39,599 bases of DNA, from the NCBI GenBank assembly GCA_900316205.1, contig ONBX01000018.1:1-39599 (forward strand). The letters are read 5' to 3'. Position 1 is the first letter of the stretch. Each line of letters begins with the position of its first letter. Positions 1 to 39,599 of this stretch are shown here, piece after piece. The DNA is from an uncultured Eubacteriales bacterium (GTDB taxonomy: Bacteria > Bacillota > Clostridia > Oscillospirales > Oscillospiraceae). Below the pieces are notes generated by a model. That model was not told the origin of the DNA and did not search any database. It saw only the letters and a list, made by a program, of their open reading frames with translations. The position numbers and the translations under genes were made by a program.

Positions 1-99
1 GGACACCTCTTTCTTGTGGCTGATGTTTGGTGGTACTTACATTTAACCACTTCGAGGTGCCCTCTGTCTTTATTTTTCCTACATCTATTTTACACTAAG

Positions 100-129
100 G
101 CATGTTTTCTCATCCCCCGTGCATATACT
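100..129 (+). promoter_or_regulatory. sigma-E-like promoter of spoIIP
   Basis: GCATGTT at 100-106, a 15-base spacer, then CATATACT at 122-129. This is close to the Bacillus sigma-E consensus (KMATATT, 14-15 bases, CATACANT). spoIIP is a known mother-cell, sigma-E-type gene, so the match fits. Transcription would start near 136-138, which rules out the GTG at 119 as a start codon and favours the ATG at 164. Confidence 0.5.
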
Positions 130-163
130 GTTAGCTGAAAGGAAACGCATGGGGGAGGGCTGC

Positions 164-1204
164 ATGGTGCGAATGAGCGGAAAGGTGCTGATGCTGAGCC
201 TTGGGGTGCTGGTGAGCTGTCTGCTCTCGGCAGCGGGGCTCTATGAAAAGGCGGAGACGGAGCGGCAGGAAAGACTGGATGCGGGACGGATGACCAACGT
301 GCTGCTTCTGGAGGAGGCGGCCCCCTCCCCCCTGCCGCTTCCGGTGTCCACGGAGCAGCCGGCGGAGCCCAAGCCTGTCGAACTTCCGACAGAGCCGGAG
401 ATCACCCCGGAGATTCTGGTGTCCGTGCTGCAGTCGGAGACAGACCAGGAGATCCTGGAGACCACCATCCCCGGCTCTCAGCTCCTGAAAAACGACACAG
501 CCTATGACATCGACCCGGAGGCCATTCTCTCAGAGGGGCCCGGGCTGCGTCTCCCGGCGGAGGGGCCCCAGATCCTCATCATGCACACCCATGGCAGCGA
601 GGCCTACACCCCCGCCGGACTGGACCGCTACGACGCCAGCGACTCCAACCGCACCCAGGATCCCCGCTACAGCGTGATCCGGGTGGGAGACGAGCTGGCG
701 GAGCACCTGGAGGAGCAGGGTCTGCGGGTGCTCCACGACCGGGAGATTTACGATTATCCCAGCTACACCGGCTCTTACAGCCGCAGCGGCGAGGCGATAT
801 CACGCTATCTGGAGCGCTACCCGGAGATCGCCGTGGTCATCGATCTGCACCGGGACGCCCTGGGGGACGACGATGTGGTCTACAAGACCATGGCCGAGGA
901 GGAGGGGACGGTGGCCAGCCAGGTGATGCTGCTGGTGGGCAGCGACGAGAGCGGCCTGGAGCATCCCAACTGGCGGGAAAACCTCTCCCTGGCCCTCTAC
1001 CTGCAGCAGGCGGCAGCCGCCGCCCACCCCACCCTGATGCGGCCGGTAAGCCTGGTGCCCCAACGCTACAACCAGCAGCTCACCGGCGGCTCGCTGATCC
1101 TGGAGGTGGGCAGCAGCGGCAACACCCTGCAGGAGGCTCTCTCCGCCATCCGTCTCTTTGCCGATGCGGTTGGCCCCGCCTTACTGGCTTTGGCCGATTC
1201 GTGA
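164..1204 (+). CDS. spoIIP: Stage II sporulation protein P (SpoIIP), peptidoglycan amidase/endopeptidase
   Basis: SpoIIP is a mother-cell cell-wall hydrolase that, with SpoIID and SpoIIM, thins septal peptidoglycan and drives engulfment of the forespore. The 346-residue product has an N-terminal membrane segment (about residues 7-25), a Pro/Glu-rich linker and a C-terminal amidase domain. Family motifs are visible: ILIMHTHGSEAYTP with the metal-binding His and Glu, VVIDLHRDA, and LILEVGSSGNTLQEA near the end. The start is chosen at ATG 164 because GGAGG at 154-158 lies 5 bases upstream and the putative sigma-E start site is near 137. An ATG at 149 with a weaker site is the alternative. B. subtilis places gpr upstream; here the upstream gene is outside the window. 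Function is well supported; the exact start less so. Confidence 0.93.
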   Translation: MVRMSGKVLMLSLGVLVSCLLSAAGLYEKAETERQERLDAGRMTNVLLLEEAAPSPLPLPVSTEQPAEPKPVELPTEPEITPEILVSVLQSETDQEILETTIPGSQLLKNDTAYDIDPEAILSEGPGLRLPAEGPQILIMHTHGSEAYTPAGLDRYDASDSNRTQDPRYSVIRVGDELAEHLEEQGLRVLHDREIYDYPSYTGSYSRSGEAISRYLERYPEIAVVIDLHRDALGDDDVVYKTMAEEEGTVASQVMLLVGSDESGLEHPNWRENLSLALYLQQAAAAAHPTLMRPVSLVPQRYNQQLTGGSLILEVGSSGNTLQEALSAIRLFADAVGPALLALADS

Positions 1205-1220
1205 ATTTTCGTCGGACCGC

Positions 1221-1249
1221 TTTACAAAACGGCCGTTTTCTGGTACATT
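1221..1249 (+). promoter_or_regulatory. Rubrerythrin promoter with an internal perfect palindrome
   Basis: TTTACA (1221-1226), 17 bases, TACATT (1244-1249). The spacer is almost filled by the perfect 14-base palindrome AAAACGGCCGTTTT (1226-1239). That position is ideal for a repressor operator. It could instead be a weak spoIIP terminator stem, but no T-run follows directly. Confidence 0.5.
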
Positions 1250-1300
1250 GAGGGCAAGCAAACACCCCATCACCATATCTATAACAGGAGGGTTATGAGA

Positions 1301-1870
1301 ATGAAAAAATGGGTTTGCCCCGTATGCGGTTATGTTCATGAGGGCGATACGCCCCCCGAGAAGTGCCCCATCTGCAAGGTCCCCGGCGAGCGCTTTACGC
1401 TGCAGGCCGAGGAACTGACCTGGGCTGCCGAGCATGTGCTGGGCGTTGGCAAGGTCTTCGGCGCCGATGTGCCCGAGGAAGTAAAGGAAGAGATCATCAA
1501 GGGCCTGCGCTCCAACTTTGAGGGCGAGTGCAGCGAGGTCGGCATGTACCTGGCCATGGCCCGCGTGGCCGAGCGGGAAGGCTATCCCGAGATCGGCGAG
1601 TACTGGAAGAAGGCCGGTCTGGAAGAGGCTGAGCACGCCGCCAAGTTTGCTGAGCTTCTGGGCGAAGTGCTGACCGACAGCACCAAGAAGAACCTGGCCA
1701 TGCGCGTGGATGCCGAGAACGGTGCTACCGCCGGCAAGTTCGAGCTGGCCAAGCTGGCCAAGAAGTACAACTTGGATGCCATCCACGACACTGTCCATGA
1801 GATGGCCCGGGACGAGGCCCGCCACGGCAAGGCCTTCAAGGGTCTGCTGGACCGCTACTTCGGCAAGTAA
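1301..1870 (+). CDS. rbr: Reverse rubrerythrin (rubredoxin domain first, ferritin-like diiron domain second)
   Basis: This cytosolic peroxide- and oxygen-scavenging diiron protein of strict anaerobes reduces H2O2 (and often O2) with electrons relayed from NADH through rubredoxin or a flavoprotein. The 189 residues start with a rubredoxin-like FeS4 site (WVCPVCGY and CPICKVPGE). A ferritin-like four-helix domain follows, with diiron ligands in [19 protein letters not shown] and the C-terminal [12 protein letters not shown]. This order is reversed relative to classic rubrerythrin and matches the clostridial 'reverse rubrerythrin' group. Start chosen at ATG 1301: AGGAGG at 1286-1291 is 9 bases upstream, whereas the ATG at 1295 is only 3 bases away. 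The last 48 bases recur at 2331-2378. Confidence 0.93.
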
Positions 1871-1878
1871 AGCTTCAT

Positions 1879-1910
1879 GGGGCTGCTGTTTCCAGGCAGC
1901 CCCTTTCTTC
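1879..1910 (+). terminator. Terminator after rubrerythrin
   Basis: GGGGCTGC (1879-1886) pairs with GCAGCCCC (1896-1903) around a 9-base loop, followed by TTTCTTC. A moderate intrinsic terminator, only 9 bases past the rubrerythrin stop. Confidence 0.6.
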
Positions 1911-1923
1911 AGGAGGCATTACC

Positions 1924-2325
1924 ATGTGTTGGTACATTTATGGTGCGCTGCAGGGCGATGTGGAGGCAGAAGCCTTGAACGCAGTGAACAACAGACATAA
2001 CTGCCGCATGGTGCAGGGCACCTGGCACGCGCTGAAAATGGCGCTGCTTTCCGGCGCATGGGATTATCGCGTCACAGATGGTTACTGTGACTGTGAGAGC
2101 GACATCGGCGCGCATGATCCCAATGCTGCGGAAGTGGCTGACATGGCCGGTCTGATACAGGAGTGCTGCGCTTTGGATGGCGCAAAGACCCTGTCATTCT
2201 GCCGTACTTGGGTGAATGAACGCAACAAGCATGAAAAAACCTTCAAGGTGTCTGAAATCGACCTTCGCCAATTGCTTGCCGATTTGGAGCCCAGCACATT
2301 GTATACGCTGTCCTGTAAAGGATAA
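1924..2325 (+). CDS. Unknown Cys-containing small protein (133 aa)
   Basis: I do not recognise this family. The product is 133 residues, soluble-looking, without a signal peptide or membrane segment. It is relatively rich in Cys (C2, GYCDCES, ECCALD, SFCRTW, SCKG) and Trp. AGGAGG at 1912-1917 precedes ATG 1924 at normal spacing, so it is probably translated. Base composition is visibly less GC-rich than its neighbours. It lies exactly between the rubrerythrin 3' end and a 48-base duplicate of that end (2331-2378), which suggests that 1871-2330 was inserted with duplication of the rubrerythrin tail. A role in redox or oxidative stress is suggested only by position. Confidence is good that it is a gene; function unknown. 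Confidence 0.65.
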   Translation: MCWYIYGALQGDVEAEALNAVNNRHNCRMVQGTWHALKMALLSGAWDYRVTDGYCDCESDIGAHDPNAAEVADMAGLIQECCALDGAKTLSFCRTWVNERNKHEKTFKVSEIDLRQLLADLEPSTLYTLSCKG

Positions 2326-2330
2326 TCTGA

Positions 2331-2378
2331 CACGGCAAGGCCTTCAAGGGTCTGCCGGACCGTCTCTTTGGCAAGTTA
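2331..2378 (+). repeat. Duplicate of the rubrerythrin 3' end
   Basis: These 48 bases match 1823-1870 (the codons for [15 protein letters not shown] and the stop) at 42 positions, the first 25 identical. Similarity stops abruptly on both sides. The copy would read [16 protein letters not shown], lacks a start, and has TGA directly upstream, so it is a remnant and not a gene. It stays in frame with the ATG at 2406. Confidence 0.85.
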
Positions 2379-2405
2379 TTTTTTCCTAAAGGGGAGGGAT
2401 TTCAA

Positions 2406-2630
2406 ATGAGTCTTTTTCAAAAAAGCCCGCCCAAGGCCTGCCCCAAGTGCGGCAGAGCGGACGGATGGCACATCAACCGGTCCGAAGCGCCCACCACGCC
2501 CGGCGACGGCATCTATCACGCCTCCGGGGCATCCCTGCGCGGTCCCTTCGGAGTACAGCCGGGCATGAAGGCACCGAGCAAAAAAGTACGCTATCAGTGC
2601 GACCACTGCGGTTTTGAAAAGTCCTTCTGA
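2406..2630 (+). CDS. Small zinc-ribbon protein (74 aa)
   Basis: A 74-residue protein with two metal-binding knuckles, CPKCGRADGWH near residues 12-22 and CDHCGFEKSF at the C-terminus, separated by about 50 residues. This is a typical zinc-ribbon layout. No other domain is recognisable. GGGGAGGG at 2391-2398 precedes ATG 2406 at 7 bases. It follows the duplicated rubrerythrin tail and sits in a group of small redox or metal-binding proteins, so it may bind Zn or Fe. No specific function can be assigned. Confidence 0.7.
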   Translation: MSLFQKSPPKACPKCGRADGWHINRSEAPTTPGDGIYHASGASLRGPFGVQPGMKAPSKKVRYQCDHCGFEKSF

Positions 2631-2806
2631 CGAGCGCTGCCGCGACAGCGGCTGCAATGCCCCGTCAGGCCGCCGCTTCGCTCCCTGTAAACCTGCGTCC
2701 GGAACTTTTTTGCGTTTTTGACTTCCTTTTGAATGAAGGAAAGGACCGCCCTGGGGTCCTGCGCGGCACATCAGAAGAACTGTTCCATTGGAAAGGATGG
2801 GATCTT

Positions 2807-3040
2807 ATGTCCAAGACAAGAATCCTCGGCATCGTTCTCATGGTCCTTGGGGTGCTGCTCCTGTCGGGAGCCGTTTACCAGGTCTATGTGAATATGGCCC
2901 ATGTGGGACCTGTTGCCGGAAAGATCAGCAGCTATCTGCCGCCCTTTCCCAATCACGGCCTCTATGTCGTGATTGCCGGAGCCGCCTCCGTGGTCTCTTT
3001 TCTGGGCGGCGCGCTGATGTGCGTTCTTGGCAGATCCTGA
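2807..3040 (+). CDS. Small two-helix membrane protein (77 aa)
   Basis: A 77-residue protein with two predicted transmembrane helices, roughly residues 5-27 (ILGIVLMVLGVLLLSGAVYQ) and 51-74 (LYVVIAGAASVVSFLGGAL). The outside loop of about 20 residues contains SSYLPPFPNHG. Start at ATG 2807 with AAAGGA at 2792-2797, 9 bases upstream. The frame is open further upstream, but that stretch has no hydrophobic pattern or ribosome site. Family not recognised. It sits between the zinc-ribbon gene and the rubredoxin promoter. Confidence 0.6.
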   Translation: MSKTRILGIVLMVLGVLLLSGAVYQVYVNMAHVGPVAGKISSYLPPFPNHGLYVVIAGAASVVSFLGGALMCVLGRS

Positions 3041-3069
3041 TGGCACCAGCCAGACCGAAAAAATGATGC

Positions 3070-3098
3070 TGGACAAATCCCTGTTCTTCCTGTATCAT
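3070..3098 (+). promoter_or_regulatory. Rubredoxin promoter
   Basis: TGGACA (3070-3075), 17 bases, TATCAT (3093-3098), a good vegetative promoter 53 bases before the rubredoxin ATG. Confidence 0.6.
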
Positions 3099-3150
3099 AG
3101 TGGCAAGGATACCACAAGGACATCAACACACAAACAGGAGGGAAAGACCA

Positions 3151-3285
3151 ATGAAGTATGTTTGCACCGTTTGCGGCTGGGTCTATGACGAGGACGAGGC
3201 CGGCGTGAAGTGGGAAGATCTGCCCGAAGATTTCGCCTGCGAGCTCTGCGGCGTGGGCAAGGACATGTTCGAGCCCGAAGCGTAA
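3151..3285 (+). CDS. Short rubredoxin
   Basis: A one-electron carrier with a single Fe(Cys)4 site, formed by [12 protein letters not shown] near residue 5 and FACELCGVG near residue 33. In anaerobes rubredoxins feed electrons to rubrerythrins, and a reverse rubrerythrin lies 1.3 kb upstream. At 44 residues it is about 10 shorter than usual (52-54): the loop between the two CxxC knuckles is reduced to [15 protein letters not shown]. Start at ATG 3151 with AGGAGGG at 3137-3143. It has its own promoter and terminator, so it is probably monocistronic. Confidence 0.88.
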
Positions 3286-3302
3286 GGAAAAACTGACAGC
3301 AA

Positions 3303-3337
3303 GAAAAAAACGAGCGGTTTCCCGCTCGTTTTTTTCT
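3303..3337 (+). terminator. Rubredoxin terminator
   Basis: The stem ACGAGCGG / CCGCTCGT at about 3310-3328 is flanked by A-tracts and followed by TTTTTTT. A strong intrinsic terminator. Confidence 0.85.
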
Positions 3338-3366
3338 TGACAGCATTCAGTCCCGTAGGGTATGCT
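3337..3366 (+). promoter_or_regulatory. mgtE promoter
   Basis: Consensus TTGACA (3337-3342), 18 bases, TATGCT (3361-3366). Transcription would start near 3373, leaving a leader of about 195 bases before mgtE. Confidence 0.7.
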
Positions 3367-3400
3367 GAACGTGCCATAATAACGATAAGGAGGAAACGTC

Positions 3401-3490
3401 ATGGACGAAGGAAGCAGTACCGGCGCCTGCGCAGGCCGAAGTAGACGGCCGGGAAACGTCCCGCGGCGTTTCCCTACCTGCTGCGCATAA
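3401..3490 (+). CDS. Putative mgtE leader peptide (29 aa)
   Basis: AAGGAGG (3387-3393) is followed 7 bases later by ATG 3401, a 29-codon frame and TAA 3488-3490, all inside the mgtE leader. The product begins MDEGSSTGACAGR and is rich in Arg, Pro and Cys; it resembles no protein I know. Acidic residues right after the start and a basic, proline-containing remainder recall enterobacterial MgtL, the leader peptide of mgtA that reports Mg2+ through ribosome instability; there is no sequence homology. Part of the frame forms the 5' arms of two hairpins, so ribosome position would change the RNA fold. Translation is predicted only from the strong ribosome site. Confidence 0.5.
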   Translation: MDEGSSTGACAGRSRRPGNVPRRFPTCCA

Positions 3491-3507
3491 ACTGTGCTTC
3501 GGCCTGC
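3431..3507 (+). promoter_or_regulatory. Structured RNA leader of mgtE (nested helices)
   Basis: GCAGGCCGAAG (3431-3441) is perfectly complementary to CTTCGGCCTGC (3497-3507). Nested inside, GGGAAACG (3451-3458) pairs perfectly with CGTTTCCC (3467-3474). The palindrome GCCTGCGCAGGC (3425-3436) competes with the outer helix. It does not look like an M-box (ykoK) Mg2+ riboswitch. The helices overlap the leader ORF. Confidence 0.55.
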
Positions 3508-3566
3508 CGGCCCGGTCCTTCCCGCTCTGAGCGAAGACAAAAAACGATCAGAAGGAGGAATGACCG

Positions 3567-4937
3567 ATGGCAGAACGCAACGCGACCCTGGGAAGCACCA
3601 TTCAGGCGCTTCTGGAGGAGAAAAAGTATTCCACGATCAAGGACGTGCTGGTCACCATGGAGCCTGCCGACGTGGCGGGGATCCTGGAGGAGATCGGCGA
3701 CGTCCGCATCCCCAAAATTTTCCGCCTGCTGCCCAAGGAGCAGGCGGCGGAGACCTTTGCCGAGCTGGACCCGGAGCTGCAGGAGCTGCTGATCCGGGGC
3801 TTTTCCGACGCGGAGCTGCACGACATCATCGAGGAGCTCTATGTGGACGACGCGGTGGACCTGGTGGAGGAGATGCCCGCCAATGTGGTAAAGCGTATCC
3901 TTTCCCAGGCAAACCCCGACACCCGCAAGGAGATCAACGATCTGCTGCGCTACCCGGAAAACTCCGCCGGTTCCATCATGACCACGGAGTATGTGTCCCT
4001 GCGGCCCACCATGACCGTGCGGGACGCCATCAACCGCATCCGCTCCACCGGGGTGGATAAGGAGACCATCTACACCTGCTACGTCACCGAGAACCGCAAG
4101 CTGCTGGGCCAGGTCTCGGTGAAGGACATGATCCTCTGCACAGACGAGAGCACCCCCGTCTCCCAAATCATGGACGAGCATGTCATTTCCGTGAGCACCC
4201 TGACCGACCAGGAGGAAGTGGCGCAGATGCTGTCCAAATACAATTTCCTGGCCCTGCCGGTCATCGACACCGACGGTCACATGGTAGGTATCGTCACCTT
4301 CGACGACGCCATGGACGTTATGGTGGAGGAAACCACCGAGGATATCGAGAAGATGGCCGCCATCCTCCCCTCGGACAAGACCTACCTGCGCTCCAACGCC
4401 TGGGACCTGTTCCGGCACCGCATCCCCTGGCTGGCCCTGCTGATGGTGTCGGCCACCTTTACGGGCATGATCATCACCGGCTTTGAAGACGCCCTGGCCG
4501 CGGTGGTGGTGCTTACCGCCTTCATCCCCATGCTGATGGACACCGGCGGCAACTCCGGCTCCCAGGCCTCGGTCTCCATCATCCGTGCCCTGTCACTGGG
4601 CGAGCTGGAGTTTGCCGACCTGCCCAAGGTGGTGTGGAAGGAGATCCAGACCGCGGTGCTCTGCGGCTGCGCCTTGGCCCTGCTTTGCTTTGGCAAGATC
4701 ATGCTGGTGGACAAGCTCATCATGGGCGCGGACGTCAACCTGCTCACCGCGGCGGTGGTCTGCTGCACCATGGCCGTCACGGTGCTGATTGCCAAGATCG
4801 TGGGCTGTACCCTGCCCATGGGCGCCCAGAAGCTGGGTCTGGACCCGGCGGTGATGGCCAGTCCCTTCATCACCACCATTGTGGACGCCCTGTCCCTGCT
4901 GGTGTACTTCGGCATCGCCAAGGCATTGCTGTTTTAA
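3567..4937 (+). CDS. mgtE: Magnesium transporter MgtE
   Basis: A homodimeric Mg2+ channel of the plasma membrane, gated by cytosolic Mg2+. The 456 residues show the full architecture: an MgtE N-terminal superhelical domain (about 10-130), two CBS domains (about 135-260, including SAGSIMTTEYVSL and FLALPVIDTDGHMVGIVTFDD), the connecting helix and a five-helix membrane domain (about 285-455) with the signature MDTGGNSGSQAS. Length is normal. Start ATG 3567 follows AAGGAGG (3552-3558) at 8 bases. The gene has its own promoter and a long structured leader with an upstream ORF, so expression is probably Mg2+-controlled. It ends in a terminator shared with the convergent nitroreductase gene. Confidence 0.95.
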   Translation: MAERNATLGSTIQALLEEKKYSTIKDVLVTMEPADVAGILEEIGDVRIPKIFRLLPKEQAAETFAELDPELQELLIRGFSDAELHDIIEELYVDDAVDLVEEMPANVVKRILSQANPDTRKEINDLLRYPENSAGSIMTTEYVSLRPTMTVRDAINRIRSTGVDKETIYTCYVTENRKLLGQVSVKDMILCTDESTPVSQIMDEHVISVSTLTDQEEVAQMLSKYNFLALPVIDTDGHMVGIVTFDDAMDVMVEETTEDIEKMAAILPSDKTYLRSNAWDLFRHRIPWLALLMVSATFTGMIITGFEDALAAVVVLTAFIPMLMDTGGNSGSQASVSIIRALSLGELEFADLPKVVWKEIQTAVLCGCALALLCFGKIMLVDKLIMGADVNLLTAAVVCCTMAVTVLIAKIVGCTLPMGAQKLGLDPAVMASPFITTIVDALSLLVYFGIAKALLF

Positions 4938-4968
4938 AAAAGAAGAGGCATCAGCCTCTTCTTTTTTT
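4936..4968. terminator. Bidirectional terminator between mgtE and the nitroreductase gene
   Basis: AAAAAAGAAGAGGC (4936-4949), loop ATCA, GCCTCTTCTTTTTTT (4954-4968). A-tract and T-tract on both flanks serve both convergent genes. Confidence 0.88.
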
Positions 4969-4975
4969 GTCTGTC

Positions 4976-5503
4976 TCACTCCGCCCAGAAAACGCGGCCG
5001 GCCTTTCTTTCCTTGGGTTGGGGCAGGTCCCCATCCGGATAGCCTACGATGCAGTGGCCAACGCCCTCATACTCGCCCTCCACGCCGAGAGCACGGAGGA
5101 TCTCCCTGCCCTCTTCGGTGTCGAAGGCCTCTCTGGCCCGGTTGATCCAGCAGCTGCCCAGGCCCAGGGCGTGGGCGGCCAGCATCATGTTGCCCAGGGA
5201 CAGGCTGCCGTCGGCCACGGTATAGGGTGTCCCCTTTTTCGCCAGTACCACCAGCACCGCCGGGGCGCCGTAGAAGGGATCGAAGCCCTCCTCCCAGCCG
5301 CCGATCTTCCGGTTCATCTCCATGAGTCGGTCCCGCAGGGCCTTGTCGGTGACAGCCAGGATGATGGAGCTCTGGCCGCCCTTGCCGCTGGCGGCGTAAA
5401 GCCCGGCCTCGATGATCTGCTCCAGGTCCTCCCGCTTCGGCATCTGAGGGGTATACTTGCGGACGCTCCGCCGGGTGAGCAGGGCCTGCATGGTTTCGTT
5501 CAT
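4976..5503 (-). CDS. Nitroreductase family protein (FMN-dependent)
   Basis: A 175-residue FMN-binding NAD(P)H oxidoreductase of the compact nitroreductase group. Visible features are the N-terminal LLTRRSVRKYTPQ FMN-phosphate motif, GLYAASGKGGQS, the central helix SLGNMMLAAHALGLGSCWI, and VGYPDGDLPQPKERK near the C-terminus. Start at ATG 5503 with AGGAGG at 5511-5516. The frame stays open upstream to 5656, but that part covers the promoter. The physiological substrate cannot be read from sequence; quinones, nitro compounds or flavins are possible. Monocistronic, with a clear promoter upstream. Confidence 0.88.
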   Translation of the reverse strand: MNETMQALLTRRSVRKYTPQMPKREDLEQIIEAGLYAASGKGGQSSIILAVTDKALRDRLMEMNRKIGGWEEGFDPFYGAPAVLVVLAKKGTPYTVADGSLSLGNMMLAAHALGLGSCWINRAREAFDTEEGREILRALGVEGEYEGVGHCIVGYPDGDLPQPKERKAGRVFWAE

Positions 5504-5534
5504 GGGAAATCCTCCTTTGTTGATATCTGGGTCC

Positions 5535-5563
5535 AGTATAATCGCTTTCTTATGATAAAGCAA
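5535..5563 (-). promoter_or_regulatory. Nitroreductase promoter
   Basis: On the minus strand TTGCTT (5563-5558), 17 bases, TATACT (5540-5535), placed 32 bases before the ATG. Confidence 0.6.
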
Positions 5564-5609
5564 GCATAGAAACAGCGGACACACAACAGCATTGGCCAAT
5601 AGAAATGTA

Positions 5610-5641
5610 CGAAGGATTCGCGTCGATCCGCAAATCCTTCG
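5610..5641. other. Inverted repeat downstream of the deacetylase gene
   Basis: CGAAGGATT (5610-5618) and AATCCTTCG (5633-5641) form a 9-bp stem between the deacetylase stop and the nitroreductase promoter. There is no T-run on the minus strand, so it is at best a weak terminator. Nothing else is visible in 5564-5706. Confidence 0.35.
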
Positions 5642-5706
5642 CACTTTTTCCGTCATCGCCGCAGGCGATACCTTCTCTCTTCTCTATTCTCTATTCACTC
5701 TTCCCT

Positions 5707-7155
5707 TTAATTGGCGATCCCGTGATGGGCGGTGGGACTGGTGAGATCCAGCGCCCGGAAGGTATAGCCGTTCTGACGGCCCCAGATGATGATCTGTTCC
5801 ACGGCGTCCACGCTGTAGTCCTTCACGTCGTGCTGGAGCACCACGGCCGTGCGCCGCTCGGCGCAGCCATTGGTGACATTGGCCACCACGCCCGCCTTGG
5901 AGCGGGTGCCGCCGGCGTCGCCGCTGTCCACATGCCAGTCATAATACTGATACCCCATACTGTTCATCATCCCGGTCAGGCGGCTCATGATGCCGGGGTT
6001 AAAGTTGCTGACGGTGTTGGAGCTGCCGCCGGGGAAGCGGAACATCTGGGTGTATTCGCCGGTCTGGCGGTAGATGACCTCCTGCATGGCGTAGAAGTCG
6101 TCCAGATAGGCCTGCTCGCTGGCATAGATCTTGTAGTAATCGTGGGAGGCCGTATGGACGGCGATGGTGTGCCCTTCCCGGTAGGCCCGGCCGATCATAT
6201 CCTCATACTGCGGATATTCCTGGGTGACAAAGAAGGTGGCCTTCACATCATAGGCGGCCAGCACATCCAGCAGGGCCTCGGTATAGGGGCCGGGACCGTC
6301 GTCAAAGGTCAGGTAAATGGTCTTTTCATCCGGCTGGATCACATCAGGCAGTTCCACCGGCACCACCTCCACGGTGCGCATGACGCTGATGGTCTCCTCG
6401 CCGTTGGAGAGGCTGTAGATGATTTGATATTCACCAAGGCGGTAGGGCGTGACGTTGCTCTCCACGGTGACCAGGTCCGACAGGTCCTTGCCCTTGCCGT
6501 CCACCGCGGTAAAGCCCGGGTCCTCAAAGTCCATGCGGGCGGTGATGGTCATGATCTCGTCGCCCAGCAGCTTCAGCTCCGGGGCGGAGGCGGTCGGCAG
6601 CTCCCGCTCCACCACGGTCTCGTTGCCGGCGCGGTCGCTGACGCGGTACTCGATCTTATCCTCCAGCTGCTCGAACTGGACCTGCGCGGTCAGGTCGCCG
6701 TCCACATCGTCCCAGGCCAGATAGCCCTCCTCCTCGTAGCCGCTGAACCAGTCCGGCTCATAGCCGTCCACCGTCTGCAGGGTGATCACCGGCGGGGTGA
6801 TATCCGCCACGTGGACGATTCGCTTGGCAGTATAGGTATTGAAAAGAAACTCGGTGGTATAGGTCAGCTCATAGGTGCCGATGCGCTTGGTGTTCACATA
6901 GCCGGAGCTCTCCACCGGGAGCAGAAGGGCGGGTCCGAAAATGCGCCCCGTGGTGACCGCGCTGCGGCCGGGGTCGATAAATTCCGCCCCGTAGGGTACG
7001 GTGATCTCACTGCTGTCCACCAGGCGAAACTGCACATGCCGCCCGTCCATGGTAAAAAGCACTGCCGCGGAAGCTATGATCAGCAGCAGGAAGAGCAGCA
7101 GTGTGGCCTTCCAGCCCCGTCCGGATTTCTTCTCTTTCTCTTTCTGACGCGCCAT
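5707..7155 (-). CDS. Membrane-anchored polysaccharide deacetylase (NodB/CE4) with Ig-like modules
   Basis: A cell-envelope carbohydrate esterase that probably removes acetyl groups from peptidoglycan or another surface glycan outside the membrane. The 482 residues have a basic cytosolic start, one transmembrane helix (about 17-35), two DUF5011-like Ig-fold modules (about 50-120 and 185-265), then a NodB domain (about 285-475). CE4 motifs are intact: TFDDGP (catalytic base and metal Asp), HTASHDY (metal His pair), RFPGG, DWHVDS and VVLQHDVKD. Start ATG 7155 has GAGGA about 9 bases upstream. Related enzymes lower lysozyme sensitivity; that role here is inference. Confidence 0.9.
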   Translation of the reverse strand: MARQKEKEKKSGRGWKATLLLFLLLIIASAAVLFTMDGRHVQFRLVDSSEITVPYGAEFIDPGRSAVTTGRIFGPALLLPVESSGYVNTKRIGTYELTYTTEFLFNTYTAKRIVHVADITPPVITLQTVDGYEPDWFSGYEEEGYLAWDDVDGDLTAQVQFEQLEDKIEYRVSDRAGNETVVERELPTASAPELKLLGDEIMTITARMDFEDPGFTAVDGKGKDLSDLVTVESNVTPYRLGEYQIIYSLSNGEETISVMRTVEVVPVELPDVIQPDEKTIYLTFDDGPGPYTEALLDVLAAYDVKATFFVTQEYPQYEDMIGRAYREGHTIAVHTASHDYYKIYASEQAYLDDFYAMQEVIYRQTGEYTQMFRFPGGSSNTVSNFNPGIMSRLTGMMNSMGYQYYDWHVDSGDAGGTRSKAGVVANVTNGCAERRTAVVLQHDVKDYSVDAVEQIIIWGRQNGYTFRALDLTSPTAHHGIAN

Positions 7156-7214
7156 TTCGGATCCTCGATTTCTTACCCGAGACGATGCTCGGGTTTTCGA
7201 CGTTATGTAACCCT

Positions 7215-7220
7215 ATTATA
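7215..7220 (-). promoter_or_regulatory. Possible -10 box of the deacetylase gene
   Basis: TATAAT on the minus strand at 7220-7215. The -35 region is weak (TTCCAT at 16 bases), so only the -10 element is convincing. Confidence 0.4.
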
Positions 7221-7345
7221 CACCTTTCTCCCCAAGATGGAAGTAAAATTTTCAGGAAATTCTTCCTCCTTCGGGATTCCGGTTCGCAGGGTCCCTTTGT
7301 TGGATCTTGAAGGCCGGTTTTTTCTGTCTATTGTTTGTCAATTCC

Positions 7346-7374
7346 TTGCAGGCAGGGGGAATCTGTGTTATATT
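7346..7374 (+). promoter_or_regulatory. glyQS promoter
   Basis: TTGCAG (7346-7351), 17 bases, TATATT (7369-7374). No T-box leader fits in the roughly 70 bases between the predicted start and the ATG. Confidence 0.55.
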
Positions 7375-7448
7375 GCTTTTTTGGGAGAAGAACTCCCTCT
7401 ATACTATTTCATCTCTGCGGCAGCCAGCCGCAGGAAAGGAACATAACT

Positions 7449-8831
7449 ATGAACAACACCGAAAAAACCATGGACAAAATCATCGCTCTGTGCAAAAACC
7501 GCGGCTTCATCTTCGCAGGCTCGGAGATCTACGGCGGCCTTGCCAACACCTGGGACTACGGTCCTCTGGGCGCGCGGCTCAAGAACAACGTGAAGGACGC
7601 CTGGCGCAAACGCTTCATCCAGGAGCGGCGCAACAGCTACGAGGTGGACGCGGACATCCTCATGAACCCCCGGGTCTGGGAGGCCAGCGGCCATGTGCAG
7701 AGCTTTTCCGATCCTCTGCTGGACTGCAAGGAGTGCAAAATGCGCTTCCGCGCGGACAACCTGATCGACGACTTTGACCCCAACGCCCACGCCGACGGGC
7801 TCACCAAGGAGCAGATGTTCCAGTACATCAAGGATCACCATATCCCCTGCCCCAACTGCGGCAAGCACAACTTCACCGACATCCGGGAGTTCAACCTGAT
7901 GTTCCAGACCTTCCGCGGCGTCACCAATGACGCCAAGAGCATCATCTACCTCCGTCCCGAGAACGCCCAGGGCGAGTATGTGAACTACCCCAACGTGCTG
8001 CGCTCCATGCGCACGAAGCTCCCCTTCTCCATCGGCCAGATCGGCAAGGCCTTCCGCAACGAGATCACCCCGGGCAACTTCACCTTCCGCACCATCGAAT
8101 TTGAGCAGATGGAGTTCCAGACCTTCTGCAAGCCCGGCGACGACCTGGATCTCTACGCCTACTTCAAGGAGTTCGGCAAGAAGTTCTTTATGGACCTGGG
8201 TCTGCCCGCGGAGAATCTGCGCTTCCACGACCATGAGAAGCTGGCCCACTACGCCAAGGCCGCCTGCGACATCGAGTTTCTGTTCCCCTCCCTGGGCTGG
8301 GGCGAGATCAACGGCACCCACGACCGCACCGACTTTGACCTGAGCCGTCACCAGGAGTACAGCGGCCAGAAGCTGGAGTACATCGACCCCTTCACCGCCG
8401 AGCGCTATATCCCCTACATCGTGGAGAGCACCTACGGTCTGGACCGCACCGTGCTGGCCCTGCTCTGCCAGGCTTACGACGAAGAGGTAGTGGATGCGGA
8501 GAAGAACGACGTGCGCGTGGTGCTGCACCTGAACCCCGCCATGGCCCCCATCAAGGCCGCCGTACTGCCCCTCTCCAAGAAGCTGGGCGAGAAGGCCCTG
8601 GAGATCCGGGACGAGCTGGCAAAGAGCTTCATGGTGGAGTATGACGAGACCGGTTCCATCGGCAAGCGCTATCGCCGGGCCGACGAGATCGGCACTCCCT
8701 TCTGCGTGACCTACGACTTCGACTCCGAGACCGACGGCTGCGTCACCATCCGCGAGCGGGACAGCATGGAGCAGGTCCGCATCCCCATCAGCGAGGTCAA
8801 GGACTACATCGCCTCCCGCGTGCAGTTTTAA
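7449..8831 (+). CDS. glyQS: Glycine--tRNA ligase, homodimeric type
   Basis: A class II aminoacyl-tRNA synthetase that charges tRNA-Gly with glycine in the cytosol. The 460 residues belong to the alpha2 (eukaryote/Gram-positive-like) form and not the alpha2beta2 form. Visible are FAGSEIYGGLANTWDYGPLG at the N-terminus, the zinc-binding pairs CKECKM and CPNCGKHN, the class II motif 2 region GQIGKAFRNEITPGNFTFRT, the glycine-site segment EFEQMEFQTFCKPG, motif 3 ESTYGLDRTVLALL, and a C-terminal anticodon-binding domain. Start ATG 7449 follows GGAAAGGA. It is probably transcribed from its own promoter; the downstream NAD-synthetase-like gene is separated by a repeat block. Confidence 0.96.
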   Translation: MNNTEKTMDKIIALCKNRGFIFAGSEIYGGLANTWDYGPLGARLKNNVKDAWRKRFIQERRNSYEVDADILMNPRVWEASGHVQSFSDPLLDCKECKMRFRADNLIDDFDPNAHADGLTKEQMFQYIKDHHIPCPNCGKHNFTDIREFNLMFQTFRGVTNDAKSIIYLRPENAQGEYVNYPNVLRSMRTKLPFSIGQIGKAFRNEITPGNFTFRTIEFEQMEFQTFCKPGDDLDLYAYFKEFGKKFFMDLGLPAENLRFHDHEKLAHYAKAACDIEFLFPSLGWGEINGTHDRTDFDLSRHQEYSGQKLEYIDPFTAERYIPYIVESTYGLDRTVLALLCQAYDEEVVDAEKNDVRVVLHLNPAMAPIKAAVLPLSKKLGEKALEIRDELAKSFMVEYDETGSIGKRYRRADEIGTPFCVTYDFDSETDGCVTIRERDSMEQVRIPISEVKDYIASRVQF

Positions 8832-8836
8832 CCTTT

Positions 8837-9030
8837 CATAGCTCCCCTGAGCAAGGGGAGCTGTCGAGCGCAGCGAGACTGAGGGCTTGTCACCCGTGAC
8901 ACCCCTTCGTCTCCTTCAGGGGCTTCTCCCTTCAGGCAAGGGGGCCAATACGGAAGAGGAGACCCCTCAGTCATCCGGCGGAGCGTTACACGCCGGATGA
9001 CAGCTCCCCTTAGGCAGGGGAGCCTATAAG
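8837..9030. repeat. Palindromic intergenic repeat block
   Basis: This gap holds several GC-rich palindromes: CTCCCC..GGGGAG stems near 8841-8863 and 9002-9023, and GTCATCCGGCG (8970-8980) with CGCCGGATGAC (8991-9001) around a 10-base loop. The last stem recurs at 33498-33528 with a different loop. No coding sequence is credible here. Confidence 0.7.
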
Positions 9031-9047
9031 GAAGAGGAGATTGTATT

Positions 9048-10943
9048 ATGAAAGACGGATTTATCAAGGTCGCGGCGGCAAGTCCCGTCATCAGGGTAGC
9101 CGACTGTGACTATAACGCGGAGCGTGTCATCGACTGCATCCGCGAGGCGGACAAACAGGGCGTGAAGCTTCTGGTCTTCCCCGAGCTCACCCTCACCGGT
9201 TTCAGCTGCCGGGATCTGTTCGGGCACCGGGTGATCCTGGACGGAGCGGAAAAGGCCCTGATCCGGGTGGTGGAGGCCACCGCCGGTACCGACACCCTGG
9301 TGTTCGTGGGCCTGCCCATGGCCATCGGCCCCCGTATCTACAGCGTGGCCGCCGCCATTTGGGACGGAGAGCTCATTGCTCTGGTACCCAGGCGCACCGC
9401 AAGCGACTCCTTCAACGGCGGCGACGGCGAGTACCACGAGATCGAGATGGAGAGCTTTGGCACCGTGCCCCTCTGCGGCGACGCTCTCTTCACTTGTGAC
9501 GCGCTGCCGGAGCTGAACGTGGCCGTGGACCTTGGAGACGGCATCCAGAGCATCTGGTCCGACACCACCCGCCACGCCCGGGCCGGCGCCCAGATTGTCT
9601 GCCAGATGGCCTCCTTCCCCGCCACCGTCACCAGCACCCGGGACGCCGAGCTTCTGGCGAAAGCCAGCTCCAAGCACCTGAACGCCGGCCTCGTCCTGGC
9701 CGCTCCCGGCAAGGGCGAGAGCAGCACCGATGAAGTCTACTCCGGCCTCTGCCTGGTGGCGGAAGCCGGAAAGGTCCTTGCCCAGGACGAGCAGATCGGC
9801 GCGGCACGGACGAGCCTCGCCGTCAGCGAGATCGATGTGCAGTTGCTCACCGACCTGCGGCGGGCCGCCGGCGAATTCGACATGGTGGACGAGGACTACA
9901 CCAGCTTCTCCTGGGGTGAAGACGCGGTGGAGACCTCCCTCACCCGCAAGTTCAACAAGCACCCCCATCTGCCGGAGGATCCCAGGGACCTGCCCGCCTA
10001 CTGCGAGCGGATGCTGGACATCCAGGTCTCCGGCCTTGTCAAGCGCATGGAATACGCCCATCTCACCCACTGCGTGGTGGGCATCTCCGGCGGCGTGGAT
10101 TCCACTCTGGCCGTGATGGTCTCCGCCATGGCGGTGAAGCGCATGGGACTGCCCGCCACCAACGTGGTGGCCTGCACCCTCCCCTGCTTCGGCACCTCCA
10201 GCCGCACCAAGTCCAACGCCATCGTGGTGGCCGAGCAGTGGGGCTGCGACGTGCGGGTCATCGACATCGGCAATAGCGTTTACCAGCACTTTGACGACAT
10301 CGGCCACGCCCATGACGACTACTCCGTAGCCTTTGAGAACGCCCAGGCGCGAGAGCGCACCCAGGTGCTGATGGACATTGCCAACAAGGTCAATGGCCTG
10401 GACGTGGGCACCGAGGATCTCAGCGAGTTCATCGACGGCTGGTGCACCTACAACGGGGACCACACCAGCATGTACGACGTGAACCTGGGCCTGACCAAAA
10501 CCCAGGTCCGTGCCAATGTGAGCTACATTGCCCAGACCACCGAGGACAAGGTGCTGAAGGCCGCCCTCTACGATGTGCTGGACTGCCCGGTGACCCCGGA
10601 GCTGCTGCCCATCCACGATGATCTCATCGAACAGAAGAGCGAGGATGCGGTGGGCTCCTATTCCCTACAGGACTTCTTCACCTATCACATCCTGCAGGAC
10701 GGCTTCGCGCCCAGCAAGGTCTTCCGGCTGGCCAAGGCGGCTTACGGCGACGAATTCACCGACGAGGAGCTGAAGCGCTGGCTCACCAGCTGGTGCAAGC
10801 GTCTCTTCTCCCAGCAGTTCAAGCGCAGCTGCCTGATGGACGGCCCCGCGGTGATGGCCTTCTCGGTCTCCCCCCGCATTGGCTGGCTCATCCCCTCCGA
10901 CGCGGAGGCGGCGCTCTTCCTGAAGGATCTGGAAAAGCTCTGA
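9048..10943 (+). CDS. nadE: NAD(+) synthetase-like protein with degenerate glutaminase domain
   Basis: The 631-residue, two-domain layout is that of glutamine-dependent NAD synthetase: an N-terminal nitrilase/glutaminase domain (about 1-285) and a C-terminal ATP-pyrophosphatase synthetase domain (about 320-625) with GISGGVDSTLA, ENAQARERTQVLMDIANK, TYNGDHTSMYDVN and QQFKRSCLMDGP. The glutaminase Glu is kept (FPELTLTG). The usual catalytic Lys segment VPKT reads VPRR, the YSEFYE stretch is missing, and the catalytic Cys motif ELCEDLW reads DLGDGIQ. In the synthetase half, usual VGTGDLSE is VGTEDLSE and SPRGDW is SPRIGW. It may use free ammonia, or be a divergent paralogue with another job. ATG 9048 follows GAGGAG. 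Confidence 0.85.
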   Translation: MKDGFIKVAAASPVIRVADCDYNAERVIDCIREADKQGVKLLVFPELTLTGFSCRDLFGHRVILDGAEKALIRVVEATAGTDTLVFVGLPMAIGPRIYSVAAAIWDGELIALVPRRTASDSFNGGDGEYHEIEMESFGTVPLCGDALFTCDALPELNVAVDLGDGIQSIWSDTTRHARAGAQIVCQMASFPATVTSTRDAELLAKASSKHLNAGLVLAAPGKGESSTDEVYSGLCLVAEAGKVLAQDEQIGAARTSLAVSEIDVQLLTDLRRAAGEFDMVDEDYTSFSWGEDAVETSLTRKFNKHPHLPEDPRDLPAYCERMLDIQVSGLVKRMEYAHLTHCVVGISGGVDSTLAVMVSAMAVKRMGLPATNVVACTLPCFGTSSRTKSNAIVVAEQWGCDVRVIDIGNSVYQHFDDIGHAHDDYSVAFENAQARERTQVLMDIANKVNGLDVGTEDLSEFIDGWCTYNGDHTSMYDVNLGLTKTQVRANVSYIAQTTEDKVLKAALYDVLDCPVTPELLPIHDDLIEQKSEDAVGSYSLQDFFTYHILQDGFAPSKVFRLAKAAYGDEFTDEELKRWLTSWCKRLFSQQFKRSCLMDGPAVMAFSVSPRIGWLIPSDAEAALFLKDLEKL

Positions 10944-10962
10944 TCGAAAGAAGACGAAGGAA

Positions 10963-11005
10963 AAGGATCCCGGATGCATTCGTTGTGAATGCATCCGGGA
11001 TCCTT
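10963..11005. terminator. Long perfect hairpin between convergent nadE-like and spoIIQ genes
   Basis: AAGGATCCCGGATGCATTC (10963-10981), loop GTTGT, GAATGCATCCGGGATCCTT (10987-11005): a 19-bp perfect stem. It sits where a bidirectional terminator is expected but lacks a proper T-tract on either strand. Confidence 0.6.
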
Positions 11006-11022
11006 ACTCTACGCTGCTTCCC

Positions 11023-11754
11023 TCATGCGGGCAGATATTCCAGCGGGTCCCGGTCCACGCCGTTGAGGCGCACCGCAAAATGCAGATGGCTCTCCTCGCT
11101 GACCTCGCTGAGAGCGCTGCTGCCCACAGTGCCGATGACAGAGCCTGCCTCAACCCAGTCCCCTGGGTTCACGGCGGGGTTTTCCTCCAGGTTGGCATAG
11201 ACCGTGGTGAAGCCGTCCTCGTGACTCACGACCACCACGGTGCCCAGCAGATCGTGGCGCAGCACGCTCTCCACCCGGCCGGCGTGGGCCGCGGTGACCG
11301 TCTCCCCCAGAGGCGCCAGGATGTCAATGCCCTGGTGGGTGCGCCAGTCGCCCAGAGTCTCGTCATAATGCAGCGTCTCCGGGTCGTGGAAGCGGGCCAC
11401 TTCCCCCTGCAGGGGCCAGGCGTAGGTCGGGTCCACGGTGGCAGGCGTCTCGTCAAATACCTCTTTGGCCTCCTCGGACGCTTCCGGCGTGGAAACGACG
11501 GGGGCCGTGTCCCCGTCCGTCTCCCGGAACACCGGCAGATCGTCCCGGCGGGGCGTGATGACCTGCTGCTCTTCCCGGAATTGGGCGGGGTCCGTGTTCA
11601 CCACCTCCACCGCCTTCTCCGTCAGGGGCTTGTCTCCCACCGCCAGCATCCAGGCCGAAGCGCCGATCACCGCGGCGCAGAGGACGAGCACGATGTAGAA
11701 GCCCTTTCCCATGAAAAATCTCTCCAGCCAGTCGGCGGAGCTTTTGCTGTTCAT
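11023..11754 (-). CDS. spoIIQ: SpoIIQ-type M23 peptidase (forespore engulfment/channel protein)
   Basis: SpoIIQ is made in the forespore, anchored in its membrane, and binds mother-cell SpoIIIAH across the intermembrane space. The 243 residues have a cytosolic start, one transmembrane helix (about 18-38), an acidic linker, and a C-terminal M23/LytM domain with HQGIDILAPLGETVTAAHAG and SHLHFAVRLNG. Both zinc-binding signatures (HxGxD-like and HxH) are intact, as in clostridial SpoIIQ and unlike B. subtilis. Start ATG 11754 is preceded by GGAGG at 8 bases. A sigma-F-type promoter upstream supports the SpoIIQ call over a generic M23 endopeptidase. Confidence 0.85.
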   Translation of the reverse strand: MNSKSSADWLERFFMGKGFYIVLVLCAAVIGASAWMLAVGDKPLTEKAVEVVNTDPAQFREEQQVITPRRDDLPVFRETDGDTAPVVSTPEASEEAKEVFDETPATVDPTYAWPLQGEVARFHDPETLHYDETLGDWRTHQGIDILAPLGETVTAAHAGRVESVLRHDLLGTVVVVSHEDGFTTVYANLEENPAVNPGDWVEAGSVIGTVGSSALSEVSEESHLHFAVRLNGVDRDPLEYLPA

Positions 11755-11790
11755 GCGTTCAACCTCCAAACAAAAATAGGTTTGCAAGCC

Positions 11791-11820
11791 TATTTTTGCC
11801 TGAAACGGGCAAATCTATAC
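11791..11820 (-). promoter_or_regulatory. Sigma-F-type promoter of spoIIQ
   Basis: On the minus strand GTATA (11820-11816), 15 bases, GGCAAAAATA (11800-11791). This matches the Bacillus sigma-F consensus (GYWTA, 15 bases, GGNRANANTW) at every defined position. An inverted copy of part of the -10 box (CAAAAATAGG, 11771-11780) lies just downstream. Confidence 0.7.
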
Positions 11821-11883
11821 AGCACAACGAAAAAGAAGCTTTCTCCCATGCAGGACACAAGAAGAACGGAAAGCTTTGACTGG

Positions 11884-12028
11884 AATTCAAATCGTTTTTG
11901 AGGCTGCTATGCCGCCTCAAAAACACCAAGTTTTGCGAGGCCTCGCGTCGACCAAACACGGCGTGTTACGCTCCGCCGCGTGCGATAAACGCGTGTTCTT
12001 GCCTGCGAAATCAACATTTCGCAGGCAG
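11884..12028. repeat. Structured intergenic element, copy A
   Basis: Read on the plus strand: hairpin GTTTTTGAGGC (11894-11904) / GCCTCAAAAAC (11914-11924) with 9-base loop TGCTATGCC; GCGAGGCCTCGC (11935-11946); CGACCAAA; CGGCG (11959-11963) / CGCCG (11974-11978); GCGATAAACGCG; and a final 12-bp hairpin 12000-12011 / 12016-12027. The same order of parts, with changed but still complementary stems, occurs at 36291-36441. It may be an RNA or a non-coding repeat; the direction of function is unknown. This accounts for most of the gap between spoIIQ and eno. Confidence 0.75.
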
Positions 12029-12031
12029 CGA

Positions 12032-12063
12032 AAAAAAGAACCTCCCGCAGGAGGTTCTTTTTT
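12032..12063 (-). terminator. Enolase terminator
   Basis: AAAAAAGAACCTCC (12032-12045), loop CGCA, GGAGGTTCTTTTTT (12050-12063). Symmetric; on the minus strand it ends in a T-run, 18 bases after the eno stop. Confidence 0.88.
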
Positions 12064-12080
12064 GTGCGATTGACGCCTGC

Positions 12081-13430
<1,350 letters not shown>

Positions 13431-13535
13431 CTATCCCCTGCAAAAAGGGAAGAGGCTCCCGCTAAAAACTTGACAAAAACCGGGGATTTTGTGGAAAATG
13501 ACCAGTCTCTTTTTTGCTTTTCTGCCGGACAGAAC

Positions 13536-13562
13536 GATCCCGGACCAGTGCGGTCCGGGATC
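13536..13562 (-). terminator. Hairpin after the LCP gene
   Basis: GATCCCGGACC (13536-13546), loop AGTGC, GGTCCGGGATC (13552-13562). An 11-bp GC-rich stem 12 bases past the stop; the T-tract on the minus strand is poor. Confidence 0.6.
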
Positions 13563-13573
13563 CTGTTTATCTG

Positions 13574-14881
13574 CTACGGGTTTACCACAATAATGGTGGG
13601 TCCGCCCTCCTCCGGCGGCTCCGGATCCGTGCCGGGATCCGGTTCCGGGCTCGGGTCCGTGGTCTCACCGCCGCCCTCGTCGCCGTGAGTTGGAGATGGC
13701 GTCGGCTCCTCCGTCGGCTCCGGGCTGGGGGAGGGGCTGGGCGAAGGGGACGGAGAGGGCGAGGGGCTGGGAGCGGGCTTGTAGTAATCCGGGTCCTGGA
13801 GGCTTCCGGTGCAGCCCACGCCATCGCCTTTGAGATAGACGATGTCCACATTCCGCCAGCGGATGGGCGTGTCATAGGGGTTAAAATACTCATTGATCAG
13901 CTCCAGCCAGGGGTCCACCTGGAGGAGAACATAGCTGCGCCCGGCAAAGGTGGCCACGTCCACAGGCGCCGTGTGGAAGCGGATATCCTCTTCCTTGCAG
14001 GCCATATACTGCCGCAGGAGGAAAGCCATGTTGGCAGCGCTCAGGTCGGTGTCCATCTTCTCCGAAAGCAGCTTGATCAGCTCCCGGGCCTTGGGCACAT
14101 TCCCCAGGGACAGGAACTGGGCGGAGCAGGCGCTCAAAAACTGCTGCTGCATTTCGATCCGGCCCAGGTCGCCGGTGATATAGTCGCTGCGGAAGCGGCA
14201 CAGGCCCATGGACTGGAAGCCGTCCAGCAGCTGATAGCCCGGCTGCAGATGGATATTCTCATCGTCATAGTCCATTTGGATGGGCACGTCAAACCAGATG
14301 CCGCCGATCAGGTCGATGGCGTCCACAAAGTCCTGCAAATCGATCACCGCAACACTGTCCGGCTGAAAGCCCGTGAGGCGGCTGATCTGCCATTTGAGGG
14401 CGCCGATGCCGTCTCCCCCGCCGTTCTTGGTGCCCCAGTAGACGGCGTTGACCCGCCGGGTGTCCCAGGGAGAATTGATCAGGGTATCCCGGGGAATGTT
14501 GACAAAGTCCATCTGATGCCGGATCGTATCCATCTTGCAGAGAATGATGGTATCGGTATTGCCGTTGCCGTTGTCATTGCCCACCAGCAAAATGGTATAG
14601 ATCCCGTCCTGCCGGCTGGTTTCGATGGCCTCCCCCTCCGGCAGCGGCTCCATGGTGGGCGTGGGGGCCGGCGTCTGGCTGGGCTCTGCCGCGGCCCGCG
14701 GGCTCTCTGTGGGGGGAGCGGGGCTCTCTGCCGCTTCGTTCAGGTTCTGCAGCGCGGCGGCGCTCAGCTCCGGGGGCTTTTCCCAGATCCGATAGACCCC
14801 ATAGGCCGCCAGCGACAAGGCAGCCGCTGTTGCCAGGACGATCACCGCAATGCGCAGGAGTTTCTTTTGCATTTCATTCAT
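13574..14881 (-). CDS. LytR-CpsA-Psr (LCP) family cell-wall glycopolymer ligase
   Basis: LCP enzymes act on the outer membrane face and transfer teichoic acid or capsular glycopolymers from lipid carriers to peptidoglycan. The 435 residues have one transmembrane helix (about 9-29), a Pro/Ala-rich linker, and an LCP domain (about 95-330) with LLVGNDNGNGNTDTIIL, VNIPRDTLI and a GLCRFRSDY-type arginine segment. The C-terminus is an unusual tail of Ser-Pro repeats (13722-13773) followed by acidic and Gly/Pro-rich residues ending GGPTIIVVNP. Start at ATG 14881 (GGAAAGG about 7 bases upstream); ATG 14872 and 14908 are alternatives. Own promoter. The capsule-control genes are 7 kb away. Confidence 0.88.
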   Translation of the reverse strand: MNEMQKKLLRIAVIVLATAAALSLAAYGVYRIWEKPPELSAAALQNLNEAAESPAPPTESPRAAAEPSQTPAPTPTMEPLPEGEAIETSRQDGIYTILLVGNDNGNGNTDTIILCKMDTIRHQMDFVNIPRDTLINSPWDTRRVNAVYWGTKNGGGDGIGALKWQISRLTGFQPDSVAVIDLQDFVDAIDLIGGIWFDVPIQMDYDDENIHLQPGYQLLDGFQSMGLCRFRSDYITGDLGRIEMQQQFLSACSAQFLSLGNVPKARELIKLLSEKMDTDLSAANMAFLLRQYMACKEEDIRFHTAPVDVATFAGRSYVLLQVDPWLELINEYFNPYDTPIRWRNVDIVYLKGDGVGCTGSLQDPDYYKPAPSPSPSPSPSPSPSPSPEPTEEPTPSPTHGDEGGGETTDPSPEPDPGTDPEPPEEGGPTIIVVNP

Positions 14882-14923
14882 GTTGATGCCTTTCCGATTT
14901 CTTCGCATGTTGTCGACAGCCAG

Positions 14924-14952
14924 ATTATACCTTTGTTTCTCCGCTGTCGCAA
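14924..14952 (-). promoter_or_regulatory. LCP gene promoter
   Basis: On the minus strand TTGCGA (14952-14947), 17 bases, TATAAT (14929-14924), 42 bases before the ATG. Confidence 0.65.
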
Positions 14953-14990
14953 GGCCCTTCCGGTGAGAATTTGATGTTGGGCGCTTTTTC

Positions 14991-15034
14991 CTGAAATCTG
15001 ATAGAAATCCGGGAAGCTTTCTATCAGTTTTCAG
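14991..15034. other. Long inverted repeat upstream of the LCP promoter
   Basis: A 17-base arm at 14991-15007 pairs with 15018-15034 at 16 of 17 positions (core CTGATAGAAA / TTTCTATCAG). It lies between the upstream operon terminator and the LCP promoter, about 40 bases upstream of the -35. It could be an operator or a second terminator stem. Confidence 0.45.
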
Positions 15035-15066
15035 CAGTAGTATCTGCCCGGATGGGAAAATTATGC

Positions 15067-15105
15067 AAAAAGGGAGCTGTGAAAAACGCTTTTTCACAGC
15101 TCCCT
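15067..15105 (-). terminator. Terminator of the MMPL/GLUG operon
   Basis: AGGGAGCTGTGAAAAA (15071-15086), loop CGC, TTTTTCACAGCTCCCT (15090-15105): a perfect 16-bp stem followed on the minus strand by TTTTTGC. Confidence 0.88.
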
Positions 15106-15115
15106 CTTTTCGCGT

Positions 15116-17923
15116 TTATTCCGCCTTGGCGGCCGCCTCAAGAGCGGCTTTCTTTTTCTTCCTGCGCCCCAGCAGCGCCACGGCAAAGATCAAGGCCCCT
15201 GCCGCAGCGGCGCCGATGCCGAGATACAGTCTGGTGTCGTTCTGACGGAGCTGGACCGCGGCGAAGCTCACCGAGCGCTCGCTGCAGGGCAGGCTCAGGT
15301 AGCTGCCGGCCTTCTCGGTCTCCACCGGGACCCACTGACCGTCCTGCAGAAGATAAAGCTGCACGCTGCTGCCCCGTTCCGCCTCCGGCGGCAGATAGCG
15401 CAGGCTGTAGGTCTGGCCCTCCTCCAGCTGGGTCAGGCCCATGGTCCAGGCCTCCAGCACGGTACCGTTCTCCACGGCTGGCAGCTCGCCCTCGTAGCGG
15501 GCCAGCATGACCTGGGTACGCCGGTCAAAGTCGCCCTCCACCAGGACCACGGCCATGGGGGAGCCTTCTCTGGTATAAGAGGCGGCCAGGGCGCCCTCCC
15601 GCGGCGTATACTCCGCCTCGATGGTGGCGCTGTAGTACAGTGCGCTGTAGTCATACTCGGGCCAGGTGCCGGTGTAGCCCTCCTTCTCGGGGACCGCCGG
15701 GATCTGGGAATTGTTGATGCTGCCTCCGTACTCAAAGGAGACTTCGCCCACCAACACACCGTCGGCCACGAAGCGCAGGTGCAGGGTGCGGAACTGCTCC
15801 GGCAGTTCCTCCCGGGTCAGCAGGTCCTCGTAGCTGATGGGATAGGCCTTTTCGCTGTAGCTGATGCCGTCCACGCCGCCCAGGGTCTCATGGACGAAGA
15901 AGTTGCCCTGAAGGGCCTCCCCTTCCTTCTCCGCGAAGCCTGCGATGGCGCCGCTGCAGGCGGTCACGTCCGAAAGTCCCACCATGCTGACACAGTCCTG
16001 AATGGTGGTGCCGTAGCCGGCGATGCCGCCTACGTTCTCCCTGCCGCTGAGATTGCACATGGCATAGCTCTCGCGCACCACGCTGTAGGAGCAGCCGACC
16101 ACACCGCCCACGTTGGTGCCGTCGGCACTCTCCACAGAGCCGTAGTTCTCGCAGCGGAGGATGCTGCCCAGCTCCTCGCCGCCGGAGACGCCGCCGATGC
16201 CGTCCTTGCGGCCCTTGACCATGCCGCGGTTGACGTTGTCAGAGGCAACGCATTTGGTTTCAAAGGTGTTGCTGACGATGCCCTCGATGCCGATGGCTTC
16301 CGCCAGGTTGCCTTCCATATCGAACTCATACTCGATGCCCATGTCGCCGATGAGGCCGCCCACGTTGTTGTCGCCCTCCACAAGAGCGGTATTGACGCAG
16401 CGGGACACGCGGCCCTCCACGTCCTCCTCTTCCAGTTCATCGGAGATGTCCTGGAAGATCTGACGGTTGGAGGCGCCGTTCAGGGCATTGGCCATGAGCA
16501 TCAGCACCCGGGAAAGCTGGTTGTTGGCGTCGGTCATCTCGGTGGAGAGTTCGGCCCCGTTTGTCGCCATGATGCCGAAAATGCGGGAGAGGCCGTCCGC
16601 CAGACCGCTGATATCCTCGCCCAGGCCCTCGGGCACATTGTAGTCGTCGGTATCGATCCTCGTGTTGTCGTCCAGATAGTCCAGGCCGCCCTGCAGGTCC
16701 TGATCGCTGATCGTGCCTTCTCCCGGGCTGATGCTGCCCTCGCCCGCACTGCCCTCGTCGGCAGGAGCCGGGCCGATGCTGCCGCCGCCGCTGATCTTGC
16801 CGGCAGCGCTGGCGCTGGTGGCGTCCAGATCGCCCACAGCGCCCTGCATCTCCGCGGACATGATCCCCAGGGTACCGGAGGCCAGGTTCAGCTTTTCATT
16901 CAGCAGGGCCAGCTCATCCAGCAGATTCACGGATTCGATGAGCACCAGGTAGGGCTCCATCTGTCCCACGATGCCGCCCACGTCCTTGCGGCCCAGGATC
17001 TCGCCCCGGTTTTCGCAGTCGGTGAGAAAGCCCGCCTGCCGCCCGGCAATGCCGCCCACGTTGTAGCCGAAGTGGGGATAGCCCACCGTGCCGGTATTGA
17101 CGCAGCTTTGCACCACGCCGTTGGTATAGCCCACGATGCCGCCGCTGTCGGAGACCACGTTCTCGTTATCCGCGCTGGTCAGCTCCAGGGCGTTCATGGT
17201 GCTGACCGTCAGGTCCTCCAGCTGCAGCGCCGCCTCGCTGATGGTGATGTTCACAGAGGCCTCGCTGCTGCAGTCCGCGATCAGGCCCTCGTTGCAGCCG
17301 GCGATGCCGCCGGTCATGCGCTTTCCGTCCACCGTGCCGCGGACGCTGCAGCCGCGGATCGTGCCGTAGTTATAGCCCACCAGGCCGCCGATGCGGTTTT
17401 TGCCGCTGACCGAGCCGGAAAAGCTGCAGTTTGTGATGCTGCCCCGGTTCACGCCCGCAAGACCGCCCAGCTGGGAGCTGCCGGTCTCCGGCGCGATGCT
17501 GCCGGAAACCTGCAGATCCTTCACCTGGCCGCTGGCCTGTATGTAGCGGAAGAGGCCCTGGTTGGAGCCGTCGGTGGCAAGACGGAACCCGGTGATGCTG
17601 TGTCCGCGGCCGTCAAAGATGCCTCCAAAGGTGGGGATGGGGTGGATGGCCGCCTCGCCCAGGTCCAGATCTCCGTCCAGGATCACCCGAAGATTCTGAG
17701 AATAGCTGTCAAGCCGGCAGCTTGAGGCCAAAGCCTGCAGATCCTCCGCGCTTGCGATGTGCAGCTCGATCCACTGGATGGGCTCCGTCTCCTGGCCGTT
17801 TTCCCCGGCGGAAGCCGTCTCGCCCTCCACTGGAGCCACCTCCTCGGCCAGGGCCGCGGGAAGCGACGACGTGCCAAGCAGAAGCAGGCTCAGCAGCAGT
17901 GCAAACAGTCTTTTTCCTCTCAT
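15116..17923 (-). CDS. GLUG-repeat surface protein with signal peptide and C-terminal membrane anchor
   Basis: A 935-residue exported protein. It has a signal peptide (residues 1-26, ending PAALAEE), then a beta-helical region of GLUG motifs at about 95-315 and 530-680 (for example GGLAGVNRGSITNCSF, GGLVGYNYGTIRGCSV, GGIAGCNEGLIADCSS). A less repetitive Ser/Gly/Asp-rich insertion lies at about 320-510, and beta-rich C-terminal modules follow. The end is a hydrophobic helix (about 900-920) with an RRKKKK stop-transfer tail. There is no LPxTG motif. GLUG motifs occur in surface adhesins and protease-associated proteins; molecular function is unknown. Start ATG 17923 overlaps the stop of the MMPL gene by 4 bases (ATGA), implying coupled synthesis and a common role. 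Confidence 0.82.
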   Translation of the reverse strand: MRGKRLFALLLSLLLLGTSSLPAALAEEVAPVEGETASAGENGQETEPIQWIELHIASAEDLQALASSCRLDSYSQNLRVILDGDLDLGEAAIHPIPTFGGIFDGRGHSITGFRLATDGSNQGLFRYIQASGQVKDLQVSGSIAPETGSSQLGGLAGVNRGSITNCSFSGSVSGKNRIGGLVGYNYGTIRGCSVRGTVDGKRMTGGIAGCNEGLIADCSSEASVNITISEAALQLEDLTVSTMNALELTSADNENVVSDSGGIVGYTNGVVQSCVNTGTVGYPHFGYNVGGIAGRQAGFLTDCENRGEILGRKDVGGIVGQMEPYLVLIESVNLLDELALLNEKLNLASGTLGIMSAEMQGAVGDLDATSASAAGKISGGGSIGPAPADEGSAGEGSISPGEGTISDQDLQGGLDYLDDNTRIDTDDYNVPEGLGEDISGLADGLSRIFGIMATNGAELSTEMTDANNQLSRVLMLMANALNGASNRQIFQDISDELEEEDVEGRVSRCVNTALVEGDNNVGGLIGDMGIEYEFDMEGNLAEAIGIEGIVSNTFETKCVASDNVNRGMVKGRKDGIGGVSGGEELGSILRCENYGSVESADGTNVGGVVGCSYSVVRESYAMCNLSGRENVGGIAGYGTTIQDCVSMVGLSDVTACSGAIAGFAEKEGEALQGNFFVHETLGGVDGISYSEKAYPISYEDLLTREELPEQFRTLHLRFVADGVLVGEVSFEYGGSINNSQIPAVPEKEGYTGTWPEYDYSALYYSATIEAEYTPREGALAASYTREGSPMAVVLVEGDFDRRTQVMLARYEGELPAVENGTVLEAWTMGLTQLEEGQTYSLRYLPPEAERGSSVQLYLLQDGQWVPVETEKAGSYLSLPCSERSVSFAAVQLRQNDTRLYLGIGAAAAGALIFAVALLGRRKKKKAALEAAAKAE

Positions 17924-20379
17924 TCCGCTTTTTCCTCCCCTGAGATATGTTCCTCCAGGCTCTGCTCCTCCATGGGCTGGACGCCGCCGATCTCGATGAT
18001 GGCGTTGAGCGTGCCCCGGAACAGGCCGTGGACCTCCGCATCGATGAGGCCGTTTATGCTGCCCCGAACCCGTCCGTCGATGCGCATCAGGCCTACCTGA
18101 TGACTGACCCGGCTGGACCGGTCGATGCTGAAGGAAGTCTTTTTGATGATGATATCACCCATCAGCAGGATCTGAGGCAGGACGCACATGACCAGGAAGA
18201 TGGAGATGAGAGTGCCCACGCCCAGGTACACGCCGATGGCGGAAATGGTCTCGTTGGACGTCAGGAAGCCGATGACGATGCCCGCCGAGGCCAGCATGGT
18301 GCCGGAGGTGATGATGGTAGGAAAGGCCAGGTTCAAGGTCTCGATCATGGCGTCGCGCAGAGGCATCTTTTCCTTCAGTTCCATATAGCGGCTGGAGATG
18401 ACGATGGCATAGTCGATATTGGCGCCCATCTGAATGGCGCTGATGATCAGGTAAGTCAGGAAAAACAGGTTGTTCCCCCGCAGATAGGGGATGGCGAAGT
18501 TGCAGAAGATACTGCCCTGAATGATCAGGATCAGCAGCAGGGGCAGTCCCACGGAGCGGAAGGTGAAGAGCAGCACGGCGATGACGAACAGCACCGTCAG
18601 TACGCTGATGAGCAGGTTGTCGTTCTGGAAGGAGGCCCGCAGGTCGCTGCAGCTGGTGGTATCGCCCACCAGGTAGTACTCGCTGTAGTACCGGGCCGTC
18701 AGGCCATGGATCACGTTCAGGTATTCGTAGCTGTCCTCCCCCTCGGTGGGCAGGTCCAGCTCCAGTACGATGCGGCTCCAGTTCGCGCTGCGAAGCTGCA
18801 GCTCGGCGTCGTGGATCTGCACTTCCAGATCGTCCAGCTTCTCCTCCGTATCCTCATCCAGGTTCAGGCTCACCTCGCTCCGCTTTTCGATGAGATAGTC
18901 GAAGAAATCGATGAGGGGGATGCGGTAGTTTTCCAGATTGGTGACGATCTGACCGTAATCGTCCCGGTTCGCGGCGTAGCTGGCATAGAGGGCCTCGGCC
19001 ACCTCAAAGTCCAGATCCGTGAGCTCGGCAAACTGCCGGGGCGACAGGGAACTGGTGAGCACATAGCCGTCCATGGCCTCGATATTGGCAAGGCCGGTGA
19101 CCTTCTCCACCCGGCTCAATTCCTCGATATCCGCGATGAGGGCGGCTTCCTTTTCATTCTCCCCTGCGGGGACGAGCAGAGCCATCTGGTTGGTCTTGCC
19201 GAAGATCTCATGGATCCGGGCCATGGCGATCTGCTCCTCGTTCTGTCGGATGGAGGAGACCGAATACTGGGAATAGACGTAGTTGACCTTATTGGAGAAG
19301 ATCGCCGCCGCGACGAACACGCCCAGGAACAGCACCGGCATCACAAAGCGGGTGGCGTAAACGGCCTTGCCCAGGAAGTTGATCTTGGGCACAAAGTTTT
19401 TGTGGTGGGTCTTGTCGATCCAGCCGGAGAAAACCACCAGCAGGCCCGGCATCAGCAAAAACACCGAGCAGAGGGAGAGGAGGATGGCCTTGATGAGCAC
19501 GGTGCCCATGTCCCGGCCCAGCCGGTACTTCATGAAGCAGAGCGCCAGCAGGCCCGCAATGGTGGTGAGAGAGCTTGCGGAGATCTCCGGAATGGCCTTG
19601 GAGAGGGCGGCCACGGCGGCCTCCCGGGCAGGCTTTTCCTCATGCTCCTCCATGTAGCGGTGGCAGAGGATGATGGCATAGTCGATGGCCAGGGCAAGCT
19701 GCAGTACAATGGCAATGGAGTTGGTGACGAAGGAGATCTCCCCCATCATGTAGTTGGTGCCCATGTTCAGCAGCGCCGCCGCGCCGAAGGTCAGCAGCAG
19801 CACCAGGATTTCCGCGTAGGTCCTGGAGGTGACCAGCAGCACCAGCACGATGATGACCACAGCGATCAGGTCCACCACCAGCATTTCCTTGTTGATGATG
19901 ATCTTGAGGGGGTTGCCCACGTTGCTGTCCACGTAGAGGTCGTAGCCGGCCAGCTTCTGCCGGATCTCTCCCAGGGCGCGGATGCTGACCTCGTCCCCTT
20001 CCAGTCCGTCAAAGGTCAGGTCGAAGAGGGCAGCGGCCGCGGCAAAGTGCTTGTCGCTGTGGTCAAAGTCCACGCTCTTGACGCCTTCGATCTCCTCGAT
20101 CATGGCACATAGGTCCTCCGCCTGATCATAGGTCACGTTCTCCACCATGATCTGGGCCGTGCCGAAGGTGGTGAACTCCCGGTTCATCAGATCCAGTCCC
20201 TGGCGGGTCTCCGTGGTCTCCGGCAGATAGGCGGTCAGGTCGTCGTTGACCTGTACCCAGCCCCGGGAAACGGCGCAGAAGATGGCCGCTACGGCAAACA
20301 GCAGGAAAATCAAGCCTCTTCCGTCCACGATGAAGGCGGCGAGCTTTTCCATGAAACTCATCTTTCTTCCGGCTTCCAT
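17920..20379 (-). CDS. MMPL/RND-family transporter
   Basis: An inner-membrane proton-driven transporter of the RND superfamily (SSD/MMPL type), usually moving lipids or hydrophobic compounds outward. The 819 residues show two repeats, each with one helix (about 18-38 and 340-362), a large extracellular domain, and a block of five helices (about 165-320 and 570-735). The permease-type segments LALAIDYAIILCHRYMEEH and GANIDYAIVISSRYMELKE carry the Asp typical of the coupling site. The cytosolic tail (about 745-819) is rich in short G-x-V/I periods (GRVRGSINGLIDAEVHG) recalling a beta-helix. ATG 20379 has AGGAG 12 bases upstream, somewhat far. First gene of a two-gene operon with the GLUG protein. 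Confidence 0.88.
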   Translation of the reverse strand: MEAGRKMSFMEKLAAFIVDGRGLIFLLFAVAAIFCAVSRGWVQVNDDLTAYLPETTETRQGLDLMNREFTTFGTAQIMVENVTYDQAEDLCAMIEEIEGVKSVDFDHSDKHFAAAAALFDLTFDGLEGDEVSIRALGEIRQKLAGYDLYVDSNVGNPLKIIINKEMLVVDLIAVVIIVLVLLVTSRTYAEILVLLLTFGAAALLNMGTNYMMGEISFVTNSIAIVLQLALAIDYAIILCHRYMEEHEEKPAREAAVAALSKAIPEISASSLTTIAGLLALCFMKYRLGRDMGTVLIKAILLSLCSVFLLMPGLLVVFSGWIDKTHHKNFVPKINFLGKAVYATRFVMPVLFLGVFVAAAIFSNKVNYVYSQYSVSSIRQNEEQIAMARIHEIFGKTNQMALLVPAGENEKEAALIADIEELSRVEKVTGLANIEAMDGYVLTSSLSPRQFAELTDLDFEVAEALYASYAANRDDYGQIVTNLENYRIPLIDFFDYLIEKRSEVSLNLDEDTEEKLDDLEVQIHDAELQLRSANWSRIVLELDLPTEGEDSYEYLNVIHGLTARYYSEYYLVGDTTSCSDLRASFQNDNLLISVLTVLFVIAVLLFTFRSVGLPLLLILIIQGSIFCNFAIPYLRGNNLFFLTYLIISAIQMGANIDYAIVISSRYMELKEKMPLRDAMIETLNLAFPTIITSGTMLASAGIVIGFLTSNETISAIGVYLGVGTLISIFLVMCVLPQILLMGDIIIKKTSFSIDRSSRVSHQVGLMRIDGRVRGSINGLIDAEVHGLFRGTLNAIIEIGGVQPMEEQSLEEHISGEEKAE

Positions 20380-20421
20380 GCTCGTTCTTTGCTCCTACAA
20401 TAATACATTCTTATTCAGAGT

Positions 20422-20427
20422 AATTAT
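20422..20427 (-). promoter_or_regulatory. -10 box of the MMPL/GLUG operon
   Basis: TATAAT on the minus strand at 20427-20422, 43 bases before the ATG; no good -35 box is visible. Confidence 0.4.
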
Positions 20428-20485
20428 ACACTTCTTTTCCCAAAAATCCATAACTGTCTTTTTTTTCACGCAGTTTTCCCCTTGA

Positions 20486-20514
20486 TTGACAAGGCGTGAA
20501 AATGCCCGTATACT
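20486..20514 (+). promoter_or_regulatory. Alpha/beta hydrolase promoter
   Basis: TTGACA (20486-20491), 17 bases, TATACT (20509-20514); near-consensus and divergent from the MMPL operon. Confidence 0.75.
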
Positions 20515-20608
20515 GATCTTATACAAATTACACAAAACAAGTGTGGTGTATTCCTGTCTGCCACCCGCCCCGGGCGGAAAACAGGGATCTCCCGGGAGGT
20601 AAACGGAT

Positions 20609-21517
20609 ATGAAAAAAGCGCTTCCTGCCGCCCTGCTGGGTGCCGCCGTCGGAGTCGGCTTCACCGAAGAACTGTACCGCTACGTCTGCTGTCGGTCCGG
20701 CTCTCCCCTGTTCTCGGCGCTGCTGCGGGGCAAGACTCACGACGAGGCCTACTACAGCCACCGGGATGGCGAAGCCGCAAAGCTCCGCGCCCTGCCCCAG
20801 GAGCGCTTTGAGATCCGCTCCGGCCGGGGTGCCCGTCTGGTGGGCCATTATTTTCACGGTGAGGGGGACGGAAAGCGCATCGCTTTTCTGGTCCACGGCT
20901 ACCGCTCCGAGCACGCGGAGACTGCCGGGATGTACTGGGATTACTACCGCAGCCGGGGCTTTGACCTCTTCTGCTGCGACCATGAGGCCCACGGGGAGAG
21001 TGAGGGGAAGTACATCGGCTTCGGTACCTTCGAGGCGGAGGACTGCCTGAAATGGATCGACTTTCTGACCGGGCGATACGGAAAGGACATTCAGATTCTG
21101 CTTCACGGCTTTTCCATGGGAGCGGCCACGGTGATGCTCATGGCGCCCCGCTGCCCGGCCAATGTGAAGGCCATCGTGGAGGACAGCGGCTTTCAAAGTG
21201 CGATGATGCAGCTGAAGGGACAGGTCGGTCCCTTCCTGCCCGCCCTTACGCTGCTGCACCGGCTGATCGCCGGGGTGGACCTGCGCAAGGCCGATGCAAA
21301 AGCCGCCATCCGGGAGACCAGGATCCCCATGCTCTTTGTGCAGGGCCGGGAGGATCCCACGGTGCCCTTCCGCAACGCCCCCGCGCTATTTGAAAGCTAT
21401 CAGGGTGAAAAGGACTGCCTTTATGTGGACGGCGCGCGGCATGTGGAGAGCATGCATGTGGCCCCCCAGGCCTACGCCGAAAAGCTGGACGCTCTGATCG
21501 GGAAGGCCTTTTCCTGA
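20609..21517 (+). CDS. Alpha/beta hydrolase (serine aminopeptidase/lipase-like)
   Basis: A 302-residue serine hydrolase. The N-terminus (MKKALPAALLGAAVGVGF) is a short hydrophobic segment, so it may be membrane-associated. The fold signatures are clear: oxyanion region AFLVHGYRSEHAE, FCCDHEAHGESEGK, nucleophile elbow LHGFSMGAA (Ser about residue 172), acid in VQGREDPTVPF (Asp about 250) and base in DGARHVESM (His about 275). It resembles the BAAT/S9-like esterase group found in Firmicutes genomes. The substrate is unknown. GGGAGG at 20593-20598 precedes the ATG. Monocistronic. Confidence 0.87.
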   Translation: MKKALPAALLGAAVGVGFTEELYRYVCCRSGSPLFSALLRGKTHDEAYYSHRDGEAAKLRALPQERFEIRSGRGARLVGHYFHGEGDGKRIAFLVHGYRSEHAETAGMYWDYYRSRGFDLFCCDHEAHGESEGKYIGFGTFEAEDCLKWIDFLTGRYGKDIQILLHGFSMGAATVMLMAPRCPANVKAIVEDSGFQSAMMQLKGQVGPFLPALTLLHRLIAGVDLRKADAKAAIRETRIPMLFVQGREDPTVPFRNAPALFESYQGEKDCLYVDGARHVESMHVAPQAYAEKLDALIGKAFS

Positions 21518-21533
21518 GCTTTCAGGCCAAGGC

Positions 21534-21574
21534 AAAAAAGCCTGTCTGCACATCCGATGCAGACAGGCTTTTTT
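21534..21574. terminator. Bidirectional terminator between the hydrolase gene and cpsD
   Basis: AAAAAAGCCTGTCTGCA (21534-21550), 7-base loop, TGCAGACAGGCTTTTTT (21558-21574): a perfect 17-bp stem with A and T tracts on the flanks. Confidence 0.9.
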
Positions 21575-21580
21575 TCTGTG

Positions 21581-22336
21581 TCATTTCTTCCGACTCAGGC
21601 TTTTCAGGATACCGTTCATCTTTCGGGTATTTCGGGGACCGGACTCCCCGTAATACTTCTGATAGTAGCCCTTGCTGTAATAGCCCTTGCGGTAGTAGTA
21701 CTTCTCGTTCTTCTGGTCCACCATGTTCAGTACCGCGCCCAGGACCGGGCAGCCGGTGGCCTGCAGTTGGTCCAGCGCGCCCTGGGCCAGACGATAGGGC
21801 ACGTTGCCGGAGGAGACCACCATGACGATTCCGTCACACAGGGGGGCAACGATGGCTGCGTCCACCACCAGGTTGATGGGCGGACAGTCCACGATCACAT
21901 AGTCATACTCCTCCCGGCAGATCTCGATAAGCTTCTGCATCCGGGCGCTGGAGAGCAGCTCCGCGGGGTTCGGGGGGACCCGACCGGCCAGGATCATATG
22001 GAAATTGTCCATATCGGTCTCCATGAGCACATCCTCCAGGCCGTTGCGGCCGGAAAGCAGGTGGCTCAGTCCGGGGAGATTCCGCTCCTTGGTAAAGCGG
22101 TCGGCCAGCACAGACTTGCGCATATCCGCATCCAGAAGGACCACCCGGGAGCCCAGCTGGGCCAGGGAGCGGCAGAGATTCATGGAGACGGTGCTCTTTC
22201 CCTCATCCGCCAGGGTGCTGGTGATCATGATGACCTTTTTATCTTTTCCGCAGAACTGCAGATTGGTGCGAAGAAGCTTCATGGCCTCGTTCACATCATA
22301 GGGCATCTCGCGTTTATTGATAACGAGTTTCGGCAT
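21581..22336 (-). CDS. cpsD: CpsD/CapB-type bacterial tyrosine kinase
   Basis: A cytosolic BY-kinase that, with its membrane adaptor (the Wzz-like protein encoded upstream), controls the amount and chain length of capsular or exopolysaccharide by autophosphorylation on a tyrosine tail. The 251 residues contain Walker A STLADEGKSTVSMNL, Walker A' VVLLDADMRK, Walker B YVIVDCPP, and a C-terminal tyrosine cluster (YYYRKGYYSKGYYQKYY), the phosphorylation site. ATG 22336 lies 10 bases from AGGAG. An earlier in-frame ATG at 22345 overlaps the cpsB stop as ATGA but is only one base from that AGGAG. Last gene of the operon. Confidence 0.92.
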   Translation of the reverse strand: MPKLVINKREMPYDVNEAMKLLRTNLQFCGKDKKVIMITSTLADEGKSTVSMNLCRSLAQLGSRVVLLDADMRKSVLADRFTKERNLPGLSHLLSGRNGLEDVLMETDMDNFHMILAGRVPPNPAELLSSARMQKLIEICREEYDYVIVDCPPINLVVDAAIVAPLCDGIVMVVSSGNVPYRLAQGALDQLQATGCPVLGAVLNMVDQKNEKYYYRKGYYSKGYYQKYYGESGPRNTRKMNGILKSLSRKK

Positions 22337-22341
22337 GGACG

Positions 22342-23079
22342 TCATTCTCCTTTATTTCCTTCCAGGATCGCCTTGGGAGTGCTGCAGAGAAGGCGCCGGG
22401 CAAGGCCCTTCCCGTATTTATCTTCCAGATAGCCGGCGCAGCGGTCCAGCTCGGGGACACGGATCCTGATATCGTGGGCGTCACTCGCGACGACCGAGGG
22501 CAGGCCCTGCTGCAGCAGCTTTCTGCACAAAAGCTTCTGCCGCAGTCCCTCCCGGCCCAGAATGCTGCCCGCATTGATCTGCAGCAGCGCGCCGGATTCC
22601 CGCAGGGTATGGGCAAAGCTCCAGTCCTTTTGCAGGGGCTGGGTCCGCTCCGCATGGGCGATCAGGGGGGTATAGCCCATGCGGCGCACCAGCTTCACCG
22701 CATCCAGGATCTCCGCATCGCTGTGTCTCCCGCCGAATTCCAGCAGGATGGTGCTGCCTTCGCCCAGGGGGCGCAGGCTCCGCTCCACCAGGCGCTTGCG
22801 GAGGATGCGGTCAAAATGATACTCGCGGCTGTGATACAGCGTCAGCGGCAGCTCCGCCTCCTCGGCAAGGCGGCAGACCAGTTCAAAGTGGCGCAGGATC
22901 TCCTCATCTGTTGTCTCAAACATCTCCGCCCGGAGATGGGGGGTCAGACAGATGGTGCGCACCCCCTGGGACACCTCCATCCGGAGCAGCTCCAGGGACT
23001 CCTCTTCGTCATATGCCCCGTCATCCACGAAGGGCATCAAATGACAGTGGAGGTCAACCAGGCCAGTCAGGGAGCTCAT
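22342..23079 (-). CDS. cpsB: CpsB/CapC-type PHP-domain protein-tyrosine phosphatase
   Basis: A metal-dependent phosphatase of the PHP family that dephosphorylates the cognate BY-kinase. The 245 residues show VDLHCHLMPFVDDGAYDEEES (metal ligands His, His, Asp), TPHLRAEMF, LLEFGGR, IAHAER and the late SDAHD motif, as expected for Mn2+-dependent PHP phosphatases. Start ATG 23079 overlaps the stop of the upstream wzz-like gene by 4 bases; the frame is open far upstream, but that is antisense-like coding of the overlapping gene. Kinase, adaptor and phosphatase make a complete control module. Confidence 0.93.
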   Translation of the reverse strand: MSSLTGLVDLHCHLMPFVDDGAYDEEESLELLRMEVSQGVRTICLTPHLRAEMFETTDEEILRHFELVCRLAEEAELPLTLYHSREYHFDRILRKRLVERSLRPLGEGSTILLEFGGRHSDAEILDAVKLVRRMGYTPLIAHAERTQPLQKDWSFAHTLRESGALLQINAGSILGREGLRQKLLCRKLLQQGLPSVVASDAHDIRIRVPELDRCAGYLEDKYGKGLARRLLCSTPKAILEGNKGE

Positions 23080-23837
23080 GATCTGCTCATATTCCGCTCC
23101 AGAGGAACGGAGCTGAGAGTGGTGAGGCCCAGATAACGGGTCACATCCTCCTCGGTGGTGATGGTATCGTTGTTGAAGTAGCGGATCAGCAGGAAGGCCA
23201 CAACAGCCATGGCAAAAACCAGACCGCCCAGGATCGCATCCCGCTTCAGAGCCGGGCTGGTTTTGACGCCGGTGGATGCCGGCTCCACAAACTGCGGCCG
23301 GTCGGACTTCATGATATCGGCGATCTGATCGCACATGACACTGGCAAGGGTGTTGCTCAGCTGCGCCGCCACCTCCGGATCCTCATTGGTGACGGAGATG
23401 CGCAGCATATGGGAATCGGTCGGATTGGTCAGGCGGATGGTGTTCTCCTTTTTCAGTTCTTCCACCGTAGTATCCAGGCCCAGCTCCTCGATCACCAGGT
23501 TGAGGGTCGTACTGGTGGTACCGATGATCTGGAAGTCCGTAGTCATCTTGTCCGCCACGTTGATCACCTGTGTGCTGGTCTCCCCCTCGGTGCTGAAGAC
23601 ATAGATCGTGGCATTGGCGGTATACCTGGCAGGGACAAAAAGCTTCACCGCCACGCCCACCAGCACAGCGCCGATCAGCGCGGCCAGAACGATGATCCAG
23701 GCGTGATGCGCAAGGACGCGGATGATCTCCATGAGATCCACCTCGTCCTCCTCCCGCTGGGCCTGCTGAAGGCGAAAGCCCGGCGCGGGGGCTTCTCCGC
23801 CGTTGAAAGCATAATTGAAATTCGGTTTCTGATCCAT
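23076..23837 (-). CDS. cpsC: Wzz/CpsC-type polysaccharide chain-length and kinase adaptor protein
   Basis: A membrane adaptor that activates the BY-kinase and sets polymer length. The 253 residues have a cytosolic N-terminus ending in the Wzz signature (DEVDLMEIIRVLAHHAWIIVLAA), a first helix (about 45-65), an extracellular domain with VPARYTANATIYV and ISVTNEDPEVAAQLSN, a Pro-containing segment, and a second helix (about 200-220) before a short cytosolic tail. Start ATG 23837 has GAGGA about 9 bases upstream. First gene of the cpsC-cpsB-cpsD operon; no glycosyltransferase, flippase or polymerase follows. Confidence 0.92.
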   Translation of the reverse strand: MDQKPNFNYAFNGGEAPAPGFRLQQAQREEDEVDLMEIIRVLAHHAWIIVLAALIGAVLVGVAVKLFVPARYTANATIYVFSTEGETSTQVINVADKMTTDFQIIGTTSTTLNLVIEELGLDTTVEELKKENTIRLTNPTDSHMLRISVTNEDPEVAAQLSNTLASVMCDQIADIMKSDRPQFVEPASTGVKTSPALKRDAILGGLVFAMAVVAFLLIRYFNNDTITTEEDVTRYLGLTTLSSVPLERNMSRS

Positions 23838-23922
23838 TTCGTCGATCCTCACCTGTGCAATTTCTCCGGCAGGGCCGCCGGAACGCAAAACGCGAGCTTC
23901 CCGCGTTTTGGCCGTACAGCTT

Positions 23923-23951
23923 ATTATAACATAGTGCTTTCCTTCACGCAA
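23923..23951 (-). promoter_or_regulatory. cpsCBD promoter
   Basis: On the minus strand TTGCGT (23951-23946), 17 bases, TATAAT (23928-23923). Downstream, CAAAACGCG (23886-23894) and CGCGTTTTG (23902-23910) form a 9-bp hairpin in the leader, possibly regulatory. Confidence 0.65.
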
Positions 23952-24105
23952 GAGAAAAAGTGACGCCAGACGAAGTCCCAAAAAGACGCCGGCGCGGGCC
24001 AGGGATCTCTGCGTAACGGAGCTGCGAAGGTCTCCGCAGTCGCCAGAGCGTCTCAGCCGCCACCGGCAAAAGCCAGAAACCCTTGTGATATGCGTCATCC
24101 ATCTA

Positions 24106-24134
24106 TTGACGCTCAGAACAAACTGTGTTATATT
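24106..24134 (+). promoter_or_regulatory. Promoter of the CNNM gene pair
   Basis: TTGACG (24106-24111), 17 bases, TATATT (24129-24134). Between this and the divergent cps promoter (23952-24105) I see no other feature. Confidence 0.65.
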
Positions 24135-24172
24135 GACCTTTGATTTTACAAAAAGGAAGTGGTTATCCCATT

Positions 24173-25456
24173 ATGGATGGCGACAGTCGATTGCCGTTTA
24201 TCCTTGCGATTTTGCTGCTGTTTTGCGCAGCCTATTTTGCCGTGGCGGAAACAGCCTTTGCCTCCGCCTCCCGCAACAAGATCAAAACCGCCGCCGACCG
24301 GGGCGATTCCCGGGCTGAGTCGGCGCTTTACGTATTGGATCACTTTGACCGGGCCATCAGCACCCTGCTCATCGGCACCAATATCGTCCACATTGCGGCG
24401 GCCTCCCTGGTCACCGTGGCCGTGACCAGGCTATGGGGATTGAACGCGGTGAGCGTCAGCACCATCGTGACCACCATTGTGGTCTTCTTCGCCGGGGAGA
24501 TGCTGCCCAAGAGCATCGCCAAGAAATACCCCGAGCGGCTGAGCAAGGCCACCGCGCCTTCCCTGCGCTTTTTCATGCTGCTGTTCTGGCCCGTTTCCTC
24601 TCTGCTGACCCTGATCGGCCGTGGCGCCGCGGCGCTGACCAAAGGCGATCCCGAGATCTCCGTGACGGAAGATGAGCTCTACGACATCATTGAGGACATG
24701 ACCGAGGAGGGCAGCCTGGATGAGGAGCAGGGCGACCTGATCTCCTCCGCGCTGCAGTTCGGGGAGGTGACGGTGGAGAGCATCCTGACCCCCCGGGTGG
24801 ACCTGGAGGCCATCGATATCGACGACAGTCTGGAGGAGATCCTCTCCCAGGTCAAGTCCCAGAACCACAGCCGCCTGCCCGTCTACGAGAAAAGTGTGGA
24901 CAACATCATCGGCATCCTGCAGATCCGCCGCTTCATCAAGAGCTACCTGCGGGAGGGTCAGGCCCTGGACCTGCGTTCGCTGCTGGATGAGCCCTTCTTC
25001 ATTCACCAGAGCACCAACATTGACGAGCTGCTGCCTCTTCTGTCCAAGAACCGGGCCAACATGGCCGTGGTCACCGACAACTACGGCGGCACCCTGGGCA
25101 TCGTCACCGTGGAGGATATCCTGGAGGAGCTGGTGGGCGAGATTTGGGACGAGGACGACGTGGTGGAGGAGCCCATCGTCTCTCTGGGCGAGGGTGTGGT
25201 CCTGGCCGATGCGGACGAAAGCGTCAGCGACGTGATGGAGCAATTGGACTACGAGGACCCGGACGAGGATGAGGAGCTGGTGAACACCCGCATGGGCGAA
25301 TGGGCCTATGAGCAGTTCACCTCCATTCCTCGGGTGGGCGACTCCTTCCGCTACCACCAGCTGGAGATCACCGTCTCCGCCATGGAGCACAACCGCATCC
25401 GCAAGCTGAAGGTCAGCCTTCTGCCCAGGGAAGAGGAAGGAGGCGACCAAGCATGA
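24173..25456 (+). CDS. CNNM/CorC (HlyC/CorC) family membrane protein, copy 1
   Basis: CNNM/CorC proteins are membrane dimers implicated in Mg2+ (or Co2+) export or homeostasis. The 427 residues have a DUF21 transmembrane domain (about 5-150, including AYFAVAETAFASASRNKI and FFAGEMLPKSIAKKYPERL), two CBS domains (about 200-320, with SRLPVYEKSVDNIIGIL and MAVVTDNYGGTLGIVTVEDILEELVGEI), and a C-terminal CorC_HlyC domain. ATG 24173 follows GGAAGTGG. The next gene is a paralogue whose ATG overlaps this stop as ATGA. The substrate ion cannot be read from sequence. Confidence 0.9.
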   Translation: MDGDSRLPFILAILLLFCAAYFAVAETAFASASRNKIKTAADRGDSRAESALYVLDHFDRAISTLLIGTNIVHIAAASLVTVAVTRLWGLNAVSVSTIVTTIVVFFAGEMLPKSIAKKYPERLSKATAPSLRFFMLLFWPVSSLLTLIGRGAAALTKGDPEISVTEDELYDIIEDMTEEGSLDEEQGDLISSALQFGEVTVESILTPRVDLEAIDIDDSLEEILSQVKSQNHSRLPVYEKSVDNIIGILQIRRFIKSYLREGQALDLRSLLDEPFFIHQSTNIDELLPLLSKNRANMAVVTDNYGGTLGIVTVEDILEELVGEIWDEDDVVEEPIVSLGEGVVLADADESVSDVMEQLDYEDPDEDEELVNTRMGEWAYEQFTSIPRVGDSFRYHQLEITVSAMEHNRIRKLKVSLLPREEEGGDQA

Positions 25457-26721
25457 CATCGATCCTTCTCATTCTGCTGGGGATCCTGGCCTGCGTGATC
25501 CTATCCGGCTTTTTCTCCGGTTCGGAGATGGCCTTTTCCTCCTGCTCGAGCCTGCGGCTGGAGCATCTGCGGGACGACGGCTCCAAGCGGGCCGGCGTCG
25601 CCGCGAAGATTGCCGAGCGCTTTGAGGACGCCCTGGGCGCCATCCTCATCGGCAATAACCTTGTGAACATCGCCGCCTCCTCTCTCATCACCGTGCTGGT
25701 GGTAAAGCTCACCGGCAGTACCGAAAAGGTGTGGCTGGGCACTGTCATCATCACCGTGGTGATCATCATCTTCGGGGAGACCATCCCCAAGATCACCTGC
25801 AAGAAGAGCGCCAACCGGGTGGCGGAGCGCTATGCCTACCCGGTGCAGGCCCTCATGATCCTCTTAAAGCCGCTGGTGTGGCTGGTGGTCAAGACCATCG
25901 AGCTCATCACAAAGCCCCTCAAGGGCGAGGAGGACGAGGACGCCGAGGAGGCCGTGGAGGAGCTGCAGAACCTGATCGAGACCGCCGAGGACGAGGAAGT
26001 GCTGGACGAGGACCAGTCCGAGCTTGTCCAGGCCGCCATCGAGTTTGACCAGATCTCCGCCTCCGAGGTCATGACCGCCCGGGTGGACGTCTACGCCATC
26101 GACATTGAGGACGACTGGGACGAGATCCTCCGTCTGGTGGAGGAGTCCCCCTATTCCCGGCTGCCGGTCTACGAGGGCAGCATCGACAACATCATCGGCG
26201 TTCTGTACCTGAACCATTTCCTCAAGGCCATGACCGAGGACGGCCACACCGATATCCGCAGTCTTCTGATGCCCCCCTGCTTCGTGTACAAGACCATGAA
26301 GCTCCCAGCGGTGCTGAGCAGCCTGAAAAAGGCGCGGCAGCACCTGGCCATCGTGTCTGACGAATACGGCGGCACCCTGGGCGTGCTCTCCATGGAGGAC
26401 GTGCTGGAGCAGATCGTGGGCGACATCTGGGACGAAACGGACACCGTGGAGCAGGAGGTCGTGCAGCGCTCGGAGGACGAGTACGAGCTGGACGGCGACA
26501 TGGTCCTCTCCGACTTCCTGGAGCTGCTGGGCCTCGACGAAAACAGCTTTGAGGCAGAAAGCGAAACGGTGGGCGGCTGGACGGTGGAGAGCTTCGGCGA
26601 CTTCCCCCAGCCCGGCGACAGCTTCCGCTATCAGGACTGGGTCTTCACCGTGCTGAGCATGGACGGCCGCAGAGTGGAAAAGCTCCTGGCCAAGAAAGAC
26701 CCCCGGACGGAAGAAGAATAA
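25453..26721 (+). CDS. CNNM/CorC (HlyC/CorC) family membrane protein, copy 2
   Basis: A paralogue of the preceding gene, 422 residues with the same order of domains: DUF21 helices (LSGFFSGSEMAFSSCSSLRL, VIIIFGETIPKITCKKSANRV), an acidic linker (about 157-180), a CBS pair (SRLPVYEGSIDNIIGVLYL, LAIVSDEYGGTLGVLSMEDVLEQIVGDI) and a CorC_HlyC domain. The 4-base ATGA overlap implies coupled translation, so the two may form a heteromer. With mgtE in the same window, Mg2+ balance is a plausible shared theme, by inference only. Confidence 0.9.
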   Translation: MTSILLILLGILACVILSGFFSGSEMAFSSCSSLRLEHLRDDGSKRAGVAAKIAERFEDALGAILIGNNLVNIAASSLITVLVVKLTGSTEKVWLGTVIITVVIIIFGETIPKITCKKSANRVAERYAYPVQALMILLKPLVWLVVKTIELITKPLKGEEDEDAEEAVEELQNLIETAEDEEVLDEDQSELVQAAIEFDQISASEVMTARVDVYAIDIEDDWDEILRLVEESPYSRLPVYEGSIDNIIGVLYLNHFLKAMTEDGHTDIRSLLMPPCFVYKTMKLPAVLSSLKKARQHLAIVSDEYGGTLGVLSMEDVLEQIVGDIWDETDTVEQEVVQRSEDEYELDGDMVLSDFLELLGLDENSFEAESETVGGWTVESFGDFPQPGDSFRYQDWVFTVLSMDGRRVEKLLAKKDPRTEEE

Positions 26722-26727
26722 GAAGCA

Positions 26728-26770
26728 AAAACAGGCTCTGAAACCCGCGGGTTTCAGAGCCTGTTTTCGT
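26728..26770 (+). terminator. Terminator of the CNNM operon
   Basis: AAAACAGGCTCTGAAACC (26728-26745), loop CGCG, GGTTTCAGAGCCTGTTTT (26750-26767), then CGTTTT. Strong hairpin, possibly bidirectional. Confidence 0.88.
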
Positions 26771-26784
26771 TTTACATAGGAGCG

Positions 26785-27470
26785 ATGGGAGCACGGGCAG
26801 CGGAGAGGCGACCAAAGGTCGCCCCTACGGCAGCTCTAAGCCTTCCCCGCGCACGGGGAAGATGGCGCGAAGCGCCGGATGAGGTCCCCGTTGTCATGGC
26901 TTCGCGCAGGCGCAGCGGAGTCAAAGGATCCCGCCCCCGGCGCAAGGCCGGATCTCCGCATCCTCACAGGGCACGAGCGCCGCACTCTGTCACCATCGTA
27001 GGGGCGATTCACGAATCGCCCGCTCTCTCTTTCCCGCCGTAGGGGCTGATGCCCCGGCAGCCCTTGCTTCCCCCGCTGGGGGAAGTGGCCGAAGGCCGAT
27101 AGGGGACCCGCCCGGCGGCACAGGGGGCCAAGCAAGCAGAAAGGTTCGGCGCATTCGCAGTTGGTACGACTTCGCCGAACCTTTCTGTTGTGATAAAGCA
27201 GGGTTCTGCCGGGAGAGGCAAGCCCCTCCCACAATGCCTTCCCCGCGCACGGGGAAGGTGCCCCAGTGCTCACACTGGGGCGGATGAGGTCCTCAACCTA
27301 TCGTCCGGGCGATTCGTGAATCGCCCCTACGATGCGGTCGGATCGGGCAGCGGAGGCGGCCAAAGGTCGCCCCTGCGGCGGGATGGGACCCATGCGTATC
27401 CCCCAGTCACCGTCGCGGGCTCCGGTGACAGCCCCCTTTAGGCAAGGGGGCCTTGATCGTACGGGCGGTT
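26785..27470. repeat. Intergenic array of palindromic repeat units (about 690 bp)
   Basis: No credible gene here. Recognisable units: CCTTCCCCGCGCACGGGGAAG plus a variable hairpin plus GGATGAGGTCC (26838-26890 and 27235-27293); GTAGGGGCGATTC and its inverted form (27000-27025, 27303-27330); CTTGCTTCCCCC..GGGGGAAGTGGCC (27061-27110); and a 15-bp hairpin 27137-27151 / 27173-27187. The two CCTTCCCC units carry different hairpins (GGCGCGAAGCGCC versus GCCCCAGTG..CACTGGGGC), so structure is kept while sequence changes. Copies recur at 33.3 and 37.3-38.0 kb. Confidence 0.8.
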
Positions 27471-27476
27471 TCCCGG

Positions 27477-27524
27477 TTTTCGTCATTGCTTTCAATTGAC
27501 GAAAAAAGCCGTGTGTGCTATAGT
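27477..27524 (+). promoter_or_regulatory. pckA promoter with operator-like inverted repeat
   Basis: TTGACG (27496-27501), 17 bases, TATAGT (27519-27524). The -35 is embedded in the right arm of a perfect inverted repeat: TTTTCGTCA (27477-27485), 11 bases, TGACGAAAA (27497-27505). That places a likely regulator site directly over the -35 element. Confidence 0.65.
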
Positions 27525-27561
27525 ATCGGTATAATCTTACCGAAAGGGGTTTGATGCAATT

Positions 27562-29175
27562 ATGGGCAATTTAGATCTGAGCAAGTACGGTATTACCGGT
27601 GCGACCGAGATCATTTACAATCCCAGCTATGAGAAGCTGTTTGAGGACGAGATGGATCCCTCTCTGGAGGGCTTTGACAAGGGCGTTCTCACGGAGCTTG
27701 GCGCTGTGAACGTGATGACCGGCATTTACACCGGCCGTTCTCCCAAGGACAAATACATCGTCATGGACGAAAACTCCAAGGACACCGTGTGGTGGACCTC
27801 GGAGGGCTACAAGAACGACAACCATCCCATGACCCAGGAGACCTGGGAAGTGGTGCGCAAGCTGGCGCAGGATCAGCTCTGCGGCAAGAAGCTCTATGTG
27901 GTGGACGCTTTCTGCGGCGCAAACAAGGACACCCGCATGGCCATCCGCTTCATCATGGAGGTGGCCTGGCAGGCCCACTTCGTGCGCAACATGTTCATCA
28001 AGCCCAGCGCCGAGGAGCTGGAGAACTTCGAGCCTGACTTTGTGGTGTACACCGCCTCCAAGGCCAAGTGCACCAATTACAAGGAGCTGGGCCTGAACAG
28101 CGAGACCGTGGTGGCCTTCAACGTCACCAGCCGAGAGCAGGTCATCATCAACACCTGGTACGGCGGCGAGATGAAGAAGGGCATGTTCTCCATGATGAAC
28201 TACTACCTGCCCCTCAAGGGCATGGCCGCCATGCACTGCTCCGCCAACACCGACATGAACGGCGAGAACACCGCCATCTTCTTCGGCCTGTCCGGCACCG
28301 GCAAGACCACCCTGTCCACCGACCCCAAGCGTCTGCTCATCGGCGATGACGAGCACGGCTGGGACGACAACGGTGTCTTCAACTTCGAGGGCGGCTGCTA
28401 TGCCAAGGTCATCAACCTGGACAAGGACTCCGAGCCCGACATCTACAACGCCATCAAGCGCAACGCTCTGCTGGAGAACGTGACCGTGGACGAGAATGGC
28501 AAGATCGACTTTGCCGACAAGTCCGTCACCGAGAACACCCGCGTCTCCTACCCCATCGAGCACATCGAGAAGATCGTGAAGAACGTGCGCCCCGTGTGCT
28601 CCGGCCCGGACGCCAAGAACGTGATCTTCCTCTCCGCTGACGCCTTCGGTGTGCTGCCTCCCGTGTCCATCCTGACGCCGGAGCAGACCAAGTACTACTT
28701 CCTCTCCGGCTTCACCGCGAAGCTGGCCGGCACCGAGCGCGGCATCACCGAGCCCACCCCCACCTTCTCCGCCTGCTTCGGCCAGGCTTTCCTGGAGCTG
28801 CACCCCACCAAGTACGCGGAAGAGCTGGTGAAGAAGATGGAAAAGAGCGGCGCCAAGGCCTTCCTGGTGAACACCGGCTGGAACGGCACCGGCAAGCGCA
28901 TCTCCATCAAGGACACCCGCGGCATCATCGACGCCATCCTCAGCGGCGCCATTCTGGAGGCTCCCACCAAGTCCATCCCCTACTTCAACTTTGAAGTGCC
29001 CACCGCCCTGCCCGGCGTGGATCCCGCCATTCTGGATCCTCGGGACACCTATGCCGATCCCGCTGTGTGGGAAGAGAAGGCAAAGGACCTCTCCGGCCGC
29101 TTCATCAAGAACTTCGTCAAGTACGAGAGCAACGAGGCCGGCAAGGCTCTGGTCGCCGCCGGCCCCCAGTTGTGA
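27562..29175 (+). CDS. pckA: Phosphoenolpyruvate carboxykinase (ATP)
   Basis: Interconverts oxaloacetate + ATP and PEP + CO2 + ADP. In fermenting gut anaerobes it often runs toward oxaloacetate, feeding succinate or propionate formation. The 537 residues are full length for the ATP-type family. Visible are [12 protein letters not shown], the P-loop [11 protein letters not shown], the metal-binding [49 protein letters not shown] and the adenine-site region [16 protein letters not shown] 27562 follows AAAGGGG. Monocistronic with its own promoter and terminator. Direction of flux in this organism cannot be told from sequence. Confidence 0.97.
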
Positions 29176-29204
29176 TGTGAGTTTCCAGTTTTTAGTTTCA
29201 GCAA

Positions 29205-29238
29205 AAACGATCCTCCGGATTCCTCCGGAGGATCGTTT
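29205..29238 (+). terminator. pckA terminator
   Basis: AAACGATCCTCCGGA (29205-29219), loop TTCC, TCCGGAGGATCGTTT (29224-29238). Its core GATCCTCCGGA stem is repeated at 29463-29496. Confidence 0.8.
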
Positions 29239-29260
29239 CAATATGGGGACATAGGTATAA

Positions 29261-29460
29261 ACAGGAAAAAGCCTCGCAGAGTTTTTCGCCTCGCAAGGCG
29301 AAAAAACAAATGAAATCCGTGTTTTCCGGGGGCGTGTACCTCGGAAAACACACTTTGCGCCCTGCAAGTGTGCGAGTTGTCCGCCCTTAGCGGACAGCGA
29401 GTGCGCGCGGCAGGGCGAGATCCCCCTCTGTCGGCAAAGCCTTTAGCTTTGCCGACAGCA
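29261..29460. repeat. Run of five hairpins between pckA and the DUF1295 gene
   Basis: Not coding. Perfect stems: 29282-29290/29297-29305 (TTTTTCGCC/GGCGAAAAA); 29319-29328/29342-29351 (GTGTTTTCCG/CGGAAAACAC); 29358-29365/29410-29417 (CGCCCTGC/GCAGGGCG), enclosing 29378-29384/29390-29396 (TGTCCGC/GCGGACA); 29428-29439/29447-29458 (CTGTCGGCAAAG/CTTTGCCGACAG). The style recalls copies A and B, but I cannot align it reliably to them. It is bracketed by two near-identical terminator hairpins. Confidence 0.6.
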
Positions 29461-29462
29461 TG

Positions 29463-29499
29463 AAAAGATCCTCCGGATTTCTCCGGAGGATCTTTTTTT
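29463..29499. terminator. Terminator, near-copy of the pckA hairpin
   Basis: AAAAGATCCTCCGGA (29463-29477), loop TTTC, TCCGGAGGATCTTTT (29482-29496) and further T residues on the plus strand. It serves the minus-strand DUF1295 gene and backs up pckA. Confidence 0.8.
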
Positions 29500-29508
29500 G
29501 CGTTCAAC

Positions 29509-30318
29509 TCAGGCAACCAGCCACTTGTACTTCTCCACACTGTAGAGAGGCACGAAGGGCAGCAGGATGGGGACGGTCTTGACGAACTTCTGGTAGTCGG
29601 GATCCTTGCCGTAGCGCTTGTTCTGGCGGACCTCCAGGCGGCGGGCGCCGGAGAACATGACGAAGATGATACCGCTGTAGCCCAGGGCGCAGACCAGCCA
29701 CTGCCAGCCCTTCACCGCGCCGATGCCGGAGAGCAGCACGCCGGTCCAGAAGATCATCTCACCCAGGTAGTTGGGGCAGCGGACGATGCGGAAGAGGCCG
29801 GTGTCCACCCAGCGCTTGGGATTGACCTTCTTGGCCTTGTTCTTCTGGATGTCGGCGGCGGACTCCAGAGTGATGCCGCAGATCATGATGATGGCGCCGA
29901 TAAAGACCCAGGCATTGTCCTTGGTGGCCGGGGTGGCGTTGAACATGCGGTAGAACACGGGAGAGACCTGGGTGGCGTAGAGCAGGGCGCAGGTGACCCA
30001 GATCGCCAGCTTCACGCCCATGGGAACGGTCTTGCCGTCCTTGATCTCGCCCACCATGTTCTTCTTATAGGAACTGCTCTTCAGCTCCCGGTAGGCCAGA
30101 TATCCGCCCAAGCGGCAGCCGTAGAGGAAGAAGATGATGCAGCAGAGGATGGTGCCGGGGGTGAGGGTGGCGTGGAAGAGGATGAGCATCAGGATGCCGG
30201 CGGCGGCGATGGAGAAGCCGTAGCCCAGGGAGATGAACCAGACGTAGTTTTTGAAGCCGATGGAGCTGACCACCATGGCCAGCGCGAAGAGGAGCCAGAA
30301 GAACCAGGCAGGATACAT
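29509..30318 (-). CDS. DUF1295 membrane protein (steroid 5-alpha-reductase/ICMT-like fold)
   Basis: A 269-residue polytopic protein with about six to seven helices (for example residues 4-25, 30-55, 100-120, 135-155, 205-225). The conserved C-terminal part of the steroid 5-alpha-reductase-like DUF1295 family is clear: KRWVDTGLFRIVRCPNYLGEMIFW and SGARRLEVRQNKRYGKDPDYQKFVKTVP. Relatives are NADPH-dependent membrane reductases or methyltransferases acting on lipids; the substrate here is unknown. ATG 30318 follows AAGAAGG. Last of four same-strand genes with gaps of 32, 13 and 43 bases. Confidence 0.85.
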   Translation of the reverse strand: MYPAWFFWLLFALAMVVSSIGFKNYVWFISLGYGFSIAAAGILMLILFHATLTPGTILCCIIFFLYGCRLGGYLAYRELKSSSYKKNMVGEIKDGKTVPMGVKLAIWVTCALLYATQVSPVFYRMFNATPATKDNAWVFIGAIIMICGITLESAADIQKNKAKKVNPKRWVDTGLFRIVRCPNYLGEMIFWTGVLLSGIGAVKGWQWLVCALGYSGIIFVMFSGARRLEVRQNKRYGKDPDYQKFVKTVPILLPFVPLYSVEKYKWLVA

Positions 30319-30350
30319 GTTACGTTACCTTCTTTCAAAATATTTTTTGA

Positions 30351-30968
30351 TCACAATTTAAATTCCCGCAGGCCCGCCTTGTGCAGACCCAGGACGCCCC
30401 AGAGGAGCAGGGCCTGGCCCAGGGTGTTGACCCCCTGTTCCAGCCAGTTGGCGGCGGCGGTATTGCTGTCCCGGGAGCCCAGATAGCCCATGGCCATATA
30501 GACCACGAAGCAGAGAACGAAGATGGGGATCAGCCCTTTTTTCTTCATCTTCGCCGCCAGGATCCCCAGGCAGGAGCAGATGGCCCCCAGGCCCAGCACC
30601 ATCATGGAGATGAAGACGACGCTGCCGCTGAAGACAGGAGGCGCCGCCACAGCCAGGGCGGCCTTTCTCCGGTTGGTGAGCATCAGGATGATGCCGAGGC
30701 CCGCCAGCAGAAAGCCCAGGGACTGGGTGGGCAGGAACATGGTGTTCAGCACATGGAAATCACAGAGGCCCGCAGCATAGAGGGTCTTCCACAGGGCTTT
30801 CAGGAAGCCCGCGATCAGGATGTTGATGGTACCTGCGGCAAAGCAGGCGAAGGAATACTTGGGCATCTTGTTATAGAGATCCCGCTGCATCAAGACCATG
30901 CTGACGGCGAACAGGATCACCGGGATGAAATCCACAAGGCCCATCAAAACCGTGAATTCATACACCAT
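30351..30968 (-). CDS. Unknown polytopic membrane protein (205 aa)
   Basis: Not a family I recognise. The 205 residues form about six or seven hydrophobic helices (about 8-28, 38-65, 74-97, 108-140, 146-167, 180-200) with very short loops and no large soluble domain. There are Cys residues in several helices. Start ATG 30968 is preceded by GAGGAGG at 8 bases, a strong site. It lies 13 bases after the flavin-reductase-like gene and 32 before the DUF1295 gene, so it belongs to their operon. It could be a membrane subunit or a sensor; nothing in the sequence decides. Confidence 0.75.
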   Translation of the reverse strand: MVYEFTVLMGLVDFIPVILFAVSMVLMQRDLYNKMPKYSFACFAAGTINILIAGFLKALWKTLYAAGLCDFHVLNTMFLPTQSLGFLLAGLGIILMLTNRRKAALAVAAPPVFSGSVVFISMMVLGLGAICSCLGILAAKMKKKGLIPIFVLCFVVYMAMGYLGSRDSNTAAANWLEQGVNTLGQALLLWGVLGLHKAGLREFKL

Positions 30969-30981
30969 GGCCCGTTCCTCC

Positions 30982-31920
30982 TCAGCCCTTTCCCTTTTCC
31001 TTGGAGCGTTTGTCGTTGATGATCTTCATCTCTTTCTCGGTGATCTCGGTGACGCCGTGCTCCTTGGCCCAGGCCACACAGCCTTTCAGCACTGTGGGCA
31101 GGAAGATGCGCGGCACGTTCAGGATGACCTGGAGGGCATCGTCGGTGAAGTGCACGTCGGGATCGGTGCGGTCGGCGGCGTAGCGCACAGAGGAGAGCGT
31201 TGCGTTGCGGATGGGCAGCAGCTCCGGCACGGGGTGCGGGGTCCGGGCAAACCAGAAGTTCTTGCTGTCCCGGTAGCCGTGGCAGATGAGGGCGTTGGGC
31301 CAGAGGCGGCCCTTCACGCCGTCAATGATGTTCTGGTGATACTTGGGCTTCATGAGCATCTTGTCGATGCGCAGGATGAAGTGGGCGCCGTACTGGGTGG
31401 TGATGCCGTTGAAGTTCCGGTAGGGGGGCGGGTAGCAGCCGTCCACCAGCTTTCTGCCGATGTCCTCCTCTGCGTTCTCCAGATCACTCATCCAGGTGCA
31501 TTCCATGACCTGGTAGGCCTCCGCCACCACCTTGGGCCGCGGGGTCTTGGGGTCTTCCTGGATGCAGAGGCCGTCCTCCAGGGTGAAGCCGAAGTTCTTC
31601 ATCTTCTCCGCCGGGGTGTCGCCGGGCCAGCCCTGGGCCACGATCTTCTTGTGGTAGCCCCGGCCCTCGGGCATGAAGTTCAGCGCCAGGGTCTTGCGGC
31701 CGGCCAGCAGATGCTGGGCCGTGTTGGAGGAGTTGCGGGCCTCCAGCACCATGGCGTAGTAGCCCTTGCCGGCAATGTAATAGGGGAAAACCAGGGAGTA
31801 AGAGCCCACCGAGGTGCTGCCGTCCTCCGCCAGGGTGGAGATCATGACGGTGGGCATGGGGAAATAGGAGCTGGTCTGATAGAAGTTGTCTACGATGCGA
31901 AGGTCTTTGAAGCTGCTCAT
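30982..31920 (-). CDS. Flavin-reductase-like (FMN-binding split barrel) protein, long form
   Basis: The N-terminal part (about 1-200) looks like the FMN-binding split barrel of flavin reductases and flavoredoxins: PMPTVMISTLAEDGSTSVG, FPYYIAGKGYYAMVLEARN, SSNTAQHLLAGRKTLALNFM. At 312 residues it is clearly longer than the usual 160-200; the C-terminal third carries no domain I recognise. It probably binds FMN and transfers hydride or electrons from NAD(P)H; substrate unknown. Start ATG 31920 with GAGAGGA 6 bases upstream; the frame is open further upstream, but that covers the promoter. It has an internal promoter as well as read-through from the gene upstream. Confidence 0.78.
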   Translation of the reverse strand: MSSFKDLRIVDNFYQTSSYFPMPTVMISTLAEDGSTSVGSYSLVFPYYIAGKGYYAMVLEARNSSNTAQHLLAGRKTLALNFMPEGRGYHKKIVAQGWPGDTPAEKMKNFGFTLEDGLCIQEDPKTPRPKVVAEAYQVMECTWMSDLENAEEDIGRKLVDGCYPPPYRNFNGITTQYGAHFILRIDKMLMKPKYHQNIIDGVKGRLWPNALICHGYRDSKNFWFARTPHPVPELLPIRNATLSSVRYAADRTDPDVHFTDDALQVILNVPRIFLPTVLKGCVAWAKEHGVTEITEKEMKIINDKRSKEKGKG

Positions 31921-31939
31921 GGACGTTCCTCTCTTTCCA

Positions 31940-31967
31940 ATTATAATTATACATATTTTATCGTTAA
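31940..31967 (-). promoter_or_regulatory. Internal promoter before the flavin-reductase-like gene
   Basis: On the minus strand TTAACG (31967-31962), 16 bases, TATAAT (31945-31940). The -35 overlaps the stop codon of the upstream gene. Confidence 0.55.
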
Positions 31968-32638
31968 GATGCCGCTTTTCTGCGGGCAAACAGGAGGAAA
32001 AACAGGACCAGGAAGACTTCACCGAACATGGTGATGAGGAAGTTCAGGTCCAGATTGCCGGTAGCGGGCCCCAACGCAGCAAAAGCAAACATCAACAGTC
32101 CCGCCAGAAGCAGCAGCGGCGTTTTCTGTTTGATCCAGGCGGCGATACCGGCCAGGATTACGGGGATGATGGTGCCGAAGGCCAGCAGCATGCTCACACC
32201 CCTAGCCCAGCCCGGGGTCCCGTCGCCGGACTTCATGCGCAGGATGCCCGCCATGTCCTCCGGCACAAGCTGGGTGGCAAAGCCCTCGGCAATGCCGAGG
32301 GCGATCACTGCTCCGGTGAGGATCCAGACGGCAATCTTCCAGGGTCTGCGGAAGTTCAGCCCGTAGGCGCAGATGGGAAACAGCAGGGGGATCAGGGCCC
32401 CGTGGAACACAAAGCGGAAACGGCTGAGAAAGCGCAGGGCGCTCCCCTCTCCCAGGGCGCTGCCCAGGGCCTGGATCAGCGCGTCATAGCAGAGGCCGAA
32501 GCAGAGAAGGCCCAGCAGAAGATAGAGCGGCTCCTTCGTCCTCTTCCAGCCCCGAAGGGCCAGGATCAGGATCAGCGCATGAAACACGGTGATGGCCCAG
32601 GCCAGGATCGGGCCGTTCGTCAACAGGAACTGTCTCAT
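31964..32638 (-). CDS. Unknown seven-helix membrane protein (224 aa)
   Basis: Family not recognised. The 224 residues contain about seven transmembrane helices (about 9-28, 38-60, 78-98, 104-125, 146-166, 172-192, 196-217), an outside-facing start and a basic RRKAAS tail. It has no soluble catalytic domain. Start ATG 32638 follows GAGGGGA. First gene of the four-gene module, behind a near-consensus promoter. Sensor, carrier and quinone-linked roles are all possible. Its layout resembles the 205-residue protein two genes downstream, but I see no convincing sequence similarity by eye. Confidence 0.75.
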   Translation of the reverse strand: MRQFLLTNGPILAWAITVFHALILILALRGWKRTKEPLYLLLGLLCFGLCYDALIQALGSALGEGSALRFLSRFRFVFHGALIPLLFPICAYGLNFRRPWKIAVWILTGAVIALGIAEGFATQLVPEDMAGILRMKSGDGTPGWARGVSMLLAFGTIIPVILAGIAAWIKQKTPLLLLAGLLMFAFAALGPATGNLDLNFLITMFGEVFLVLFFLLFARRKAAS

Positions 32639-32696
32639 CTTCCGTCCCCTCTTTTTCCGATGTTACAGCATATCATCGTATAGTTTTCACAAAAAA

Positions 32697-32725
32697 AGTA
32701 TAGCGCGCCGCCCCAGTCTTGTCAA
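32697..32725 (-). promoter_or_regulatory. Promoter of the four-gene DUF1295 module
   Basis: On the minus strand TTGACA (32725-32720), 17 bases, TATACT (32702-32697); near-perfect. Confidence 0.8.
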
Positions 32726-32786
32726 GTTAGTTCAACAAAACAGGAAGAATTTCCAGGTGCTTCCTGTCTCCGCTTCGGGGATAACA

Positions 32787-32820
32787 GAAAAGCTCCCCCA
32801 CGGTCATCCGTGAGGGAGCC
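32787..32820 (-). terminator. Terminator of the FeoB-associated peptide gene
   Basis: GCTCCC-C-CACGG (792-803 of the 32 kb block) pairs with CCGTG-A-GGGAGC up to 32819 with one mismatch, loop TCAT; on the minus strand it is followed by TTTTCTG. Confidence 0.75.
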
Positions 32821-32839
32821 TGAGAAGCATCGGGTCCTT

Positions 32840-33022
32840 CTATTGCCCGGTCCTGCAGGAGGCGCAGCCGGAGCAGGCGCCGCAGTCGGCACAGTTGCCG
32901 CCGCAGGAGGACTTGCCCGCTTTCTTATCCCGGATCATGGAGCGCAGCAGCAGCGCCACCACCAGCACGATCACCAGAACGAGGGCGATATTGATGAGAT
33001 TGGCAGAGAGCCACGTGAGCAT
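32840..33022 (-). CDS. FeoB-associated Cys-rich membrane protein
   Basis: A 60-residue single-pass protein: helix at about residues 6-30 (NLINIALVLVIVLVVALLL), then a basic stretch and a Cys-rich tail with SSCGGNCADCGACSGCASC (7 Cys). This is the pattern of the small proteins found next to clostridial FeoB (FeoB_associated family), thought to play the part of FeoC, perhaps by binding iron or an Fe-S cluster. ATG 33022 follows GGAAG. It lies downstream of feoB on the same strand but behind 600 bp of spacer, with its own promoter. That promoter shares the GTTAG-N6-CTAAC operator with the feoA promoter. Confidence 0.88.
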   Translation of the reverse strand: MLTWLSANLINIALVLVIVLVVALLLRSMIRDKKAGKSSCGGNCADCGACSGCASCRTGQ

Positions 33023-33088
33023 GAGATCACTTCCTTTCAGCATGCTCCTATTACTCGAACGAAAGTCCAATCGTAGCTTCAAAATAAT

Positions 33089-33135
33089 TGCGGCGGTACA
33101 GGGGGCGGGTGCCTGCCGCACCCTGTACCGCCGCA
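33089..33135. other. Long hairpin in the leader of the FeoB-associated gene
   Basis: TGCGGCGGTACAGGG (33089-33103) and CCCTGTACCGCCGCA (33121-33135) form a 15-bp stem with a 17-base loop. An inner GGGTGC/GCACCC stem competes. It lies between the promoter and the ATG on the minus strand, so it could act as an attenuator. The GGCGGTACAGG motif also occurs in the feoB terminator. Confidence 0.5.
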
Positions 33136-33181
33136 GGAGGGAGAGAGAGATTCCTTAACGGAACGTGATAGTGAATTCATT

Positions 33182-33199
33182 AGTTAGCCATCTCTAACT
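33182..33199 (-). promoter_or_regulatory. Operator GTTAG-N6-CTAAC (FeoB-associated gene)
   Basis: AGTTAG, CCATCT, CTAACT: perfect 6-base arms with a 6-base spacer, directly downstream of the -10. The same architecture occurs at 36727-36744 before feoA. Confidence 0.7.
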
Positions 33200-33205
33200 G
33201 TCTGC

Positions 33206-33234
33206 AGTATAGCATATGTTTTCCTATTCGTCAA
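33206..33234 (-). promoter_or_regulatory. Promoter of the FeoB-associated gene
   Basis: On the minus strand TTGACG (33234-33229), 17 bases, TATACT (33211-33206). Confidence 0.75.
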
Positions 33235-33309
33235 GTAGGAGTTGTATCTTTTTCGCGAAATTCTCAAGAATTATTCGAATCGCTTCCCACTGTAGTCGTC
33301 TTTCCCGTT

Positions 33310-33545
33310 TCCGCTCCCCCTGTCATCCTGACCATAGCGAAGGATCTCGCCCCGGCACAAGGCCGGATCTCCGCACCCCACGGACACAGGCGAAGCGCTT
33401 CGTTTCCCCCGTAGGGGCCGTTCACGAACGGCCCGCATTCCCCCTTGCGCGTAGGGAGCGATCCCCAGCCCCCCTGGCCTCCCTCTATGAGGGAGGTGTC
33501 ATCCGGCGTGTCACGCCCGCCGGATGACGGAGGGAGTCCCCTCGC
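33310..33545. repeat. Palindromic intergenic repeats between feoB and the Cys-rich gene
   Basis: Units seen: CATCCTGACCATAGCGAAGG / CCGGCACAAGGCCGGATCTCC (33324-33375, similar to 26930-26965); GTAGGGGCCGTTC / GAACGGCCC (33411-33433); CTCCCTCTATGAGGGAG; and GTCATCCGGCG (33498-33508) / CGCCGGATGAC (33518-33528), the stem also found at 8970-9001. No gene is credible in 33235-33576. Confidence 0.75.
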
Positions 33546-33576
33546 GTATGGAGCGTCGTTGAGGAAATGTGAAACA

Positions 33577-33615
33577 AAAAGGCGCGGCGGCACAGGCCTT
33601 GAGCCTGTACCGCCG
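33577..33615 (-). terminator. feoB terminator
   Basis: CGGCGGCACAGGC (33585-33597), loop CTTGA, GCCTGTACCGCCG (33603-33615), one mismatch; followed on the minus strand by CGCCTTTTTG. Confidence 0.78.
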
Positions 33616-33644
33616 TATTAGGAGTGTCAGTGTATGAGCGAATT

Positions 33645-35990
33645 TTACTTGACCGTCAGCTTGTTGGCTTCCTTATAGGGCTTGAAGAGCTGCCAGCAGA
33701 TGAGGCCCAGCAGGATCAGGGCCAGGATCAGGCCGATGACGTTCATGCCGCCGGCGAAGAGGCGGCCCAGCTGCCACACGATGAAGGCCACCACATAGGC
33801 GAAAGTGCACTGATAGCCGATGGCAAACCAGGTCCACTTGCGGCTGTTCATTTCGCGCTTGATGGCGCCGATGGCCGCGAAGCAAGGGGCGCAGAGCAGG
33901 TTGAAGATCATGAAGGAGTAGGCAGCCAGCTTGCCGTGTCCGCCGGAGAAGTCGTTGAAGTCCGCAGCGACATTTTCCCAGATCTGGTCGCCGTTTTCCT
34001 CCAGCTCTTCCATGACGGCCTCGCCGTTCTCGTCAAAGAGCAGCTCTCCGGTCTCCTCGTCCACGGCCTGCTGGGCCCTGGCTTCAAAGTTATACAGCAC
34101 GCCGAAGGTGCCGACCACTTCTTCCTTAGCAACCAAGCCTGTAACGGTGGCAACGGTGGGCTTCCAGTCGCCAAAGCCCAAGGGCTTGAAGATCACGGAG
34201 ACAGGCTGCGCCACATGGGCCAGGATAGAGTCGTCCATGGGCTCCACTTCATCCTCGGGGATACCCATGCGGTCCGCCACCTGGGCAACATATTCCTCGG
34301 TGACCACTTCCTCGTCCTCATACAGCGCATCCACCATGCCGAATTTGCCGTTGACGGTGCCGAAGCTGGAGAGGAACCAGATGATGATGGAGGCCAGAAC
34401 GATGACCGTGCCGGCACGCTTGATGAAGGACCAGCCGCGCTCCCAGGTGCCGCGCAGGACGTTGCCCACAGAGGGCACGTGGTAGGCGGGCAGCTCCATG
34501 ACGAAGGGGGCGGGATCGCCGGCGAACATCTTGGTCTTCTTCAGCATGATGCCGGAGATCACGATGGCCGCGATGCCGATGAAGTATGCGGAGGTGGCGA
34601 CCCAGGTGCTGCCGCCGAAGAGGGCGCCGGCGATGAGGCCGATGATGGGCATCTTGGCGCCGCAGGGGATGAAGGTGGTGGTCATGACCGTCATGCGGCG
34701 GTCACGCTCGTTCTCGATGGTACGGGAGGCCATAACGCCGGGGATGCCGCAGCCGGTACCCACCAGCATGGGGATGAAGCTCTTGCCGGAGAGGCCGAAG
34801 CGGCGGAAGATCCGGTCCATGATGAAGGCGATACGGGCCATGTAGCCGCAGTCCTCCAGGATGCAGAGCATCAGGAACAGGACCAGCATCTGGGGCACGA
34901 AGCCCAGAACCGCGCCGACGCCGGCGAAGATACCGTCGGAGATGAGGCCCACCAGCCAGGGAGCCACGTTCCAGCTCTCCAGGATGGCGCGGGAGCCGTC
35001 GGTGAGCCAGGCGCCGCCCAGCACATCGTTGGCCCAGTCGGTGAGGAAGGTACCGATGGAGATGCCGCCGTCGCCGATGGGGGCGCCCATGGAGAGGGCG
35101 TAGACCAGCCACATGATCACAGCGAAGATGGGCAGGGCCAGGAAGCGGTTGGTGACGATCTTGTCGATCTTATCGGAGGTAGAGAGCTCGCCGCTGCCCT
35201 TCTTCTTGTAGATGCCCTTGAGCATCTTGGCGATGTAAACGTAGCGCTCGTTGGTGATGATGCTCTCGGCGTCATCGTCCAGCTCCTTCTCGGCAGCCTG
35301 GATGGCCTCCTCCACGGAGGCCTTCACAGAGGCGCTGAGGTCCAGGTGCTCCACGGCCTTCTCGTCCCGCTCGAAGAGCTTCACAGCATACCAGCGCTTG
35401 CGCTCCTCGGGAAGCTTGGAGAGGGCGATCTCCTCGATGTGGGCCAGGGCGTGGTCCACGGGGCCGGAGAAGTTGTGCTGCGGCAGGGTCTTGCCGGACT
35501 TGGCGGCCTCGATGGCGGCCTGGGCGGCTTCCTTGATGCCGTCGCCCTTCAGGGCGGAGATCTCCACCACCTTGCAGCCCAGCTGGCGGCTCAGCTCCTT
35601 GAGGTTGATGCTGTCGCCCTTTTTGCGGACCAGGTCCATCATGTTGATGGCGATGACGGTGGGGATTCCCAGCTCGGTGAGCTGGGTAGTCAGGTAGAGG
35701 TTGCGCTCCAGGTTGGTGCCGTCCACGATGTTCAGGATGGCGTCGGGGTTCTCCTCGATCAGGTAGTTCCGGGCCACGACCTCCTCCAGGGTGTAGGGGG
35801 AGAGGGAGTAGATGCCGGGCAGGTCCGTGACGGTGACGCTCTTATCGACCATCAGCTTTCCTTCCTTTTTCTCCACGGTGACGCCGGGCCAGTTGCCCAC
35901 GAACTGGGCAGAGCCGGTCAACTTGTTGAACAGGGTGGTTTTGCCGCTGTTCGGGTTGCCCGCCAGGGCAATACGAAGTTCATTCGCCAT
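33645..35990 (-). CDS. feoB: Ferrous iron transporter FeoB
   Basis: A membrane Fe2+ transporter with a cytosolic GTPase. The 781 residues start with the G domain (about 5-165): G1 GNPNSGKTT, switch region NWPGVTVEKKEG, G3 DLPG, G4 NMMD. The GDP-dissociation-inhibitor helical domain follows (about 170-265), then the membrane part with two Gate motifs (FVPQMLVLFLMLCILEDCGYMARIAF with a Cys likely in the ion path, VGTGCGIPGVMASRTIENERDRR, IPCGAKMPI). An acidic outside region (about 560-665) is longer than in E. coli. ATG 35990 sits 18 bases after the feoA stop, so it is co-transcribed with the two feoA genes. Confidence 0.96.
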   Translation of the reverse strand: MANELRIALAGNPNSGKTTLFNKLTGSAQFVGNWPGVTVEKKEGKLMVDKSVTVTDLPGIYSLSPYTLEEVVARNYLIEENPDAILNIVDGTNLERNLYLTTQLTELGIPTVIAINMMDLVRKKGDSINLKELSRQLGCKVVEISALKGDGIKEAAQAAIEAAKSGKTLPQHNFSGPVDHALAHIEEIALSKLPEERKRWYAVKLFERDEKAVEHLDLSASVKASVEEAIQAAEKELDDDAESIITNERYVYIAKMLKGIYKKKGSGELSTSDKIDKIVTNRFLALPIFAVIMWLVYALSMGAPIGDGGISIGTFLTDWANDVLGGAWLTDGSRAILESWNVAPWLVGLISDGIFAGVGAVLGFVPQMLVLFLMLCILEDCGYMARIAFIMDRIFRRFGLSGKSFIPMLVGTGCGIPGVMASRTIENERDRRMTVMTTTFIPCGAKMPIIGLIAGALFGGSTWVATSAYFIGIAAIVISGIMLKKTKMFAGDPAPFVMELPAYHVPSVGNVLRGTWERGWSFIKRAGTVIVLASIIIWFLSSFGTVNGKFGMVDALYEDEEVVTEEYVAQVADRMGIPEDEVEPMDDSILAHVAQPVSVIFKPLGFGDWKPTVATVTGLVAKEEVVGTFGVLYNFEARAQQAVDEETGELLFDENGEAVMEELEENGDQIWENVAADFNDFSGGHGKLAAYSFMIFNLLCAPCFAAIGAIKREMNSRKWTWFAIGYQCTFAYVVAFIVWQLGRLFAGGMNVIGLILALILLGLICWQLFKPYKEANKLTVK

Positions 35991-36008
35991 ATGTATTACT
36001 CCCCTCTC

Positions 36009-36230
36009 TTACTGCACTTCTATCATTTCCGCATCTGCCTTGCGCAGGCTCAGCTCGTAGTTGCGGACGTTGACCTCGATGGGATCGCCCAGAGGCGCAA
36101 GCTTGCGGACATAGACCTCAACGCCCTTGGTGATGCCCATATCCATGATGCGGCGCTTGACGGCGCCCTCGCCGTGGAGCTTGACGACCTTGGCGGTCTC
36201 GCCCACTTTCACATCTCGCAGTGTTTTCAT
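36009..36230 (-). CDS. feoA: FeoA-domain protein, feoB-proximal
   Basis: A 73-residue SH3-like cytosolic partner of FeoB. Sequence features: LRDVKVGETAKVVKLHGEGAVKRRIMDMGITKGVEVYVRK and APLGDPIEVNVRNYELSLRKADAEMIEV, the classic FeoA pattern (two basic segments, the MDMGITKG turn, and the LRK..A..I end). Start at ATG 36230: AAGGAG lies 7 bases upstream, while the in-frame ATG 36236 is only one base from it. It directly precedes feoB; copy B of the structured element lies just upstream, between the two feoA genes. Confidence 0.92.
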   Translation of the reverse strand: MKTLRDVKVGETAKVVKLHGEGAVKRRIMDMGITKGVEVYVRKLAPLGDPIEVNVRNYELSLRKADAEMIEVQ

Positions 36231-36290
36231 CCTCATTCTCCTTTATTGCAATTTTTGAAGACAGTTGAAGCTTACCCGCATACTCTAGAA

Positions 36291-36442
36291 TCAATTCAAT
36301 CGTTTCTGCTGTAGCTCTGCCACAGCAGAAACACCCTGAGGCGAGCAAGCGAGCCCTCGCGCCGACCAAGCGCGGCGCGTCTCCCGTGCGCCGCGCGCGA
36401 TAAGCGCGAGCTTTACGATTGCAAAACATGTTTTGCAATCGG
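36291..36442. repeat. Structured intergenic element, copy B
   Basis: Read on the plus strand: hairpin GTTTCTGCTGT (36302-36312) / ACAGCAGAAAC (36322-36332) with 9-base loop AGCTCTGCC; GCGAG (36341-36345); CTCGCG (36356-36361) / CGCGAG (36405-36410); CGACCAA; GCGCGGCG (36370-36377) / CGCCGCGC (36389-36396); GCGATAA; then CGATTGCAAAAC (36416-36427) / GTTTTGCAATCG (36430-36441). Same parts and order as 11884-12028, with stems changed on both sides. Here it sits inside the feo operon, between feoA genes. Confidence 0.75.
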
Positions 36443-36444
36443 TG

Positions 36445-36657
36445 TTAGACCATGATTTTTCCGGCCATCTCCCGGCTGATGGCCACCCGGGATTCCTTGA
36501 CCTTCACGATCAGGTTTCCGCCGATGGTGTTCAGCACGGTGACCGCGCTCCCCGCGACAAAGCCCATGTCCTCCAGGTGCTTTTTCATCTCGGGGCTGCC
36601 GCCGACGCGCTGGATGATGTTTTCCTCTCCGGTGTTTGCCAGAAACAGCGGCATCAT
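36445..36657 (-). CDS. feoA: FeoA-domain protein, promoter-proximal
   Basis: A second FeoA homologue of 70 residues (MMPLFLANTGEENIIQRVGGS, KKHLEDMGFVAGSAVTVL, VKESRVAISREMAGKIMV). It is clearly different from the other FeoA, and such pairs are common in clostridial feo operons; the two may form a heteromeric regulator of FeoB. Start at ATG 36657, preceded by GGAGGGG; a second ATG at 36654 is possible. First gene of the feo operon, downstream of a promoter with three operator-like repeats. Confidence 0.9.
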   Translation of the reverse strand: MMPLFLANTGEENIIQRVGGSPEMKKHLEDMGFVAGSAVTVLNTIGGNLIVKVKESRVAISREMAGKIMV

Positions 36658-36693
36658 CGCGTCCCCTCCTTTCCTGCCGACCCGCATCGTTCA

Positions 36694-36744
36694 GTTAAAT
36701 GACGTTAACCGTCGGGCGAATCAAATGGTTAGAATCTTCTAACC
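36694..36744 (-). promoter_or_regulatory. Tandem operators of the feo operon
   Basis: GTTAA-ATGACG-TTAAC (36694-36709) and GGTTAG-AATCTT-CTAACC (36727-36744): two inverted repeats with the same 6-base spacer, downstream of the -10. A third, imperfect one (GTTTA-N6-CTAAC, 36753-36768) overlaps the promoter. The pattern suggests an iron-responsive DtxR/IdeR-like or Fur-family repressor; which one is inference. Confidence 0.65.
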
Positions 36745-36751
36745 TTGTAGC

Positions 36752-36780
36752 AGTTTAACACGACTAACTGTCAATGTCAA
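36752..36780 (-). promoter_or_regulatory. feo operon promoter
   Basis: On the minus strand TTGACA (36780-36775), 17 bases, TAAACT (36757-36752). A second TTGACA (36774-36769) directly follows but is too close to the -10. Confidence 0.7.
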
Positions 36781-36810
36781 GAATTGTTTGCAGTTTTTCC
36801 TCCGAGAACG

Positions 36811-36913
36811 AAAAAAGGGGATGCGAACCGCATCCCCCTGGTTTTGCGTTTTTCGTTTTGAAGAATATGCTGCAAGAAACGAAAGCGGGCTGTGGAGAAG
36901 CTTTCCACAGCCC
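36811..36913 (-). terminator. Two hairpins ending the Lar-like gene
   Basis: First hairpin: GGGCTGTGGA / TCCACAGCCC (36887-36896/36904-36913). Second: GGGGATGCG / CGCATCCCC (36817-36825/36829-36837), followed on the minus strand by TTTTTTCG, the more convincing terminator. Confidence 0.75.
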
Positions 36914-36924
36914 TTCTGTAAGCA

Positions 36925-37149
36925 TTATTCGCCGATATCGCTGCGGACCACCTTGCCGATGTTCCAGACATAGGCGGCCTTTTCGGCGGCCTCCCGGCGT
37001 TCCTCCGGGGTGCGGTACTCAAAATGGCCGGTCTGTGCGCCGCAGTCCAAGCACATCACATACCAGCACCAGCCGTTTTCCTCCTCCAGCAGGCCGGCGC
37101 CCCCGCAGTAGGGGCAGTCCTGCAGCTCCAGCTCCTCATGAATGTTCAA
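36925..37149 (-). CDS. Lar-like zinc-ribbon protein (74 aa)
   Basis: A 74-residue protein with CPYCGGAGLLEEENGWCWYV, CLDCGAQTGHFEYR, and a C-terminal helix EAAEKAAYVWNIGKVV. This is the layout of the Lar (restriction alleviation) family: two CxxC knuckles, a short middle and a helix ending in WN. In phages Lar modulates host type I restriction; stand-alone chromosomal copies in Clostridia are of unknown role, and no other phage gene is seen here. ATG 37149 has AGGAGG about 14 bases upstream (closer GGAGAG at about 10). Own promoter and terminator. Confidence 0.75.
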   Translation of the reverse strand: MNIHEELELQDCPYCGGAGLLEEENGWCWYVMCLDCGAQTGHFEYRTPEERREAAEKAAYVWNIGKVVRSDIGE

Positions 37150-37183
37150 GGCTTCTCTCCTCCTGTGTCAGTGTGCTGCCTGT

Positions 37184-37212
37184 ATGATAGCAGATTCCCC
37201 CTCGCCATGCAA
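37184..37212 (-). promoter_or_regulatory. Lar-like gene promoter
   Basis: On the minus strand TTGCAT (37212-37207), 17 bases, TATCAT (37189-37184). Confidence 0.6.
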
Positions 37213-37279
37213 GTCTTTTCCCGGCTCCGGGGCGAGAGGATGCATTCGGAATTGCGGAGTTCGGAGTTCGTTCGGAATT

Positions 37280-37975
37280 GCGTGAGTGCCCCTCGCTGTC
37301 ATCCTGAGGAGCATCCCGACGCGCGAGAAGCGCGCGACGCTCCAAGCTTTGCTTAGCCGACGAAGGATCCCGACAGCGGCGGCCCAAAGCCTTCCCCGCA
37401 CACGGGGAAGGTGGCGCGAAGCGCCGGATGAGGTCCCCGCCGTAGGGGCCGACACCCCCGGCTGCCCAAAGCCTTCCCCGCGCACGGGGAAGGTGGCGCG
37501 AAGCGCCGGATGAGGTCCCCGCCGTAGGGGCCGCCGCTCCCCGGCGAGGCGGCTGACGGATGAGGGAGAAAAGGAGGCAATTGTCGGCGGATGCTGCATG
37601 CTGTTTCTCCCTCACCTGTCAGCTGCGCTGACATCCTCCCCCGCTGGGGGAGGAACATACCCCTCCGTCACCGCCGCAAGCGGCGGTGACATCTCCCCTT
37701 GCAGGGGCGGCCAGCGGTGCGGAGGGCGGGGCAGCATTGCGCCGAAGGATCCCGCCGTCCCCGCCGTAGGGGCCGACGCCATCGGCGGCCCTTGCTTCCC
37801 CCTCAGGGGGAAGTGGCCGAAGGCCGATAGGGGGTCCCCAGGCAGCAAGTGATCGGACACGAGAAAAACGTACGGCACATTCGCAGCCGTGCACGAATTC
37901 GCCCAGCCGTTCATGAAAATCGACACCCATTCTTGCCGGGAGGGCGCAAGCCCCTCCCCTACGGAAAGACGAGGG
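37280..37975. repeat. Intergenic array of palindromic repeat units (about 700 bp)
   Basis: No credible gene. Two nearly identical units AAGCCTTCCCCGC..GGGGAAGGTGGCGCGAAGCG..GATGAGGTCCCCG lie in direct repeat (37386-37439 and 37468-37520), each followed by CCGTAGGGGCC. Further on are GTCACCGCCGC/GCGGCGGTGAC (about 37667-37691), CTTGCTTCCCCC..GGGGGAAGTGGCCGAAGG (37790-37838), and a CACATTCGCAG..TTCGCC segment followed by TGCCGGGAG..CAAGCCCCTCCC (37875-37960). The last stretch is a homologue of 27061-27230 in the same order. Confidence 0.8.
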
Positions 37976-38025
37976 CACGGAAGGCGCGGAACGATTCGTG
38001 GATCGCCCCTGCGCCGTCAGCGCGA

Positions 38026-38055
38026 AAAAGCTCCCTCCGGGGAACCGGAGGGAGC
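38026..38055 (-). terminator. Terminator of the dockerin-protein gene
   Basis: GCTCCCTCCGG (38030-38040), loop GGAA, CCGGAGGGAGC (38045-38055), followed on the minus strand by TTTTTCGCG. Confidence 0.88.
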
Positions 38056-38069
38056 CCGTTTTCCTGCAT

Positions 38070-39599
38070 TTATTCCAGGATCACCTTGTCCTTGGCCAGA
38101 TATTTGCGCAGGCGCACCAGATCCAGCAGGTCGATGGTGTCATCGCCGTTCACGTTGGCGTTGGCCTCCACGATCTCGGTGTCGGCAACGCCCGCCAGAT
38201 ACTTGCGCAGGCGGATCAGGTCCAGGCCGTCCACGATGCCGTCCCCGGTCACGTCGCCGGGGAGCCGGTCCGCCAGACGGATCAGGCCCGTGCCCGCCTG
38301 GATCTGCAGCCGCTCCTCGTTATAGTTGGCGGCAAAGACGTCCTTGAGGCCCAGGCGCACGGTGCCGGGCTCCAGCCCCGTCTTGGCCCGGAAGCGCAGA
38401 TGCAGCACGCAGCCGTTCTCGGTGTGGTCCCGGTCGCCGTCCCAGAGCAGGGAGTTCTGGGCGGGCACCACGGTCCAGCCGGTGAGGGCTCCGTCCTCCG
38501 CACCGAGAAATTCCAGCACGGCGTCGTCATAGTCCAGGGTGAAGGACAGGAACATGAGGCCCGGGTTCTTTTCCAGCATCAGGTCCACGGTGAACTCCGC
38601 CCCGATGCAGCCCGCGGTGTCCCGGGGCGTCAGCGAAGCCTCCGTGGGTTGGCCCTGGTCGCCCCGCTGCCACACGGCATAGAGCACCCGGTCGGCGTTC
38701 TCGGTGAAGCGATCCCCGGGCAGATAGTCCGGCTCCGCGGCGCTGCGGCTCTTGCTCCAGCCCAGGAAGGTATAGCCCGTGCGCCGGGGAATGTCGGTGC
38801 TCAGGATCAGGGCCCGGCCATAGGTCTTCAGCTGGGGAGGGGGCGCGTCCTCGCCGCCGTTGGGATGATAGCTCACCAGGAAGAGCTTGATCTGCCAGAC
38901 GGCATAGAGCGTGATGGGCCCGTCGCCCCGGGGATCGCCCTCCCCGGTGAAGCTGTCTCCGGGGAAGCAGCTGGGCACGCTGTCCCCGAATTTGGTGCTC
39001 CAGCCCAGGAATTCAAAGCCCTCCCGGGTAGGCACGGTGTCCGGCAGGGTCAGGGCCTCGCCATAGGTCTTGATCTGGGACTCCGGGCCGCCCTGGCCGC
39101 CGTTGAGTTCAAATTGCAGCTCCCAGGTCCGGGGCGTCCACACGGCGTAGAGGGAGAGCTCCCGGTCCTCGCCATAGCTCTGGCCGGGGAGGTAGCTGGC
39201 CGCATCGGCCTCCGCCTCCTCCGCCCAGCCCTGGAAGCGGTAGTAGTCCCGGTTGGGCTCGGTCTCGCTGAGGGTCAGGTCCACGCCGCGCCCCTTGTAC
39301 TGGGTTTCCGGCGCGCCCTCTCCCCCGTTGGGATCAAAGCGCAGGGCGTAGGCCAGGGGCGTTCCCGCCTCCCCGTCCCGGTAGGGGACCCAGGTGATGG
39401 TCCCGCCGTAGTTCTGGAGCAGGTCCTCGGTCCAAGTCTCATTCTCCAGCGGGTAGAGTGCGGAAGCGCGGACGTGGTAATCGGTGTTGGTATCAGCATC
39501 GAACGCCCATGCCGCAAAGCCGCGCACAAAATGCATGAAAAATGGTACACTGGAGGCGCGGAGGAAGGCCGAGGGACGGTTTGCCACCACGAGTGCGCC
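38070..39599 (-). CDS. Secreted InlB-repeat / cohesin-like / dockerin protein (5' end outside window)
   Basis: The C-terminal 509 codons of a larger extracellular protein; the frame is open to the window edge with no convincing start. Visible in order: three Listeria-Bacteroides (InlB B) repeats of about 70 residues (each NGG...GW...LYAVW, beginning RFDPNGGEG, QFELNGGQG, SYHPNGGED), then a cohesin-like beta module (GCIGAEFTVDLMLEKNPGLMFLSF, ALTGWTVVP, HLRFRAKTGL). It ends with a type I dockerin made of two calcium-binding F-hand repeats (GDVTGDGIVDGLDLIRLRKY and NVNGDDTIDLLDLVRLRKY). Likely a surface or secreted adhesin or scaffold-type protein. A dockerin and a cohesin-like module in one chain allow self-association. 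Confidence 0.85.
   Translation of the reverse strand, partial: GALVVANRPSAFLRASSVPFFMHFVRGFAAWAFDADTNTDYHVRASALYPLENETWTEDLLQNYGGTITWVPYRDGEAGTPLAYALRFDPNGGEGAPETQYKGRGVDLTLSETEPNRDYYRFQGWAEEAEADAASYLPGQSYGEDRELSLYAVWTPRTWELQFELNGGQGGPESQIKTYGEALTLPDTVPTREGFEFLGWSTKFGDSVPSCFPGDSFTGEGDPRGDGPITLYAVWQIKLFLVSYHPNGGEDAPPPQLKTYGRALILSTDIPRRTGYTFLGWSKSRSAAEPDYLPGDRFTENADRVLYAVWQRGDQGQPTEASLTPRDTAGCIGAEFTVDLMLEKNPGLMFLSFTLDYDDAVLEFLGAEDGALTGWTVVPAQNSLLWDGDRDHTENGCVLHLRFRAKTGLEPGTVRLGLKDVFAANYNEERLQIQAGTGLIRLADRLPGDVTGDGIVDGLDLIRLRKYLAGVADTEIVEANANVNGDDTIDLLDLVRLRKYLAKDKVILE

Follow-up and report, generated by a model that had tools for sequence, protein, structure and literature searches.

Copies A and B of a structured intergenic repeat, located in a stretch of 39,599 nucleotides that is called the window below, are MITE-like insertions of a non-autonomous element of about 190-200 bp found in Oscillospirales. 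The usual view of MITEs is that of dead DNA enclosed by two ends. In this family, however, the interior is better preserved than the ends and, unusually for passenger DNA of this sort, retains an RNA-like fold although its sequence changes; the distinctive trait of the copies is a core that is kept as a fold, partly as RNA, and that is common to elements with different ends. The account as a whole, in which MITE-like elements are mobilised in trans and carry a core selected as structure, is considered highly probable. The combination of a compensated core, strand-specific selection on the first hairpin and unlike ends makes the dependence of a bacterial MITE on an RNA fold testable, and there is now a covariance model with which the family can be detected throughout a whole order of widespread gut bacteria.

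Organisation of the element

Each element is made up of a left end module, a structured core containing H1, P2 and P3, and a right end hairpin, H4, the right arm of which is the right inverted repeat (Table 1). The parts follow one another in the same order in both copies: first an 11-bp hairpin whose 9-base loop ends in GCC, next GCGAG and CTCGC, followed by CGACCAA, by an inner hairpin with GCGATAA after it, by a right-hand arm and by a perfect last hairpin of 12 bp in copy A and 11 bp in copy B. The core occupies positions 11894-12027 in copy A and 36302-36441 in copy B, and the whole element extends over about 11838-12028 and roughly 36252-36444, respectively. It is longer than a previous reading of the sequence alone had stated, because about 55 bp located 5' of the first hairpin belong to the element. 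When folded as the plus strand, both copies surpassed their dinucleotide shuffles (z -5.55 for copy A and -5.62 for copy B), none of the 200 shuffles being as good. The structured element recognised in two places by the sequence-only reading, with its shared order of parts, is upheld. Its description of the stems as compensated holds, but it overstated the divergence of the first stems, which differ in only 4 of 11 pairs (all compensated); the last stems differ more.

The second hairpin of copy A is damaged, a part kept by other copies being missing. In parallel, a second dispersed hairpin repeat (approximately CGGCGGAGCGTAACACGCCG, often in a CTCCCC..GGGGAG context) was found to match copy A in its inner hairpin, which gives the impression that modules of this kind have been swapped between repeat families. 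This second repeat was observed at window positions 8976-8995 on the minus strand and at six other loci (L014, L017, L018, L019, L024 and L025).

Table 1. Features of copies A and B in the window
Feature	Positions	Strand	Basis
Copy A, probable left target-site duplication (CGAAAAAGAA)	11828..11837	+	By eye from empty-site alignment; automatic test without detection
Copy A, 5' module, degenerate left end	11838..11893	+	Missing at the same site in G021 and G069
Copy A, first hairpin H1	11894..11924	+	Folding, covariation
Copy A, stem P3: CTCGCGT, internal loop CGACCAA/GCGATAA, inner hairpin, right arm ACGCGTG	11942..11995	+	Fold, covariation
Copy A, last hairpin H4, right arm = right inverted end	12000..12027	+	Folding
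Copy A, probable right target-site duplication (CGAAAAAAAGAA)	12029..12040	+	By eye from empty-site alignment
Copy B, 5' module, approximate left end	36252..36301	+	Missing at the same site in 10/12 relatives
Copy B, first hairpin H1	36302..36332	+	Folding, alignment
Copy B, hairpin P2 (GGC-GA-GC..GC-GA-GCC, tandem GA mismatches)	36340..36355	+	Fold, covariation
Copy B, stem P3 with internal loop CGACCAA/GCGATAA and inner hairpin	36356..36410	+	Fold, covariation
Copy B, last hairpin H4, 3 bases before the upstream feoA stop codon	36416..36441	+	Folding

Family size, insertion sites and transposon ends

The element had been taken to exist in two copies, but the genome from which the window comes (2.78 Mb) contains 18 strong ones. 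Further copies were detected in it by blast with copy A; an alignment of 13 copies from this genome (A2) served to build the covariance model R1, which gave 18 matches at E < 1e-8 when the best 150 of 1262 first-look candidates were scored. With up to 32 candidates scored, matches reaching E 0.001 or better occur in at least 55 of the 102 genomes of the genus, own genome counted. Copies per genome range from 1 to 62, the 62 matches of G007 and 44 of G018 having been obtained with a higher cap and laxer filters. With up to 8 candidates scored, matches at E 1e-4 were found in at least 42 of 400 genomes and 17 of 106 genera of an even sample of the family, and in at least 21 of 394 genomes, 14 of 169 genera and seven families, its own included, of an even sample of the order that overlaps with the former. 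An exact pattern scan of named genomes returned at least 115 stretches. Among the matches listed (80 titles) were metagenome-assembled genomes (MAGs) of Oscillospiraceae, Ruminococcaceae, Clostridia, Clostridiales or Eubacteriales, one Oscillibacter and one Candidatus Apopatocola equi, many of them from ruminant guts. Many weak matches of the model on the reverse strand correspond to the palindromic first hairpin read in reverse. Comparison of copy B with phage and plasmid sets by blastn gave no match.

Several variants were also observed. The first hairpin is retained, together with a different middle part, in distant relatives from other genera (L325, L326, L327, L328, L329, L330 and L338), and a further subtype displays a GTTCAGAGGGG-like left module (L043, L092, L097, L106, L117, L121, L128 and L135). 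Neighbouring model matches in tandem were present at G194:C37:2915-3191 and G023:C21:52536-52766.

The region of copy A is missing from two relatives, G021 (flanks 94-96% matching) and G069 (86-96%). Site B is empty in 10 of the 12 relatives examined, where a gap of 7-25 bp is found against about 208 bp. It is filled in G041, with an element that resembles copy B, and in G071, with an element whose first hairpin is quite different; given this unlike occupant, site B may be an insertion hot spot. As G041 is filled at this site and the closer relative G021 is empty, loss or repeated insertion must be assumed.

Direct repeats scoring at least 10 flank 16 of 139 distinct copies versus 1.4% of mismatched flank pairs; a clear direct repeat was absent in the other 123 copies, and copies A and B also failed this automatic test. 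In the 16 best cases the repeats are 10-41 bp long, and in 10 of these cases 54-56 bp lie between the left repeat and the core. Clear examples include L136 (15 bp), L109 (11 bp) and L262 (10 bp). Type I copies have direct repeats of 10-20 bp without hairpin, and in copies of the G018 type, such as L277 (26 bp) and L093 (29 bp), an entire terminator-like hairpin is doubled. Inverted ends, formed by AGYCGATTGCGAAA at the left and the complementary sequence at the right, lie 168-229 bp apart in the better copies; an end-like motif was found in 33 distinct left flanks, and the inverted ends are weak in copies A and B. The exact end motif was absent from the own genome and was found in 14 of the 102 genus genomes, at 22 places against 1 for a control pattern. 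Two end motifs also stand head to head within 36 bp at G096:C4:94738-94773, perhaps a remnant consisting of ends alone. The family is thus short, devoid of a coding gene and dispersed in many copies, with terminal inverted repeats, target-site duplication (in copy A by eye) and presence or absence at the same site, as in MITEs. One of the two identities suggested from the sequence, a non-autonomous palindromic mobile repeat, is in this way supported by the dispersed copies, the empty sites in relatives, the direct repeats and the inverted ends.

Gene context was determined with a home-made codon-scored gene caller, the results of which replaced an earlier table from a crude ORF caller. None of 109 copies overlaps a called gene. 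Regarding orientation, 49 of 103 classified copies are antisense to both neighbours, 35 are sense to both, and 10 and 9 are mixed; the cruder caller gave 33, 26, 20 and 25 among 104 copies, a likewise mixed picture. When the downstream gene is on the minus strand, the end of H4 lies at most 10 nt from its stop codon in 36 of 59 cases, and when it is on the plus strand its start is 14-31 nt away in 24 of 44. Such spacing is the expected residue of target duplication at gene borders and not riboswitch placement; the latter, a fixed orientation upstream of a gene, was rejected on account of the mixed orientation. Copy B itself sits between the two feoA genes of a minus-strand feo operon, two consecutive FeoA-domain genes being found upstream of feoB at window positions 36009-36687 on the minus strand.

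A connection with a transposon family was observed for the G018 subtype. Its left end, TGTAGACAAAG, is present at a fixed place in 12 of 16 copies versus 6% of 720 control windows. This motif also forms the left end of IS1182-family elements, where it follows a terminator-like hairpin, in 6 of 30 loci, as well as that of an IS1182 element resident in G018. The G018 subtype itself is likewise located behind terminators. IS1182 elements sit here behind terminator-like hairpins, and a hairpin of about 37 bp is present in duplicate around the autonomous locus L299, hairpin duplication being seen as well in the G018-type copies L276, L277 and L093. IS1182 elements produce direct repeats of up to 60 bp. 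The link with IS1182 is good for the G018 subtype, with respect to the left end; that the subtype of the window uses the same or a related enzyme is a guess. At E 1e-20 no IS1182 transposase was found in the own genome and no IS1182 match in G007, the richest genome, both of which are incomplete MAGs. Across the genus, IS1182 is present in 22 of 55 carriers of the element and in 13 of 47 non-carriers, without association (Fisher p 0.21). The core gave no match inside the 30 autonomous IS1182 loci, the search for a transposase of the window's own subtype was negative, and no autonomous element with type I ends was found. Two long end pairs were noted (L090 and L196). The core is common to elements with unlike ends, as CGATTGCGAAA is found in 10 of 20 copies and TGTAGACAAAG in 1 of 20 in G007, versus 0 and 12 of 16 in G018.

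Fold and strand-specific selection

The fold is real and the core is under selection as structure. Among the 13 copies of the own genome, whose alignment was not fitted to the model, RNAalifold yielded 42 pairs, 24 of which show at least one compensated change. In 83 copies from named genomes, retrieved with an exact pattern in which P2 and P3 are partly fixed, and aligned by fitting to the model, 96.4% of the cells pair, 37 of the 42 pairs change on both sides, and none of 500 shuffles reaches the observed covariation in any of five measures. Unpaired stretches such as GACCAA and GCGATAA are also conserved. Selection on structure, deduced initially from two copies, is thereby borne out, for the first hairpin also as RNA of the window's plus strand. 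The copies may in addition represent an undescribed RNA class, the other identity suggested from the sequence, a check against Rfam having provided no relevant match: its covariance models gave no hit at the gathering score in the window, and in the loci of nine copies only two unrelated matches at E up to 5, both outside the element.

The strand on which selection acts can be recognised because any G-U pair turns into an A-C clash when the opposite strand is read. Of 276 rows 57 were dropped, and changes were counted along a tree with 197 distinct rows. H1 underwent 60 changes to or from G-U against 9 of the A-C kind (p 2e-10), and P2 and P3 together 35 against 21, a preference that is not significant (p 0.08), both p values being optimistic because the tree was derived from few sites. 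The excess in H1 implies selection on the plus-strand transcript, that is, on H1 as RNA. H4 serves as an inner control, with 26 G-U and 28 A-C changes and 224 direct Watson-Crick exchanges, many more than intermediates; this lack of strand specificity fits a DNA end. A first run of the test had given nearly identical counts, and its outcome was upheld on repetition with filters that do not favour G-U.

A switch had also been hinted at, in which CTCGC would pair either with the upstream GCGAG or with the downstream arm. Both window copies are indeed able to form both pairings. Among 117 distinct copies that were not chosen by pattern, the arm departs from CTCGC in 27; P3 is still paired in 25 of these and the alternative in 1, in a count that took mostly paired copies and hence leans towards P3. 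The upstream GCGAG hardly varies and shows no covariation with the CTCGC arm, so that the alternative pairing is a by-product of the sequence, and the switch was rejected.

Proposed mechanism, rival explanations and known systems

A transposase supplied in trans would insert the elements between genes, in most cases directly abutting a stop codon or immediately 5' of a ribosome-binding site, and the target would be duplicated. The element would probably be transcribed along with its surroundings, as suggested by a core selected as structure and by H1 selected as plus-strand RNA. The folded RNA might then serve the element or soften its effect on the host mRNA, for instance as a processing or protection site. 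The simplest reading, by analogy with Correia elements and ERIC, would be such a site in read-through transcripts. A bolder proposal, put forward tentatively and rather unlikely, is that the core is a selfish structured RNA domain hitch-hiking on the ends of several transposon lineages. The RNA could steer the transposase, mark transcripts for processing or hide the insertion from the host; as it would work for the element, the fold would be kept while the DNA ends are exchanged.

The core shared by elements with unlike ends in G007 and G018 and the selection of H1 as RNA would suit an independent small RNA gene, multi-copy by chance and carried by mobile ends of several kinds. This is nevertheless improbable, as the core is without a demonstrated promoter or terminator of its own, one intergenic copy lies within the feo operon on the opposite strand, and the distribution is patchy, with 47 of 102 genus genomes lacking a match. 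A similarly low probability is given to pure DNA palindromes devoid of RNA function, whose perfect pairing would be maintained by template switching or by enzymes that recognise hairpins. H4, with its balanced changes (26:28) and 224 direct exchanges, accords with this reading, and IS1272, an IS1182-family element, targets hairpins according to PMC4923244; yet the bias of H1 towards G-U over A-C (60:9) and the conservation of the unpaired GACCAA and GCGATAA argue against it.

A cis-regulatory RNA, either a riboswitch or a leader, that switches between the two CTCGC pairings is very unlikely. Both pairings are possible in both window copies, some copies lie in 5' leaders before the ribosome-binding site (the 24 of 44 with a start 14-31 nt away), and certain positions are shared by different species, for instance ahead of apparent infB and ftsE, but orientation to genes is mixed, the alternative pairing is retained in 1 of 27 changed-arm copies versus 25 of 27 for P3, and the sites are empty in relatives. 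Least plausible of all is a retrotransposed, SINE-like RNA, a scenario that would account for direct repeats varying from 10 to 41 bp and for RNA-level selection on H1. It is at odds with the inverted ends, with the subtype that has the ends of a DNA-transposon family and with the duplication of a hairpin of about 37 bp at the IS1182 locus L299, from which it follows that long variable repeats are possible without reverse transcription.

The repeat is not described in the literature searched, a scope outside which lie supplements, preprints, most subscription journals and PMC8040213, a study on human-microbiome candidate RNAs. The G018 subtype of the MITE-like element resembles the IS1182 family (IS1272 with its transposon TnSha1) in its association with hairpins and terminators and in the left end motif. 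IS1272 is reported to insert at hairpins and terminators without target duplication and with partial deletion of the hairpin (PMC4923244); unlike it, the element has no transposase and whole hairpins are duplicated. Small modular intergenic repeats with stable folds are also known in pneumococci as BOX, RUP and SPRITE, which are thought to be mobilised by a resident insertion sequence (PMC3049150, PMC10969869). The present family shares these traits and differs in sequence and hosts, as well as by its covariation, of which no report for them was found in PMC3049150. Like REP and BIME, it is composed of multi-copy intergenic palindromes, but REPs measure 20-40 bp (PMC3733652), against about 190-200 bp for the present elements, which also carry inverted ends and direct repeats. 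Finally, Correia elements and ERIC are MITE-like as well, and their transcripts undergo cleavage by RNase III or RNase E (PMC3049150); these repeats, likened here by description, provide the model for the role that the RNA fold may play.
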